The notes: generated from the letters alone by a model not told the origin. Shown: positions 1 through 64,000, counted from the stretch's first letter. The stretch: 64,000 nt of DNA from Candidatus Stackebrandtia faecavium (GCA_019112895.1 DXIM01000143.1:1-64000); one strand, 5' to 3'. Numbers and translations are program-made.

Positions 1-1
1 G

Positions 2-82
2 AAGTCGATCTTCTTCGAGTCCTCTGCCGATGCGCTGGGCATCCGTCTCGATCAGCCGCCGGTGAAATTGGAATGCGCATGA
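2..82 (+). CDS. 3' end of an upstream CDS (partial, ...KSIFFESSADALGIRLDQPPVKLECA*), product unknown
   Basis: Open frame from window edge to TGA at 80-82; too short to assign. Confidence 0.3.
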   Translation, partial: KSIFFESSADALGIRLDQPPVKLECA

Positions 83-239
83 CGGCCAATAGCTCGCACT
101 AGCATCCTTTGTGTTTCTTCTATTTTGCCAAGTGTTGTCTAATCCACACGGTTGCGCCCCTTGTAGGTACTTATAAAGACACAAGGTACTGTAGCCCCGT
201 AATACGGGACCCCCACCCTCACACACACGGAGATCCACT

Positions 240-1301
240 ATGGCTGGCCTAGGCCACATTGATACCCATGCCGCGACTAAGCGGCCATCGAAATCGGCAC
301 CGCCCCTGCCTTCGCCACGATTCAGCAAGCGTTCAGCCATCACGGCGGTCGCCGCGATCGCCGCGGTGATGCTGCTCATCGTGGTGGGAAAGGCAGTCGG
401 AAATCCACTGCCCTCGAAACCCGAAAGCATCGTCTCCGACTTCTTCGCCCACATTAAGGACGGAGATGCGGAAGAAGCATTGCTTCTTATGCACTCGTTC
501 CCTACGGGCGAAGCCGGCCGGTTCCTCACCCGCGATGCCTTGGGCAACGACGGCTGGGAGGTGACGCGGGTCGAGGAAGCCGACGGCGAAGACGACGAGC
601 GACGCTCCGTAGACATCACGATCGACGGCCCCGACGGTGAGGTCGACAGCACCGTCGAACTCGATTACGTCGATGATGAAGGCTGGCGCATCAGCAGCGA
701 GCTGTACCAGGTCATGTTCGAGCCTTCTTCCCTGCGTTACTCCCAGATCAACGACGTCATCGCTCCGCTACGCAGCGACCAGGCCTACTACCTACTCCCG
801 GGCATCTATGACTTCTACCCCTCGAACGAATCGGTGCGTACGCGCCAAGCTCCCGAAATGGTGACCTTCGGCGATCCGGCAGCGGAGTTGGTCACCTTGA
901 CCGGCCTCACGGTGTCCAAAAAGGGTGCCGAGGCGGTAGAGCAGGAAGTCGAGACAGTCATCGACGGGTGCCTTACGTATGCGACGTTGTCGCCGGACGG
1001 GTGCCCGTTCGGGCTTGACGAGCACATACTCGGCAAGAACGAAGACGTCCATACGCTCCGGGACCTGAGCTGGGACCTCGTCGAGTATCCCGCCACGGAC
1101 GTGGTGGCCGACAGTTTCGGATCTCTCGCTATCTCGACCACGGAGCCCGGAACGGTCGAGCTCACCGGCACGAACACCGACACCGATAAGCCGTTCAGCA
1201 AGGAGTGCGAAATGAACCTGGACGGTTCGTCGGTCTACTTCGCCTCCGACGGGACACCCTCGGTAAAGCTCAGCTCCACGACCTGCCGGTATCAGGACTG
1301 A
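240..1301 (+). CDS. Membrane-anchored extracytoplasmic paralogue 1 (subtype A), unknown function
   Basis: GGAG upstream of ATG; N-terminal TM (AITAVAAIAAVMLLIVVGKAV); SDFFAHIKDGDAEEAL, PTGEAGRFLTRDAL, LLPGIYDFY, IDGCLTYATLSPDGCPFG, LSWDLVEYP, C-terminal EC...C. Confidence 0.85.
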   Translation: MAGLGHIDTHAATKRPSKSAPPLPSPRFSKRSAITAVAAIAAVMLLIVVGKAVGNPLPSKPESIVSDFFAHIKDGDAEEALLLMHSFPTGEAGRFLTRDALGNDGWEVTRVEEADGEDDERRSVDITIDGPDGEVDSTVELDYVDDEGWRISSELYQVMFEPSSLRYSQINDVIAPLRSDQAYYLLPGIYDFYPSNESVRTRQAPEMVTFGDPAAELVTLTGLTVSKKGAEAVEQEVETVIDGCLTYATLSPDGCPFGLDEHILGKNEDVHTLRDLSWDLVEYPATDVVADSFGSLAISTTEPGTVELTGTNTDTDKPFSKECEMNLDGSSVYFASDGTPSVKLSSTTCRYQD

Positions 1302-1484
1302 CCACAACCGCGTTCACGCCGCCACCCACACCTCGCCGCGTAACCACCAAGCCCTACCGGTCCGCGCAGCCTCCCGATGCGAGGCTGCGACAGCCACGTG
1401 ACACGTTCCGAAACGACAACACGGATGCGCTCGCGCGCCCGTTCACCGCACCCACAAGCAACGCCATCAACACGAAAGAGCACT

Positions 1485-2597
1485 GTGACCACCAAGACTG
1501 CTGAAGACACCAGGCGCGCGCTGAACGCCAAACGGGCGGCCATCGAGGCTCAGCGACCGTCCCGCCTCAGTGACCGGATCGGTCCGATCTGGTTCCGGCT
1601 GATGGTGATCGCCATCGCATTCGCCGTACTCGCGGGGGTCATGGCCGTGGGCTTCCAGGCACAACCGACGCCGGTCTCGGTTGTGCGGAACTATCTGGAG
1701 GCCATCCGCGACAAGGATGTGGACGCGGCGATGTCGTATGTCAGCAATCGACCCACGGGCGCACGCGCACAGTTTCTGACGCCGGAAGCGCTGAGCGACG
1801 AGTGGACGATCAATTCCGTCAAGGACGACGAATTCACTGAGGGCATGGTCGTCGCTGAAATGTCCGCGAAGACCGGTAAAGAAACGCTGTCCCTCACAAC
1901 CCGAGACACGCCCAACGGCTTGGTGATCGAGAACCCTTTCGTGGAGGTTTCCTTCGCCGGTTTGCCGTACGACTACGCCGAGGTCAACGGACTGGTTGCC
2001 CCTGCCAGGACCTATGTGCTCTTCCCCGGCGCCTACACCTTCTACGAGAGTGCTGACGACACGTTCGACAGGTCTGAGGAACCGCAGCTGCTCACTATTG
2101 ATGAATACGACGATGACAGCATTTCCGACGATTCCATGGAGTCTGGGCGCACGCCACCGACGAAATGGAAGGTCACGGACACTGCTGTGAAGAAGGCTCA
2201 GGATGCGCTCGAGTCGAAACTCGATGAGTGTGCGGAACGCTTCAAGGTACTGCAACCGCACGCGTGCCCATTCGGTACGCAAGGCGTTGTCTCCGGCGAC
2301 GACGGGCTCGAATCCCCGAGCGATCTGCAATGGACAGTCAAGGAATACCCGCGCATCAATCTGAAGAGCCAGACGAGTCCCGTGTTCGAATCGTCCACAC
2401 GCCAGGCCACCGTGGTGGTTGAGGACAGTGGCGTCATACAACTGCGCGGCAAGGGATACGACCGTTACGGCAAACAAGTCGATTTCTCGATCGACTGCGA
2501 AGTCAACCTTGAGGGATACACAGTGACAGCCGATCAGCGATCCGAGCTGTCCCTGCATCCGTTTGATCCCGTACGCGAGCGCGTTTGCCAGCTATAG
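1485..2597 (+). CDS. Membrane-anchored extracytoplasmic paralogue 2 (subtype A), unknown function; GTG start preferred over 1377
   Basis: VTTKTAEDTRR start resembles MTTETAE/MTTDTGK starts of paralogues 5 and 7; PTGARAQFLTPEAL, YDYAEVNG, LFPGAYTFYES, LDECAERFKVLQPHACPFG, LQWTVKEYP. Confidence 0.85.
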   Translation: MTTKTAEDTRRALNAKRAAIEAQRPSRLSDRIGPIWFRLMVIAIAFAVLAGVMAVGFQAQPTPVSVVRNYLEAIRDKDVDAAMSYVSNRPTGARAQFLTPEALSDEWTINSVKDDEFTEGMVVAEMSAKTGKETLSLTTRDTPNGLVIENPFVEVSFAGLPYDYAEVNGLVAPARTYVLFPGAYTFYESADDTFDRSEEPQLLTIDEYDDDSISDDSMESGRTPPTKWKVTDTAVKKAQDALESKLDECAERFKVLQPHACPFGTQGVVSGDDGLESPSDLQWTVKEYPRINLKSQTSPVFESSTRQATVVVEDSGVIQLRGKGYDRYGKQVDFSIDCEVNLEGYTVTADQRSELSLHPFDPVRERVCQL

Positions 2598-2629
2598 CCC
2601 ATTGTGTCTACAGACGGGAAGCCCACTAC

Positions 2630-3775
2630 ATGAACACTGAAGAGCCAAGACTCGAGATAGTCAAGACCCGCACCGAACGTGTTCGCGATGCCGTAGCGCG
2701 GCTGCGGCCGTACCGCGGCCGGATCAAACTGGGCCTCGTCGCCGTCGTCGTTTTGATCATTGCCGGTTTTATCGCGATACCCAAACTGTTCCCGAAGGAG
2801 GTCGGGCTCGTCGATGACTACCTGTCCGTCTTGCAGGACGGCGACGCACAGGCGGCGATCGACATCGCGGACGGAGGTAAAGCCGAACGGTCATTCAAGA
2901 CCTTCAACCGGGACAACCCCATCGCCTACGACCCCTCTTTTCTGACCTCCGACGCCCTGCGCACCGACTGGGAGTACCACTCGCTGGAGCTGGGGGCCCC
3001 CGAGCGCGGACCGCAATGCGATTGCACGCCGGTTTACGCCACACTGGCCGACGGCGATACCGAAGTCCTCAGCCGGTTCGACGTCGGTACCGACGAAGAC
3101 GGTCAATGGCTCATCCAGCCTTATGCGCAGACGGACTTTTCGGGACTCGATACGAATCCGGTCACTATCGACAAAGCCACGCACGCCATCGAGTTCGGAA
3201 ACGAGGTCGAGCCGTATCTGGTGTTCCCCGGTACGCATGTCTTCGCCGAAGCGTCCGAAGTATATGAACCCAACGAAGAGGATTCCCGCGTGCTGTGGAC
3301 GGCCGGCGGCAGCAACTTCTCACCGCCAGGGGCGGATCTACGCAAGGACATGCGCACGAAGCTGCGGGACGCTTTCACGGAATATCTCGACGAGTGCGCG
3401 GAGTCTTCGGACGTCTTTCCGCAGCATTGTCCGTTTAGGGCCGCCTCCCATGCCGACGACGACTATGTGAGTACCGCTCAGAACGCCTATGTCGGGCTAA
3501 AGGACGTGCAGTGGCGCATCGAAAGCGAGCCCACGGTCCATTTCATAGCGGACACACAGATCAACTGGGTCACCGGCGAGTACGACCCCATCAACGGCGT
3601 CGTCGAAGAACCCGGTGAGGCCGTCATCACCGCAAAGACGGCGGAAGGCGAGAGCGTCGACGCCACATGTGCCATCAGCGGCCAAATCTGGGCCCGTGTC
3701 GATGCCGACACGCAGATCAAATTCACGGCCGAATCCGACACCGGCTCCTCCACGCAGTGCCGAGAGAACACATAG
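2630..3775 (+). CDS. Membrane-anchored extracytoplasmic paralogue 3 (subtype B), unknown function
   Basis: ATG at 2630 (MNTEEPRLEIV); TM; LVDDYLSVLQDGDAQAAIDIADGG, SFLTSDALRTDWEYHS, VFPGTHVF, LDECAESSDVFPQHCPF, VQWRIESEP. Confidence 0.85.
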   Translation: MNTEEPRLEIVKTRTERVRDAVARLRPYRGRIKLGLVAVVVLIIAGFIAIPKLFPKEVGLVDDYLSVLQDGDAQAAIDIADGGKAERSFKTFNRDNPIAYDPSFLTSDALRTDWEYHSLELGAPERGPQCDCTPVYATLADGDTEVLSRFDVGTDEDGQWLIQPYAQTDFSGLDTNPVTIDKATHAIEFGNEVEPYLVFPGTHVFAEASEVYEPNEEDSRVLWTAGGSNFSPPGADLRKDMRTKLRDAFTEYLDECAESSDVFPQHCPFRAASHADDDYVSTAQNAYVGLKDVQWRIESEPTVHFIADTQINWVTGEYDPINGVVEEPGEAVITAKTAEGESVDATCAISGQIWARVDADTQIKFTAESDTGSSTQCRENT

Positions 3776-3820
3776 TACTCAGTAGATCTGAATCCCACCG
3801 AACCTCTTCAAGGACGAGCA

Positions 3821-4969
3821 ATGACCGAAGCCATAAGCGACAGCAACGATGAAACCGAAACCGAGACACCCCGAAAACCCTGGTACTCCTGGTTTGCGCG
3901 CCACAAGGTGCTCACGATCGCGGCCAGCGGAGCCTGCATCGCGATCGGTGTCGCGACGGTGTTGGTCGTCCCCGCACCGGCGTCGACGTCGGAAAGGCTC
4001 GTCGACGAATACCTGTCCGCACTTCAGGACGGTGACGCGTCCGCGGCATTGGAGATCGCCGGTGGGGGCGACACAGACGGGGCCCTCAAATCGCCGACCG
4101 GAGGGGACAACACCCGCCGCAGCGTCATCGCCAGTGACTTCTTGACCGACGACGCGACCGGTACAGATTGGGCGACGGAATCAGTCCGCGAGATCAACAC
4201 CGAAATCGTGCACGAAACCGACGACCGGGTCGTCGAACTGACGCGCGTCCTGGCGACGGGAACCCACGAGGATCAGCTGTTGCGAGGGCTGTTCACCGTC
4301 GTCGACGATTCGCGCGAGGACGGAGTTTACCTGGAAAAGCCCTTCGCATACATCGATACTGGGGCTTTCCAAGACAGCGTCCTCGCCATCAACGGCACCG
4401 CGGTGAGTATCGACGAGGCGTCACCGTCAATGGTCGCTATCTTCCCGGGTGCTCACGAGGTGTTCACCGGTTCGGATCTGTTCGAGTCCAAGGACCCGCA
4501 GTCGAGCCTGATGGCTATGCCGCCGGCACCGATCAAATTGTCGGTGCCAGATCTGCACTTCACGGATAAGGGAGAGGACGCGGCGAACACGGCAGTCAAG
4601 GACCGCTTGGACGAATGTGCGCGGTCGACCGCAACACATCCCAAGAATTGCCCCTTCGGTGGCGACGATATCGGCTGGGACGACGAGGATCCCCAAGGCA
4701 TTTGGACCAATGACGGTAGCTTCAGCGATCTCAAGGACCTGGAATGGGAGATCGAGACGTATCCCGAGTTCGACTTCAGGGTCTCAGGAACCAAGGTGAC
4801 GGCCGCCGTCACAGACCCAGGTTGGGCCACATTGTCCGGTAAGTCCAAGGGCAAGAAGTTCAGTGTGGAATGTGAGATCGGCAATGTGATCGGCAATTGG
4901 ACGGCCGATCAGCGGATGTCCTTCGACTCATCGGAAAACAGGCCACCCGGACTCTGTACTACCGCATAA
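3821..4969 (+). CDS. Membrane-anchored extracytoplasmic paralogue 4 (subtype B), unknown function
   Basis: LVDEYLSALQDGDASAALEIAGGG, DFLTDDATGTDW, IFPGAHEVF, LDECARSTATHPKNCPFG, LEWEIETYP, VECEIGNVIG...C. Confidence 0.85.
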   Translation: MTEAISDSNDETETETPRKPWYSWFARHKVLTIAASGACIAIGVATVLVVPAPASTSERLVDEYLSALQDGDASAALEIAGGGDTDGALKSPTGGDNTRRSVIASDFLTDDATGTDWATESVREINTEIVHETDDRVVELTRVLATGTHEDQLLRGLFTVVDDSREDGVYLEKPFAYIDTGAFQDSVLAINGTAVSIDEASPSMVAIFPGAHEVFTGSDLFESKDPQSSLMAMPPAPIKLSVPDLHFTDKGEDAANTAVKDRLDECARSTATHPKNCPFGGDDIGWDDEDPQGIWTNDGSFSDLKDLEWEIETYPEFDFRVSGTKVTAAVTDPGWATLSGKSKGKKFSVECEIGNVIGNWTADQRMSFDSSENRPPGLCTTA

Positions 4970-5017
4970 GGACGCCTTTCTATCCCCCATCGGGCGACCG
5001 AAACTCACGGAGCACAC

Positions 5018-6151
5018 ATGACAACTGAAACCGCCGAGTCCTCAGACGATTCTTCAACCGCCTCCCGAGCCACTCGACAAGCGGTGTTGGCCCGCATGCG
5101 CCGGGAACGCCACGATTTCGTTCCCGAAACGTGGTCGACACGCTGGCGGCGCCACCGGCGCCGTGTCGGCGTTGTCGCGATCGTCCTCCTCCTCGTAGTG
5201 ATGGGAGGCATCGTCACGGCGAGGTTGATACCTGACGCCGAAGGCACAGTCCGCTCGTATCTCGAGGCCATCCACGACGGCGACGTGGAGGCCGCGCTTG
5301 AATACGTGGAGCACCGCCCCACCGGACAGGAAGCACGCTTTCTCGTGCCCGAAGCAATGTCGCAGGACTGGTCGATAGTCGGTGTCTCCGGCCCCACCCG
5401 TGACGGCGATGACGAAGTCAACGCCAGCATCGAGTCACACGGCAGCGTCGCCCACGCGTCCTTCCATGCCGATCAGGACGAGAAGGGCGACTGGTACATA
5501 GACGACCCGTTTGAATACGTGGAGTTCCTCGGCTCGCCATTCGAATACGCCGAGGTCAACGGTGAAGTCGCAGAACCTGGGGTCTATAGGGTGTTCCCGG
5601 GCGCATATACATTCCGGCACGACATCGACGGGCTGCTGTCGATTCAGGATACGCCACAGTTGATGATGCCGCGCCACGATTCATCGCAGGTCCCCGTATC
5701 TGCCGATGCCGACATCGAACTTGGTGACAACGCCCCGGACCGGATACAAGAAGCCGTCAACACACAACTCGATGCTTGCGCCGAAGCCCTGGTATCCGAT
5801 CCGTCCAACTGCCCATTCGGGACCTCCGTCTCGCGGCACCCGAGCGAAGGCAGCCTCCCATTCACGCCGAAAGACTTGCACTGGACCATCAAGGACTACC
5901 CGATGGTGAAGGTCGACGAGACTGCACCCGAGAGGTACGACAGGTCTCCACCGCTGTTCACCGCGGAGATCGTCCAAGAGGGAATAGCTACATTGAGTGG
6001 CACCAGGGTCGTGGATCGAAGAACCGAGGAATTCACGCTCGAATGCCCCATATCGGGGACGACCTGGAGCGTACACATCGCTGAAGGTGGGGAAATCGAC
6101 CTCAGCAGCGATTTCACACCGGGTGCGGACTGCGAACACGGAAGGCAGTGA
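5018..6151 (+). CDS. Membrane-anchored extracytoplasmic paralogue 5 (subtype A), unknown function
   Basis: TVRSYLEAIHDGDVEAALEYVEHRPTGQEARFLVPEAM, FEYAEVNG, VFPGAYTF, LDACAEALVSDPSNCPFG, LHWTIKDYP. Confidence 0.85.
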   Translation: MTTETAESSDDSSTASRATRQAVLARMRRERHDFVPETWSTRWRRHRRRVGVVAIVLLLVVMGGIVTARLIPDAEGTVRSYLEAIHDGDVEAALEYVEHRPTGQEARFLVPEAMSQDWSIVGVSGPTRDGDDEVNASIESHGSVAHASFHADQDEKGDWYIDDPFEYVEFLGSPFEYAEVNGEVAEPGVYRVFPGAYTFRHDIDGLLSIQDTPQLMMPRHDSSQVPVSADADIELGDNAPDRIQEAVNTQLDACAEALVSDPSNCPFGTSVSRHPSEGSLPFTPKDLHWTIKDYPMVKVDETAPERYDRSPPLFTAEIVQEGIATLSGTRVVDRRTEEFTLECPISGTTWSVHIAEGGEIDLSSDFTPGADCEHGRQ

Positions 6152-7263
6152 TTGACGTGCGCAAGATGACATACACCGGCCTACTCTCTTCGGTACACCA
6201 ACGGATACTCGCCACCGCGAGGTGGTGTAGGGCACGACCGTGGCGCAGCGCGGCCATCGTGGTCAGCGGCTGCGCGATTGCCGTGGCGACGGTGGTGATG
6301 ACCCCCAACAATTCGACTAAGGAAATGGCGCTCGTCGACGATTACCTGTCCGCGTTGCGGCACAAAGACGCCCAGAAGGCCATCGACATCGCGGACGCAG
6401 GACACTCAGGCCGATCGTACGATATGGACTCTTCGAACACTCCATCGGATGCGCTGTTGACAGATGAGGCGGTGGGCACCGACTGGGACTACCACACCGT
6501 CGAGATCGGATCCCAAACCAAGATGGACGACGTACTCACCACCACTGTGTACGCGACACTGACTCACGGGAAACAGGAGGCGCTCAGCCGTTTCGACGTA
6601 ATGGAACAACGCGAGGAAATGTGGCTGAGCAGACCCTACGCTGTCGTGAATCTACACGATCTGCAAGCCGACCCCGTGACGATCGACGACGCTACGGAAA
6701 CAGTGACTGACTCCGGCGATGGCCTGGTCTTCGCTTTCCCCGGCGCTCATCAGATCCTGGCGGACTCGACGGTCCACACCATCGACGGGTCCGCTGACGT
6801 CCTGTGGGTGCCGGGCGACAGCAACCCGCCTCTGCCCATGGCCACGGTGCGAGACGAGGTCGCAACGTCCGCTCAGGAGGCGTTCGAGGCACGGCTCGAT
6901 GAATGCGCGGAATCCACGCAACTGTCACCGAAAGCCTGCCCGTTCGGTGTCCTACCGCACCGATTGAACACTGCCGCCGACTTCGACGCGGATGAGGATT
7001 TCGGCAAGGTCTCCTGGGAAGTCGATACGTACCCCCGCCTGGAATTCCGCAGTACCGGCGTGCGTGATTTCGAGGATCGAGCCCCGCACATGAAGGCGAC
7101 GGTTGTCGAATACGGCTACCTGACGGTATCCGCTTCGACCCCGGAGCCGTTCGAGGCCGAATGCGCGTTCACCGCCGACCTCATCGTTCGAGTCCCCGAA
7201 CCGGATGAATTCCAGTTCTTCGCCGATCCCCTGGAATACAACGACTGCGTCGATTATCGCTAA
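6148..7263 (+). CDS. Membrane-anchored extracytoplasmic paralogue 6 (subtype B), unknown function
   Basis: GTG start overlaps stop of paralogue 5 by 4 nt; LVDDYLSALRHKDAQKAIDIADAG, LLTDEAVGTDWDYHT, AFPGAHQIL, LDECAESTQLSPKACPFG, VSWEVDTYP. Confidence 0.82.
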   Translation: MIDVRKMTYTGLLSSVHQRILATARWCRARPWRSAAIVVSGCAIAVATVVMTPNNSTKEMALVDDYLSALRHKDAQKAIDIADAGHSGRSYDMDSSNTPSDALLTDEAVGTDWDYHTVEIGSQTKMDDVLTTTVYATLTHGKQEALSRFDVMEQREEMWLSRPYAVVNLHDLQADPVTIDDATETVTDSGDGLVFAFPGAHQILADSTVHTIDGSADVLWVPGDSNPPLPMATVRDEVATSAQEAFEARLDECAESTQLSPKACPFGVLPHRLNTAADFDADEDFGKVSWEVDTYPRLEFRSTGVRDFEDRAPHMKATVVEYGYLTVSASTPEPFEAECAFTADLIVRVPEPDEFQFFADPLEYNDCVDYR

Positions 7264-7307
7264 ACCCAAGCATTCCGACGAAGCACCATGCCCCCTACGG
7301 AGCAGAA

Positions 7308-8405
7308 ATGACAACTGACACTGGCAAGGCCCCAACGGCCCCGCTCGATCCACCTGCGACCCCACAACCACCGATGTCGAGATGGGTGAAACACCGCAAA
7401 GCGATCATTGCCGCCGTTGCCACAGCCGTAGTGGTGGCCGGGTGCATCGGTGTATCGCGCACGATTGGCGAGGGTCCCGCCAACACGGTCATGTCGTATC
7501 TGAACGCGATCCGCGACGGCGACATGGATGCTGCATTCGAATACGTGCGCGATCGTCCTACGGGTGAGCAAGCGCGCTTCCTCACCCCTGAGGCAATGTC
7601 GAACGAATGGGACCTGACTGGGTTCACCGAACACGAGTCGACAGGGAACCTGGTCCCGGACATCGAAGTCGAGCTCTCCACACACGACACCACAGTCAAA
7701 GGAGGGTTCAACACCTCGCAGGACGCCAACGGAAAATGGTACATCGAGGAGCCATTCGTGAATGTCGATTTCACCGATGCCCCATACGATTTTGCACAGG
7801 TAAACGGAGAGACAGGACCAACGGGCAAATACCCGCTGTTCCCCGGCTCTTATAGCTTCTACGAAAACAACGAAGTTGTATCCTTTACGGACTCTCAATG
7901 GGTCATCGTGCCGACGGCCGACGTGCAGCGGCCCCAATCAACCGTGGTCGACTTCGAATGGGAACCGGAACCGCAAGCAGGGTCGAATGCCCAAGATGAC
8001 CTCAACGCTAAGGTCGACGCCTGCGCGGAATCGACGCTTCCTAACCCGCCCGGTTGTCCATTCGGTTTCGAGCCCGGCTTCCTTCCGGCTGACCGCAGTG
8101 GAGATCCGCCGTACCACGTCAAAGATATCGGCTGGAGCGTCGTCGAGTACCCGACAATCAAAGTCAGCAAGCAAAAACGGAATGACCATGCTGCGTACAT
8201 CTTCGGTGTGGAAGTCGCGCAAGCGGGCGTAATCGCCGTCACGGGAACCGAGGTAGTGGACGGCGAGGACGTCTCGTTCCGCGCCGAATGCGACTTCGAA
8301 CCACAACTGACGTACGCACATCTCACACGCGGCAATGAGTTCGAGTTCGAGAGCGGCACAGGCGACGGTGTCTACGAGTGCGATTTCTCTAAGAAGGATG
8401 GCTAG
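7308..8405 (+). CDS. Membrane-anchored extracytoplasmic paralogue 7 (subtype A), unknown function
   Basis: TVMSYLNAIRDGDMDAAFEYVRDRPTGEQARFLTPEAM, YDFAQVNG, LFPGSYSFYEN, VDACAESTLPNPPGCPFG, IGWSVVEYP. Confidence 0.85.
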   Translation: MTTDTGKAPTAPLDPPATPQPPMSRWVKHRKAIIAAVATAVVVAGCIGVSRTIGEGPANTVMSYLNAIRDGDMDAAFEYVRDRPTGEQARFLTPEAMSNEWDLTGFTEHESTGNLVPDIEVELSTHDTTVKGGFNTSQDANGKWYIEEPFVNVDFTDAPYDFAQVNGETGPTGKYPLFPGSYSFYENNEVVSFTDSQWVIVPTADVQRPQSTVVDFEWEPEPQAGSNAQDDLNAKVDACAESTLPNPPGCPFGFEPGFLPADRSGDPPYHVKDIGWSVVEYPTIKVSKQKRNDHAAYIFGVEVAQAGVIAVTGTEVVDGEDVSFRAECDFEPQLTYAHLTRGNEFEFESGTGDGVYECDFSKKDG

Positions 8406-8407
8406 CC

Positions 8408-9535
8408 ATGTCCAGCGATGAGGCTCGGGAAAAAATCACAATCAAACAACGCGGAGTCGCGTTGTGGGAAGCACTCAAGAAGCATCCCGTCCGCAACGCG
8501 GTTATCAGTGGCGCGTGCGCGATCTTGGTAGTGACCGGTTTGGCCGTGATTCCGCAGTTGTCCGACGAGGAGATCCAGCTCGTTGACGATTATCTCGCTG
8601 CCTTGCAGCAAGGCGATGCCGAGGCGGCGATCGCAATCGCGGACGGTGGTGAGAAGGATCGCTCATATCTGTGTGAGGACGGCCATTGCGACCACGACGA
8701 CTCGTTCCTTATCGATGAAGCACTTCGGACAGACTGGGAATACGAGTCACCGGTATTGGGACACAAGACCGAGGATGGCACGCAATCGGTTACGCACGTG
8801 TCCACCACACTCAGTCACGGCGACCAGGAAGTCCTCAGCGGATTCAATGTCGTGCAGGAGCAGGACCAGATGTGGCTCCGGCAGCCGTATGCCATCGTCA
8901 ACATGGCGTCATTCGAGATCCAGCCGGTGTCGATGGATAACGCCACGCTTACAGTCGAGACGGCGCCCGACGAGTCCGAGTACTTCGTTTTCCCTGGGCC
9001 CCATCGGATGATGGCGGACTCGACAATGTACCGGCTTCCCAAGGGCGATACCGATGTGCTGTGGGCGACCGAAGCAGTCGCGCTCGATAACGATGCCCGG
9101 CCGAAGGTACAGCTCCGAAACAAGGCCCAGACAGCGGCCCAGCAGGGTTTCGAGAAGTACTTGGACGAGTGCGCGACCGAATCGACGATAACTCCCTCGG
9201 GGTGCCCTTTCGGCGCTCACGAAGGGCCTTCAGTCGAAACGTCGTCCGACAGATACGAGAACATCAAAAATGTGAAGTGGGAAATCACGACATACCCACA
9301 GTTGGAATTCACTCCCGCATACACCTACATCAACGCAAGGGACGCCGTCAGCACGATCGAACACACGACCACTGCACCCGGCTACGCCGTCATCACCGCA
9401 GACTCGGAGGATGGCTCCTTCGAGGCCGAATGCGAGATCCGGGCGGAAGCTGTCGAGGTCTCTGTCCCGGAACCGATGAAGTTCGAGTTCTCGTCGCGCA
9501 ATATCTATTACAGAGCGTGCGCGGAATACGAATAG
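8408..9535 (+). CDS. Membrane-anchored extracytoplasmic paralogue 8 (subtype B), unknown function
   Basis: LVDDYLAALQQGDAEAAIAIADGG, SFLIDEALRTDWEYES, VFPGPHRMM, LDECATESTITPSGCPFG, VKWEITTYP, EAECEIRAEAVEV...C. Confidence 0.85.
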   Translation: MSSDEAREKITIKQRGVALWEALKKHPVRNAVISGACAILVVTGLAVIPQLSDEEIQLVDDYLAALQQGDAEAAIAIADGGEKDRSYLCEDGHCDHDDSFLIDEALRTDWEYESPVLGHKTEDGTQSVTHVSTTLSHGDQEVLSGFNVVQEQDQMWLRQPYAIVNMASFEIQPVSMDNATLTVETAPDESEYFVFPGPHRMMADSTMYRLPKGDTDVLWATEAVALDNDARPKVQLRNKAQTAAQQGFEKYLDECATESTITPSGCPFGAHEGPSVETSSDRYENIKNVKWEITTYPQLEFTPAYTYINARDAVSTIEHTTTAPGYAVITADSEDGSFEAECEIRAEAVEVSVPEPMKFEFSSRNIYYRACAEYE

Positions 9536-9595
9536 GACCTCCCCGTGGGCGGGGATGCTGCCGCGTCCCGGCATTCCACGATCGCGGCCGCTAGG

Positions 9596-10339
9596 TCACC
9601 CGCCGGCGTCACGGTCGCGTTGCGCACGCACCGCCTCGGCTTGCGCGGCCGAGGCATCCGCCTGACGTTTCAGCGCCCGCGACTTGGACGCATACTCGTC
9701 GATGTAGTCCTGCCCGGACAGTTCCATAAGCGCGTACATGATCTCATCGGTGACGGCCCGCTCCACGACGCGTTCGTCGGCCATGCCCGTGTACCGGGAG
9801 AAGTCGATCGGCTCGCCGATCTTGATGCGGACCCGGCCGATGCTCGGCAAGCGCTTACCGATCGGTTGGAGCTCGCCGGTGTTCAACATCGCCACCGGGA
9901 TGACCGGAGTCTGCGATTTCAACGCCAAACGCGCCACCCCGGTCTTGCCGCGATACAGCTTGCCGTCAGGAGAACGCGTGCCCTCGGGGTAGATGCCGAA
10001 CAGCTCTCCCTCGCGCAGCACCCGCATACCCGTCTCCAACGCGGCGTGCGCGGACCTCCCTCCGGAGCGATCCACCGGGATCGCACCCACACCGGTGAAG
10101 AAAGTACGGCTGCCCCAGCCCTTGAGTCCCTTACCGGTGAAGTACTCAGACTTAGCGATGAAAACGATCTTGCGCCGCACCACCAACGGCAAGAAGATCG
10201 AATCGGAGAACGACACATGATTACTCGCCACTATCGCCGGGCCGTGCGCGGGAATATTCTCCAAGCCCTCGACCTTGGGTCGATAGATCATCCGAAGCCA
10301 CGGACCAACGACTACCCACTTCAGCGCGTTATACAGCAA
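9596..10339 (-). CDS. plsC: 1-acyl-sn-glycerol-3-phosphate acyltransferase family (PlsC-like)
   Basis: NHVSFSD (NHx4D) and PEGTRSPDGKLYRGKTGVARLA motifs. Confidence 0.85.
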   Translation of the reverse strand: MLYNALKWVVVGPWLRMIYRPKVEGLENIPAHGPAIVASNHVSFSDSIFLPLVVRRKIVFIAKSEYFTGKGLKGWGSRTFFTGVGAIPVDRSGGRSAHAALETGMRVLREGELFGIYPEGTRSPDGKLYRGKTGVARLALKSQTPVIPVAMLNTGELQPIGKRLPSIGRVRIKIGEPIDFSRYTGMADERVVERAVTDEIMYALMELSGQDYIDEYASKSRALKRQADASAAQAEAVRAQRDRDAGG

Positions 10340-10489
10340 AATGGTTCCCTAGTTCTTCCTGTCAATGGTGGTGACTAGAGACTACTCACGAACCATTCCG
10401 CGCTGAACCCCAGCAGGTACCGTGCTTATAACGAGTGTCCGTCCATGCAAAGATTCTCAAGGTATCGATGACGAAAGAGGTGCGCGCTG

Positions 10490-11263
10490 GTGTCCGTCAT
10501 GAAAGGCGCTGAGCCCATCCATTTGGACGCCGGTCCAGACGCTCCGGCCTCCATCGTGTTCTGTCACGGTTTCACCGGTACACCGGCCTCGATCCGCCCC
10601 TGGGCCGAATACCTGCACGAGTGCGGTTACCACGTCGCCGCCCCCCGACTGCCCGGGCATGGAACCCGCTGGCAGGACATGGCAAAGACCCGCTGGCCCG
10701 ACTGGTACGGCGAGCTCGAACGCACGGTCGACGCCGCATTGAACCGCGGTAAGCCGGTGTTCGTGTGCGGCCATTCCATGGGCGGCACCCTGGTCCTGCG
10801 CCTAGCCGAGGAACGCAACGACGAACTCGCGGGCCTCGTCGCGTGCAACCCGTCCCTGTTCGATGCCCGCCCGACAGTGAACTACCTGGTTCCGTTTATT
10901 CACCCGTTCGTGCGTACCGTGCCGGGGATCGGTAGCGACATCGCCAAACCAGGAGGGATCGAAACCAGCTATTCGAAGGTGCCGCTGGCCGCTTTGAACT
11001 CCCTGCGCGTGCTCTGGAAACTCGTCCGTAAGGACCTTCACAAGATCACGCTGCCGGTCCGGGTTTTTCATAGTGCCGTCGACCACGTCGTGGACACGGT
11101 CAACACGCAGATGTTGCTGAAGGGCATACGCTCCAAGGATGTCGCCGACCACGTTCTGCCGCGTAGCTATCATGTGGCCCCATTGGACTACGACGCCCAA
11201 CAGCTGTGCGAAGGCACAGCCGAATTCGTGGCGGAGCGACTGACTGTGCTGCAGGGGACATAA
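10490..11263 (+). CDS. Alpha/beta hydrolase (carboxylesterase/monoacylglycerol lipase type)
   Basis: HGFTGTPASIRPWAEYL, GHSMGG nucleophile elbow, C-terminal SYHVAPLDYD. Confidence 0.85.
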   Translation: MSVMKGAEPIHLDAGPDAPASIVFCHGFTGTPASIRPWAEYLHECGYHVAAPRLPGHGTRWQDMAKTRWPDWYGELERTVDAALNRGKPVFVCGHSMGGTLVLRLAEERNDELAGLVACNPSLFDARPTVNYLVPFIHPFVRTVPGIGSDIAKPGGIETSYSKVPLAALNSLRVLWKLVRKDLHKITLPVRVFHSAVDHVVDTVNTQMLLKGIRSKDVADHVLPRSYHVAPLDYDAQQLCEGTAEFVAERLTVLQGT

Positions 11264-11826
11264 TGAGCAACCCGCATGACGACGACTCTGACCGTGATCC
11301 ACCCGATTACGGCAGCACCGAAGACCCCTCCGCCCATGACGAGGTACCCGACGAGCCTCGCGAACTAGATCCCGAGGAAGTCGATAAGCGTTTCGCTGAA
11401 CTCATAGCCCACTTCCACGACGCGGCCACCCCCGAGCTCGAAGACGGCGACACTACGCCCGAACCCGAGAACGACCCGCCCCCGCTCACTCCTTCGGCCC
11501 CCAAAGAGGATGACCGCACCCTTTTGGACCTGTGGGACGAGCCGCTGCCCGAAGACCCCGACGACCCGGAAGAGAACTACGTTCCGCCGCCTCCCCCGCC
11601 AGTCCCCCGTCCATCCGCGCCGGCCGTCATTGGTGTGCTGTTGGTGCTGGGCGGTTTGGCTCTCATCGTGTCCCCGATGCTGTTGAACACGACGGACACG
11701 ATCGGGCGTCTGGGCGGTATTGCCGCGCTACTGGGCGGTGCCTGGATGCTCGTATGGCGTCTCCGCCCCGAACCGGACGAAGACGATGACGACTACGGCA
11801 GCGACGATAACGGCGCGATCGTCTAG
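11263..11826 (+). CDS. Acidic protein with two C-terminal TM helices, unknown function
   Basis: TAATG overlap with upstream CDS; Asp/Glu/Pro-rich N-terminus; hydrophobic C-terminal pair. Confidence 0.7.
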   Translation: MSNPHDDDSDRDPPDYGSTEDPSAHDEVPDEPRELDPEEVDKRFAELIAHFHDAATPELEDGDTTPEPENDPPPLTPSAPKEDDRTLLDLWDEPLPEDPDDPEENYVPPPPPPVPRPSAPAVIGVLLVLGGLALIVSPMLLNTTDTIGRLGGIAALLGGAWMLVWRLRPEPDEDDDDYGSDDNGAIV

Positions 11827-11831
11827 CACCG

Positions 11832-12461
11832 TCACACGGCTTTGTCTGCCTGCAGCCAATCGATGATCGCGTCCAGCGGCGCCTGCCAGCCGGCGTCGGT
11901 CATGAAGTCGTGGCCGATGCCGGAAAACAGCAACGGCTCCGAGCCATACGCGGCCGCCACCGCATCGAGCCGTTTCTCCGGGGCCTTGCGATCGTCCGGG
12001 CAACCGGCGACGAGGATCGGTGGATCACCGGCGGGCCTGCCGACCGAGGCTTTGACGCCTCGCGGGGCCACCAGCACCGCGGCGGCGGCGGGATAACGCA
12101 GCAGCGCGTGTACGACATACATCGCGCCGAATCCGTGTCCGATGAGAATGGATCGACGCGGCAGTCGAGACGCCGCCTGCACCACGTCATGTGTTCTGCC
12201 TGCGGTGCCCCCACCGGCCTTCGGGGTCGCGCCCTGACCGCGCACGCTCACCGCATGCGCTTCGTGACCGCGCGAAGCCAGGTGCCCCAGCCAGGTCTGC
12301 GTGAAGGCGTTCGCACCGCGGTCGTCGCCGGCCACGCACAACACGGGCGGAGCGGTGGCGTCGTACTCCGGCATCACTGACGTCACTTCGCGAACGACAG
12401 CCGGAACCTGTACCGATTCATACCGCCGCTGCCACGCCTCAACGCTCACTTCAGGCACCAT
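11832..12461 (-). CDS. Alpha/beta hydrolase-fold protein
   Basis: VLCVAGDDRGANAF, LIGHGFGAMYVVHALLRYPAAAAVLVAPRG. Confidence 0.65.
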   Translation of the reverse strand: MVPEVSVEAWQRRYESVQVPAVVREVTSVMPEYDATAPPVLCVAGDDRGANAFTQTWLGHLASRGHEAHAVSVRGQGATPKAGGGTAGRTHDVVQAASRLPRRSILIGHGFGAMYVVHALLRYPAAAAVLVAPRGVKASVGRPAGDPPILVAGCPDDRKAPEKRLDAVAAAYGSEPLLFSGIGHDFMTDAGWQAPLDAIIDWLQADKAV

Positions 12462-13809
12462 CCGATTCTTTGTCCAAAGTATTAATGATCCGGGCCAGTG
12501 ATTCCACGTAACGGCCGTGGTTCACTTCGAAGCGGTGGCGAGGGCTGTCGTTCATGTCGCCGGCATACTTCGTGTCGGCTTCCGTCACCACTTGCGCTCG
12601 GAATTCCTTCGCGCGTTGCGGATCGTTAGCTCGGGTGCGCAGCCACTTCGCGATCGCGACTGTCTGCCAATGCACGAGCGGGAAGATGCCGACGTCGGCC
12701 TCCAGCAGCCCCGCGACGAACAGCGTTTCCGAACTCGGCGAGAACATGTGCGCGAACAGCCGCGGGGTCGGGTCTCCACCGCTGGCGCCCAACAGTTCCG
12801 GGTCACAGAAGTCGAACCGCGGATGGTATCCCGTCGCCATGATGACGACATCGGGTGTGCACGAGGTTCCGTCAGTGAAATGCACGTGGCGGCCGTCAAA
12901 CCGTTCAATATCCGGTTTCGGCGCGATGGCTCCGTGCCCGATGTGGTGCAGGATGTGGCTGTTGACGATCGGGTGCGACTGGTCGATGCGGTGGTCCGGC
13001 GCCGGTAGCCCGAACCGAGTCGGATCGCCGCCGAGCCGCTTCACCAGGTATTCCCGGAACTTACGGCGAAACATTGCCGGTACCCACGACATCCGGTGTG
13101 CGAGCTGGTCGGCGGGGTGCCCCAACATGTATTTGGGGATGTACCAGTAGCCGCGCCGGGTGGAGTGCCAGCACTTCTCGGCAGTGACCGCGGCCTCGCA
13201 GGCAAGGTCGCAGCCGGAGTTCCCGGCACCGACGACGAGAACACTGCGTCCCCGAAGCTGGCTGGAGTCATTGTACGACAAAGAATGCATGATTTCGCCG
13301 CGGAAAGTCTCCTGGCCGGGGTACTCGGGCAGGAACGGGTCCCAGTTATGGCCGTTGGCGATAACGACCGCGGCGTACCGCAGCCGCCTGCCCGCGCTGC
13401 CGGAGGTCGGTTTCACGGTCACATCGATCCTGCCGCCGTCGGCGGTCTCGATGCGCTCGATTTCGCTGCCGTACCAGACGTGTTCGCGCAGGTCGAAATG
13501 GTCGGCGTAACTTTCGAGGTATCGCAGTACCTGGCTGTGATGCGGATAGTCGGGCCAGTCGTCGGGCATCGGGTAGTCAGGGAATTCTGTCTGCTGCCTC
13601 GACGACACCAGGTAGGTGTTGGCGTAAGTGGGCGTCCGTCGTTTCGAAATGTTCCATGCGCCGCCCAGGGATGTGTCCTTTTCGTAGCAGTCCACATCAA
13701 ACCCCATTTCGCGCAGGTTCTTGACAGCCACTAGGCCCGACATTCCGGCGCCGATGACGCACACGGCGTCGCCCCGGTCATACGCGGCATCTCCGCCGTA
13801 CTCTGACAT
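12451..13809 (-). CDS. Flavin-containing monooxygenase (FMO/BVMO-like)
   Basis: VCVIGAGMSGLVAVKNL, VLVVGAGNSGCDLACEAA, ATGYHPRF. Confidence 0.85.
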   Translation of the reverse strand: MSEYGGDAAYDRGDAVCVIGAGMSGLVAVKNLREMGFDVDCYEKDTSLGGAWNISKRRTPTYANTYLVSSRQQTEFPDYPMPDDWPDYPHHSQVLRYLESYADHFDLREHVWYGSEIERIETADGGRIDVTVKPTSGSAGRRLRYAAVVIANGHNWDPFLPEYPGQETFRGEIMHSLSYNDSSQLRGRSVLVVGAGNSGCDLACEAAVTAEKCWHSTRRGYWYIPKYMLGHPADQLAHRMSWVPAMFRRKFREYLVKRLGGDPTRFGLPAPDHRIDQSHPIVNSHILHHIGHGAIAPKPDIERFDGRHVHFTDGTSCTPDVVIMATGYHPRFDFCDPELLGASGGDPTPRLFAHMFSPSSETLFVAGLLEADVGIFPLVHWQTVAIAKWLRTRANDPQRAKEFRAQVVTEADTKYAGDMNDSPRHRFEVNHGRYVESLARIINTLDKESDGA

Positions 13810-14164
13810 GGCCTAGCCTTCCAACCAAAGCGCAACAATCCAACGCGCCGCAGCGTACCGCTTCGTGAATAGGCACGCTAGGCCCGCTGCAGCCTGCCAA
13901 CGGCGCCAATGGGGCCGCGCCAACGAATGCGGCATCACCGACATTTCCAAATAATGTGGACTCGAGTGCATGACATTCGTCGACTGCCTGGCGATCCACC
14001 GACTCGCGACGCACCGGCCGGCCATTTGAGTCACTGACCCACCGGAGCTGAGCATCCCCTAGGACTCAGTTTGGGAACAATACGAAAACAAGTCACTGTG
14101 GACTAATTTCCGATGGCTGTCCCCGCGTCGAAAACACCTCGCCCGCCCCGAGCGGAATAGGGCA

Positions 14165-14689
14165 ATGGGGGCGATTATCGTACGAAAGCCACACCGAGAA
14201 AGGCCAGCCTTGATCAAACACCTTACGTCGAGCATGTTCGTGTTCCACCGCGACCACGGGGTGTGGCGCACCGGCTTGATCCACCACCCATTCTTGAAAG
14301 CCTGGATCCAGCCGGGCGGCCATGTCGACCCCGACGAGAATCCGGCCCAGGCCGCCGCACGTGAGGCCCGCGAGGAAACCGGGCTACACGACATCGAGCC
14401 GGTCAGCCTGATTGGAGAGCTGGAGCACCACGACGGAATCGCCCACATGCCGATGCCGGCCTGGATCGTCGAGCACGAGATCGGCGGCGATAATCACGTC
14501 GCCGAACCGCATATTCACGTCGACTTCAAGTATGTCGGAATAACGCGAAGCGGTCGGCAACGCACCACCCCCGACCATCCGTTCCGGTGGTTCGACCGAG
14601 GCGAGTTGAAGAGTGCGGAAACCCTGGATGACATCCGGGCGTTGACGTCGACCTTGTTCGATTTCCTGGAGAGCGACTCGCCGGGCTGA
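14165..14689 (+). CDS. NUDIX hydrolase
   Basis: GGHVDPDENPAQAAAREAREETGL Nudix box. Confidence 0.85.
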   Translation: MGAIIVRKPHRERPALIKHLTSSMFVFHRDHGVWRTGLIHHPFLKAWIQPGGHVDPDENPAQAAAREAREETGLHDIEPVSLIGELEHHDGIAHMPMPAWIVEHEIGGDNHVAEPHIHVDFKYVGITRSGRQRTTPDHPFRWFDRGELKSAETLDDIRALTSTLFDFLESDSPG

Positions 14690-14795
14690 CGCCGTCACTC
14701 AACGTCCATAGTGCCGGTGAGTTACCACACAGTATGGATCCGACTACGCGGTCGGACCTTGTTCATCACGCTCCGAATCGCTATCGTCGGCCTCC

Positions 14796-15416
14796 GTGAC
14801 CATTCCCTTCCTCACCGGACTCCTGTTCGGACTCGGGTTGATCATTCCCATCGGTGCCCAAAACGTCTTCGTCTTCAGCCAAGGCCTTGCGGTCGGAATG
14901 CCCCGTGCCCTCTGGGCGGTCCTTGCGGCGGCCTGCTGCGACAGCCTGCTCATCGTCGCCGGCGCCGCTGGTGCGGCGAGCCTTCTGCAGACCGTGCCCG
15001 GCCTACAGGCCGGCCTGCTGGCCGGTGGCGCAGTCTTCCTGACCTACCTTGGCGTCAAGCAGGTCCGCTCCAAGATGCCCGAGGGTGAGGCCGAAGTGGC
15101 CGGAGCCGCCTCCGGATCGCAGGTACTGCGTCGCACCATCTCCGCATCCCTGTTGAACCCGCATGCGATCGTCGACACCGTAGGAGTCCTGGGAGCCGCG
15201 ATCGCGACTCAAAGCGTGACCGGCCGAACCGCTTTCGCGGCCGGCACGATCTCCGCATCCTGGCTGTGGTTTCTCGTCCTGGCGATCTGCGCCACGGCTT
15301 TGCGGGGAGTCCTCACCGCGCGCCGGCGCGTATGGTTCGACCGCATATCTGGGGTGATCCTTTGCGCCTTCGCCGTGGGAATGGCGGTGCAGTTCTACCT
15401 GACACTAGCGACCTGA
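14796..15416 (+). CDS. LysE/ArgO-family amino acid exporter
   Basis: GLIIPIGAQNVFVFSQG, FLTYLGVKQVRS, SLLNPHAIVDTVGVLG. Confidence 0.85.
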   Translation: MTIPFLTGLLFGLGLIIPIGAQNVFVFSQGLAVGMPRALWAVLAAACCDSLLIVAGAAGAASLLQTVPGLQAGLLAGGAVFLTYLGVKQVRSKMPEGEAEVAGAASGSQVLRRTISASLLNPHAIVDTVGVLGAAIATQSVTGRTAFAAGTISASWLWFLVLAICATALRGVLTARRRVWFDRISGVILCAFAVGMAVQFYLTLAT

Positions 15417-15536
15417 CCCGGGCACGCACTCCGCCCCCGCACCAATCCGGGCACTGGCGACTGGCCCTCAAACTTCCCCGAACGTGTCCGGGATTTCGGG
15501 TGGAATGTCCCGAGTCATGCTGCCCCTCGACCACGG

Positions 15537-15564
15537 TAGTACGTAAAATCGAATTAACGTACTA
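15537..15564. promoter_or_regulatory. Inverted-repeat operator candidate upstream of HTH regulator/M23 peptidase unit
   Basis: TAGTACGT-N12-ACGTACTA perfect 8-bp arms (11-bp arms with one mismatch) ending 8 nt before the ATG at 15573. Confidence 0.6.
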
Positions 15565-15572
15565 TCGACGTC

Positions 15573-16103
15573 ATGCACGACGCACACACGCTACGAGAAG
15601 AAGTGCGGGCGCTGGCCGAACGAGTCGCCGCCCTGGAGCAGACCTCGATCCGCTCCGCGGAACAGGCACCCTCGTTCCCCACCGAGGACGACGATAAGTT
15701 TTGGGCGTTGACCGGCCTACGTTCGCGTTTGGCTCAGCTGCCCCCGCCATCCGGTGAGGTAATGCTGGTCGGCTCCTTGACGCTGCCGGATGGAGCCCCA
15801 GTCTCGTGGCAGCAGAGCGCGGAAACCGCCGGAATGCTTGATACCGACTGGTCGGACCAGGCGGCAGCCTTCACCGCGCTCGGGCACCCTGTGCGGCTCG
15901 AACTGTTGCGGCACATCCTGTCTGGCACACACGCAACGGCAGATCTGGCGGCGATCGAGTCCCTCGGCACCACCGGGCAATTGCACCATCATCTTCGACA
16001 ACTGGTCGCCGCTGGGTGGGTGCGTCAAAGCGGACGCGGAAGTTACGAAGTTCCCGCTACCAGGGTCGTTCCGCTGCTGGCTTGCTTGGTGGGTGCGCAA
16101 TGA
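15573..16103 (+). CDS. ArsR-like winged-helix transcriptional regulator
   Basis: FTALGHPVRLELLRHILSGTHATADLAAIESLGTTGQLHHHLRQLVAAGWV. Confidence 0.75.
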   Translation: MHDAHTLREEVRALAERVAALEQTSIRSAEQAPSFPTEDDDKFWALTGLRSRLAQLPPPSGEVMLVGSLTLPDGAPVSWQQSAETAGMLDTDWSDQAAAFTALGHPVRLELLRHILSGTHATADLAAIESLGTTGQLHHHLRQLVAAGWVRQSGRGSYEVPATRVVPLLACLVGAQ

Positions 16104-16972
16104 TGAAACATGCGATCGTGACGCTGTATCGGCTGCGTTTTCCTGCGGGCTACATCGCGGTGGCGATCCTAATCGCCAACGCGATCGTGGGTGCGTCACT
16201 CACCGGCGACGGCGTGCGCCAGGTCCGATTGTTCCTTGTATTCGCGGCAATCGCCGTGGCAATCCTTTGTGTCCTTCTGAGTTTCATTGTTCCGCGCTGG
16301 CTGCCAGCGCCGTCACCACGTACCGTCGCGGCGCCGGTGGAGGCTCGGTGGCTGGGTCTCAACAGTCCCGCATCGAAGGTTCCAAGCCACGGCGTGCGGG
16401 CCTACGGGCAGGCGTACGCCATCGACATCGTCCACGACCCCCTCGACACCGCGCGTCCCGCGTTCGGTGGCCGAATGATGCGCGGCGTACACGAGTATCC
16501 GGCGTTCGGGCAACCGGTCTTCGCCATGATCGACGGCACCGTCGTGCGTGCCTCGGGCTGGCGTCGTGATCACCGTGCACGCTCGAACGCTCTCGGTCTC
16601 ATCTACCTCATGGTGGAAGGAATGTTCCGGGAGATCGGTGGCCCCGCTTTCATCATCGGCAATCATGTGACCATCCGCAGTGATGACGGTATTTACGCCA
16701 CTGTCGCCCATCTACAGCGAGGCTCACTGACCGTATCCACAGGCGACCGAATCACCGCCGGAATGCAAATTGGGCGGTGCGGAAACTCGGGCAACAGCAG
16801 CGAACCGCACGTACATGCGCAACTCATGGACACCGGTTCCTTCTGGACCGCGCAGGGAATCCCCATGGCTTTCGCCGCGATCACGATTGGTGACGACCCA
16901 CGCCCCGTAGATGGTCTGCCCGAAAACGAACAGCACATGACAGCCCGCATCTCTACGCAGCCAACGTCGTGA
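16100..16972 (+). CDS. M23-family (LytM-type) metallopeptidase, membrane anchored
   Basis: ATGA overlap with regulator; TM helices; NHVTIRSDDGIYATVAHLQRGSLTVSTGDRITAGMQIGRCGNSGNSSEPHVHAQL. Confidence 0.82.
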   Translation: MMKHAIVTLYRLRFPAGYIAVAILIANAIVGASLTGDGVRQVRLFLVFAAIAVAILCVLLSFIVPRWLPAPSPRTVAAPVEARWLGLNSPASKVPSHGVRAYGQAYAIDIVHDPLDTARPAFGGRMMRGVHEYPAFGQPVFAMIDGTVVRASGWRRDHRARSNALGLIYLMVEGMFREIGGPAFIIGNHVTIRSDDGIYATVAHLQRGSLTVSTGDRITAGMQIGRCGNSGNSSEPHVHAQLMDTGSFWTAQGIPMAFAAITIGDDPRPVDGLPENEQHMTARISTQPTS

Positions 16973-17179
16973 GCGTGGTCGTGCGGCGCACGCCTCGCGC
17001 ACGCCCCCAATAAGTTACGGAATCCGATAGGCGGTGTCCGACTCAATGAGGGCGTGGGAAGCCGGGCCGGCCGCGCCGTCACCGCCCCGACCAGAAGCGC
17101 GCGACCGGGCTATATGGCCAGCGCGTCACCACACATGCCACATGCCCTGCCCGGCGAAATCCCTAGGCCGAGGTGCCGC

Positions 17180-18394
17180 TCACTCCGAGGATCCCGCACA
17201 ATGACGCACCGCCAACTCCGCAAGCAGCGCGGCACCATCAGCGAGCACCGCGTCGTCGAATGCCGAACGTGGTGAATGGTTCGACGGGGCAGCGGCAAGG
17301 TCATCACTACAAGTGGCACCCAGGAACACGAAAGCCCCCGGGACCTCATTGAGGATCCGTGAGAAATCTTCGGAACCGGTCTGCGGGTCCTTCATCTCCC
17401 TGTACCGGTCCACGCCGAACAGGTCCGCGACAGTCTCGCCCACGAACGCGGCCGCCCGGTCCTCGTTGAGCAGCGCCGGATACTCGTACTGGTATGTCAC
17501 CTCGGCCTCCAGGCTGTGGGCCCGCGCCAGGTTCTCACACAGCCGCACCGTCTCGGTGGCAAGCTGCTCGCGGACGTCCGGGTCGAATGATCGCACCGTC
17601 GCCGAGAACGTCGCCGTATCCGGGATGATGTTGCGCTGGTTTCCGGCGTGGAACTCGCCGACCGTCAGGACCACCGGGTCGAAGGTGTTGAACCTCCGAG
17701 TCACCAGGGTTTGCAAGGACGTCACCATCTCGCAGGCCACCGGGATCGGGTCCCGGGTCGCGTGTGGAGTGGAACCATGCCCGCCGGCGCCTTTGACCGT
17801 GACGAACAGACCGTCTGAAGCCGCCATCAATGGGCCCGGCCGGGACGCGAACACACCGTGCGGATAAGTCCCGGACCACACGTGCAGCCCGAACGCGGCA
17901 TCGACCGGGCGTCCCGCGGCATTCAAAACGCCTTCGGCGATCATGTGGCCGGCGCCGTCGAAGCCTTCCTCGCCGGGCTGGAACATGAACACGATGTCGC
18001 CGGCGAGCTCGGACCTATGCGCACACAACAGTCTTGCGGCACCCACAAGCCCCGCGGTGTGCAGGTCGTGGCCACATGCGTGCATGTAACCCTCATGTTC
18101 GGAGCTGAAATCGACGCCGGTCTCCTCGGTAATGGGCAGACCATCCATGTCGCCGCGCAGCAGCACAACGGGCCCCGGTTTGGCACCCCGCAACACGGCC
18201 GTCACCGAGGTCAGGTCGGTGCCGGTACTGATCTCCAGGGGAAGGCCCTCCAACGCGGAGAGGACTTCGGCCTGGGTCTTGGGCAGGTCCAGACCGATCT
18301 CGGGGATGCGATGGAGGCGCCGCCGCAACGCGACCAATTCGGGAGCGAGGGAACGGGCTTCACTGACGAGATCCATGACGTCTCCAATCATCAA
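17180..18394 (-). CDS. M20-family amidohydrolase (hippurate/N-acyl amino acid hydrolase-like)
   Basis: ALRRRLHRIPEIGLDLPKTQ, LLRGDMDGLPITEETG, HACGHDLHTA. Confidence 0.88.
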   Translation of the reverse strand: MMIGDVMDLVSEARSLAPELVALRRRLHRIPEIGLDLPKTQAEVLSALEGLPLEISTGTDLTSVTAVLRGAKPGPVVLLRGDMDGLPITEETGVDFSSEHEGYMHACGHDLHTAGLVGAARLLCAHRSELAGDIVFMFQPGEEGFDGAGHMIAEGVLNAAGRPVDAAFGLHVWSGTYPHGVFASRPGPLMAASDGLFVTVKGAGGHGSTPHATRDPIPVACEMVTSLQTLVTRRFNTFDPVVLTVGEFHAGNQRNIIPDTATFSATVRSFDPDVREQLATETVRLCENLARAHSLEAEVTYQYEYPALLNEDRAAAFVGETVADLFGVDRYREMKDPQTGSEDFSRILNEVPGAFVFLGATCSDDLAAAPSNHSPRSAFDDAVLADGAALLAELAVRHCAGSSE

Positions 18395-18441
18395 CGGTGG
18401 ATCGCAATCTACCCAACCGGGCTCGAGCTCGCCGGGCGATG

Positions 18442-19383
18442 TTATTGGCGCGCAAGGTCTGCGGCACCCACCAAGCCGGCGTTGGCGCCCATCTGCGCGG
18501 CCTTGATCTGCGCGAACTGGAGTTCTCCCCGGGCGCCCATTGCCTGGCCGTAGTGTTCACGTATCGGATCCAGCAGCAGGTCTCCGGCGTTGACCACGCC
18601 CCCGCCGATCACGATGATCTCAGGGTCGGCGACCTGAACCAGATCAATCAGCGCGCTACCTAGGTTTGTCCCGATATGCGCGAAGGCCGCCAGCGCCACC
18701 GGATCGCCGTCACGCGCAGCCTCAGTCACCATTGGACCATCGACGCCGTTCGGGTCACCGCCCGCCAACTCCAGCAGCTTGACTGCCCGCTCCTCATCGC
18801 ACGACGCTAGGCGTTTCGCCTCCCGCACCAATGCGGTGCCGCTGGCGTACTGCTCGAGGCATCCGCGTCGGCCGCAGCCGCATTCGATCCCGTCGGGCAC
18901 AACTCTCACATGACCGAATTCGGCGGCCACACCGTGTGCGCCGCGCACGAGCCGACCATCGCTGATGAGCCCGCCTCCGATGCCGGTGCCCACCGTGAAC
19001 AAGGCGGTGTTGTTCACGCCGCGCGCGGCGCCATATCGGTATTCGGCCCACATCGCCACATTCGCGTCGTTCTCCACGACAACAGGAACGTCGATATCGC
19101 GCGAGAGTCCTTCACGCAGCGGCTCATGCCGCCAGGCCAGGTTGGGTGAGAACTGCACGGTAGACCGGGTCGCGTCTATCCATCCTGCGGCGCCGATTCC
19201 CACGGCGATCACTTCGTGGGCCGCGCTCAATCTGCGAACTAGGTCGACTATCACGGTGCGGATCGCCGCAACATCCGTTGCGGGTGTGGCGATGCGGTGG
19301 GACGCCACGACTGTGCCGTCCTCCGCGACGACCCCGCCCAAGACTTTGGTGCCGCCGATGTCGATGCCGATGGCGAGGCTCAT
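18442..19383 (-). CDS. glk: ROK-family glucokinase
   Basis: AIGIDIGGTKVLGGVV, GTGIGGGLI, EFGHVRVVPDGIECGCGRRGCLEQYASG. Confidence 0.85.
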   Translation of the reverse strand: MSLAIGIDIGGTKVLGGVVAEDGTVVASHRIATPATDVAAIRTVIVDLVRRLSAAHEVIAVGIGAAGWIDATRSTVQFSPNLAWRHEPLREGLSRDIDVPVVVENDANVAMWAEYRYGAARGVNNTALFTVGTGIGGGLISDGRLVRGAHGVAAEFGHVRVVPDGIECGCGRRGCLEQYASGTALVREAKRLASCDEERAVKLLELAGGDPNGVDGPMVTEAARDGDPVALAAFAHIGTNLGSALIDLVQVADPEIIVIGGGVVNAGDLLLDPIREHYGQAMGARGELQFAQIKAAQMGANAGLVGAADLARQ

Positions 19384-19823
19384 GATGCCTCGACGCGGTG
19401 TTTGAGCTCTTTCAGGGCCGAATCCATGATCATTCGTTCGGCTTTGCGCTTGAACATGCCCAACATCGGCATGCTCAACTCCACAGCGAGCGTGTAAGTG
19501 ACGGTGCTGCTGCCATCATCGTTGTCGCTCAGCTCGTAGGAGCCGATTTGGGAACGTTGAACCGTTGAGGCTTCTTCCAGCGTCCAGTCGATTCGGGACA
19601 GATCGTCGGCGTATTCGTAGCGCAACCGGTATTTGTCTTTGAATACACTGGCGTCGATCTCGAATTCGACTAGGTGCGCGTAACCATCCTCGTACTGTTC
19701 CAGGACCGAGGTCGAGACCATGTCTTTGATCCATTCCGGGTACCGGTCGAAGTCGACGATGACGTCGACTATGCGCGAGGGAGCGGCCTGGATCGTGATC
19801 GATTGAGTTGACGAGTCCGCCAT
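19380..19823 (-). CDS. SRPBCC-family (polyketide cyclase/START-like) protein
   Basis: SITIQAAPSRIVDVIVDFDRYPEWIKDM; overlaps glk start by 4 nt; start moved to internal ATG. Confidence 0.8.
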   Translation of the reverse strand: MADSSTQSITIQAAPSRIVDVIVDFDRYPEWIKDMVSTSVLEQYEDGYAHLVEFEIDASVFKDKYRLRYEYADDLSRIDWTLEEASTVQRSQIGSYELSDNDDGSSTVTYTLAVELSMPMLGMFKRKAERMIMDSALKELKHRVEAS

Positions 19824-19833
19824 GTGCTCGACC

Positions 19834-20211
19834 TTACCGGTCTGCGCGAAGACCACACTCTTCGACATAGTCTTTGAAGGCCCACAGTTCGACCGCCATG
19901 TGTCGCCGCACGCGGCGTTCCGTCACGGCCGCACGCCATCGCGGCCAAGCCTTGGCCGCCGGGTCGACGCGGACGAATGTGTGCATAACGCAGCCGTCGG
20001 CCGCGATCGCCTCAATCCAGGCTTCGGTGCTGCCGACGGCACCGGGATCGTTGAGTCGCCAACGAATTCCTTCGACGCCACGATCCTGCTCGACCACGCA
20101 ATTCCATTGTGGCCATAGACGTTGGGGCAGTGTACACTTGACGAGACACGTCGCTATCGCCTGGGCAGGTGCATGGATGTACGTGTCGATAATGAGATCG
20201 AGTTGTGGCAC
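19834..20211 (-). CDS. Second SRPBCC-like protein
   Basis: LDLIIDTYIHAPAQAIATCLVKCTLPQRLWPQWNCVVEQDRGVEGIRWRL; tandem with preceding SRPBCC gene. Confidence 0.65.
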   Translation of the reverse strand: MPQLDLIIDTYIHAPAQAIATCLVKCTLPQRLWPQWNCVVEQDRGVEGIRWRLNDPGAVGSTEAWIEAIAADGCVMHTFVRVDPAAKAWPRWRAAVTERRVRRHMAVELWAFKDYVEECGLRADR

Positions 20212-20256
20212 GCCCGTTCTTCACCTGCTCTATGCAAGCCCACAGACTGGGCGGTA

Positions 20257-20315
20257 ACGTTTCGGTCCATTCAAGTTAATACCATGGCATTTCGGTTTAT
20301 ACGAAACCGAAACGT
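20257..20315. promoter_or_regulatory. Clustered inverted repeats upstream of acyl-CoA ligase
   Basis: ACGTTTCGGT (20257-20266) is the exact reverse complement of ACCGAAACGT (20306-20315); TTTCGGTTT-N5-AAACCGAAA at 20290-20312. Confidence 0.55.
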
Positions 20316-20322
20316 CACGTCA

Positions 20323-22125
20323 ATGGAGACTCCTGTGCGCGAATACACAGTTCCGGCGGCTGTCGAGGTTCCCGACAACCACAACACCACCACCGCCGCG
20401 TGGGAAAACGCCGATAAGTATCCCGATGCGCCCCTTTTCGCCGTGCCCGACGGCTCCGAGTGGCGCGATATTTCGACCGAGGAGTTCCGTCAGGCCGTCA
20501 TCGCAGTCGCCAAGGGCCTCGCGGTCAACGGCGTCGAACCGGGCGACCGCGTAGCGCTGATGTCTCGCACGCGCTACGAATGGACTCTCATCGACTATGC
20601 GATTTGGACCGCAGGCGCTATCACCGTGCCCGTCTACGACAGTTCCAGCCCCGAACAACTGAAATGGATCCTGTCCGACTCCGGGGCCGTCGCATGCTTC
20701 ACCGAGCTGCCCGCCCATTCCCAGACTCTCGACACGATCAAGGCGGAGCTGCCCGACCTAAAGCACGCCTGGGAGATCGAAGACGGCGCGATCGATACGC
20801 TCAACAAGGACGGCGGATCCTTCGACGGCGACATCGAGAAACTGCGGCTGTCCGCCAAGGCCGACGACCTCGCCACAATCGTTTACACCTCCGGCACGAC
20901 AGGCTCACCCAAAGGCTGCGAACTGACGCACCGCAACCTGGTCGCCGATATCGCTAACGTCCTGCCCAGCGTCAAGTCGATGTTCAACGACACGTCGACG
21001 ACGCTGATGTTCCTGCCGCTGGCCCACGTCCTGGCGCGCATCATCCAGGTCGGCTGCGTCCAGGCGCGCGTACGCGTCGGGCACATCCCCGACCACCGCG
21101 ACTTGATCGCCACCCTTCCCGGCTTCGCACCCAGCTTCTTGGTGGCGGTGCCGCGCGTGTTCGAGAAGGTCTACAACAGCGCCGAACAGAAGGCCATCGA
21201 CGGCGGCAAAGCCTCGATCTTCTACAAGGCGGCCGACACCGCCATCAAATACAGCAAGTCCCTGGACACCGGCGGCCCAAGTCTCGGGCTCAAGCTCAAA
21301 CAGAAACTGTTCAGCCTGCTCGTCTACAAGAAGCTCCACAGCGCACTCGGTGGCCGCTGTAGCGCAGCGGTCGCGGGCGGGGCGCCGCTGGGCGAACGCC
21401 TCGGGCACTTCTTCCGCGGCATCGGCATCACCGTTTACGAAGGCTACGGGCTCACCGAAACCTCCCCGGTGGTGTCGATCAACCTCGATACCGCGCTGAA
21501 GATCGGCACGGTCGGTAAACCGACCCCGGGAACGTCGATGCGTATCGCCGACAACGGTGAACTACTCATCAAGGGCCCCCAGGTTTTCCGGGGCTACTGG
21601 AACAACAAGGCCATGACCGCCGAAGCTTTTGACGAGGACGGCTGGTTCAAGACCGGAGACCTCGCCGAGATCGACAACGAAGGCTACGTGAAGATCACTG
21701 GCCGCAGTAAGGAAATAATCGTCACCGCGGCAGGCAAGAACGTCGCGCCTGCCCCGCTGGAGGACGTGGTGCGCGCACACCCGCTCGTGGGCCAGTGCTT
21801 GGTTGTCGGTGACGGGAAACCTTTCATCAGCGCCCTGATCTCGCTGGACCCCGAAAGCCTCCCGGGCTGGCTGGAACGCAACAACAAGCCCGTCGACACC
21901 AGCATCGCGGACCTTCAAAACGACGAGGACGTGCGCGCGGACATCCAAAAGGCAATCGATTCCGCCAACGATGGCGTCTCTCGTGCAGAATCGATCCGAG
22001 AGTTTCGGATCCTGCCGGCCGTTTTGAGCGAGGAGACTGGCGAGGTCACCCCGAAACAAAGCGTCAAGCGCAACGTAGCCTTGAAGAAATATTCCTCGGA
22101 GTTCGAGGCAATATATTCCCGATAA
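20323..22125 (+). CDS. Long-chain fatty acid-CoA ligase (AMP-forming)
   Basis: YTSGTTGSPKGCELTHRN, EGYGLTETSPV, WFKTGDLAEIDNEGYVKITGRSKEIIVTAAGKNVAP; METPVREY start preferred. Confidence 0.9.
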   Translation: METPVREYTVPAAVEVPDNHNTTTAAWENADKYPDAPLFAVPDGSEWRDISTEEFRQAVIAVAKGLAVNGVEPGDRVALMSRTRYEWTLIDYAIWTAGAITVPVYDSSSPEQLKWILSDSGAVACFTELPAHSQTLDTIKAELPDLKHAWEIEDGAIDTLNKDGGSFDGDIEKLRLSAKADDLATIVYTSGTTGSPKGCELTHRNLVADIANVLPSVKSMFNDTSTTLMFLPLAHVLARIIQVGCVQARVRVGHIPDHRDLIATLPGFAPSFLVAVPRVFEKVYNSAEQKAIDGGKASIFYKAADTAIKYSKSLDTGGPSLGLKLKQKLFSLLVYKKLHSALGGRCSAAVAGGAPLGERLGHFFRGIGITVYEGYGLTETSPVVSINLDTALKIGTVGKPTPGTSMRIADNGELLIKGPQVFRGYWNNKAMTAEAFDEDGWFKTGDLAEIDNEGYVKITGRSKEIIVTAAGKNVAPAPLEDVVRAHPLVGQCLVVGDGKPFISALISLDPESLPGWLERNNKPVDTSIADLQNDEDVRADIQKAIDSANDGVSRAESIREFRILPAVLSEETGEVTPKQSVKRNVALKKYSSEFEAIYSR

Positions 22126-22140
22126 AAGAAGCTGGGGGCG

Positions 22141-23838
22141 ATGAGCGAACGCAATTGGCGCTACGGGCGCTGGATGCTGCCTCCGCTTGGGCTACGGATC
22201 GCGATCTTCGTTTTCGTAGCCATTCGTGGATTGCATGCGTCGACACTCCTTGACACCGTCATTTGGTGCTCGATCCTTGCCTTGGCTTCTCTGCCGGGCA
22301 CGTTTGCGCCGGCCGAGCCCGTCTTGGGCCGTGTGGGACGCGCCACCGAGGTCCTGGTGGTACTGGCAGCAACGATCGTGACCCATTCGTCGCATTCATG
22401 GGCGCTGCCGTATCTCATGGCCCCGATGGGTGCCGCCGCGATTTTTGGTGGCCTACGCACCGAATCCGACGCCACACACAAAGGCGTGCGCCGGATACTG
22501 CGCACCTACCCGGGCCTGGTCGAGGCCGTGGCGTTGGGGCTGTTCGCGCTTGTGGGCGTAATCGCCATGGGTCTGACGATTCCGCAATTGGCCGACGCCG
22601 AGTTCGCACGCGCTGCCCTGACCGCCCTGAGCCTGGGCGCGCTGGCGGCGGCCGTCGGTCATTGGCTGCGGCAACTGCTGCATACGGAGGTCCCGTCGGG
22701 GGCTCGACCGTATGCGGAGGCTACGGCGTTGCTCACGCAGCTGCGCGTGGTCGCGCGCCGCCTGCCTGGTGGCACGCTCGACCCGGGCGGTATCGCCACG
22801 GACCTGCTGGAACGTCTCGGCCAGATTGTGCCGATGGACCGCGGCGCCGTCCTGATCGCCAGCGGCGGTAACCGTCTGGTCGTGTTGGCCCAGTCGGCGG
22901 CGGAACGCGTCGACTGGGAAACATCCTTGCCGGCGAATTCGCTGCTGGCCGACTCGTGGGCGGGACAACAGCCGCACACCGGCGCCACGACGTTGTCCCG
23001 CACCGTCACCGGAACGGTGTCGTCGCTGGTGGTGCCGCTGGTCGCTGACCGCCGCACGGTTGGTCTGGTGCTCATGGAATGCGACGGTCCGGGTAAATAC
23101 CCGCCCGAAACGGTCGACACGGTCGTGGAAGGCGTCGAGGGGGTCGCGCTGCAGCTCGAGACCGCGTTGCTGTTCGACGAAGTCCAGTCGCTCGCCACCA
23201 CGGAGGAACGGCAGCGGCTCGCGCGGGAGATCCACGACGGAATCGCCCAGGAACTGGCGATGCTCGGTTACGGAATCGACCATGCAATGGCGCAGTTGCC
23301 TGAGGAGGCCTCCGATTCGCAGGAGCAACTGACTGAACTGCGTGAAGAAGTCACGCGTTTGATCACGGAGTTGCGGTTGTCGCTTTTCGAGCTGCGTAGC
23401 GAAGTGGATCGTCACGGCGGTTTGACCACGGCCATCGCCGACTACGCGCGTACGGTCGGATCCTCTGCAGGTTTGCGTGTCCACCTTTCCCTCGATGAGG
23501 GGGGCGCACGTCTCCCCGCGTCCGTGGAGGCGGAGCTGCTGCGTATCGCTCAGGAAGCGATCACGAATGCGCGTAAACACGCCCGGGCGGAGAACCTGTG
23601 GGTGACGTGCGAGATAGATCCACCATATTCCCGTATCGAGGTCACCGACGATGGTAAAGGATTGAGCGGAGAGGGCGCTGACGGCCGATACGGATTGTCC
23701 ATTATGTCGGAAAGAGCCGAGCGTATACGCGGCTCACTGGAGATACGGCCAAGACAACCACACGGGACAACAGTCGCGGTGCTGCTGGCATCGTCCGACC
23801 GCCCGGGTACCGTAGCGTCGGAAGCTGTAAGGGAGTAA
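22141..23838 (+). CDS. Sensor histidine kinase (NarL-type; TM + GAF + HisKA_3 + HATPase_c)
   Basis: REIHDGIAQELAMLGYGIDHAM H-box, ITNARKHARAENLWV N-box, DDGKGLSGEG. Confidence 0.88.
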   Translation: MSERNWRYGRWMLPPLGLRIAIFVFVAIRGLHASTLLDTVIWCSILALASLPGTFAPAEPVLGRVGRATEVLVVLAATIVTHSSHSWALPYLMAPMGAAAIFGGLRTESDATHKGVRRILRTYPGLVEAVALGLFALVGVIAMGLTIPQLADAEFARAALTALSLGALAAAVGHWLRQLLHTEVPSGARPYAEATALLTQLRVVARRLPGGTLDPGGIATDLLERLGQIVPMDRGAVLIASGGNRLVVLAQSAAERVDWETSLPANSLLADSWAGQQPHTGATTLSRTVTGTVSSLVVPLVADRRTVGLVLMECDGPGKYPPETVDTVVEGVEGVALQLETALLFDEVQSLATTEERQRLAREIHDGIAQELAMLGYGIDHAMAQLPEEASDSQEQLTELREEVTRLITELRLSLFELRSEVDRHGGLTTAIADYARTVGSSAGLRVHLSLDEGGARLPASVEAELLRIAQEAITNARKHARAENLWVTCEIDPPYSRIEVTDDGKGLSGEGADGRYGLSIMSERAERIRGSLEIRPRQPHGTTVAVLLASSDRPGTVASEAVRE

Positions 23839-23844
23839 CAAATT

Positions 23845-24510
23845 ATGACCAGCCCCACCAACGAGTCACCGACCACCGTGCTCATCGTCGATGACCACGA
23901 CCTCATTCGCAAAGGTCTGCGTCACGCCTTCACGCGGGACCCGCAGTTCGAGGTCGTCGCCGAAGCCGGTTCAGCGGGAGACGGTCTCCGCAAGGCCGCG
24001 GCCCTACAGCCGAACGTCGTGATCATGGACCTGAGACTCCCGGACGGTTCCGGGCTCGAAGCGACCCGCAAACTGCGCAAAGCACACCCGACAATGGGCA
24101 TCGTCGTGTTGACCATGTACGCCGGTGACGACCAACTGTTTGGTGCATTGGAGGCCGGGGCGAGCGCGTTCGTCCCCAAGAGCGCCCCTTCCGACGACGT
24201 CGTTTCGGCCGCACGTCACGCCGCGACCACGCCGAACGCGTTCACGGCCGCAGACTTGGCCGAAGCGATGAAGCGGCGCCTCACACCGTCCGGCCCTCAG
24301 CTGTCGCCTCGCGAAGCGCAGGTGCTCAAGCTCCTCGCGGACGGCATGAGCGTCGCCGGAATCGCGAAACAGCTGTATGTTTCCGAGTCCACCGCCAAGA
24401 CTCACATTTCGAAACTTTACGAAAAACTGGGTGCCGGCAACCGGGCGCAGGCTTTGATGACCGCGTTGAAGCTCGGCCTGCTCGAGGCGCCCGACTCGCC
24501 CAAGTTCTAG
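23845..24510 (+). CDS. NarL/FixJ-family response regulator
   Basis: VLIVDDHDLIRKGL receiver; LSPREAQVLKLLADGMSVAGIAKQLYVSESTAKTHISKLYEKLGAGNRAQA. Confidence 0.92.
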   Translation: MTSPTNESPTTVLIVDDHDLIRKGLRHAFTRDPQFEVVAEAGSAGDGLRKAAALQPNVVIMDLRLPDGSGLEATRKLRKAHPTMGIVVLTMYAGDDQLFGALEAGASAFVPKSAPSDDVVSAARHAATTPNAFTAADLAEAMKRRLTPSGPQLSPREAQVLKLLADGMSVAGIAKQLYVSESTAKTHISKLYEKLGAGNRAQALMTALKLGLLEAPDSPKF

Positions 24511-24517
24511 TCGCTCG

Positions 24518-24547
24518 GGTGTGCGTCGGCGGTCGCCGACGCACACC
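24518..24547. terminator. Bidirectional terminator between convergent genes
   Basis: GGTGTGCGTCGGCG-GT-CGCCGACGCACACC, perfect 14-bp arms, between response regulator (+) and GT4 (-). Confidence 0.7.
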
Positions 24548-24554
24548 TGCCGAT

Positions 24555-25694
24555 TTATCGTGCCGTAGCGTCGAAGCCCCACAGACGTTCCAATTGCGCT
24601 GCTTTAATCGGCCACGACCATTCGGTTTTCATCCAACTCCGACCTGCGGCGCCCATTTCCCGGGCCAGTTCGGGGTCAGCCAAAAGCCGCGTCAAAGCAT
24701 GCGCGAGCGCGCTTCGGTCGCGGCCCCCGACGACGTGACCGGTGCGGCCGTCGATCACACCATCCGGCGCTCCGCCCGAGTCCCCCGCTATCACGGGTAG
24801 GCCCGTGGCTGCCGCCTCCAAAAAGACCACGCCCAGGCCCTCGACATCCAGTCCGAAGCGGCGGGTCCGGCACGGCATCGCGAAGACGTCGCCGGCCGCG
24901 TAGTGCGCTGGAAGCTCAGCGAGGTCGACGGCACCGGTAATGATCACATTGTCCTGTTGCCCGCGGGCGTCCGCCCTTTGGCGCAACGCGCGGCGATAAG
25001 GGCCGTCTCCCACCAGAAGCAACGCCGTGTCCGGCACCTTTCTACGGACTTCGGCCAAGACGTCGATGAGCAGGTCCTGCCCTTTGCGGGGCACGAGCCT
25101 GGACACACACACGACTGTCGGGCGTTGGCCTAGACCGTACCGGCGTCGTACGGCGCTACCGTCGGCGGCGGGCACGAACATGTCGGTGTCGATACCGAAC
25201 GTCAACTTGTCCAGCCTGGTCACATCCCCCACGACCGGGGCAAGCCGGTCATGAAAGTAATCCGCCAGGTACGTCATGGCGTCGACGTGGCGGCCGATCC
25301 GACGAAAGAGCCCACGGGCACCGGGGATCGCACACCACCCGGCTTCGTGGCCGTGCGTCAACGCGACGGCCGTTTCGATTCCGGAGTGTTTTTTGAGACT
25401 TCCGGCCATGAGGCCAAGCGGCGCGGCCGACCCGAACCAGACGGTGTCGCAGTCGTAGCGCCGGGCTATGTCGATCGCGCGCGACGTGGCGTGTCTCGTG
25501 GGAAGCAACATCGACGTCCGCTCGCGTATTACCGGGAACGGCTGGGCAGCGTCGAATTCGTCCGCGCCGGGAGAAGTGGAGGCGTACACGACGAGTTGTG
25601 TGGCGTTCAGATGTCGCGCCATCCCGTGCACGAAGGACTGGATTCCCCCTTGCCTCGGCGGGAAATCATTCGTCACCAGCAATACTTTTCTCAT
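24555..25694 (-). CDS. pimB: GT4 glycosyltransferase, PimB'-like (GDP-mannose-dependent PI-monomannoside mannosyltransferase)
   Basis: MRKVLLVTNDFPPRQGGIQSFVHG, VCVSRLVPRKGQDLL, VFAMPCRTRRFGLDVEGLGVVFLEAAATGLPVIAGDSGGAPD; matches remembered features of mycobacterial PimB'. Confidence 0.8.
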   Translation of the reverse strand: MRKVLLVTNDFPPRQGGIQSFVHGMARHLNATQLVVYASTSPGADEFDAAQPFPVIRERTSMLLPTRHATSRAIDIARRYDCDTVWFGSAAPLGLMAGSLKKHSGIETAVALTHGHEAGWCAIPGARGLFRRIGRHVDAMTYLADYFHDRLAPVVGDVTRLDKLTFGIDTDMFVPAADGSAVRRRYGLGQRPTVVCVSRLVPRKGQDLLIDVLAEVRRKVPDTALLLVGDGPYRRALRQRADARGQQDNVIITGAVDLAELPAHYAAGDVFAMPCRTRRFGLDVEGLGVVFLEAAATGLPVIAGDSGGAPDGVIDGRTGHVVGGRDRSALAHALTRLLADPELAREMGAAGRSWMKTEWSWPIKAAQLERLWGFDATAR

Positions 25695-26941
25695 TCGCCG
25701 TAGCTTTTCGCCATGGCGATGCGCTGCGCCGTCGTGGGGTGCGATCCGAAGAACCAATGCACGAACCCGGGTGGATCCACATCGGATATGTTGGTGCGCG
25801 CCAGCGATGTCTGCATCTCCACGAAGGTATCCGGATCACCGGTCAACTCGAGCGCGTGCGAATCGGCACGCATCTCAATCTTTCTCGACACCGCGTTCTG
25901 CAGCGGCGTCACCACAATGCTCACTAGCGCCACCACCGCCAACAACAACGCGATGCCTCGCGGTGCCGTGATCTCATCGACCCCGGCCCGGTGCAGTAGC
26001 CCCTGCCAGCGCCCCAGCAGCGGTATTGCGCACACCGCCGCGGCCACGCCCAAGGCTCCCAGTCCCGTGCCGATCCATACGTCGCCGCGCTTTGCATGCC
26101 CCAACTCGTGCGCCACCACCGATGTGACCTGTGAGTCCGGGTACTGCAACAGGTTGTCGTACACGACGATGCGCCGTGTCGGCCCCAGACCGGAAACGTA
26201 CGCGTTGGCGCTGGTGGTGCGGCGAGAGGCGTCCGAGACCAGCACCTCTTTGACCGGCACGTTGTCTTTGCGCGCCATGTCTTTCAGTTCTGTCGACAGC
26301 TGTTCGTTCTTCATCGGATGGAACTGGTTGAAGATCGGTTCCACGATCACCGGATAGACCGCCGACATGAGGACCACGAGGCACCCCGCGGCGGCTGCCG
26401 CCCATGCCCACCACCAGCGCGGAACATAGTGGGCCAGCGCATAGAACGCCGCGAGCCCCACCGCTGCAACCACAATGGTTACTGCGTACGACTTGGCGAG
26501 GTCCCACGCCCAGGGCCCCCAGCTTTGCGTCGATATTCCGTAACGGACCAGCACGCTGTGCCGCCACATCGAGATCGGCAGCGTCACTACCTGAGCGATC
26601 AGGACAATCACGAGACCGCCCAGCACGGCTTCGGCCAGCCAATGGCCACCCACCAGTCTGCCGACGGCACCGACGATCCGGGAGCCCAACGGAGTGAACC
26701 CCAAGACGGCGGCCACGACGAGTCCGATCACGATGCTTAGGTAACTCGACGGACGCAAGACCCCAGCCAGCTCTTTGCCCTTATCGACAACGCCGCTGGG
26801 CAGATTGGCGACCGCATCGAGTTGCGCGGCACGTGACGGAGGCTGCGCCGTCCACGGGACGAAGATCGCCCCCACGACGAGGAGAGCGCCGAGCAAAATG
26901 AGTAGGGCAACCGCCGCGGGATGCCGAATAATGGACGTCAT
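25691..26941 (-). CDS. M48-family (Ste24/CAAX-type) membrane metallopeptidase
   Basis: VVAHELGHAKRGD (HExxH), multiple TM helices. Confidence 0.88.
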   Translation of the reverse strand: MTSIIRHPAAVALLILLGALLVVGAIFVPWTAQPPSRAAQLDAVANLPSGVVDKGKELAGVLRPSSYLSIVIGLVVAAVLGFTPLGSRIVGAVGRLVGGHWLAEAVLGGLVIVLIAQVVTLPISMWRHSVLVRYGISTQSWGPWAWDLAKSYAVTIVVAAVGLAAFYALAHYVPRWWWAWAAAAAGCLVVLMSAVYPVIVEPIFNQFHPMKNEQLSTELKDMARKDNVPVKEVLVSDASRRTTSANAYVSGLGPTRRIVVYDNLLQYPDSQVTSVVAHELGHAKRGDVWIGTGLGALGVAAAVCAIPLLGRWQGLLHRAGVDEITAPRGIALLLAVVALVSIVVTPLQNAVSRKIEMRADSHALELTGDPDTFVEMQTSLARTNISDVDPPGFVHWFFGSHPTTAQRIAMAKSYGE

Positions 26942-27107
26942 TCCACCATTTTCCGACGTCACGTTACGGAAGGGGCGGGTGGGGCACGCCCGCATTCGTT
27001 CGGTGGCAGACTTGATTCATGCCGGAATGGGGTAACAGTCACATGCTTAGCCGCTGCGTACACGTCGCGTCGCAGGGGCCGCTCACCGTGGCTGCCCCGG
27101 CATCGTC

Positions 27108-28448
27108 GTGACGGGTGCGGCGGGCGAGTCGCCCGAAGAAACTGGCACGGCCGAACCTGACCTGCCGGACCCGGTATGGAAGGTGGCGGTCGGGCTCGCA
27201 TCAGAGGCTTTGCCGACCATACGGCCCGAAGACATACCGAAATCGATCCGACGTTTCGCACGGTTCGCCCCGGCTAAGCGCGCCAGTCTGGCGGCGACAC
27301 CACTTCAGCATGAGCTCGAAACGAACCCCACATTTCGGCAGCGTGTCGCCGAGGTGCTGCGCAACGCGAAGAAAGTCGACGTGGCCGGGGTTCAACTTGA
27401 GGCATCCACCGACACCGATCCTGTCGCTGCCGCGGCGATCGCCTATTTGTACCGCGGCGACGACTGGCGCGAAACCATCGCGGCGGCCCAACGCCATGTG
27501 CGGGCCGAGCAGGAACACCACGACGAGGCCGCCAGAATTCAAGCCGCCCACCAGCGCGCCGCCCACGCCGAACACGAGCGCGCCACTTTGGAACGGGAGG
27601 TCGAGAAGCTTCGCGCCGAACTGACGCAGGCCCGAGAGGAGATCGCCGCCGTCAAGCGGCAGCACAAGGAGACGGCCAAGGAGCTTCGCGAAGTCAGCAA
27701 ACGCGAACGTAAAGCCCGCGACGCCGCTTCCGCCGATAAGGGCCGGCTCAAACAAGCCGATGAGGCCCACCGGGCGGAAACCCGGCAGCTGAAAAGCCAG
27801 CTCGACGACAGCCTGCGCGACCTCGAACGGGCCCGCCGTGGGGCGAAGGAAGCCCGTGAACTGAACGAATCCCGTACTTGGCTACTACTGGAAACCATCA
27901 GCGGCGCCGCGCGTGGCCTGCGCCGGGAGCTCGCCCTGGACCCGGTCGAACGTCCCCCGGCCGACTTCATTGCCGAGGATGTCGCCCGCCAACCCGAGGG
28001 CCAAGCGCAGCCGCAGGAGCGCGCCCTGGCGGCCGACGATCCAGCACGGCTCGATGACCTGCTGGCGTTGCCTCACGCTCATCTCATCATCGACGGGTAC
28101 AACGTCACGCTCAGCGGATACGCCGAACTGACCTTGGAGCAGCAGCGCTCGCGTCTCGTGCGCAGCCTGGGTGGTATCGCCGCACAGGCGGGCGCGGAGG
28201 TCACGGTTGTGTTCGATGGGGCCGATAAGGTCCCGGGCGCCGTGTCGGGCCCGCGCGGGGTGCGAGTGTTGTTCAGCCGGAAGGGACAGACCGCGGATGA
28301 CGTCATAAAGGCTCTGGTCCGTAACGAACCCAACGGCCGCCCGGTAGTGGTGATCTCTTCCGATAAGGAGGTCGCGCTGGGCACCTCGCGGCATGGCGCC
28401 TATGCCCTTCCCAGCGCGGCGTTGCTGCGACGCCTCAGTCGCGGCTGA
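27108..28448 (+). CDS. NYN-domain (YacP-like) putative RNA-binding/nuclease protein with coiled coil
   Basis: LIIDGYNVTLSGYAELTLEQQRSRLVRSL, VTVVFDGADKV, VVVISSDKEV. Confidence 0.85.
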   Translation: MTGAAGESPEETGTAEPDLPDPVWKVAVGLASEALPTIRPEDIPKSIRRFARFAPAKRASLAATPLQHELETNPTFRQRVAEVLRNAKKVDVAGVQLEASTDTDPVAAAAIAYLYRGDDWRETIAAAQRHVRAEQEHHDEAARIQAAHQRAAHAEHERATLEREVEKLRAELTQAREEIAAVKRQHKETAKELREVSKRERKARDAASADKGRLKQADEAHRAETRQLKSQLDDSLRDLERARRGAKEARELNESRTWLLLETISGAARGLRRELALDPVERPPADFIAEDVARQPEGQAQPQERALAADDPARLDDLLALPHAHLIIDGYNVTLSGYAELTLEQQRSRLVRSLGGIAAQAGAEVTVVFDGADKVPGAVSGPRGVRVLFSRKGQTADDVIKALVRNEPNGRPVVVISSDKEVALGTSRHGAYALPSAALLRRLSRG

Positions 28449-28461
28449 AGCGCCGCATCGG

Positions 28462-29817
28462 CTACTTCAGGTCCGCCAAGGCTTCCTCGACGGCGCGGTG
28501 GAACGTCGGATAGGCGTAAATCATTTGGCGCAGCGTCGCGATCGGCACGCGGGCGTGGACGGCCAACGTCAGCATCGACAACACTTCTCCGCCCATCGGT
28601 CCTGCCGAGGTAGCGCCGATGAGCAGGTCCCCGTCCGCGTCCACCACGAGTTTGATGAAGCCCTCATTGCCGGCCTTATGGATCCAGCCGCGAGGCGTCG
28701 ACGGTATTCGGGCGAAACCGGTGGCTACGGGCACGCCTTTGCGTTGCGCCTGACGTGTCGTCATCCCGACCGCGCCGATTTCCGGGTCGGTGAATGTCAC
28801 GCGAGGCAGCGCCCGGTAGTCGGCGCTCATGCCGCCTTGACCGAGGATGTCGCGCACGGCGATCCGTGCCTGATACACCGCGAGATGGGTGAACGCGCCC
28901 TGGCCGGTGATGTCGCCGACGGCCCACAGGCGTTCGCCGGCACGCATGCGTTCATCGACCGCTACTGCTTTCGCCGTCTCATCGAGGTCAACGGCCGCGA
29001 CCCCGAGCCGCTTCAGGTCCGGCTTACGCCCGGTGCTGACGAGGAACTTATCGGCCGTGACTTTATGACCGTCCTCGAAGTCGACGCTGAAACCGTCGGC
29101 GTACTCCACCCTGGCCACGTTGGTGTCCAGATGTACCTTGCCGCCTTCGCGTTCCAAGATTTCGGCCACGAGTTCTCCCGCTTCCGGTTCTTCGCTGGGC
29201 AGCAAGCGGTCGGTCGCTTCGACAATCTCGACACGGACACCGAAACGGCCGAAAGCCTGGGCCAGTTCCAGCCCGATCGGTCCTCCCCCGAGCACCACTA
29301 GCGAGTCTGGGAGTTCTTTGGCTTCCAATGCTTCACGATTCGTCCAATACGGGGTCGAAGCGAGGCCCTCGATCGGGGGGACGACCGGTGACGTTCCCGC
29401 CCCCAAAACGATGCCTTTCCGCGCCTCGTAACGGTCCCCGTTCACTTCGACGGTTCCGCTGTCTACCAGGCGGCCCCAGCCTCGTATGAATCTGCCGCCT
29501 TTATCGGTGAAGCGTGTGACAGCGGCCCCATCGTCCCAGTCCGTTGTCGCTTCGTCGCGGATACGGTCGGCGACGACCGTCCAGTCGCTGATCGCGTGCG
29601 AACGGCCCGCCAAATCATGTACCCGCCAGGTTTCGGCCAAGGTGTGCGCGGCGCGAATCGCCATTTTGCTGGGGATACAACCCCAGTAGGGGCATTCGCC
29701 GCCAACGAGCCCGCCCTCGATTCCGATCACGTCGAGCCCCGCATCGCACAACTGGCCGGCGACGGCTTCCCCACCAACTCCCATTCCCACGACGACCACG
29801 TCTGCCGTTGTATCCAT
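28462..29817 (-). CDS. FAD-dependent pyridine nucleotide-disulphide oxidoreductase family
   Basis: VVVVGMGVGGEAVAGQL, GGECPYWGCIPSKM, VVLGGGPIGLELAQAFGRFG, dimerisation domain YAYPTFHRAVEEAL. Confidence 0.87.
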   Translation of the reverse strand: MDTTADVVVVGMGVGGEAVAGQLCDAGLDVIGIEGGLVGGECPYWGCIPSKMAIRAAHTLAETWRVHDLAGRSHAISDWTVVADRIRDEATTDWDDGAAVTRFTDKGGRFIRGWGRLVDSGTVEVNGDRYEARKGIVLGAGTSPVVPPIEGLASTPYWTNREALEAKELPDSLVVLGGGPIGLELAQAFGRFGVRVEIVEATDRLLPSEEPEAGELVAEILEREGGKVHLDTNVARVEYADGFSVDFEDGHKVTADKFLVSTGRKPDLKRLGVAAVDLDETAKAVAVDERMRAGERLWAVGDITGQGAFTHLAVYQARIAVRDILGQGGMSADYRALPRVTFTDPEIGAVGMTTRQAQRKGVPVATGFARIPSTPRGWIHKAGNEGFIKLVVDADGDLLIGATSAGPMGGEVLSMLTLAVHARVPIATLRQMIYAYPTFHRAVEEALADLK

Positions 29818-29904
29818 GTGCTCCACCCCGTTTCATATGGCTCCGCGCCATATTTACAAGGTGTCACATTTGCGCCACCATATGGAGTTGGTTTGCGGTG
29901 GCGG

Positions 29905-30336
29905 CTACGAGTCGAGGCCCTTGAGACAGAGCACGTCACGAACCTCCGATTCAACGATCGACACAGCCTGGTGGGCGCTTCCCTGCCCCAGCTTGATCGC
30001 ACAGGTCGCCATCGGATTCACTCTTTTCGCACAACCCTCGGTGAGTACCTCTACCCCACGAAGCTCTTCATGTGCGGTGGGGTCATAAGGAAAACGGCCG
30101 AGAACCTCCCAGACGGCCTCCGAGTCATCACACGACACCGGCTTCTCGTCATAGATGGCATTATCGAGATTGAATTCAAAACCGGTGATGCAATCCCCGC
30201 GCCCTATCGACGAGGACGAAACGTCACCAGTCAACTCCTCCCAATTGGAGATTCCGAAGAACGCGAGGATGCCGATCACAGAGGCGATGATCCCCAGATA
30301 CTTCGTTGCCTTATCCGAGTCGGATCCGGTGGGCAT
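29905..30336 (-). CDS. Single-TM secreted protein, LppU/SCO3897-like Cys pattern (uncertain)
   Basis: TM YLGIIASVIGILAFFGI followed by GDCITGF...PVSCDDSEAVWEVLG and further Cys. Confidence 0.55.
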   Translation of the reverse strand: MPTGSDSDKATKYLGIIASVIGILAFFGISNWEELTGDVSSSSIGRGDCITGFEFNLDNAIYDEKPVSCDDSEAVWEVLGRFPYDPTAHEELRGVEVLTEGCAKRVNPMATCAIKLGQGSAHQAVSIVESEVRDVLCLKGLDS

Positions 30337-30528
30337 TGGCCGCTCCCGAGATTCGTTTGAGAGGACGACGATTCTACTGCGACTCAGTCACCTTTGGAAC
30401 GTCAGATTCCCGACTCTACTGAATTTCGTGCACACGCTCAACGCATTGCATGTCAAGCAAGCGCGGCGCCCTTGACCGCTGCCATATAAGTCACCGCGAC
30501 ATTCAACGGTCGATCACCGCGCTTGAAG

Positions 30529-30918
30529 TCACGCAGCGGCGCGCTCTGCGTCGTTACGCACGATGCAGAACTCGTTGCCTTCAGGGTCGGCAAGCACCAC
30601 GAACCCGGCCTTGCCGTCGGCGGCGCGGTGATCCGCCACCAAGCTCGCGCCGAGCCCCAACAGACGCTCGACCTCTTCATCGCGGGTCGTGTCCGAAGTG
30701 AGATCCAGGTGGACACGGTTTTTCACCGTCTTCGGTTCCGGGACCGAGATAAAAAGGAGCCCGATCGAGCCGTCAGGAGCCTCGATCAGGTTCTCGGAAT
30801 GCTCCGGCAGGTTGGGGTCGTCGGGGTCTTCGCGCCAGCCCGTGACCTGTTCCCAAAACTTTGATAGTTCATATGAATCGCGACAGTCGAAAGTGATCGT
30901 ATGCACGAACGCGGTCAT
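30529..30918 (-). CDS. VOC-family (glyoxalase-like) protein
   Basis: FVHTITFDCRDSYELSKFWEQVTGW...VHLDLTSDT...FVVLADPEGNEFCIV. Confidence 0.82.
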   Translation of the reverse strand: MTAFVHTITFDCRDSYELSKFWEQVTGWREDPDDPNLPEHSENLIEAPDGSIGLLFISVPEPKTVKNRVHLDLTSDTTRDEEVERLLGLGASLVADHRAADGKAGFVVLADPEGNEFCIVRNDAERAAA

Positions 30919-31014
30919 GTATCTCCATGGCAGATGATTTTCGACAAAGACTACTCGCCGGCGCCGCCGCCCACAAATGGTTTTCCTCGAATTCGGACTC
31001 GGCAAGCGCATCGG

Positions 31015-31871
31015 TCACAGATTGGTGTCGAGCGCAGGGAACCCTTCCGGCAGATCTGCTGCCGGTTCATCGCTACGAGATTCACAACCGGCAAGGTCCA
31101 AGTCGAGGCAGTACGAAGCCATCGAGATCGAACCAGCCGCGTGGCCGTCCACTATCAGATCAAGCGGCTGCGTATCCGCGAGCCCGGCGATGTACAGCAA
31201 CGGCAGGTAATGGTCCGGGGTCGGTACGGCACGCCTAAAGTCGGCATGCCCGTCCAACGCCGCGATCGAGGTCGGGTCGCTTTCGAGTGCTTCCCGCGCG
31301 ACATCGTCGAAACGGTGCGCCCAGTCGTAACCCGTGTCGGGGTACCGGAAATCAACCGTGCGCAGGTTGTGCACGACGTTACCGCTACCGATGATGAGCA
31401 CTTCCTCGTCGCGCAGCGGAGCCAGTTTTCGGCCCAGCTCCATGTGGCTGTCGAAACTCTTGAACGCGTTGAGCGACAACTGGACCACTGGGACTGAAGC
31501 GTCGGGGAAGGCGTGGGTCAACACCGACCACGCACCGTGGTCCAGCCCCAACTGTCGACGTCCTGGCCGACCCACGTCGGTTTCACCACATCGGCGACCA
31601 TTTCGGCGATCTCGGGAGCGCCCGCCGCCGGATACTGCACGTCGAACAGTTCCTGAGGGAAGCCATAGAAGTCGTGGATCGTGCGCGGCTGAGGCATCGA
31701 CGTCACGGCGGTCGCATTGGTGTACCAATGGGCCGAGATCATGAGGATCGCACGTGGACGCGGCACACTCTCCCCCAAAAGCCGCCACGACTCGGTGTAT
31801 CGGTTTGTGTCCAAAGCATTCATCGGGTTTCCGTGGCCCACAAACGCAGCCGGCATTTTCGTTCGGTTCAC
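31015..31871 (-). pseudogene. 4,5-DOPA extradiol dioxygenase family (YgiD-like), split by a -1 frameshift
   Basis: N-terminal half in ORF 31518..31925 ([24 protein letters not shown]...[10 protein letters not shown]); C-terminal half in ORF 31015..31788 ([28 protein letters not shown]...NVVHNLRTV...); they join at the CCCC run 31546-31549. Confidence 0.8.
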
Positions 31872-31965
31872 AGTGGCTCCATCAATGCATCGTTGTTTCG
31901 AGGCTACGACAGTTGCCGTGCCCAACGCGAGACCACGCCACGGGTGTCTTCGACCGGCACCACAA

Positions 31966-32928
31966 CTACGTGTTGCCTAGCTTCGACAGAAGCTGAGAGG
32001 CCTCGATCAGCCGCTCGGCGATCGGATCATCTGACTCCACTGCGACGACCGCGTTTTCCATCAGCCGCAGGAACCCCCAGCCACGAACCTTGAACGGCGC
32101 GACGCCAAGGTCGACGGCGATCCGATCCGTTGTCACGCGCAACGCCGCAGGTTCAGGCAGCGATTCGGCCACGATCGCGGTCAGGAATCCCGCGTCGAAC
32201 GCGCGTTCACCGTAGAACGGCTTCGGATCGATCAAGAGCCACGGCATGCGTTGCGCCGACACGATATTGCCGAGATGCGTGTCCCTATTGGCGATCCCTT
32301 GAGGCCCCGTCGGTCGCGCATAGGCGCGGCACAACTCGGCGAAGCGTTCGGTGAGACCTGCTGGTACGCGCCCACCGAGCCTGCCGGCGCGCCCCCCCGG
32401 GAAACTGGCTGCCCAGTTGCGCAGCATCTGCGTCACCAGCGGCAAGGACGGCAACTGCGACGGCGCCGCGGACGGGACTCGCCACAAGCGACGGAATCGC
32501 GCACAGGCGAAACGCAGCCTATCCTCGTTCTCGGGCAGGCCTTCTAGATGCGGCCCATCGACATCTTGCCGCACCAGAGGCTGGCCCGGTTCGGCCAGCT
32601 CGATGAGCATCGCGCCCGTGCTCGGGTCGAACTCATACAGTCGTGCCGCGCCATCGCCCCCATAATGGAACAAAGCAGTCGCCTCTGCCGCGTTCTCGTC
32701 GTCCACCACCGGCACCTTCAACACGGCAGCCGACTCATCGGCGCGTTTCACCTCGACGACGAAAGAATGCGTGCCCCCGGTCATCGCGGCGGACTCGACC
32801 CGCAGCTTCCAGCTACGACACAGCTTCGATACCACAGTGGGCAGATTCTCGAGCCACGCATCGCCCCGGTCACCGAAAAGGTCGATGACGTTGTCTGCCA
32901 CATCCGTGGGAACTTCGATGCCGGTCAT
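31966..32928 (-). CDS. Aminoglycoside/hydroxyurea phosphotransferase-like kinase (APH(6)-type)
   Basis: [63 protein letters not shown]. Confidence 0.8.
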
Positions 32929-32969
32929 GCACCGAGTATCGCAACCACGCTGGGGATACGGTAGCCGTC

Positions 32970-33833
32970 ATGGACCTTGCCGCCCCCACCTCCGAACTCG
33001 TCCGACTATGGCAACGGGATTGGGCGCTGCGCTCGCGCTTCACCTCGGACCCACAACAGGGTGCACACTTCGAGGACACCACGTTCGCCATCCGCATCGC
33101 CGGCCGCGAGATCGGTGTCATCGCACTAGAAATCACCGAAACAGCGAACCTCATCGACCTGTGGCTCATGCCCGGTGAACGTGGCCACGGTTACGCACGC
33201 CGCGCAATCAGCGCCGCCGAGGACCTGTGCCGACGCCATGGCGCACGCAACGTTCGCGTGGCCGTTCGGGTCGGCGACAGTGTGGCGACGGTTCTGTTCT
33301 CCCATTACGCGCTTGTCGCCTCGCACCTGACAGGAAGTGTCGCGGGTCCGGCTGCAATCCCCGAAGGAATAGTTCATCGCCCGATGCGCGCGACAGAGTT
33401 CCCCACCTGGCGCGACGACTGCGTCGAAGAATATGCGCAGCAATCGGCATACGCGTACGGACTATCCCCGGCCGTGACGAGGCCGGTCGCACTGCGTGCC
33501 ATCAACCAAGCCATACCGGACGGCGTATCGAACGACACAAACGAAATATGGGTGTTGGAGGCCGAAGCTCAAACTGTGGCGACGCTGTGGCTGCGGATCG
33601 ACGACCGGCCACGGCAGGTGTATATCCAAAACATAGAAACCCTGCCCGCTCATCGGCGTAAAGGCTACGCACAGGCGTCGATGAAGCTGGCACAAGAACG
33701 CGCCCACGCGCATAGCTTGCCGACGGTACGGCTCAACGTGTTCGCGCATAACCTGCCGGCACGCCGGCTGTATGACCGGATGGGATACGAAACCGCCGTC
33801 GAGTTTCGGATCAAAGATCTACCGCCCGAATAG
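32970..33833 (+). CDS. GNAT-family N-acetyltransferase (tandem GNAT-like halves)
   Basis: MPGERGHGYARRAISAAE and LPAHRRKGYAQASMKLAQERA, VRLNVFAHNLPARRLYDRMGYE. Confidence 0.8.
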   Translation: MDLAAPTSELVRLWQRDWALRSRFTSDPQQGAHFEDTTFAIRIAGREIGVIALEITETANLIDLWLMPGERGHGYARRAISAAEDLCRRHGARNVRVAVRVGDSVATVLFSHYALVASHLTGSVAGPAAIPEGIVHRPMRATEFPTWRDDCVEEYAQQSAYAYGLSPAVTRPVALRAINQAIPDGVSNDTNEIWVLEAEAQTVATLWLRIDDRPRQVYIQNIETLPAHRRKGYAQASMKLAQERAHAHSLPTVRLNVFAHNLPARRLYDRMGYETAVEFRIKDLPPE

Positions 33834-33869
33834 GCCGACCCCCGATGGCAAGCGTGCCACCCTTGACGC

Positions 33870-34658
33870 ATGAACGCACCCGTCTTGAGTTTCACGACCG
33901 ACTACGGCTGCCGCGACGGCTTCGTGGCCGCGTGCCACGGTGTCGCGCGTACCCGAGCACCACACATGCCGATCATCGACGTGACCCACCAGGTTCCGCC
34001 CGGTGATGTCCGCCGAGGCGCGACCGTGCTCGCTCAGACCGTGCCGTATCTCCCCACGGGCATTCACGTCATCGTGATCGACCCGGGAGTCGGCACTACT
34101 CGACATGCCGTAGCCGTGGAGGCTGCGGACGGGGCCGGGATCGTCATCGGACCGGACAATGGCACGCTCATACCGCCGGTGGAGGCGCTCGGTGGTGCGG
34201 TCCGAGCCACGACATTGACCAATTCCGCCCTGCATTGCCACCCCACGTCACACACATTCCACGGGCGCGACATTTTCACGCCCGTCGCGGCAGCCCTGGC
34301 TTGTGGGGCCGCGTTCGAAGAACTCGGCGAACCAATCGCCGTCGACACACTCGTACGGCTACCCGAATCGCTTGTCGAAACCGACGACACCGGAATCACG
34401 AGCGAGATTCTCGCCATCGACCATTTCGGCAACATACAACTCGCGGCGCCGGGCGCGCTGCTCGCCGGCTACGACGAGCACTGGATAGTCGCAGGCATGC
34501 GCGCGGTACGCGCGGACATGTTCGCGGCCGCGAAACCGGGCGAACTGGTGGTGCTGGAAGATTCGGCGCAACACATCGCAATCGCCGTGAACGGTGGTTC
34601 CGCCGCTACCGCGCTACAAGTCGAAACCGGCGACACGCTCAGGCTCGAATGCCAGTGA
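33870..34658 (+). CDS. SAM hydroxide adenosyltransferase (DUF62; chlorinase/fluorinase superfamily)
   Basis: SFTTDYGCRDGFVAACHGV, VIDPGVGTTRH, GPDNGTLIP, FHGRDIFTPVAA. Confidence 0.87.
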   Translation: MNAPVLSFTTDYGCRDGFVAACHGVARTRAPHMPIIDVTHQVPPGDVRRGATVLAQTVPYLPTGIHVIVIDPGVGTTRHAVAVEAADGAGIVIGPDNGTLIPPVEALGGAVRATTLTNSALHCHPTSHTFHGRDIFTPVAAALACGAAFEELGEPIAVDTLVRLPESLVETDDTGITSEILAIDHFGNIQLAAPGALLAGYDEHWIVAGMRAVRADMFAAAKPGELVVLEDSAQHIAIAVNGGSAATALQVETGDTLRLECQ

Positions 34659-34682
34659 AACGCGTGCGCTAAGACCGGGAGG

Positions 34683-35474
34683 TTAAACCTGCGGGTCTTC
34701 ATGCAGTTCGCGCATCTGGCTGATCCCCTCCGCGAAACCGTGCAGCTTCTGCGTCGACTCGTGAAGGCGAATCATCCGTACATCCTGAGAACTCATCGAG
34801 CCTTCCAACGCCGACTGTTCCGCAAGGACTTGAGCGACAGAACCAACCATCTCCTCGAACGCCTCGACCCCCGAATGCAACTGCGACACCATCTGCTGGT
34901 GACTGCGTTCCAAAGCTTGTCTCCGCGGCGGCGACGACATCGACATTGCCTTTTCGAGACTGCGGATACGGTGAGCAAGCGTGCGCAACGTCCGCAGCGA
35001 GCTGCGGCCCTCCGTCAACGCCTCGCTCGCCATCGGCGGAACATGCGGCGCCATGTCATCCAGAGTCAACGTGGCGCTTTCGAGCCTGCTGAACGGGGGG
35101 CCGGCAGCAGAACGCCGGAATTGAGCTCCGACGCGCCCCTGCCTCAGCTTCCCCGCCAACGCCCCCGCGATCGTCTGCGCTTCGAGCGCCAACGCCGACG
35201 TACCACCGACGCGCAATTCGTCGCTGTCTTTCGGGTTCGACTTCGCCAGGTAACGGTAGTCCGACCAGCGGAAGCCCGCCAAGATGGCGCTGCCGCCGAA
35301 CGCGGCAGCCCACACGGCGTCGAGGGCACCGAGCCCGTGCAAAGGAATCATGACCGCGGCTATACCTCCGAAGGTTCCCGCGGTCACGCTCCAACGTCGT
35401 GCACTACGCAATCGCTTTCGGAGTCTCCGCACCGAAGGTGAGACTTTAGCGCCTGGCAGTGACACGTGTTTCAT
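34683..35474 (-). CDS. pspM: PspM-like envelope stress membrane protein
   Basis: Two TM helices, coiled-coil C-terminus; immediately downstream of pspA as in actinobacterial clgR-pspA-pspM. Confidence 0.72.
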   Translation of the reverse strand: MKHVSLPGAKVSPSVRRLRKRLRSARRWSVTAGTFGGIAAVMIPLHGLGALDAVWAAAFGGSAILAGFRWSDYRYLAKSNPKDSDELRVGGTSALALEAQTIAGALAGKLRQGRVGAQFRRSAAGPPFSRLESATLTLDDMAPHVPPMASEALTEGRSSLRTLRTLAHRIRSLEKAMSMSSPPRRQALERSHQQMVSQLHSGVEAFEEMVGSVAQVLAEQSALEGSMSSQDVRMIRLHESTQKLHGFAEGISQMRELHEDPQV

Positions 35475-35491
35475 TCAGCTCACTCGACGGC

Positions 35492-36361
35492 CTAGCCAGT
35501 CGCCGAATCCTTGTCTTTGCCACCCAAGTTCGCGCGGATCTCGTCTAGACGCGCCACGCTCGCCGGATCGCTGCTTTGCGACGGAGCCTGCTCCGAGGCG
35601 GAGTCTGTCACCGCTTTTTCTTCGCCGCCACCAAGCTTGTCTCCCGACAAGCTGGCACGGATCTGCTCCAACCGGGAAGAGCCCGCCATCTCCATGCTCG
35701 ACTTCTGCACTTCCATCATCCGACCCTCGACGGAGTTGCCGGCGAGGTCGGCACGGCCCATGGCCGTGGCGTAGCGCTGTTCGATCTTGTCGCGCACCTC
35801 GTCCATGTTCGGAACATTGCCCGGAGCGGCCATATTCGACATCGATTCCAAGGAGCCGGCGATGGTCTCCTGCATCTTCGCCTGCTCCAGCTGCGACAAC
35901 AGTTTCGAGCGCTCGGCGAGTTTCTGCTGGAGCATCATCTGGTTCTGCTCGACCGCCTGGCGGGCCTGCTCGGCGGCATTGATCGCCTGGTCGTGCATGG
36001 ATTTCATGTCTTCCATGGACTGTTCGGCGGAAACAAGCTGAGCAGCGAAAGCCTGGGCGGACTGCTCGTACTCAGTGGCTTTCTTCTCATCCCCCTCGGC
36101 GCGAGCCTTATCGGCCAAGACAAGTGCCTGACGCGCAGAACCTTGAAGCTTCTCCACCTCGGACATGGTGCGTGACAGCTTCATTTCCAACTGACGTTGG
36201 TTCCCAATGACCGCTGCGGCTTGACCGACCAGAGCCTGGTGTTGTCGCTGGGCATCCTCGATGGCCTGTTGAATTTGGATCTTGGGGTCAGCATGTTCGT
36301 CGATCTTCGCCCCAAATAGCGCCATCAGGTATTTCCAACCCTTGACGAAGGGATTGGCCAT
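35492..36361 (-). CDS. pspA: PspA/IM30 family protein
   Basis: [55 protein letters not shown]. Confidence 0.9.
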
Positions 36362-36461
36362 TGTGCGGTCCTTCCAATGCGGCCTGCGTTAAATATTCAC
36401 TCTATGATCTCAGGCCATGTGACGGAATGCCACCGCCCCTACAGCCCCATGTGCTATGCGC

Positions 36462-36929
36462 TTATGCCGCGACGCTGGCTTCCGGAGCGTTATCGCCGCC
36501 ACGGTCACGATGCTTGCGCGCCCGAACCTCATCCAAGGATACCGGGTTAGCAAGATACGCCGACGGGTCAAACGGCACGGTACGACCGACATGGTCAGCG
36601 GCGCGATTATCATCGCCACCTTGGGCGGGCGGAACCGACACCGGACGGAAGTCCGACGGCTCGCCCTGGACGGACTCGAGCTGCGCCAGCACGCCTTCGG
36701 TCCGGGCGACCTCGATCGTGACCTCGCTCAAGATTTCGGTCAGCGACAGCTCCAAGGCATCGCACACCGACGAAAGCAGCTCGCTGGAAGCCTCTTTGTG
36801 CCCGCGCTCGATCTCTGACAAGTAGCCCAGGCTCACGTTCGCCGAGGCCGACACATCGCGAAGCGTGCGGTGTTGCGCGCGCCTGCGGCTTCGCAACGTT
36901 TCGCCAATGATTCGCCGCAGCAACACCAT
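36462..36929 (-). CDS. clgR: XRE-family HTH regulator ClgR
   Basis: IGETLRSRRRAQHRTLRDVSASANVSLGYLSEIERGHKEASSELLSSVCDALEL; upstream of pspA. Confidence 0.87.
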   Translation of the reverse strand: MVLLRRIIGETLRSRRRAQHRTLRDVSASANVSLGYLSEIERGHKEASSELLSSVCDALELSLTEILSEVTIEVARTEGVLAQLESVQGEPSDFRPVSVPPAQGGDDNRAADHVGRTVPFDPSAYLANPVSLDEVRARKHRDRGGDNAPEASVAA

Positions 36930-37033
36930 CGCGTACTCCTGTCTGTTGACGGGTCGGGGATTCCATCTCATGGTGACGGTTCCCTATGACATAACCGAAT
37001 TGAGCTCTAGATTACTCCCCGATGTGTGCGCCG

Positions 37034-37525
37034 CTACGCGTCACTGTCCAGCAAGCTCAAGAGCTGGCGCAATATCAAGTCTGTGGTGGCGCGGCACACG
37101 TCGTCGCGGTCGCCGTCGAGCACATATCGCTGCGGATACAGCCGTCCCGACGGGGTCGCCACGCAGGTCCACACCGTCCCCGGTGGTTGCCCGTCATGGT
37201 GCTTCGGACCGGCCGCCCCAGTGGTGCCCAGCCCCCACTGTGCGCCACACACGGCCCGCGCCCCGTCAGCCATAGCACCGGCGACTTCGGCCGACACCAC
37301 GCCTGCGGTGGCGATCATCTCCGCCGGCACACCGAGGAGCTCGGTTTTCACGCGAGGCAGGTATGCCACAACGCCGCCGCACACCACGCGGCTCGCGCCG
37401 GGCGGCGCAGTCAGTTCCACGCATACGCGCCCAGCGGTCAACGATTCGGCGGTCGCCACGGTCTGGCCCCGGGCGCCCAAGACGTCAATGATGCGAACTG
37501 CCGGATTCTGTTGCCGTGACGACAT
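37034..37525 (-). CDS. cinA: CinA C-terminal domain protein (nicotinamide-nucleotide amidohydrolase family)
   Basis: TVATAESLTAGRVCVELTAPPGASRVVCGGVVAYLPRVKTELLGVP; ATG at 37525. Confidence 0.88.
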   Translation of the reverse strand: MSSRQQNPAVRIIDVLGARGQTVATAESLTAGRVCVELTAPPGASRVVCGGVVAYLPRVKTELLGVPAEMIATAGVVSAEVAGAMADGARAVCGAQWGLGTTGAAGPKHHDGQPPGTVWTCVATPSGRLYPQRYVLDGDRDDVCRATTDLILRQLLSLLDSDA

Positions 37526-37530
37526 CGCGC

Positions 37531-38118
37531 CTACCTCGACTCGCGGCTTTTTCGACGCATGACGATGACACGCACCAAATAATCCAGCCCGGTGACCACG
37601 GTCGCGATCGTAGCCGCCCCCATGATCCACGGGCCGACATCGGCCATAACGCCTTGCCACGGCCACACATACCACGCGATCGCCGCCAACTGCAGAACAG
37701 TCTTGATCTTGCCGCCATGGCTGGCGGCTATGACACCCAGTCTGATGACCCAAAAGCGCAGCACGGTGACACCGAGCTCGCGGAACAGGATGACGCCGGT
37801 GACCCACCACGGCAACTGGTCCCACAGTGACAGCATGATCAACGCGGCGCCGACCAGCGCCTTGTCTGCGATAGGGTCGGCGATCTTTCCAAAGGCAGTG
37901 ACAAGGCCACGCCTGCGCGCCACCCAGCCGTCGACGAAATCGGTGACCGACGCCAGCAGGAACACAACCGCAGCGGCCGTGCGCCACCAGGGCCCCGCGA
38001 ATTCCGACATTGCCAGGAACCACACGAAGATGGGGATGAGAACGAGCCGCACGACCGTCAACACGTTCGCGATGTTGTAGACCGAGGGGGCGGACTCCTG
38101 CTGGCCGTTTTCAGGCAC
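37531..38118 (-). CDS. pgsA: CDP-diacylglycerol-glycerol-3-phosphate 3-phosphatidyltransferase
   Basis: NIANVLTVVRLVLIP, CDP-alcohol transferase motif DFVDGWVARRRGLVTAFGKIADPIADKAL. Confidence 0.9.
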   Translation of the reverse strand: MPENGQQESAPSVYNIANVLTVVRLVLIPIFVWFLAMSEFAGPWWRTAAAVVFLLASVTDFVDGWVARRRGLVTAFGKIADPIADKALVGAALIMLSLWDQLPWWVTGVILFRELGVTVLRFWVIRLGVIAASHGGKIKTVLQLAAIAWYVWPWQGVMADVGPWIMGAATIATVVTGLDYLVRVIVMRRKSRESR

Positions 38119-38120
38119 AG

Positions 38121-39566
38121 TTATGCCTTCGCGTCCGGCACACGCTCGGCGACAAGATCCACGCCGATACTGTCCACCACCTTCGCGGTGACGACATCGC
38201 CCGGGCGCAGGCCGTCGACATCACCAAGCAGGGCAGTGCTCCCGTCGACTTCCGGGGCCTGATGGGCGCTGCGGCCATCGACACCATCGTCTTCAACCGA
38301 GTCCACCAGGACCGACACCGTGGTACCGATCCGGTCGGCCGCGCGCTGCGATGTCAGTTCCTCGACCAGCACGCTGATGTGCTCGTGCCGACGCGCGATC
38401 TCATCAGGGTCCACGTGGCCGTCGAGTTCGGCGGCCTCGGTGCTTTCCTCATCCGAATACGAGAACACTCCGACGGTGTCAAGACGAGCCTGGGTGAGGA
38501 AACGCTCCAGTTCCTCAATGTCTTCTTCCGTCTCGCCGGGGAAACCGACGATGACGTTCGTACGCGCACCCGCTTCGGGGGACAACCCGCGGATCGTTTC
38601 CAAAAGTTCGAGGAACGATTCGGTCGAACCGAAGCGTCGCATCCGGCGGAGCACGTTACGGCTCGCGTGCTGGAACGACAGGTCGAAATAGTCGGCCACA
38701 CCTGGCGTCGTCGCGATCGTTTTCACCAGCGAGGGACGCAATTCGGCGGGCTGCAGATACGAGGCCCGTACCCGAGCGATCCCGTCGACTCCCGCCAACG
38801 CGGGCAGCAACGTATCGAGCGCGTCCGGATTGCCGAAATCCTTGCCGTAGGAGGTGGTGTTCTCACTGACGAGGGTCAACTCGGTAACACCTTCGCTGGC
38901 AAGCCACTGCGCTTCGGCGACGAGCTCTTCGGCGGTACGCGAGACGAACGCCCCGCGGAAGCTCGGGATCGCGCAGAATGCGCACCGACGGTCACAACCG
39001 GAGGCGATTTTCAGGTTCGCTACTGGCCCTGACTGCAGCCGACGGCGCATGACCCGCAAATGTGCGGGCAACCCCGTGGCATCGTCACCGGCAGGGTCGC
39101 GGTGACCGGGCACGATGGTGTCGGTGCTGTGCCTGTCCGTCGGTGTGATCGGCAGGAGCGTGCGTCGGTCTCGCGGTGCGTGCGATTCGATCGTTTCGCC
39201 ACGCACGATCGCGTCGAGACGCTGCGCGATGTCGGGGTAATGGTCGAAGCCCAAGACGGCGTCCGCCTCGGGCAGGCTGTCAGCCAGTTGGTTGCCGTAC
39301 CGTTCCGCGAGGCAGCCGGTCGCCACCACTTTCGCGCCGGTGTCGGACGCTTCGAGCAGCGTGTCGATCGAGTCCTGCTTCGCTTGCTCGATGAAGCCAC
39401 AGGTGTTGACCATGACGACTTCCGCGTTCTCGCCGTCGTCGGTGACTTCCCAACCGCCATGGGCGAGCCGGGCCGCCAACTCTTCGGAGTCGACATCGTT
39501 ACGCGCGCAGCCGAGCGTCACCACCGCGACGCGTCGGTTTTGCTGGTTATTTGGATCGTGAGGCAC
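38121..39566 (-). CDS. rimO: Ribosomal protein S12 methylthiotransferase RimO
   Basis: [35 protein letters not shown] radical-SAM motif, TRAM domain. Confidence 0.92.
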
Positions 39567-39709
39567 TCCCAGAGCGTACCTACCGAGTTTTGGGCGCCGA
39601 CGAATCGTCACCGCTGTTGTGGTTTTGCGCGCGAAAGCGCGGGTCCCGCGGGCGGGTCACGGCGATGTTCGCCCCGCGCACAGCGGTGCTGCCGCAATTT
39701 CGCGCGCTC

Positions 39710-42250
39710 CTAGCCGTCCCCGCGGAACGCCTCCAGGGTCGCTTCGAGCTCCTCCGGCTTGATCAACACTTCGCGTGCTTTCGTGCCCTCCGACGGCCCC
39801 ACTACTCCCCTGCTTTCCATCAGGTCCATGAGTCGACCGGCTTTGGCGAAACCGACCCGCAACTTGCGTTGCAGCATCGATGTGGAACCGAACTGGCTGG
39901 ACACGACCTGTTCCACGGCGAGAAGGAAATCGTCAAGGTCACCGCCGATGTCCTCATCGACCTTCTTCTTCGTTTCTTTTGCGACTGTCAGTACGTCACT
40001 GGCAAATTCTGGGTCGCGTTGTTTCTTCGCGAACTCCACGATCCGGTCGACTTCGCCGTCGCTGATCCAGGCGCCCTGGACCCGCGCCGGCTTCGATTCG
40101 CCCATCGGCAGGAACAACCCGTCACCACGGCCGATCAATTTCTCTGCCCCAGGCTGGTCCAAAATGACTCGAGAGTCCGCCAGCGAGGACGTGGAGAACG
40201 CCAGGCGAGACGGCACGTTCGCCTTGATCAAGCCCGTGACGACGTCGACCGAGGGTCGCTGGGTGGCCAGCACCAGGTGGATACCGGCCGCGCGGGCGAG
40301 CTGGGTGATACGCACGATCGCGTCTTCGACGTCGCGAGGCGCGACCATCATCAGGTCGGCGAGCTCATCGACGATGACCAGCAGGTAAGGGTAGGGACGG
40401 TATTCGCGTTCCGAACCGGGAGGTGGCTTGACCTTGCCGGCCCGCACCTTGCGGTTGAAGTCGTCCACATGCCGCACCCCGGACGCCGCCAGGTCCTCGT
40501 AGCGCATGTCCATTTCCTTGACGACCCATTGCAGCGCGTCCGACGCCTTCTTCGGGTTCGTCACGATCGGGTTGACCAGGTGCGGGATGCCTTCATACGA
40601 GGACAGTTCGACGCGTTTGGGGTCGATGAGCAGCAGCCGCACCTCGTCCGGTGTGGCGCGCATCAGCAGCGAACCGAGTAGCGCGTTGATGCAGCTCGAT
40701 TTACCTGAACCGGTGGCGCCCGCGATCAGCATGTGCGGCATCTTCGTCAGATTCGCGAGGACATAGCCGCCCTCGATGTCCTTGCCGAGGCCGAAGACCA
40801 TGGGATGGCGGTCGGAGGCGGCCTCAGTGCTGCGCAACACGTCGGCCAGGGCAACGTCTTCGCGGTCCGAGTTCGGAATCTCGACGCCGACGGCGCTCTT
40901 GCCGGGGATCGGACTCAAGATCCGCACGTCGGGGCTCTTGACAGCGTAGGCGATGTTCTTGGACAGCTGCGTGATGCGCTCGACCTTCACTGCGGGGCCC
41001 AGCTCGATTTCGTAACGCGTCACGGTCGGCCCGCGGGTGAAACCGGTGACTGCCGCGTCCACGTTGAATTGTTCGAAGACCTCCTGCAATGCGGCAATGA
41101 CGGCGTCGTTGACTTTGCTTCGCGATTTGGCTGCTTTACCGGCCTTCAGCAGTTCATGCGGCGGAAGTCGATAATCCCCGCTTTCCGGCAGCGGCGGCTG
41201 GGTCATGCGTTCCGGAGCGGAGGTGTGCTGCGGCGGTTCCTGACGTTTATGCGGGACCTTCTCGGGTGCCATCCGTCGCGGCGACGGCACCTCGGCCGGT
41301 TCATCGAGGATGCCCATTCCCGCGTCATCCGCATCATCGAGGTCGTCGTCCACCATCGACGCCTGACGCCTGCGCGTCGGCCGACGCATGGGCTCCGGTT
41401 CCTCGATGGGGTCGTCGAGCTCCGCTTCGACCGCTTGCCCGGTGGCCAGAGCCCACAGGTTGCCGAGGCGTTCCGGCACCTTATTGACCGGCGTCGCGGT
41501 CACTACGAGAATCCCGAACACGATCACCAACAGCAGCAACGCGCCCGCTACCCAAGGGGACACCGCCCGAGACAGCCAGAAACCAACGATCTCGCCCAAG
41601 TGGCCACCGGCGTGCATGACCCCTGTGGACGTCGTCGGCAGACCGAAACCAATATGCAGCATTCCGGTGGACCCCACCAGCAATGCCGTCCAGCCGACGA
41701 GCGCGCGGCCACGGGCGTCCGGCGTACCGGCTGCGCGCATCATGCGGATCGCGCCGATCGCGAACAGCACCGGCAGCGCTTTGGCGGCAATGCCAAAAGC
41801 CCATACCAGGCCAAATCGGCTGTATTCACCGACCGGACCACCCGCGTCGAACCACAGCGCCACCGCAAGCAGGATCGCTAGGCCAAGGACTGCCAGTCCC
41901 GCGCCGTCACGACGATGAGCCGGGTCGATGTCGCGCGCCGAAGCAGCCTGACGTCCGACGCTACGCGCGACCCAACCGGTCGACCTCGCGGTCGCTGTCC
42001 ACAGGCCTCGCACCGCCATGCCGGAGGCTTCCAATGGCCCAGGCACGCGGCTCTTGCGTTTCGCGGGCGCCTTGCGCGCGGCGGCCTTCTTCGCGGTAGT
42101 TTTCTTAGCGGTGGCCTTTTTGGCAGTGGTTTTTTTGGCAGTGGCCGTTGTGCGCGCCGCCGTCTTCTTAGCGCTCGATGCAGCCGTCTGCTTTCGCGCT
42201 GTCGTTCGTTTGGTGGCGGTCTTTTTCGCCGCCGGTTCTCGGCCAGCCAT
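39710..42250 (-). CDS. ftsK: DNA translocase FtsK/SpoIIIE with Lys/Ala-rich N-terminal tail
   Basis: TM region, [43 protein letters not shown], gamma domain [39 protein letters not shown]. Confidence 0.93.
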
Positions 42251-42568
42251 TCCTCAACGGTACCGGCGCGTCAAATGGATATGCAGCTACGCCGCCCTAT
42301 CGACCGGCCTCGTTGCACTCGAACGGTCACCCTCTTCACCGCCAGGGCGTCTGCGAGCCTTCGTCTTTTGTAGATTCGATTTGATCAACGGGTCATCGAT
42401 GAAGACGCTTGAGCTGTTGCGCAACAGGCATTTCAGCGTTCTGCGCCGCCGCTGCATTCGGCGCTGCATGACCGGGTTCATATCCGGTTAACGTTCCGTG
42501 CGCCACGTCAGTAACGGGCAGTACCACGAACGATCCGATCACACACAGTTGACATTCCACATTCGCGC

Positions 42569-42610
42569 ATACGAAAAGGGCGACACCGCCACCGCGGCGT
42601 CGCCCTTTTC
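42569..42610. terminator. Strong hairpin downstream of the 5'-nucleotidase gene
   Basis: ACGAAAAGGGCGAC-N14-GTCGCCCTTTTCGT, perfect 14-bp arms. Confidence 0.75.
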
Positions 42611-42622
42611 GTCGTCTGGCTT

Positions 42623-44389
42623 CTACTCGAACGTGATCCGGTTCGCCTCCGGCGCACTCACCGGGTCCGATTCGGATGTGTTCTCCTTCAACCAGTTCTT
42701 CATAGCATCGATGTCGAGCTGTTCCGTCTCGACGTTCTCGGCCTCGGTGAACACCTCGAAGCCGTCACCTCCGTCAGCCAGGAAGTTGTTCGTGGTGACG
42801 CGATACGTCTCGTCGGGGTCGATCGCCTCGTCGTTGAGCTTGATGCTGTCGACGTCCACCATGTCCGCACCGGACTTGCTTTCGTCGACCGTGTACGTGA
42901 GGCCCTCCGACGGCTGCAACACCTGCGGATCGCCCTCGTTATCTCCCGAGAACTGCTGCTGCAGGAGCGTGGCGATCTGCTCGCCGGTCAAGTCCAACGT
43001 CACCAGATAGTTGTTGAACGGTTGCACCGTGAATGCTTCGCCATAGGTGACCACGCCATCGCCTTCCGAGCCGGACTGCGCATGCGTGAGGTTGGCTCTG
43101 ACGCCACCGGGGTTCATGAAGGCAATCTGTGGTCCGCCCTCATCTCCCCCACCGGTCTCGGCAAGCTGCATGTCAGCTATCAGGTCACCGAGCGGCGATT
43201 CTTCGCCGTCCTCACCCGCCGCGATGTCCTCGGAAATGTAACCGACGGGTTCGTTGGCGATCGGTTCCACCAACTCCTTGTATTTATCGATCAGCTCGGT
43301 CTGGTCCTTGGCCGGCTCGACGTCGCGGGTCACCGCGTGGTTCTCCGCCGCCACGGACGTGCGGACGATGTCGCGGCTGTCGAAGTCGTAGGTCATGTTG
43401 ATCTCGGTGAACAAGCGACCGAACGATGCCCCGGAGGTCACCAGGCGCGAATCCCCATCCGGGTCCGGGATGTCGCAAGTGTACGACTCATGGGTGTGAC
43501 CGCTGATCACCGCATCGATCTTCGGCGACAGGTTCTCGGCGATGTCGACGACCGGACCAGAGATACCGGGCGAGCTACCGGAATTGCAGTCGTAGTTGTA
43601 GGCGCCGCCGGCGGGGAAACCGCCCTCGTGCAGCATCGTGACCACGGAGTTCACGCCCATGAATCCCAGCAAATCCGCGTAGAAATTCGCGGTTTTCACT
43701 TCGTCCTTGAATTCGAGGCCCTCGATGCCGTCCTTGCTGACGATGTCGCCGGTGCCTTCGAGCGTCATGCCGATGAAGCCGACCTTCGCACCATTGTCGA
43801 AGCGCTTGATCCACACCGGTGGAAGCTTCGGCATCTGGGTGTTCTCGTCTACGACGTTGGCGCCCAGGTACTTGAAGTCGGCACCGTCGAACGGGTTGTC
43901 CGGGTCGGCGCAGCCGTCTTCCTCGTGACAACCGCCCTTACGAATGCGGTTGAGCTCGTCGATGCCCTCGTCAAACTCGTGGTTTCCCACGGAGGTTGCT
44001 TCCAGACCGAGCTTCTCCATCGCTTCGATGGTCGGCTCGTCGTGGAACGCGGCGGAGACGAATGGGGATGCCCCGATCAGGTCGCCGGCCGCTACGGTCG
44101 TCGAGTTTTCGTGGCCCTCGCGCGCCTGTGCCAGGTGGGTGGCGAGGTATTCCACGCCGCCGGCCTCGATGGTGTGTTCCTCACCGTCTTCGCCGATTTC
44201 GGTGAGCTCACCGTCGGAGCCCGAAGGCGGCTCGAGGTTGCCGTGGAAGTCGTTGAGCGACAGCAGCTGGATGTCGGTCGTGTCGGGACGACCTTCCGCC
44301 ATCGCATTGGGGACTGTGACTGCGGTGACGCTGAGCGCTACGGCGGCTACCGCGGCTCCGGCGAACACGCGCCTTGCCCGTTTGGACAT
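42623..44389 (-). CDS. Secreted bifunctional metallophosphatase/5'-nucleotidase
   Basis: Signal peptide; LLSLNDFHGNLEPP, VGNHEFDEG, VDAVISGHTHESY, TNNFLADGGDGFEVF. Confidence 0.9.
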   Translation of the reverse strand: MSKRARRVFAGAAVAAVALSVTAVTVPNAMAEGRPDTTDIQLLSLNDFHGNLEPPSGSDGELTEIGEDGEEHTIEAGGVEYLATHLAQAREGHENSTTVAAGDLIGASPFVSAAFHDEPTIEAMEKLGLEATSVGNHEFDEGIDELNRIRKGGCHEEDGCADPDNPFDGADFKYLGANVVDENTQMPKLPPVWIKRFDNGAKVGFIGMTLEGTGDIVSKDGIEGLEFKDEVKTANFYADLLGFMGVNSVVTMLHEGGFPAGGAYNYDCNSGSSPGISGPVVDIAENLSPKIDAVISGHTHESYTCDIPDPDGDSRLVTSGASFGRLFTEINMTYDFDSRDIVRTSVAAENHAVTRDVEPAKDQTELIDKYKELVEPIANEPVGYISEDIAAGEDGEESPLGDLIADMQLAETGGGDEGGPQIAFMNPGGVRANLTHAQSGSEGDGVVTYGEAFTVQPFNNYLVTLDLTGEQIATLLQQQFSGDNEGDPQVLQPSEGLTYTVDESKSGADMVDVDSIKLNDEAIDPDETYRVTTNNFLADGGDGFEVFTEAENVETEQLDIDAMKNWLKENTSESDPVSAPEANRITFE

Positions 44390-44596
44390 TTACCTTCTCC
44401 TGGGGGGTGGAGTGATCATGATCTGCGAGATCGAGGCAAGCAGAGTCGAACAAAGCGTGGGTAACTCCCCGGCAACGAACAGGTCTCGCTAAATGAACGA
44501 TCCCTAAACACATACATATAGTCATGTCACGCTGCCCGCACGGAGATACCCACGTCATCCAATCCGCATAACGGCGACCATAATTCGCATATCGAA

Positions 44597-46333
44597 CTAT
44601 TCGGATAGTGCATTTGGGCCGTTGCGCTCGGTCATCGACGGTACTAAAACCTCGATGACATGTGGCACGATCATCGGGCGACGACGATACGTCTCGTTCA
44701 CCCAACGACCGACGGTGCGACGCACCAACTGCTGTAGCTGATGCGGGTCGGACACGCCCTCGGCAGCGGCCTTGTCGAGCGCCTCCGTGATGATCGGAAG
44801 CACCTCATCGAACGCAGCCCGGTCTTCGGAGAAGCCCTTCGCCGAGACGGTAGGCCCGCCGACGACCTTTCCGGTGACCGAATCGACCACGACCGTGGCA
44901 GACACGAAACCGCCATCGCCGAGGATGCGGCGTTCGGTCAGTACGGGTTCGCCGACGTCACCGACGGCGAGACCATCCACATAGATGTAGTCGTTGTCGA
45001 CGTGACCGACGACCCGCGCGACACCATCGACAAGGTCGACGACGTCGCCGTTTTCCACCAGCGCGATCTGGTCAGACGGGACCCCGGACTCCAATGCCAA
45101 CCGCGCATGGGCGCGCAAGTGCCGCCATTCGCCGTGCACCGGCATGAAGTTGCTCGGTTTCACCACGTTGAGGACGTACAACAGTTCACCGGCAGGCGAA
45201 TGGCCCGACACGTGAACCTTGGCCACGTCCTTATGGATCACCGTCGCACCAGACCGGGATAGGCGGTTGATGACGCCATACACGGCCGTCTCATTCCCGG
45301 GAACCAGCGACGACGCGAGAATCACCGTGTCACCGGATTCGATCGTGATGTGGCGGTGGTCGCCAGAAGCCATGCGGCCCAAGGCACTCATAGGTTCGCC
45401 TTGCGAACCCGTCGACATGTAGACGATCTGGTCGTCCGGCAAGCGGGAAGCTTCGTCCATCGATACCAGCGTGCCGCCGGGGATCTGCAACAGCCCCAGG
45501 TCGCGCGCGATACCCATATTGCGCACCATGGACCGTCCGATGAAGGCGACCCTGCGGCCATGCTTCACCGCCGAATCGAGAACCTGCTGTACACGGTGGA
45601 CGTGCGACGCGAACGACGCGACGATGATCCGCCCCTGAGCACCACGGAAGGTCTCGTCGAGGACCGGGCCAATCTCACGCTCCGAGGTCACGAACCCCGG
45701 AACCTCGGCGTTCGTCGAGTCCGACAGCAACAGGTCGACACCCTGTTCCCCAAGGCGGGCAAAACCGGCCAAGTCCGTCACGCGACCGTCGAGAGGAAGC
45801 TGGTCCATCTTGAAGTCGCCGGTGTGCAGCACGACGCCGGCCTCGGTGCGCACCGCGACGGCCAACGCATCCGGGATCGAATGGTTCACTGCCAAAAACG
45901 AGCACTCGAACGGCCCGAGAGCCTCGGTCTGCCCCTCGGTAACCGTCATCGTGTAGGGCTTGATCTTGCGCTCGCGCAGTTTGGCTTCGATCAACGCCAA
46001 CGTGAACTGGGAACCGACAATCGGGATATCCGGCTTATGCGTCAACAAGTAAGGCACGGCACCGATGTGGTCTTCGTGCCCGTGTGTCAGCACGATCGCC
46101 TCGATGTCGTCGAGACGATCCAGTAGCGAACTGAAGTCGGGCAGGATCAGGTCCACACCCGGCTGGTCCATATCCGGGAACAGCACGCCGCAGTCGATGA
46201 TCAGGATGCGACCGTCGATCTCGAACGCGGTCATGTTGCGCCCGATGGCGCCGAGTCCGCCTAGTGGTGTCACCCGCAGTGCACCGGCGGGCAGGGGCGG
46301 CGGAGGCCCAAGTTTGGCAGCGGTGCCGGTCAC
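44597..46333 (-). CDS. rnj: Ribonuclease J
   Basis: LTHGHEDHIGAVPYLL, PVHGEWRHLRAHARLA, STGSQGEPMSAL. Confidence 0.92.
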   Translation of the reverse strand: MTGTAAKLGPPPPLPAGALRVTPLGGLGAIGRNMTAFEIDGRILIIDCGVLFPDMDQPGVDLILPDFSSLLDRLDDIEAIVLTHGHEDHIGAVPYLLTHKPDIPIVGSQFTLALIEAKLRERKIKPYTMTVTEGQTEALGPFECSFLAVNHSIPDALAVAVRTEAGVVLHTGDFKMDQLPLDGRVTDLAGFARLGEQGVDLLLSDSTNAEVPGFVTSEREIGPVLDETFRGAQGRIIVASFASHVHRVQQVLDSAVKHGRRVAFIGRSMVRNMGIARDLGLLQIPGGTLVSMDEASRLPDDQIVYMSTGSQGEPMSALGRMASGDHRHITIESGDTVILASSLVPGNETAVYGVINRLSRSGATVIHKDVAKVHVSGHSPAGELLYVLNVVKPSNFMPVHGEWRHLRAHARLALESGVPSDQIALVENGDVVDLVDGVARVVGHVDNDYIYVDGLAVGDVGEPVLTERRILGDGGFVSATVVVDSVTGKVVGGPTVSAKGFSEDRAAFDEVLPIITEALDKAAAEGVSDPHQLQQLVRRTVGRWVNETYRRRPMIVPHVIEVLVPSMTERNGPNALSE

Positions 46334-47226
46334 GAAACACCCGCTTCCTTCAGATGCTTTTCAATGACATGCGCGGTATCAGTGCTCACGCTGTACAGCG
46401 GTGCACGCGGCGGACCGGCCGGCAGGCCACGAGCCGCCAGCGCCGACTTGACCGCGACGAGACCTTGCGATGCGTCCTGCAGGCCCCACACGGCCGGGAG
46501 CAGTCGGTCGCTGATCCGCTGCGCCGCGGCGATGTTGCCTGCGTCGACTTCATCGAACATCTCGGACAGGTGTTTACCGAGCAGGTGCGCCACGACGCTG
46601 ACGGCACCGATCTGACCCGAACAGTAGGCAGCCAGGTTGATGTCGTCGACGCCGTTGTAGTACGCGAGGCCGGATTCGACGCGTTTACGTTGCGCGTCGT
46701 AAATGCGCTGCGTGGCGTCCTTGACCGCCACGATGCGCGGATGATCAGCCAGCGCATTGATGGTCGAACGCTCGATCTCGCGCGCCGCGCGCGGCGGGAT
46801 GTCGTACAGCATGATCGGCAGCTCGGCAGCGTCGGCCAGCGTCGTGAAATGCCGATACAGCATGTCTTGGAGCGGACGGCTGTAGTACGGAGTGACCAGC
46901 AGCAGGCCGTGCGCACCGGCGCGTTGAGCACCTTCGATGAGCCCGAGGCTGTGGTGCGTGTCGTAGCTTCCCGCTCCCGCCACGATGGTCGCGCGGTCTC
47001 CGACCTCTTCCACTACCGCACGGACCAGCGATTCCTTTTCGGCGTCGGTCGTCGTCGGTGACTCACCGGTCGTGCCGTTGAGCACGAGACCGTCGCATCG
47101 TTGCTCGTCGACGAGGTAGGCGGCCAAACGCTTGGCGCCATCGAGATCCAGCTCGCCGTCGTCGGTGAACGGCGTCACCATTGCAGTCAGTAGGCGCCCG
47201 AAAGGGCGCGCGTCGTCATGCTTCAT
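46330..47226 (-). CDS. dapA: 4-hydroxy-tetrahydrodipicolinate synthase
   Basis: LTAMVTPFTDDGELD, LVLNGTTGESPTT, YYSRPLQDMLYRHF, MLYDIPPRA. Confidence 0.92.
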   Translation of the reverse strand: MKHDDARPFGRLLTAMVTPFTDDGELDLDGAKRLAAYLVDEQRCDGLVLNGTTGESPTTTDAEKESLVRAVVEEVGDRATIVAGAGSYDTHHSLGLIEGAQRAGAHGLLLVTPYYSRPLQDMLYRHFTTLADAAELPIMLYDIPPRAAREIERSTINALADHPRIVAVKDATQRIYDAQRKRVESGLAYYNGVDDINLAAYCSGQIGAVSVVAHLLGKHLSEMFDEVDAGNIAAAQRISDRLLPAVWGLQDASQGLVAVKSALAARGLPAGPPRAPLYSVSTDTAHVIEKHLKEAGVS

Positions 47227-47294
47227 GAATTCAACTTACTGTCATGGGCGTGGCCAGGCCAATCACCCGGTGTACTCGTAATGAAAGTGGCGTT

Positions 47295-48047
47295 TCATCC
47301 TTCGTGGATGTATGGGCTCGAAGCCACCTGCGAACCGTCGGGCAAGGACGAAATCGAGAAGTCCGCGAACGCGTTCGGAACTTTGTCCTGCAGCTGGCGC
47401 AGACATTCGACCGCCAGGGCCCTGATCTCCACGTCGGCGTGCTCCGAGGCACGCATCGCGATGAAATGCCGCCAAGCGCGGTAATTGCCGGTCACGACAA
47501 TCCGCGTTTCCGTGGCGTTGGGAAGGATCGACCGCGCCGCTTGACGCGCCTGTTTGCGCCGAAGTGTGGCGTTGGGCTCGTCGGCGAATTTCTCCGTCAA
47601 ACCTTCAAGTAGCGCGTTGTAGGCGTCGGACGATGCCTGTGCGGCTTTCATGAACGTGTCATGAAGCTGCGGGTCTTGCGCGATCACGTCGGGCTCGACC
47701 ATTTGAGCGTCTTTTTCCGGCACGTAACGCTGAGACAGTTGGCTGTACGAAAAGTGCCTGTGGCGGATGAGTTCGTGAGTCAGCGACCGGGACATCCCCG
47801 TGAGGTAGAAGGAGACGCTCCCATGTTCCAGCACTGATAGGTGCCCTACCCGCAAAATATGGTCCAGGTACCCGGCATTGGTAGCTGTCTTGGGATTCGG
47901 CTTGCTCCATGACTGATAGCAAGCACGCCCGGCGAACTCCGCAAGGGCCTGTCCCCCGTCCGCGTCGGTCTGCCAGGGCACGTCGGCTGGTGGCTCGAAG
48001 TGCGTCCAGGCGATCATGGTGACCTGCGGCGACACAGATTCCGGCAT
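47295..48047 (-). CDS. thyX: Flavin-dependent thymidylate synthase
   Basis: [15 protein letters not shown] ThyX motif; dapA-rnj neighbourhood. Confidence 0.93.
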
Positions 48048-48128
48048 GCGTGTGTTCTCCTGAAAATCGGACTTGTGTGATTACGACGAGCCTACTCGGG
48101 AGGCCTTTAGATCCGAGCTCCGCACACA

Positions 48129-48144
48129 TGACATCTAGATGACA
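48129..48144. promoter_or_regulatory. Operator-like palindromic site 1 (TGACATCTAGATGACA)
   Basis: Reverse complement TGTCATCTAGATGTCA matches site 2 at 14/16 positions. Confidence 0.6.
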
Positions 48145-48175
48145 CAATACTGCCCTTGATTGACGCCATTATTGG

Positions 48176-48191
48176 TGTCATCATGATGTCA
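48176..48191. promoter_or_regulatory. Operator-like palindromic site 2 (TGTCATCATGATGTCA) abutting the start codon
   Basis: Same pattern TGTCATCNNGATGTCA; last base is the A of the ATG at 48191. Confidence 0.6.
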
Positions 48192-48700
48192 TGGACCTGA
48201 CACCTTATTTGGAAACCCTGCGCCGCGAGTTGGAAGCCGCAGCCGCTCCCGCAGGAGAAGACGCACAACGAACCGCGGAGCTACTCAGCTCCTCCTTGGA
48301 ATCTTCGCTACGGCTCGCATTGCTGGAAGCGCTGTCCGATGCCGCAGCCGAAATCACCGGAAAACTCGACCGCAACGGCAATCCCGCCACCGTCGACGTC
48401 CGCATGCGTGCGCGGCAGGCCGAACTCGTGGTCACCGAGACTCCGAGCGATCCGCCGCAGCCACCGCCGAACCCGCCCAGCGACGCCAGCGACGTCGCGC
48501 GCATCACGCTGCGGCTACCGGAATCGCTCAAAGAGTCCGTCGAGGAGGCGGCCGCGGAGGAGTCCATCTCTGTCAACGCATGGCTCGTACGCGCGGTCAA
48601 CACCGCCGTCAACGACGAACCGCCACCACACACGCCACCGCGATCCGGTGCCGCACGGGCGCGTTTCGGCAAACGCGTCACCGGATTCGCTCAAGCATGA
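48191..48700 (+). CDS. Ribbon-helix-helix (HicB/Arc-like) putative regulator
   Basis: C-terminal RITLRLPESLKESVEEAAAEESISVNAWLVRAVNTAVN. Confidence 0.7.
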   Translation: MDLTPYLETLRRELEAAAAPAGEDAQRTAELLSSSLESSLRLALLEALSDAAAEITGKLDRNGNPATVDVRMRARQAELVVTETPSDPPQPPPNPPSDASDVARITLRLPESLKESVEEAAAEESISVNAWLVRAVNTAVNDEPPPHTPPRSGAARARFGKRVTGFAQA

Positions 48701-48736
48701 GACCAATCGATACCTGCCCAAGGAAAGGCAAAGACC

Positions 48737-49543
48737 ATGTCGGAATTCCCTTGTGACCAACCGGTCACAGTCAACGTAACGATGGGCCAAGGCTGCTGCA
48801 TCATCACCGCAGAAGAGCGCGGCAGCGCCGCGGTCACGGTGGAGCCCTTCAAAACCGATAGGCGTTCGGCCGCAGCCGCAGAAGAAACCGAAGTCACGTT
48901 CGACAACGGCCAACTTCGGATACGCACGCCGGAAAGCATGACCAGCTGGCTGTTCAGCCGCGGAGAGTCCAAAAACGGCGCAGTCAAGATCACCATCAAG
49001 GTGCCAACCGGAAGCAGCGCCAGCGTCAAAACCAGTTCGGCCGAGGTGCAATGCCACGGAGACATCGCGCGCGCCAACCTGACTTCGGCGTCGGGCCCGA
49101 TTACCGTGGCCCGCGCCAACAGCGTGAAGGTGAACACCGCGTCTGGGGAGGTACACGTCTACGAATGCGTGGAAAGCGGCAGCGGGAACTCGGCCTCGGG
49201 CGACATCCAGTTCGACCATGTCGGCGGCGATCTCAGCGTCAAGTCCGTTTCCGGGGACGTGCGGGTGGGGCGCGCCGACTCCAATGTCAACGGCAACAGC
49301 GTTTCCGGGGACATCAGTGTGGACAGCGTCGGCGGCAGCTCTTGCCGCCTCAAGACGGTGTCCGGTTCGATAGGAGTGGGCATACCGTCAGGAACCGGGG
49401 TCTGGATGGACCTCAACACGGTCTCGGGCACAACATCCAGCGACCTCGCAGTGGGGGACCTTCCCGGGCAGATGGAGGCGACGCTCGACCTGCGCGCCAA
49501 CTCGGTGTCCGGCAACATCGATCTGTATCGCACCACCTCTTGA
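48737..49543 (+). CDS. DUF4097-type beta-strand repeat protein
   Basis: Repeated SxSGD(I/V)xV units: SASGDIQF, SVSGDVRV, SVSGDISV, TVSGSIGV, SVSGNIDL. Confidence 0.8.
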   Translation: MSEFPCDQPVTVNVTMGQGCCIITAEERGSAAVTVEPFKTDRRSAAAAEETEVTFDNGQLRIRTPESMTSWLFSRGESKNGAVKITIKVPTGSSASVKTSSAEVQCHGDIARANLTSASGPITVARANSVKVNTASGEVHVYECVESGSGNSASGDIQFDHVGGDLSVKSVSGDVRVGRADSNVNGNSVSGDISVDSVGGSSCRLKTVSGSIGVGIPSGTGVWMDLNTVSGTTSSDLAVGDLPGQMEATLDLRANSVSGNIDLYRTTS

Positions 49544-49641
49544 CACAGCTTTTCGCCGTCAGGGCCGCCGCTACTTTCCGCTGATATCGGCTAATGTGGC
49601 GTGCGGCGCTGTCGGCACGATGTTAAGGCGGTAAGACACAG

Positions 49642-52203
49642 ATGGGTTGGCAGATAGAGCTTCGCCATGCCACCAAAATGTACCGTGAAGCCGAGGGCCA
49701 TTTGACGCGCGCCGAGCGCTTGCTCGCCGAACAAGTCGCCGCTGTCCCTTCTCCTCAAGCATCGGCGGCGGAACAGGCGCGACTAGCCCAGACACTCAGC
49801 CACAGTGCCGCCACCCTCGCGCCGGGCCTGTTGTCCGCGGACTTGCAGAATCTGCCCGCGCAGACGTTGTCGCCACCGACGACGGCACCGGAGCCGGTGT
49901 ATGTCCGCGTCGGTACCACGCATCCGCTTCCCCGGGCCACGTTCCCCGCGCTCGTCCCGCTCCTAGGTTCGGGGCATCTCGTGATCGACGGCGATGCCTC
50001 GGACCCACGGGTAGCCGGAATGCTGCAGTCGCTGCTGGTGCGCGTCATGGGAAGTGTGCCGCGGCTCAAAGTGTCCCTTATTGACTGTGTCACTCTAGGT
50101 CAGACCTTCAGCCATAGCGCGGGCCTCGTCGGTGGCCCAATCTCCTCGCCGCCCGCCACCGACGCCGCGGGAGTCGCACGCATTCTCGACGCCGCAGAAA
50201 CACAGCTTCAAGAAGCCCATCAAGCCCGCAATTCGCACGACACCACTGGCCTCGAGTACCACCTCATTGTGGTGGCAGGGTTGCCGGCGCACACGCCCCA
50301 CAGCATCAAGGCTCGGATAGCGGCCCTTGCCCACGCGGGGCCCCACGGCTTCACACACCTCGTGTTGGCCGGTTGGCGCGGCTCGGCACGCGAGCCCGCA
50401 CCGGCGATCGAACACGGCACATACATCACATTGGACGCTGCACAGCCGCACCATCACATGCACGGCATGCCCGCGCCGATCTCGCTCGACCCGCCGCCAC
50501 CGCCGCACATCGTCAGTCCGCTGTATCGACAGCTGTCCGCGGCGCACGAGAAGGAAACGAACGTCGAGTTGCCCGGGGTGTTGCCGACTCAAACCTGGAC
50601 CGAAAGCAGCACCGACAGGCTCACCACTGTCGTCGGCCGTGACCGCCGCGGAGCGGTCACGCTGTCCTTCGACGACGCCACGCCTCACTGGCTACTGGGC
50701 GGGCGCACCGGCGGCGGTAAGACCGTCTTCCTTCTCGACGTGCTGTACGGGCTCGCCGCCCGATACGCCCCAACCGAGCTGGCCATGTACCTGCTCGACT
50801 TCAAAGAGGGCGTCTCCTTCACCGAATTCTCCCCCTCCGCGCACGACGAAACCTGGATCCCGCATGTGAGGGCCGTCGGTGTCGAATCGGACCGCGAATA
50901 CGGCAACGCGGTGTTGAAGGAACTGCGCAACGAAATGACGCGCCGCGCGACAGCGATGAAACGTGCCGGGGTCACCAAGCTGGCAGACCTACGCAGCGCA
51001 CGGCCGGATGCACGGCTGCCGCGGGTTCTGGCCGTCATCGACGAATTCCACGTGCTGTTCCAAGGCAACGATAAGCTCGCGCGACAAGCGGCCGGGCATC
51101 TCGAAGAGCTGGCCCGCAAAGGCCGTTCCTACGGCATCCATCTGGTTTTGGCGAGCCAGACGATCGCCGGCGTCGAGGCGCTGTTCACCAAAAAGGACTC
51201 TATCTTCGGCCAGTTCCCGATGCGGATCGCGCTTCCCGGCGCCAAGCATGTCCTGGCACCGCTCAACACCGCCGCGGACTCGATCCGGCTCGGGCAGGCC
51301 GTCGTCAACGACAGTGGCGGCGTCGCGGGCGAAGACCGACTCATTCAGTTCCCCGACGCGACCGCCGACACGGCCCTGCTGTCGCAGCTTCGGCACGACC
51401 TGTGGCGACGCCGCAATCCGGACGCGTCACCACCGGCCGTGTTCGCCGGTTATGCCCAACAGCATCTCGAGGACGACCCGACGTTCCGTTCGCTGCACAC
51501 CGAGACGCGGCACCCGCGTGCCCTCATCGGCAGGGCCGTCGACGTCGGCATTTCGACGACGTCGTTCGCACTGGATCCGGTCCCCGGCCGCCACATCGCG
51601 GTTTTGGGGACGTCCAAGACCGCAGCCGAGGTGATTCACGCCGCGACCGTCAGCCTTGCCCGGCAACACCAGCCAGGACGGGCACGTTTCATCCTCGCGC
51701 CGCTAGTATCCGCCGCGGACACGGCCGCGGACGAGACCTCCGACTGGTTGAAAGCCGAAGGTCACGACGTCGACATCATCGCGTCGGCCACGGTAGCCGA
51801 CACGATCAGTGAACTGCATGCGCCACCGAAAGACGACGTGGCGCGCTACCTCGTGCTGTTCGGGGGCGACACGATAGCTCCGGCCCTGGGTGCGGGCGGC
51901 CTGCAACAGCTACGGGCCATCTTGAAGCACGGCCCAAGCATGGGTGTACACCTCGTCGGCTGGTGGCGCGGACTCGGGCAATTCATCAAGGACATCGGCG
52001 GCACCAGCGCGAAAGAGGACGTCGCATGTCTTATGGCGCTGAATATCCCCGGTAGCGAACTGGGTCCGTTCATCAACGACGTCAGTAACGAGTACGTGCC
52101 GAACGACAACCGGGCGCTCGTGGTCGACCGTCACGCGAACACCGTTTCACTGTGTGTGCCGTTCACGCGACCGGAATCCCACGACGCGGAGGGCATCGCA
52201 TGA
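49642..52203 (+). CDS. FtsK/SpoIIIE-domain ATPase, multi-domain
   Basis: Central LLGGRTGGGKTVFLLDVLYGL (Walker A) and VLAVIDEFHVLFQ (Walker B); LVLASQTIAGVEALF; flanking RecA-like regions without intact P-loops. Confidence 0.85.
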   Translation: MGWQIELRHATKMYREAEGHLTRAERLLAEQVAAVPSPQASAAEQARLAQTLSHSAATLAPGLLSADLQNLPAQTLSPPTTAPEPVYVRVGTTHPLPRATFPALVPLLGSGHLVIDGDASDPRVAGMLQSLLVRVMGSVPRLKVSLIDCVTLGQTFSHSAGLVGGPISSPPATDAAGVARILDAAETQLQEAHQARNSHDTTGLEYHLIVVAGLPAHTPHSIKARIAALAHAGPHGFTHLVLAGWRGSAREPAPAIEHGTYITLDAAQPHHHMHGMPAPISLDPPPPPHIVSPLYRQLSAAHEKETNVELPGVLPTQTWTESSTDRLTTVVGRDRRGAVTLSFDDATPHWLLGGRTGGGKTVFLLDVLYGLAARYAPTELAMYLLDFKEGVSFTEFSPSAHDETWIPHVRAVGVESDREYGNAVLKELRNEMTRRATAMKRAGVTKLADLRSARPDARLPRVLAVIDEFHVLFQGNDKLARQAAGHLEELARKGRSYGIHLVLASQTIAGVEALFTKKDSIFGQFPMRIALPGAKHVLAPLNTAADSIRLGQAVVNDSGGVAGEDRLIQFPDATADTALLSQLRHDLWRRRNPDASPPAVFAGYAQQHLEDDPTFRSLHTETRHPRALIGRAVDVGISTTSFALDPVPGRHIAVLGTSKTAAEVIHAATVSLARQHQPGRARFILAPLVSAADTAADETSDWLKAEGHDVDIIASATVADTISELHAPPKDDVARYLVLFGGDTIAPALGAGGLQQLRAILKHGPSMGVHLVGWWRGLGQFIKDIGGTSAKEDVACLMALNIPGSELGPFINDVSNEYVPNDNRALVVDRHANTVSLCVPFTRPESHDAEGIA

Positions 52204-52850
52204 CGCAGCCGAACGGATACCATGACGTGCTTCATCAGCTGGACCAGTTGCGCCACAACGAGGACCACGACCGTGCCACCTCGAAGCAGGCGGTCGACAG
52301 CAACACGACCCGCGTGCGTCAACTGCGTCAGCGTGCCGAAGAACACCGCATGGAGTTGATCGAGCTGTCGCAAAAGCTCAATGCGGCGGTTCCCGATCTT
52401 CGCCCCGACCCCGACGTCACCGCCTCCGACACTATCGACGACGCCCTGAAGCGCTCGCGCAAATCACTCGACGATGTCAACCGGGGTACTCAATCGACGT
52501 TGCGTGCCGCGGCGTTGCCGCCGCTGTTGCCACGCAGTCACCACATGGTGCGCAACTTCCTGGTGTACGGCGTGGCCATGGTCGCCTGTTTCGGGGTCCA
52601 GGTCCTGCTCCTGCAGCTGACGAGAGCCGGGGTACTGCCGACGAGCATGGAACTGTGGATCGCGTTCATCCTGCCGGTGCTGTTTTTGATCCTCGGCTGG
52701 ATCGGCACGGGCTTCGCCGGCACACCGAAACTGGGTGTCGTCGACGACAAAGGCAAGGCCGTAGAATTCACGGTCCGTAAAAGCCCGCGACTCGGCGTCG
52801 TATTGGCGATCGCGACGATGGCGGGCTTTTGGGTATGGAGCGTGACCTGA
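52200..52850 (+). CDS. Coiled-coil protein with C-terminal TM helices, overlapping partner of the FtsK-like ATPase
   Basis: ATGA overlap at 52200-52203; N-terminal charged helices; MVRNFLVYGVAMVACFGVQVLLL and two further TM segments. Confidence 0.75.
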   Translation: MTQPNGYHDVLHQLDQLRHNEDHDRATSKQAVDSNTTRVRQLRQRAEEHRMELIELSQKLNAAVPDLRPDPDVTASDTIDDALKRSRKSLDDVNRGTQSTLRAAALPPLLPRSHHMVRNFLVYGVAMVACFGVQVLLLQLTRAGVLPTSMELWIAFILPVLFLILGWIGTGFAGTPKLGVVDDKGKAVEFTVRKSPRLGVVLAIATMAGFWVWSVT

Positions 52851-52853
52851 CGC

Positions 52854-53690
52854 TCAGCGCAGCGCCTCGTCCAGCATGTAGCGTTCGCTGTCCAACATTT
52901 TCAGGTCACGCATCGGGCGACGCAGGTGGCCCTTGCGCACAATCCTCACGAACGACGGGTCTCCTTGCGCCGCCATCCTGCGGATGCCTTCGACATGGTC
53001 GACGATGCGTTTGCGCACGATCCGGATGAAACGGTTACGATCGCGCGAGCTCAACCCGTACGCATCGGCAAACAAGCGCAACCGTCGCGGACGATCCGGG
53101 TGCTTCCAGCCGAGGGTGTAGGAGTCGCGGTCGGAAAAGAGCGGCACCCACGTCCACGCCGCGTAGGCGACGTCGTAGATTCGCGAGCCGGGAGAAGCCA
53201 AGTCAAAGTCGATCAACGCGAGGGTTCCGTCGGGGCGCCAGATCACATTGTGCGGGGCGGCATCGTGGTGACACACCACTTCGGTGTCAGGCGGAGGCGG
53301 ACCGAACGACCGCCACACGGCGCCAGGAGGGGTCCGGAACCCGTATTGCGAGTCGTGAAACATGCGCAGCATCGTCGCGACGGTGTTGAGCGCTTCGTCT
53401 GTCGTCCAATGCTCAGCCAACGGGTATTTGCCGCACTCCCCTTCGAGGTACGACAACACTTCGCGGCCATGCTCGTCGATTCCGAAAGCTTTCGGGGCCC
53501 CGGTGAAGCCGGAGGCGTCGAGGTGACGCAACAGCGCGTGCACCGCCGGCGTCCAAGGGCCGGTGTTGCGGCGAACAGTGTCGCCAAGACGCACCACCGT
53601 GCTCGTGTTCCCGCCATGCAGCGGAACTTCCTGATCCGTCACCCCAACCTGCCAGGTCTTGTCATCAGCTGACTGCCGCAGCCTTGCCAT
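52854..53690 (-). CDS. Aminoglycoside phosphotransferase (APH)-family kinase-like protein
   Basis: VVCHHDAAPHNVIWRPDGTLALIDFDLASPGSRIYDVAYAAW. Confidence 0.85.
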   Translation of the reverse strand: MARLRQSADDKTWQVGVTDQEVPLHGGNTSTVVRLGDTVRRNTGPWTPAVHALLRHLDASGFTGAPKAFGIDEHGREVLSYLEGECGKYPLAEHWTTDEALNTVATMLRMFHDSQYGFRTPPGAVWRSFGPPPPDTEVVCHHDAAPHNVIWRPDGTLALIDFDLASPGSRIYDVAYAAWTWVPLFSDRDSYTLGWKHPDRPRRLRLFADAYGLSSRDRNRFIRIVRKRIVDHVEGIRRMAAQGDPSFVRIVRKGHLRRPMRDLKMLDSERYMLDEALR

Positions 53691-54894
53691 TACCAAGGTC
53701 GTCGTCCAGCAATGCCGAGACGAATTCCTTGACATCAAACAAAGCGAGGTCGTCTGGACCTTCGCCTAGACCGATGAGCTTAACCGGCACACCCAAACGC
53801 CGCTGAACCGCAATGACGATTCCACCCTTCGCCGTACCATCCATTTTGGTCAACACGACGCCGGATACGTCGCATACCTCGGTGAACACGCGCGCCTGCT
53901 CGAGGCCGTTTTGGCCGGTCGTGGCGTCGAGGATGAGCAAAGTCTCGTCGACGGGGCCCTGCTTCTCGATGACCCGCTTGACCTTCCCCAATTCATCCAT
54001 AAGCCCGGATTTATTCTGCAGCCGCCCCGCCGTATCGACCAAAACCGAGTCGACTTCGTTCTTGATCGCCGTGCTCACCGCGTCGAAAGCGACACTGGCC
54101 GGGTCGCCGCCCTCGGGGCCCCGCACGACCTGCGAACCAACCCGGTTCGCCCACGTCTCCAACTGGTCGGCAGCGGCGGCGCGGAACGTGTCCGCCGCGC
54201 CCAAAAGCACGCTGTGGCCGTCGGCGATCATGACCCGCGCAATCTTTCCGCAGGTCGTGGTCTTTCCAGCTCCGTTCACACCGACCACGAGAACGACCGT
54301 GGGCCGACCGGCGTCTGGCGACACGTTCAGTGCCCGACTCTGGTCGGTGCTCAACGCATCCTCAAGCTCCTGCGTCAACAGGGATCGAAGCTCTTCCGGC
54401 GTGCGCGTACCCAGGACCTTCGTGCGTTCCCGGATGCGTTCGACGATCTCCTGCGTGGCTTCCAGACCGACGTCGGCCGACAACAGCGTGTCTTCCAGTT
54501 CCTCCCAGTCGTCCTCCGAAAGGTGGTCACGCGACAGCAGCGACAGCATTCCCCGCCCGATCGCATTATTGGAGCGCGACAGGCGCGACCGCAGGCGCAC
54601 GAGCCTGCCCGCGGTCGGCTCCGGCGTCTCGACCTGCGGTGTGCGGGCCTCCGGGGTCTGTTCGAGCGCCGTCTCGGTCTCAGTTGGCGTCTCGGTCGGC
54701 GTTTCCGGCGGCGCGAGCGTGCCGGTCTGCGCCTCCTCTTGCGGCGGTGCCTTCTGCGGCGACTGCGCGACCTCGGACGGGGGCGGCTGCGCGGTCACCT
54801 GCTTCTTGCGTTTGACCGCCACCGTCACCAAGGCGGTACCGCCGAGCAACACGGCCACAACCGCGATCAGCAACCACACTTGCCAGTTATCCAT
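53665..54894 (-). CDS. ftsY: Signal recognition particle receptor FtsY
   Basis: VVGVNGAGKTTTCGKIA, LLGAADTFRAAAADQLETWA, VLVDTAGRLQNKSGLMDELGKV, TKMDGTAKGG. Confidence 0.93.
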   Translation of the reverse strand: MDNWQVWLLIAVVAVLLGGTALVTVAVKRKKQVTAQPPPSEVAQSPQKAPPQEEAQTGTLAPPETPTETPTETETALEQTPEARTPQVETPEPTAGRLVRLRSRLSRSNNAIGRGMLSLLSRDHLSEDDWEELEDTLLSADVGLEATQEIVERIRERTKVLGTRTPEELRSLLTQELEDALSTDQSRALNVSPDAGRPTVVLVVGVNGAGKTTTCGKIARVMIADGHSVLLGAADTFRAAAADQLETWANRVGSQVVRGPEGGDPASVAFDAVSTAIKNEVDSVLVDTAGRLQNKSGLMDELGKVKRVIEKQGPVDETLLILDATTGQNGLEQARVFTEVCDVSGVVLTKMDGTAKGGIVIAVQRRLGVPVKLIGLGEGPDDLALFDVKEFVSALLDDDLGNGKAAAVS

Positions 54895-54987
54895 CGAAAA
54901 TGCCTTCCTGCGCACGGAAACCGCGGCGCACGCGAACTGTAATGATCATGACAAAGCAACCCCCGACTTCAAGGACTGCACAGCTGG

Positions 54988-57900
54988 TCAGTCGTTAGGG
55001 CCATCCAGGCGCTGGCTGATCGCCTGCGTGACGCCCGAACGCATCGTGACGCCGTACAAGGCATCGGCGATCTCCATCGTCCGCTTCTGGTGCGTGATGA
55101 CCAAAAGCTGAGACGTGTCGCGCAGCTGGGACAGCAATGTCAGCAACCGTCCCAGGTTGACATCGTCCAGCGCGGCCTCGACCTCGTCGAGAAGATAGAA
55201 CGGGCTCGGACGCGCCCTGAATATTGCACACAGCAACGCGATAGCCGTCAGCGACCGCTCTCCGCCCGACAACAACGACAGCCGTTTGACCTTCTTCCCC
55301 GGAGGACGTGCCTCGACCTCGACCCCCGTGGTGAGCAGGTTGTCCGGCTCGGTCAGAACCAGGCGCCCCTGTCCGCCCGGGAAGACGGTGGCGAAGACTT
55401 TCTCGAACTCAACGGCGACGTCGTAGTACGCCTCCTCGAACACGGTGAGAATGCGGTCATCGACTTCCTTGATGACGTTTTGCAGGTCTTTGCGTGTCTT
55501 GGTGAGGTCGTCGAGCTGCTCGGCGAGGAATTTATAGCGCTCCTCCAGCGCCGCGAACTCCTCCAAGGCGAGTGGATTGACCTTGCCCAACAGTTTCAGC
55601 TCGCGTTCACCGCGGGTGGCTCGCTTTTCTTGGGTAGCCCGGTCATACGGCGCCGGCAGCGGCTCGTCCTTACCCTGTTCCTCGTGTTTGGCCAGATCCG
55701 CAACGGACGGCGGGACCGGTTGGTCGGGCCCGTATTCGGCGATCAGCGTGTCCACATCGATCCCGAATTCTTCGCTCGCCTTGAGCTCCAACTGTTCGAT
55801 CCGCAGACGCTGTTCCGCCCGGGCCACCTCGTCGCGGTGTACTGCGTCGGTGAGGCGTTCCAGTTCCGTGGCCAAATCCTTGGCGCGTTTACGCACCTCC
55901 GTCACGGCTGCTTCGCGGGCGCTCTTGGCCTGTGCCGCCGCGTCGCGTTCCTGCGCGGCCGTATCCAGGGACCGCTGAATCCGGTTCAGGGCGGTCTCGA
56001 CGCCGGCTGCCACGGATCGGGCGATCTCGGCTCCGCGTTTTCGCGCGGCCTCACGAACTTCGGCGCGTTGCCGTGCTTGTCGTTCCGCCGCGGCCTGCCT
56101 CATGAGCGCTTCGGAGCGCCCGGACAGCGCCGCCACGCGTTCCTCCGCGGTGCGCACCGACAACCGCGTCTCCATCTCCGTTTGACGCGCCTGCTGAAGC
56201 GTCGTATTGAGCGAATCGCGATGCGTCGTAGACGGGTCATCATCGGCGGGGGCCGATTCGGCCTGCGCCAGCTGCTCCTCCATCTCGGCGAGGCCAGCAA
56301 GGTCTTTATCGCGGGCGGTTTCGGCCTCGTGTTTGGCCACCCGGAGCCGCTCCACCTCCCCAGAAGCCGAAGCCGCCTGCGCATTCAGCTCGGCGAGCCG
56401 CCGCGACGTGGCATTGCGTTCCTGATCGAGCTGCGCGCGCCGCTTCCTCAGCGAGTCGAAAGTGTCCTGGCGCGAAGACTCCTCGGCTCGGGCACCATCC
56501 AACTGAGCCGCAACCGATTCTGCGTGCGCTTCCGAGCGGGCACGCCTATCGCGGGCCTCGTCGACGGCCGCCTGGACTTCGATATAGCTTTGGCCCGCCG
56601 TCGAGCCGCCGCATGCCCAGCTGCCGCCGAGGACGTCGCCTTCGGCGGTGACCGCGGTCAGGTCCGGGCGCTGCATCACGACGGTGTTCGCCACGTCGAG
56701 ATCGTCGACGACCACCACCCCGGTCAGCGCGCATTCGATTGCGGCCTCGAGATGGTCGGGAGCCGAAACCAGGTCGCAGGCCGGCCGCGCACCGGCGGGC
56801 AAATCCGACATGTCGATCGGAGCCGCCTTCGCCGACGCGATCAGCAGGCTCGCCTGCCCTGCATCGTCGGCCTTCAGCAGGCGCAACGCGGCGTTAGCGT
56901 CGTCGACCCCCGACACCGCTACGGCATCGGCGAGGCGTCCCAAGGCCGCGGCCAACGCCGCCTCGTATCCGGTTTCTACGGTCAACAACGCCGCCACGCT
57001 GCCGAGCAGCCCCGGGATCTGGTCGGCCTTGCCGAGGAGCGCACCCGCACCGTCTTTACGTTTGAGCCCCATCGCCAGGGCTTCCTCGCGGGCGCGCCAC
57101 TGGCCTGCCTCGGCGTGCGCGTCGCGTTCGGCGGCGGCCAGCTCCTTGACCCTGGCTTTAGCGGTCTCCACTTCCGCGGCGACCGATTCCAGCCTGGAAT
57201 CCAGTTCGGCATCGCCGGTCTCGGCGGCGTCCGACTCGGACTCGGCTTCGTCAAGCGCCGCCTGTGCGGTCTCGGCGCGTTCGCGTGCCTGTGCCAAGGA
57301 GGCCGCGACCCGCGCGATCTCGTCGGCGGCCGCTTGGGAACGTGACCGCAACGCACCGACATCGCCGGTGAGTTTCGCGAGGCCTTCGCGGCGCGCAGCT
57401 ACTGCTTTGACCTCCGCGACGAGCGCGGCCTCAGCCTCAGCTAGCGACTCTTCGCTGCGTTGGCGCTTATCCACGGCGGCGGCGAGGCGTTCCTCGTCCG
57501 CCGTCAAGGCTTCGCGTAGTTCCTCCTCCTGCTCGCGCACTTCGATCGCTTCGGCCTCGAGCTCTTCTGGATCCCGCCCGGAACGCTCCTCGGGAGCATC
57601 TTCGCTGAGGTACCGCATCCGTTCGGCAGCCAGCTGCCCAGTCGAGCGCAAGCGTTCCTGCAGCGCCGATAGCCGGTACCAGGTTTCCTGGGTGCGGGCG
57701 ACGGCCGGGGCATCGGCCGCCAGGTCGCTTTCTAGCTGCGCAAGTTGTTGCTGAATCTCGTTGTGCTCGGTTTCGACCTGTTCGCGCCGGGCGCGCACCG
57801 AATTTTCGTCGCTGACATCGTTGTGCAGTGTGTCGCGCAGCTGCGTCAAGTCGTCCGCCAGTAGGCGTTGTCTGGCATCGCGCAGGTCCGCCTGGATCTG

Positions 57901-58548
57901 CGCGGCCCGGCGGGCCAACTCGGCCTGCTTTCCCAACGGTTTGAGTTGTTTACGCAGTTCGTCGGTGAGGTCGGTCAGCCGGTTTAGGTTGCCTTCCATC
58001 GATTCCAGCTTGCGCAGGGCCTTGTTTTTGCGCTTGCGGTGTTTGAGGATCCCGGCGGCTTCCTCGATGAAGGCCCGCCGATCCTCGGGCCGCGCGTTCA
58101 GATAGGAATCGAGTTTTCCCTGTCCGACGAGGACATGCATCTCTCGGCCAATGCCGGAGTCGGACAACAATTCCTGAATATCAAGCAATCGGCACTTATC
58201 GCCGTTGATCTCATATTCGCCTTCGCCCGACCGGAACATGCGGCGGGTGATCGACACTTCGGTGTACTCGATCGGAAGCGCACCATCGCCGTTATCGATT
58301 GTCAAAGTGACTTCGGCACGCCCGAGAGCCGGCCGGCTGGACGTCCCCGCGAAGATGACGTCTTCCATTTTGCCGCCCCGCAAGGATTTCGCGCCCTGCT
58401 CCCCCAGAACCCACGCGATGGCGTCGACGACATTTGATTTCCCAGAACCGTTGGGCCCGACCACACATGTGATCCCCGGCTCAAATCTCAACGTGGTGGC
58501 CGAAGCAAAAGACTTGAAGCCTTTCAGCGTCAGGCTCTTCAGATGCAC
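54988..58548 (-). CDS. smc: Chromosome segregation protein SMC
   Basis: MHLKSLTLKGFKSFASATTLRFEPGITCVVGPNGSGKSNVVDAIAWVLGEQ; hinge; LSGGERSLTAIALLCAIFRARPSPFYLLDEVEAALDD. Confidence 0.95.
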   Translation of the reverse strand: MHLKSLTLKGFKSFASATTLRFEPGITCVVGPNGSGKSNVVDAIAWVLGEQGAKSLRGGKMEDVIFAGTSSRPALGRAEVTLTIDNGDGALPIEYTEVSITRRMFRSGEGEYEINGDKCRLLDIQELLSDSGIGREMHVLVGQGKLDSYLNARPEDRRAFIEEAAGILKHRKRKNKALRKLESMEGNLNRLTDLTDELRKQLKPLGKQAELARRAAQIQADLRDARQRLLADDLTQLRDTLHNDVSDENSVRARREQVETEHNEIQQQLAQLESDLAADAPAVARTQETWYRLSALQERLRSTGQLAAERMRYLSEDAPEERSGRDPEELEAEAIEVREQEEELREALTADEERLAAAVDKRQRSEESLAEAEAALVAEVKAVAARREGLAKLTGDVGALRSRSQAAADEIARVAASLAQARERAETAQAALDEAESESDAAETGDAELDSRLESVAAEVETAKARVKELAAAERDAHAEAGQWRAREEALAMGLKRKDGAGALLGKADQIPGLLGSVAALLTVETGYEAALAAALGRLADAVAVSGVDDANAALRLLKADDAGQASLLIASAKAAPIDMSDLPAGARPACDLVSAPDHLEAAIECALTGVVVVDDLDVANTVVMQRPDLTAVTAEGDVLGGSWACGGSTAGQSYIEVQAAVDEARDRRARSEAHAESVAAQLDGARAEESSRQDTFDSLRKRRAQLDQERNATSRRLAELNAQAASASGEVERLRVAKHEAETARDKDLAGLAEMEEQLAQAESAPADDDPSTTHRDSLNTTLQQARQTEMETRLSVRTAEERVAALSGRSEALMRQAAAERQARQRAEVREAARKRGAEIARSVAAGVETALNRIQRSLDTAAQERDAAAQAKSAREAAVTEVRKRAKDLATELERLTDAVHRDEVARAEQRLRIEQLELKASEEFGIDVDTLIAEYGPDQPVPPSVADLAKHEEQGKDEPLPAPYDRATQEKRATRGERELKLLGKVNPLALEEFAALEERYKFLAEQLDDLTKTRKDLQNVIKEVDDRILTVFEEAYYDVAVEFEKVFATVFPGGQGRLVLTEPDNLLTTGVEVEARPPGKKVKRLSLLSGGERSLTAIALLCAIFRARPSPFYLLDEVEAALDDVNLGRLLTLLSQLRDTSQLLVITHQKRTMEIADALYGVTMRSGVTQAISQRLDGPND

Positions 58549-58686
58549 AAGCGCTCCCCCGTTGATCAGGACATGAATAAACGACCTGCAGACTACCGCT
58601 TGCCTGTCTTATGGCCCGCAACCTGCCTGGGGGTTGGCCGGGTGAACCGCCGCAACTGACCTTCGCACTGGCCCAGACACAACGAT

Positions 58687-58715
58687 GCGCGCCGACACTT
58701 GTCTTGTCGGCGCGC
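58687..58715. terminator. Hairpin downstream of the 64-aa gene
   Basis: GCGCGCCGACA-N7-TGTCGGCGCGC, perfect 11-bp arms. Confidence 0.6.
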
Positions 58716-58738
58716 CGTATGTGCGGTAACGAAAGTAT

Positions 58739-58933
58739 CTAGGTCAGCACCGGCTCGGATAGCCGGCCCATGTCCTCGGTAGAACTGACTTCAGCTGTCA
58801 ACCGATCGTTCTCGGCGCGCAACCGCGTCATTTCGAATTCGAGATCCCGTACTTTCGCACGCAATTTTGTAACCTCGTCGAGCATTCGCCGGTCTGGTGT
58901 CTGCCCAACGTGGCCATATAGGGCCTTCGCCAT
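58739..58933 (-). CDS. Small coiled-coil protein (64 aa), unknown function
   Basis: MAKALYGHVGQTPDRRMLDEVTKLRAKVRDLEFEMTRLRAENDRL; heptad-like pattern; own terminator. Confidence 0.7.
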   Translation of the reverse strand: MAKALYGHVGQTPDRRMLDEVTKLRAKVRDLEFEMTRLRAENDRLTAEVSSTEDMGRLSEPVLT

Positions 58934-59366
58934 GGTGTCTCCTTGCGAGCGCGTAGCCGAGGTTACGCTGGAGGCGCACCCCGTAGCTTCGCATGTCGTT
59001 TACAATTAGCGCCTCACCGGGCGATCGCCCGGGGCTTTGCATCGTGCGAGGCAGTTATGAAAGCCACTGTCTTGTGGCTACTTCAATCCTCCGCCTCCAG
59101 AGGTTCTTTCGTCAACCTTTCTTAAGACTATATAACAATCAATTGTCACGCAGCAAAAACAAGATGACCTTGTCGCGTCTACGACATGCTGCGTTGTTGA
59201 ATGCGTGTCAACGACAGAACCAAGAGCCCCATTCTGCCAGAACATGCACGCACGTGAATATATAGGGTCGATTTTAGTGGGATGAGACACCGCGCGCAGC
59301 CATACGCTGGACTTCGGCGCCGATCCCTGAAGAACACTCACCGAAGCGCTTTCGTAGGGTCAAGCC

Positions 59367-60206
59367 ATGCCTGAGCTCCCCGAAGTCGAAGTGATCCGGC
59401 GCGGCGTCCAGCGGTGGGCCGCCCAGCAGCGCATCAGCGAGGTCGAAGTCACGCACCCGCGCGCGATCCGTCGGCATCTGCCAGGTGCCGAGGATTTCCG
59501 TGCGCGCCTTCGTAACGCGGTTATCACCAGCGTAAATCGACGCGGTAAGTACCTGTGGCTGGCGCTCGACACCGGCGAGGCATTGCTATGCCACCTGGGC
59601 ATGTCGGGGCAGCTGCTCATCACCGACGACGACGCGCCCGTTGGCAAGCATCTTCGCGTCCGTTTCGAGTTCGAGGAGCCCGGCCACGAACTTCGGTTCG
59701 TCGACCAGCGCACGTTCGGGGAAATGCTTGTGGACAATCCCGCAAATGGCGGACCACGACATATCGAACATATCGCTTTCGATGTATATAATTCTGAATT
59801 CGATATTGCGTCTACGACCGCCCGAATAAGAAAAAGTAATCGCGGCATTAAACGAATACTATTGGATCAAACGGTTATTTCGGGAATCGGGAACATTTAC
59901 GCCGACGAGGCACTGTGGCGCGCACAACTGCACGGTGAGCACCCGGCAAATCAACTCGCGACAGGACAGGTGCACGACCTCATCAGCCACGTCAGGGCCC
60001 TGTTCGACGAGGCCATCACGGCAGGCGGCACCTCGTTCGACGCGCTGTACGTCAATACCAACGGCGAATCCGGTTACTTCTCGCGCGGCCTGTCCGCCTA
60101 CGGCCGGGCCGGTCAGCCCTGCCGACGATGCCACGCCACGATCGTCCTCGAACGATTCATGAACCGCTCCAGCCACTACTGCCCTTCCTGCCAGCCAAAA
60201 CGTTAG
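59367..60206 (+). CDS. mutM: Formamidopyrimidine-DNA glycosylase
   Basis: MPELPEVEVIRRGV, DQTVISGIGNIYADEALW, C-terminal zinc finger CRRCHATIVLERFMNRSSHYCPSCQ. Confidence 0.93.
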   Translation: MPELPEVEVIRRGVQRWAAQQRISEVEVTHPRAIRRHLPGAEDFRARLRNAVITSVNRRGKYLWLALDTGEALLCHLGMSGQLLITDDDAPVGKHLRVRFEFEEPGHELRFVDQRTFGEMLVDNPANGGPRHIEHIAFDVYNSEFDIASTTARIRKSNRGIKRILLDQTVISGIGNIYADEALWRAQLHGEHPANQLATGQVHDLISHVRALFDEAITAGGTSFDALYVNTNGESGYFSRGLSAYGRAGQPCRRCHATIVLERFMNRSSHYCPSCQPKR

Positions 60207-60361
60207 CCGAGTGCTCCGTGCATCGCGGCGACGAGTGGCAGGTGGGCGGCGGTCTCGTTGTGGTTGCCCGCGATTTGCAGTCAGTGCATATCCGGGCCGG
60301 TTCAGTCGCGGCATCGATGCCAGAAGTGCGTCTCGATGAGACGGAATACTGAGCCTCGGCG

Positions 60362-60667
60362 TCAGGCGACCTGAACCCGCTGGTCGCCCATCACGTACTC
60401 GACGGCGAGGCCGCCGCCGACGGCCTCGAGGTAGCGACGGATCGTGCCGACCTTCGCGCTGTCGAGGTCGCCGCTCTCGACCTTGGAGACCTGGCGCTGA
60501 CCGACGCCGATCCGCTCGGCGAGCTGCGCCTGGGTGAGGCCGGCCTGCTCGCGCAGCTCGCGCAGACGGTACGCGCGGACCTCGGCGAGCATCCGCTCCT
60601 TGTGCCGGTCGATCTCGGCGCGATCGACCGGGTACTTCGCGAGCAGTTCCTCGTAGCTCAGTGCCAT
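60362..60667 (-). CDS. XRE-family antitoxin (HigA-like) of a TA module
   Basis: MALSYEELLAKYPVDRAEI...LRELREQAGLTQAQLAERIGVGQRQVSKVESGDL. Confidence 0.8.
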   Translation of the reverse strand: MALSYEELLAKYPVDRAEIDRHKERMLAEVRAYRLRELREQAGLTQAQLAERIGVGQRQVSKVESGDLDSAKVGTIRRYLEAVGGGLAVEYVMGDQRVQVA

Positions 60668-61017
60668 CTCGATCACTCTCAGTCTGAGCAGGTGGTCGTC
60701 GAACAAGTCGTCGGCCAGCGGGATGTTCTTCTTGCACCAGCGGGTCCAATTCCCGGCCTTGTCCCCGGCGACAAGCATGATCGCCGATCGCGCGGGGTCG
60801 AAAGCAAACAGGATCCGCAACTCCGAGCTGCCCGTGGAGCCCGGCCGGAGCTCCTTCATGTTCCGGTGCCGGGACGCAGTCACGGTGTCCACGAGTGGAC
60901 GACCGAGCTGCGGGCCGTTCTCTTTCAGTACCTCGATTGCGCGAACACCTGCGCCCTGGACCCATCATCCAGAGACGCGACCCAGACTTCGATCGGGCTC
61001 GCGTCTATGTTCCACAT
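60668..61017 (-). pseudogene. HigB/RelE (Gp49-like) toxin gene disrupted by a frameshift
   Basis: MWNIDASPIEVWVASLDDGSRAQVFA in one frame and AIEVLKENGPQLGRPLVDTVTASRHRNMKELRPGS...NWTRWCKKNIPLADDLFDDHLLRLR in another; break at about 60938-60943. Confidence 0.75.
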
Positions 61018-61121
61018 GCTATTAGCATGAACCGTGCAGGGTCTATGGGCAATGCCGCGCCCGGAAGGGTCACAGCCGCCGAGTGATTCTCTGGATCCTC
61101 AGGAGATGCAGAGTAGCCCCA

Positions 61122-61316
61122 ATGTCCAAAGAAGAATGTTTCGATGTCGCTGCCGCGGCGGAGCGGTACGACTGCAGCATCAAGACCATCCGGAGGCGCA
61201 TCAAGAACGGGAGCCTGCCGGCCCGCACTGAGAAGATCGACGGCCGCGACGGACGCCCGGTCCTCAAGACCATGATCAGAGTCGTCGATCTGGACGACAC
61301 GTTCGAAAGGGCATGA
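61122..61316 (+). CDS. Small HTH/excisionase-like DNA-binding protein, possibly truncated by frameshift
   Basis: FDVAAAAERYDCSIKTIRRRIKNGSLPA. Confidence 0.6.
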   Translation: MSKEECFDVAAAAERYDCSIKTIRRRIKNGSLPARTEKIDGRDGRPVLKTMIRVVDLDDTFERA

Positions 61317-61609
61317 GGAACATGTCCGGAGGATCCGCGCGTCGGCACCGCCGCTGACGGTCGAGCAGAAGATCGCGATCCGCGAAATCTTCCTCGAACA
61401 CCTCCTGGAACGTGAGGCGAAGCGGAAGAGCGTCGGGGCTGGTGAGGGCTCGGCCTAGATAGCGGGCACTGCGGCGCTTCATGGATTAGGCGGCCGGGCT
61501 GAGCAGCGCTTGCTATGGAGGAATCAAGTGGAAGGAAACGTCATTCCCGCCCCGCCATGTGGTCTGTCTGCAACGGAACGATCAAATGTTTGAGAACCGC
61601 TCCGGGCCG

Positions 61610-61795
61610 TTACACGGTACGGCGAAGCCCGTCGAGCAGCAGGCCGCTGAGCCGGTCGCATCGGGCTTGGGCTTCGGGGGAGTCTTTGAGGTCCCAGAGG
61701 CCGCAGAGGGCAAGCAGGACGTCGTCTGCGCTGAGGTCGGCCCTGATAGTTCCTTGCTCCTGTCCTGCAGTGAGGAGCATCGCCAGACAGCACCT
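61610..61795 (-). pseudogene. C-terminal remnant of a TetR-family regulator
   Basis: LLTAGQEQGTIRADLSADDVLLALCGLWDLKDSPEAQARCDRLSGLLLDGLRR; no N-terminal HTH seen upstream. Confidence 0.6.
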
Positions 61796-61934
61796 GGGGC
61801 GTGTCCGAGTGCCTGAACGCGAGACCGACTGGTGCGTAGCGCACGACAATCCGGGTCTTCGCGCTCTCGACGTCGAGAGCGTGACGCTCGGAGTTACCGG
61901 CGACTGCAGAGACTGGCGGAGCGCTCGGTTGTGC

Positions 61935-62483
61935 TCATCCGCGTTCATCCGACCGGGCAGAGCCGGCCCGATCGTCGCGATCGACGGCGAACGCGAAATG
62001 CGGCATGCGTACGCCACGAGAATCTTTCTCAAAACGTCCGCGCACCGTCATCCCCAGTCGGATCGCGACATTCATCGACGCGATATTCATATCGCGCACC
62101 TGCGCATACAAGCGCTCGACACCAAGCGAATCGAAAGCGTAGTCACGGCACGCCCGCGCGGATTCCATCGCATAACCGCGATGCCAGTACGCCCGATTGA
62201 ATAGGTACCCGACCTCGATCACGTCCTCACCGAGGATTCGTTGTCGAGTAAGGCCACACTGCCCGATCATCTCGTCGGTTCCCGCCAGCACCACCGCCCA
62301 CAGTCCGAAACCGTCCTGGCGGTACCGCTGCTCCATTCGCTGCAACCAGTCGCGCGTCATGCGGTCGTCGAAAGCACCCTCATAGGCAACCATGGCCTGC
62401 GGATCCTGCATGATCGCGCACAGCTGGGTGAAATCCCCATCGGTCATTTCGCGAAGCCGCAGACGTTGGGTCGCAAGAATCAT
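61935..62483 (-). CDS. GNAT-family acetyltransferase (RimJ/RimL type)
   Basis: LATQRLRLREMTDGDFTQLCAIMQDP, GYLFNRAYWHRGYAMESARACRDYAFDSLGVERLYAQV. Confidence 0.87.
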   Translation of the reverse strand: MILATQRLRLREMTDGDFTQLCAIMQDPQAMVAYEGAFDDRMTRDWLQRMEQRYRQDGFGLWAVVLAGTDEMIGQCGLTRQRILGEDVIEVGYLFNRAYWHRGYAMESARACRDYAFDSLGVERLYAQVRDMNIASMNVAIRLGMTVRGRFEKDSRGVRMPHFAFAVDRDDRAGSARSDERG

Positions 62484-62531
62484 AGGACCCCACCCTCTTC
62501 TCGCACTGGTGTCAACTCACGACCACGAAAA

Positions 62532-62565
62532 CGCGGCAGCGACCTGCAATGAGGCAGCTGCCGCG
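62532..62565. terminator. Hairpin downstream of rnc
   Basis: CGCGGCAGC-N16-GCTGCCGCG, perfect 9-bp arms. Confidence 0.5.
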
Positions 62566-62585
62566 ACATAACGCCCGTAACGTAT

Positions 62586-63341
62586 TCAGCTTGGTTTCTT
62601 CCCCGGCTCGATCCGTGCGCTGATTTCGCGCCACGCGGACTCGGCGGCGATCTGTTCAGCTTCCTTTTTGCTACCGCCGGCGCCCTGACCGAATTCCTCA
62701 CCGTTGACCACGGCCCAGGCAGTGAACTCCTTGGCATGGTCGGGCCCAGACTCCGAAATCCGGTAATCGGGAACACCTAGACCCGCTCCGGAGGTCAGCT
62801 CCTGCAGGCTCGTCTTCCAGTCGAGAGCGGCGCCACGCTTCGCCGCGACATCAAGCAACGGGTCGAACAGCTGGTGCACGACATCGCCGGCCGCCTCAAT
62901 ACCGTGGTCGAGGAAGATGGCGCCAAGCAGCGCCTCGACGGCGTCCGCCAAAATGCTGTTCTTATCGCGTCCGCCTGAAGACTCCTCGCCTTTACCCAGT
63001 AGCAGGTGTGGGCCCACACCGCCGTCACCGAGTTTGCGGGCCACGCCAGCCAGCGCACGCATGTTCACAACGCTGGCGCGCAACCGCGCGAGCTGGCCCT
63101 CGGGAAGGTCCGGATAATTGCGGTACAAGGTCGACGTAACGATCACGCCGAGTACGGAATCACCCAGGAATTCGAGGCGTTCATTAGTGGGCAGGCCACC
63201 GCGTTCATACGCGTAAGAGCGATGCGTCAATGCGAGCCGAAGCAAATCGGCGTCAATCTCCACACCGAACGCGCCGGCGAAATGCGCGACGCTTTCCTCT
63301 ATGGGGAATGGCCCACCCCGTCTGTCATGGCCGTTTGGCAT
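62586..63341 (-). CDS. rnc: Ribonuclease III
   Basis: [33 protein letters not shown] signature; C-terminal dsRBD. Confidence 0.93.
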
Positions 63342-63361
63342 GTTGCCTGCCCGGACCAGGA

Positions 63362-63535
63362 TCAGACGTCGATGATCTGGCGGCCCTTATAGGTACCGCA
63401 TACTCCACACGCGGCGTGTGGCAACGTTTTGGAACGGCAACGCGAACAAGTGGTGAGAGCCGGTGCCGTGGCCTTCCACTGGGCACGGCGGCTACGCGTG
63501 TTGGCCCGCGACATACGGCGCTTGGGAACGGCCAC
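63362..63535 (-). CDS. rpmF: 50S ribosomal protein L32 (GTG start)
   Basis: [57 protein letters not shown]. Confidence 0.93.
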
Positions 63536-63608
63536 GTTTCTACTCCGATGTTTCTCACAGCCGGCCACGATCCTCGCGAAGCGAGACCACATTCCGGCCT
63601 AGGGTTTA

Positions 63609-64000
63609 CTACAACAGTTTCTTCAGTTCAGCCCATCGCGGATCCAAGCTCTCGTGAGCATGATCCGCGGGCAGGTCGTCCCACTTCTCGCCACAGTCGG
63701 CGCACAAGCCGGGACAGTCGGCGCGACACAGCGGCGTGCTCGGCATCGCGAACACAAGACCGTCTCGCACCACCGGTTCCAGGTCAAGCAAGTCGCCTTG
63801 CAAGCGCGGCACTTCCTCGTCGTCTGTCGTTTCGGCAGTGGTGCTGTCCGGGTAGGCGTACAGCTCCGAAACTTCGACAGTCAACGGCTCGTTTATAGCC
63901 GTCAGGCAGCGACCGCATTCACCCTTAACCGTCGTGCTGACATTACCGGTGACCAAAACACCTTCCGACACCGACGTCAGGTTTACGTCGACATGCACAG
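63609..64000 (-). CDS. YceD-family (DUF177) protein, N-terminus beyond window
   Basis: GECGRCL...LCRADCPGLCADCGEKWDD; upstream of rpmF as usual. Confidence 0.87.
   Translation of the reverse strand, partial: VHVDVNLTSVSEGVLVTGNVSTTVKGECGRCLTAINEPLTVEVSELYAYPDSTTAETTDDEEVPRLQGDLLDLEPVVRDGLVFAMPSTPLCRADCPGLCADCGEKWDDLPADHAHESLDPRWAELKKLL

What the first reader, a model, noticed from the sequence alone, without database searches (positions are those of the whole stretch)
240..9535. Array of eight tandem, divergent membrane-anchored extracytoplasmic paralogues
Seen: eight consecutive + strand genes of about 353-396 codons. Each has a short basic/polar N-terminus, one TM helix and a ~300 aa outer region. 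Shared landmarks in nearly all: a (D/S)(Y/F)(L/F)xx(I/L)(x)DxDxxxA(I/L/A/M/F) helix after the TM; (F/L)PGx(Y/H); Lx(D/E/G)C-x(8-10)-CPF; Wx(V/I/L)xx(x)P; and a C-terminal EC...C. Gaps are 2-48 nt, with one 4-nt overlap (5/6) and a 183-nt gap (1/2), so most are probably one operon. Inference: the post-TM helix resembles NTF2-like/DUF4878 envelope domains, but I cannot assign the larger C-terminal domain. Eight retained divergent copies suggest a multi-subunit surface assembly, specialised receptors/decoys, or a diversifying family. I see no neighbouring enzyme that would explain the function.
Basis: partly seen in the sequence, partly recalled or inferred. Interest (0 to 1): 0.78.

Follow-up and report, generated by a model that had tools for sequence, protein, structure and literature searches.

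The report
Tandem array of paired surface proteins
One actinobacterium carries a row of eight (probably ten) related membrane-anchored outer-face proteins that turn out to be copies of an ancient two-gene pair; relatives usually have one such pair next to a changing partner gene, and the whole set evolves unusually fast, but nobody knows what it does.

Summary
Eight intact + strand paralogues (353-382 aa) fill 240-9535, each with one N-terminal TM helix and four invariant cysteines. They are not eight equal copies. A tree splits them into two ancient types, A (genes 1,2,5,7) and B (3,4,6,8), in the order A-A-B-B-A-B-A-B. In other genera the unit is a translationally coupled A->B pair, so the array is best read as four pairs: 5/6, 7/8, and pair 2/3 lying inside pair 1/4. 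Synteny with a congener places contig C91, which ends in another A-B pair, directly upstream: about ten genes in five pairs, where the congener has one pair. The outer part starts with an NTF2-like domain, distantly related to DUF4878 and mycobacterial Rv0361; the C-terminal domain stays unassigned. Relatives have exchangeable neighbours: a divergent PQQ propeller beside A-B pairs, a divergent Ig-like-looking membrane protein ("C") beside singles, or an M48 protease. Family and partners evolve several-fold faster than most flanking genes. Most likely they are A/B heteromeric surface binding modules duplicated for divergent specificities; ligand and function are unknown. No match to known defence or phage families; a type VII secretion link is only a lead.

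The parts
1..82 (+). Frame ending ...LECA*: possibly the 3' end of another B-type member cut by the contig edge
   Evidence: By eye it resembles family C-termini (FxFxSS...C); too short for a profile score. Synteny is the real argument that a member lies upstream.
240..1301 (+). Gene 1, type A (subtype I), 353 aa
   Evidence: sister of the A gene on contig C91 (98/98 support)
1485..2597 (+). Gene 2, type A (subtype II), GTG start, 370 aa
   Evidence: groups with genes 5 and 7
2630..3775 (+). Gene 3, type B (subtype II), 381 aa; pairs with gene 2
3821..4969 (+). Gene 4, type B (subtype I), 382 aa; by phylogeny the partner of gene 1, separated from it by pair 2/3
   Evidence: Sister of the B gene on contig C91; mirror-tree test
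5018..6151 (+). Gene 5, type A (subtype II), 377 aa
   Evidence: AlphaFold model pLDDT 74
6148..7263 (+). Gene 6, type B (subtype II), GTG start inside the GTGA overlap with gene 5, 371 aa
7308..8405 (+). Gene 7, type A (subtype II), 365 aa
8408..9535 (+). Gene 8, type B (subtype II), 2 nt after gene 7, 375 aa
   Evidence: AlphaFold model pLDDT 77
9596..10339 (-). Acyltransferase (PlsC-like), convergent flank; conserved right border of the locus
   Evidence: Pfam PF01553 E 5.5e-31; 79% identical to the gene right of the single A-B pair in a congener
10490..11263 (+). Alpha/beta-hydrolase (carboxylesterase-like, by sequence reading), right border of the syntenic locus
   Evidence: 71% identical to the syntenic gene in the congener

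Best explanation
The array is a lineage-specific tandem expansion of an ancient two-gene unit. Each unit encodes a type A and a type B protein, both with a short cytoplasmic N-terminus, one TM helix and an extracytoplasmic region made of an NTF2-like domain plus a C-terminal helix/beta-sheet domain tied by two probable disulfides. A and B are made together by translational coupling and most likely assemble into a membrane-anchored heteromer that binds something at the cell surface. In relatives this module has an exchangeable partner: a TM-anchored PQQ beta-propeller, a TM-anchored Ig-like-looking protein (C), or an M48 membrane protease. Five pairs here (four complete in this contig) would be paralogous heteromers with divergent ligands. 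SHOWN: paralogy, A/B split, pair conservation and short or overlapping junctions, synteny, partner association, fast evolution. INFERRED: heteromer formation, disulfides, ligand binding, divergent specificities, and any function.
For: A and B types in the tree, with (1, C91-A)/(4, C91-B) and (2,5,7)/(3,6,8,C92) as matching subtypes. A->B order and short or RTGA junctions recur: L045, L046, L056 GTGA; L073, L092, L093, L095 ATGA; window 5/6 GTGA; L044, L052, L103 and window 7/8 within about 11 nt. A and B distance matrices agree: r=0.71 for 15 pairs, 0 of 20000 shuffles as high; for the five pairs of this genome alone r=0.92, 2 of 120 permutations as high. A congener has one A-B pair exactly between the genes that flank C91's pair on the left and the window array on the right. 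PQQ-propeller partner next to A-B pairs in 6 loci, C partner beside about 26 members in 15 genomes, mostly head to head; labels clustered on the tree (19 changes, shuffled mean 43). M48 next to or fused with members. Four shared cysteines. Rv0361, carrier of the related domain, was found in membrane and on the surface of M. tuberculosis (PMC2891697). Members and partners share similar high dN where flanking genes are mostly conserved.
Against: No direct evidence of an A-B complex; a multimer prediction was not possible. The partner genes are missing beside the window array; the only propellers found elsewhere in the genome are weak matches and the C copies lie in other contexts. No recurrent neighbour names a ligand or pathway. 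Genes 1 and 4 are pair mates only by phylogeny. One B-type copy stands alone on C92. The C91-C105 junction is inferred: the contig ends do not overlap. Part of the partner clustering on the tree comes from close relatives.
Confidence: 0.45

Rival explanations
1. Recognition or decoy array: paralogous surface heteromers diversified by conflict with phages, competitors or hosts.
For: High dN relative to most flanking genes in both family and partner; tandem expansion with distant copies in one genome; several unlinked copies per genome in relatives.
Against: dN/dS below 1 and even along the protein with no hypervariable patch; no PADLOC or PHROGs hit; flanks are conserved chromosomal genes, not a defence island.
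Confidence: 0.15
2. Accessory part of type VII (ESX-like) secretion in actinobacteria.
For: EccE and EccB within about 3 kb of the pair in L052; EccC-like ATPase within 2.5 kb in L097 and L104; mycosin-like protease directly adjacent in L069 and L119 (for L069 TIGR03921 E 2.8e-61 but below cut-off); C-family copies beside a recurrent gene set that looks WXG/Esp-like by eye.
Against: No T7SS gene near the window array or in most other loci; the Esp-like neighbours have no Pfam or NCBIfam hit over cut-off; proximity was not tested against background.
Confidence: 0.13
3. VirB8/TcpC-like scaffold: two NTF2-like domains behind one TM helix forming a trimeric envelope scaffold.
For: Foldseek top hits of the A model are OrfG (7pkw, E 9e-4) and TcpC (3ub1, E 2e-3); those proteins also have one TM plus two soluble domains (PMC8012802).
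Against: TM-scores only 0.10-0.20; the B model does not repeat the top hit; no T4SS or conjugation genes were noticed in any locus inspected.
Confidence: 0.08
4. Substrate-recognition or stress-sensing ectodomain for membrane proteases, later detached from the protease.
For: M48 fused (L065) or directly upstream (L063, L114) in one clade, and an independent M48(HtpX-like)-A-B-RDD gene order in L044.
Against: Most loci, including the window, have no protease neighbour; the propeller and C partners are commoner.
Confidence: 0.1
5. Largely redundant paralogues under relaxed constraint with no specialised roles.
For: dN/dS 0.3-0.9 and evenly spread; patchy distribution, 30 of 121 family genomes.
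Against: All eight keep intact frames, the four cysteines and the motifs after near-saturating divergence; A/B pairing and short junctions are kept.
Confidence: 0.09

Closest known systems
Rv0361 family membrane protein (NCBIfam NF051431) of mycobacteria
   Same: Short N-terminus, one TM helix and an NTF2-like outer domain; mycobacterial-type relatives of the array (L074, L131) score above its cut-off (39.0 and 38.8 against 37 bits); surface location seen for Rv0361 (PMC2891697)
   Different: The model covers about 140 residues only, no C-terminal domain; window proteins do not match it; no A/B pairs or arrays described in what I read; function unknown
DUF4878 / SnoaL-like NTF2 superfamily domains (PF12870, PF12680)
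   Same: Post-TM helix and curved sheet; small DUF4878 proteins in relatives (L070) score with the family profile
   Different: Window proteins miss the Pfam cut-offs; only the first domain is covered
VirB8-like TcpC/OrfG
   Same: One TM plus two outer domains, the first NTF2-like
   Different: Very low TM-score, no conjugation context, second domain of unassigned fold with conserved cysteines
TcaA/YvbJ (from memory, a lead only)
   Same: TM-anchored, NTF2-like domain, beta domain with a ...PG.Y.. motif
   Different: No zinc ribbon in the window proteins and no Pfam TcaA-domain hit

Membership tests
NTF2-like superfamily (first outer domain) | NTF2/cystatin-like alpha+beta fold | tested here: met
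   AlphaFold models; Foldseek matches to NTF2-like proteins with target TM-score up to about 0.5 over about 100-125 residues; individual E-values are weak, the consistency of hits is the argument
DUF4878 (PF12870) | Score over the Pfam gathering cut-off | tested here: not met
   No hit for the eight proteins; one of 34 family members at E 0.0025; the cut-off is passed by the separate small protein in L070
Rv0361 family (NF051431) | Score over the NCBIfam cut-off | tested here: not met
   Window genes: none. Relatives L074 and L131 pass; 10 of 34 family members match at E up to 0.1, best 2.9e-7
VirB8/TcpC-like | Two NTF2-like domains after one TM helix | tested here: inconclusive
   Foldseek E 9e-4 and 2e-3 but TM 0.10-0.20
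VirB8/TcpC-like | Encoded with conjugation/T4SS genes | tested here: not met
   None recognised in the window or relatives' loci on reading gene lists; no profile scan for T4SS genes was made
Type VII secretion component | Constant linkage to ecc genes | tested here: not met
   Only L052, L097, L104 have ecc genes nearby, and L069, L119 a mycosin-like gene; none seen in the window
TcaA/YvbJ | N-terminal zinc ribbon and TcaA domain profiles | tested here: not met
   No Pfam hit; no zinc-ribbon-like set of cysteines before the TM helix
Known anti-phage defence or phage protein | PADLOC or PHROGs profile match | tested here: not met
   0 families for four members and both partner types
A/B heteromer | Direct A-B interaction | not testable with these tools
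   Only single-chain prediction offered; indirect support from coupling and mirrored trees

The most novel reading that the evidence does not exclude
A so far undescribed modular surface system of a few actinobacterial lineages: fast-evolving A/B NTF2-like heteromers that plug into exchangeable co-evolving partners (PQQ propeller, Ig-like protein, M48 protease) and, in this species, have been multiplied to five parallel pairs with separate specificities, i.e. a recognition repertoire.
Probability: 0.25. Interest if true: 0.75.

Novelty: new variant of a known kind. Interest (0 to 1): 0.5.

Why it matters
It defines a coherent protein family that current profile libraries do not name, gives it an anatomy (A/B pair, four cysteines, three partner types) and a clear natural experiment: one locus with one pair in one species and about five pairs in its congener. 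If the pairs are receptors, this would be a bacterial surface repertoire built by tandem duplication of a heteromer, directly testable by deletion and binding assays.

Tried and rejected
Pfam, NCBIfam, PHROGs and PADLOC scans of the window proteins: nothing over cut-off. PDB sequence search with the family profile: only weak hits (MpAFP Ig-like repeats 2.9e-7 summed over repeats, PBP5, cystatin-like 4qan), not used as evidence of homology. Genome-contig scans with mixed A+B alignments failed for lack of conserved stretches; a B-type alignment gave only Actinophytocola and Mycobacterium loci. Two family-wide searches with alignment A6 returned no answer; repeated with A1. sigma-70 promoter scan: no site; terminator-like sites not above chance, so operon limits are undecided. 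Whether the first 26 codons of the contig are a family C-terminus: too short to score. Paper searches for a description of the family found none. No tRNA or Rfam element in the window.

Full report
CHECK OF THE OBSERVATION. The window is the first 64 kb of a 91-kb contig (C105) of a 3.38-Mb, 195-contig genome. The eight genes are present as described, with gaps 183, 32, 45, 48, -4, 44, 2 nt, pairwise BLASTP E 1e-7 to 3e-69, one TM helix each and four cysteines common to all.

TWO TYPES, NOT EIGHT EQUALS. A profile of the eight found three more clear members in the same genome: one on C92 and two in tandem at the very end of C91. Trees of 45 and 77 members place the eight into type A (1,2,5,7) and type B (3,4,6,8). 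Within them, gene 1 is sister to the first C91 gene, gene 4 to the second; 2,5,7 and 3,6,8 form the other subtypes. In other genomes A is followed by B: L044, L045, L046, L052, L056, L073 (Actinophytocola), L092, L093, L095, L103. The junctions are mostly RTGA overlaps or short gaps. In the window 5/6 (GTGA overlap) and 7/8 (2 nt) keep this form; 2/3 is a 32-nt pair; 1 and 4 look like a pair split by 2/3. Distances among A's and among their B mates agree (15 pairs r=0.71, 0 of 20000 shuffles; this genome alone r=0.92, 2 of 120 permutations). The between-species part of that agreement is expected from shared descent; the within-genome part is the better evidence. Deep branches joining the A types and B types of different genomes are partly weak, and the second gene of L045 is not firmly placed.

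THE LOCUS. In congener G004, one A-B pair lies between a DUF3040-like gene, dinB, a phosphodiesterase and a methyltransferase on one side, and the acyltransferase, a hydrolase and a 206-aa membrane protein on the other (L045). In our genome the first set is on C91, left of its A-B pair, and the second set lies right of the window array. So C91 and C105 are most likely neighbours and the array has about ten genes. The contig ends do not overlap, and the 26-codon tail at the window start is too short to score, so this is an inference.

DISTRIBUTION. Members were found in 30 of 121 genomes sampled from the same family, in 14 of 44 genera, in all five genomes held of the genus, but in only 3 of 199 genomes across the phylum (E up to 1e-10). 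No other genome seen has more than two or three in tandem; G217 has three (L131).

STRUCTURE. AlphaFold models of gene 5 (pLDDT 74) and gene 8 (77) from 12-row alignments show a confident NTF2-like first domain, a short beta region with the FPGxY motif, one helix carrying the LDxC...CPF cysteines, and a long antiparallel sheet. Foldseek hits: for A, OrfG and TcpC (E 9e-4, 2e-3, TM 0.14-0.20), for B many NTF2-like proteins. The second domain stays unassigned. NCBIfam's Rv0361 domain is the nearest named profile: relatives L074 (Mycobacterium) and L131 pass its cut-off, 10 of 34 family members match weakly, the window proteins do not. Rv0361 itself was detected in the membrane and on the surface of M. 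tuberculosis (PMC2891697), which agrees with an outward orientation.

PARTNERS. Clustering of neighbours over about 58 loci gave three recurrent partners. (i) A TM-anchored PQQ propeller (PF13360), head to head with the A-B pair in G004, Actinophytocola, G075, G094, G109 and G122. (ii) A TM-anchored protein of about 290 aa without any Pfam hit, which I call C and which looks Ig-like from its sequence only, beside about 26 members in 15 genomes, mostly head to head. (iii) M48 proteases: fused in L065, directly upstream in L063 and L114, and first in an htpX-like-A-B-RDD order in L044. The labels are clustered on the tree (19 changes against a shuffled mean of 43), though close relatives contribute. 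None of these partners lies beside the window array; weak propeller matches and five C-family copies lie elsewhere in the genome. T7SS genes occur near a few members; this was not tested against background and stays a lead.

RATE. Between close relatives, family members and their C or PQQ partners have dN 0.05-0.5 where most flanking genes in the same loci have 0.02-0.2, at similar dS. For example, in L101/L107 dN is 0.23 for the member and 0.22 for C, against 0.02-0.15 for the neighbours. Some other membrane or secreted neighbours are also fast, and short antisense ORFs in that list are probably not real genes. dN/dS by the simple Nei-Gojobori count is 0.3-0.9 for family members, and even along the protein. 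In high-GC genomes this count may overstate the ratio, so only the comparison with neighbours is used. Fast evolution shared by member and partner fits a surface complex; it does not separate diversifying selection from relaxed constraint. The window copies themselves are too diverged for the test.

MECHANISM. I commit to a membrane-anchored A/B heteromer acting as an extracytoplasmic binding module, duplicated to five pairs here (confidence 0.45 for the composite). Heteromer formation rests on coupling, conserved order and mirrored trees, not on a direct test. Ligands are unknown. Rivals are listed with their refutations.

NOVELTY. The fold of the first domain is known and relatives have been named only as membrane proteins of unknown function, so this is a new variant of a known kind: new in its A/B pairing, partner exchange and tandem expansion.

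Noticed in passing
L125 (G000:C37) 2388-6999, also L127 447-1835 and L126 1-513: The same genome has at least three tandem genes for secreted or lipoprotein PQQ-like propellers, plus two more copies elsewhere: a second tandem expansion of a surface protein.
   Followed up: partly
L085 6686-9665, L089 7081-10533, L090 9515-12615: C-family (Ig-like-looking) genes sit in a recurrent cluster with a ~180-aa protein, a ~326-aa protein and a ~186-aa protein that resemble type VII secretion substrates/chaperones by eye but match no Pfam or NCBIfam model over cut-off.
   Followed up: partly
L131 5520-13202: In another genome of the order, three tandem family members are followed by a MoxR-like ATPase and a DUF58-like gene and preceded by a kinase-like gene.
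   Followed up: no
L042 1299-2516: A lone B-type member on an 8.6-kb contig without an A gene beside it.
   Followed up: no
window 58800-62550: Stretch where long ORFs on both strands have atypical codon-position G+C; gene content unclear.
   Followed up: no
L070 9312-10522 and L071 9319-10817: Tandem pairs of small TM-anchored DUF4878-like proteins in relatives that score with the family profile: possible single-domain cousins of the A/B pairs.
   Followed up: partly
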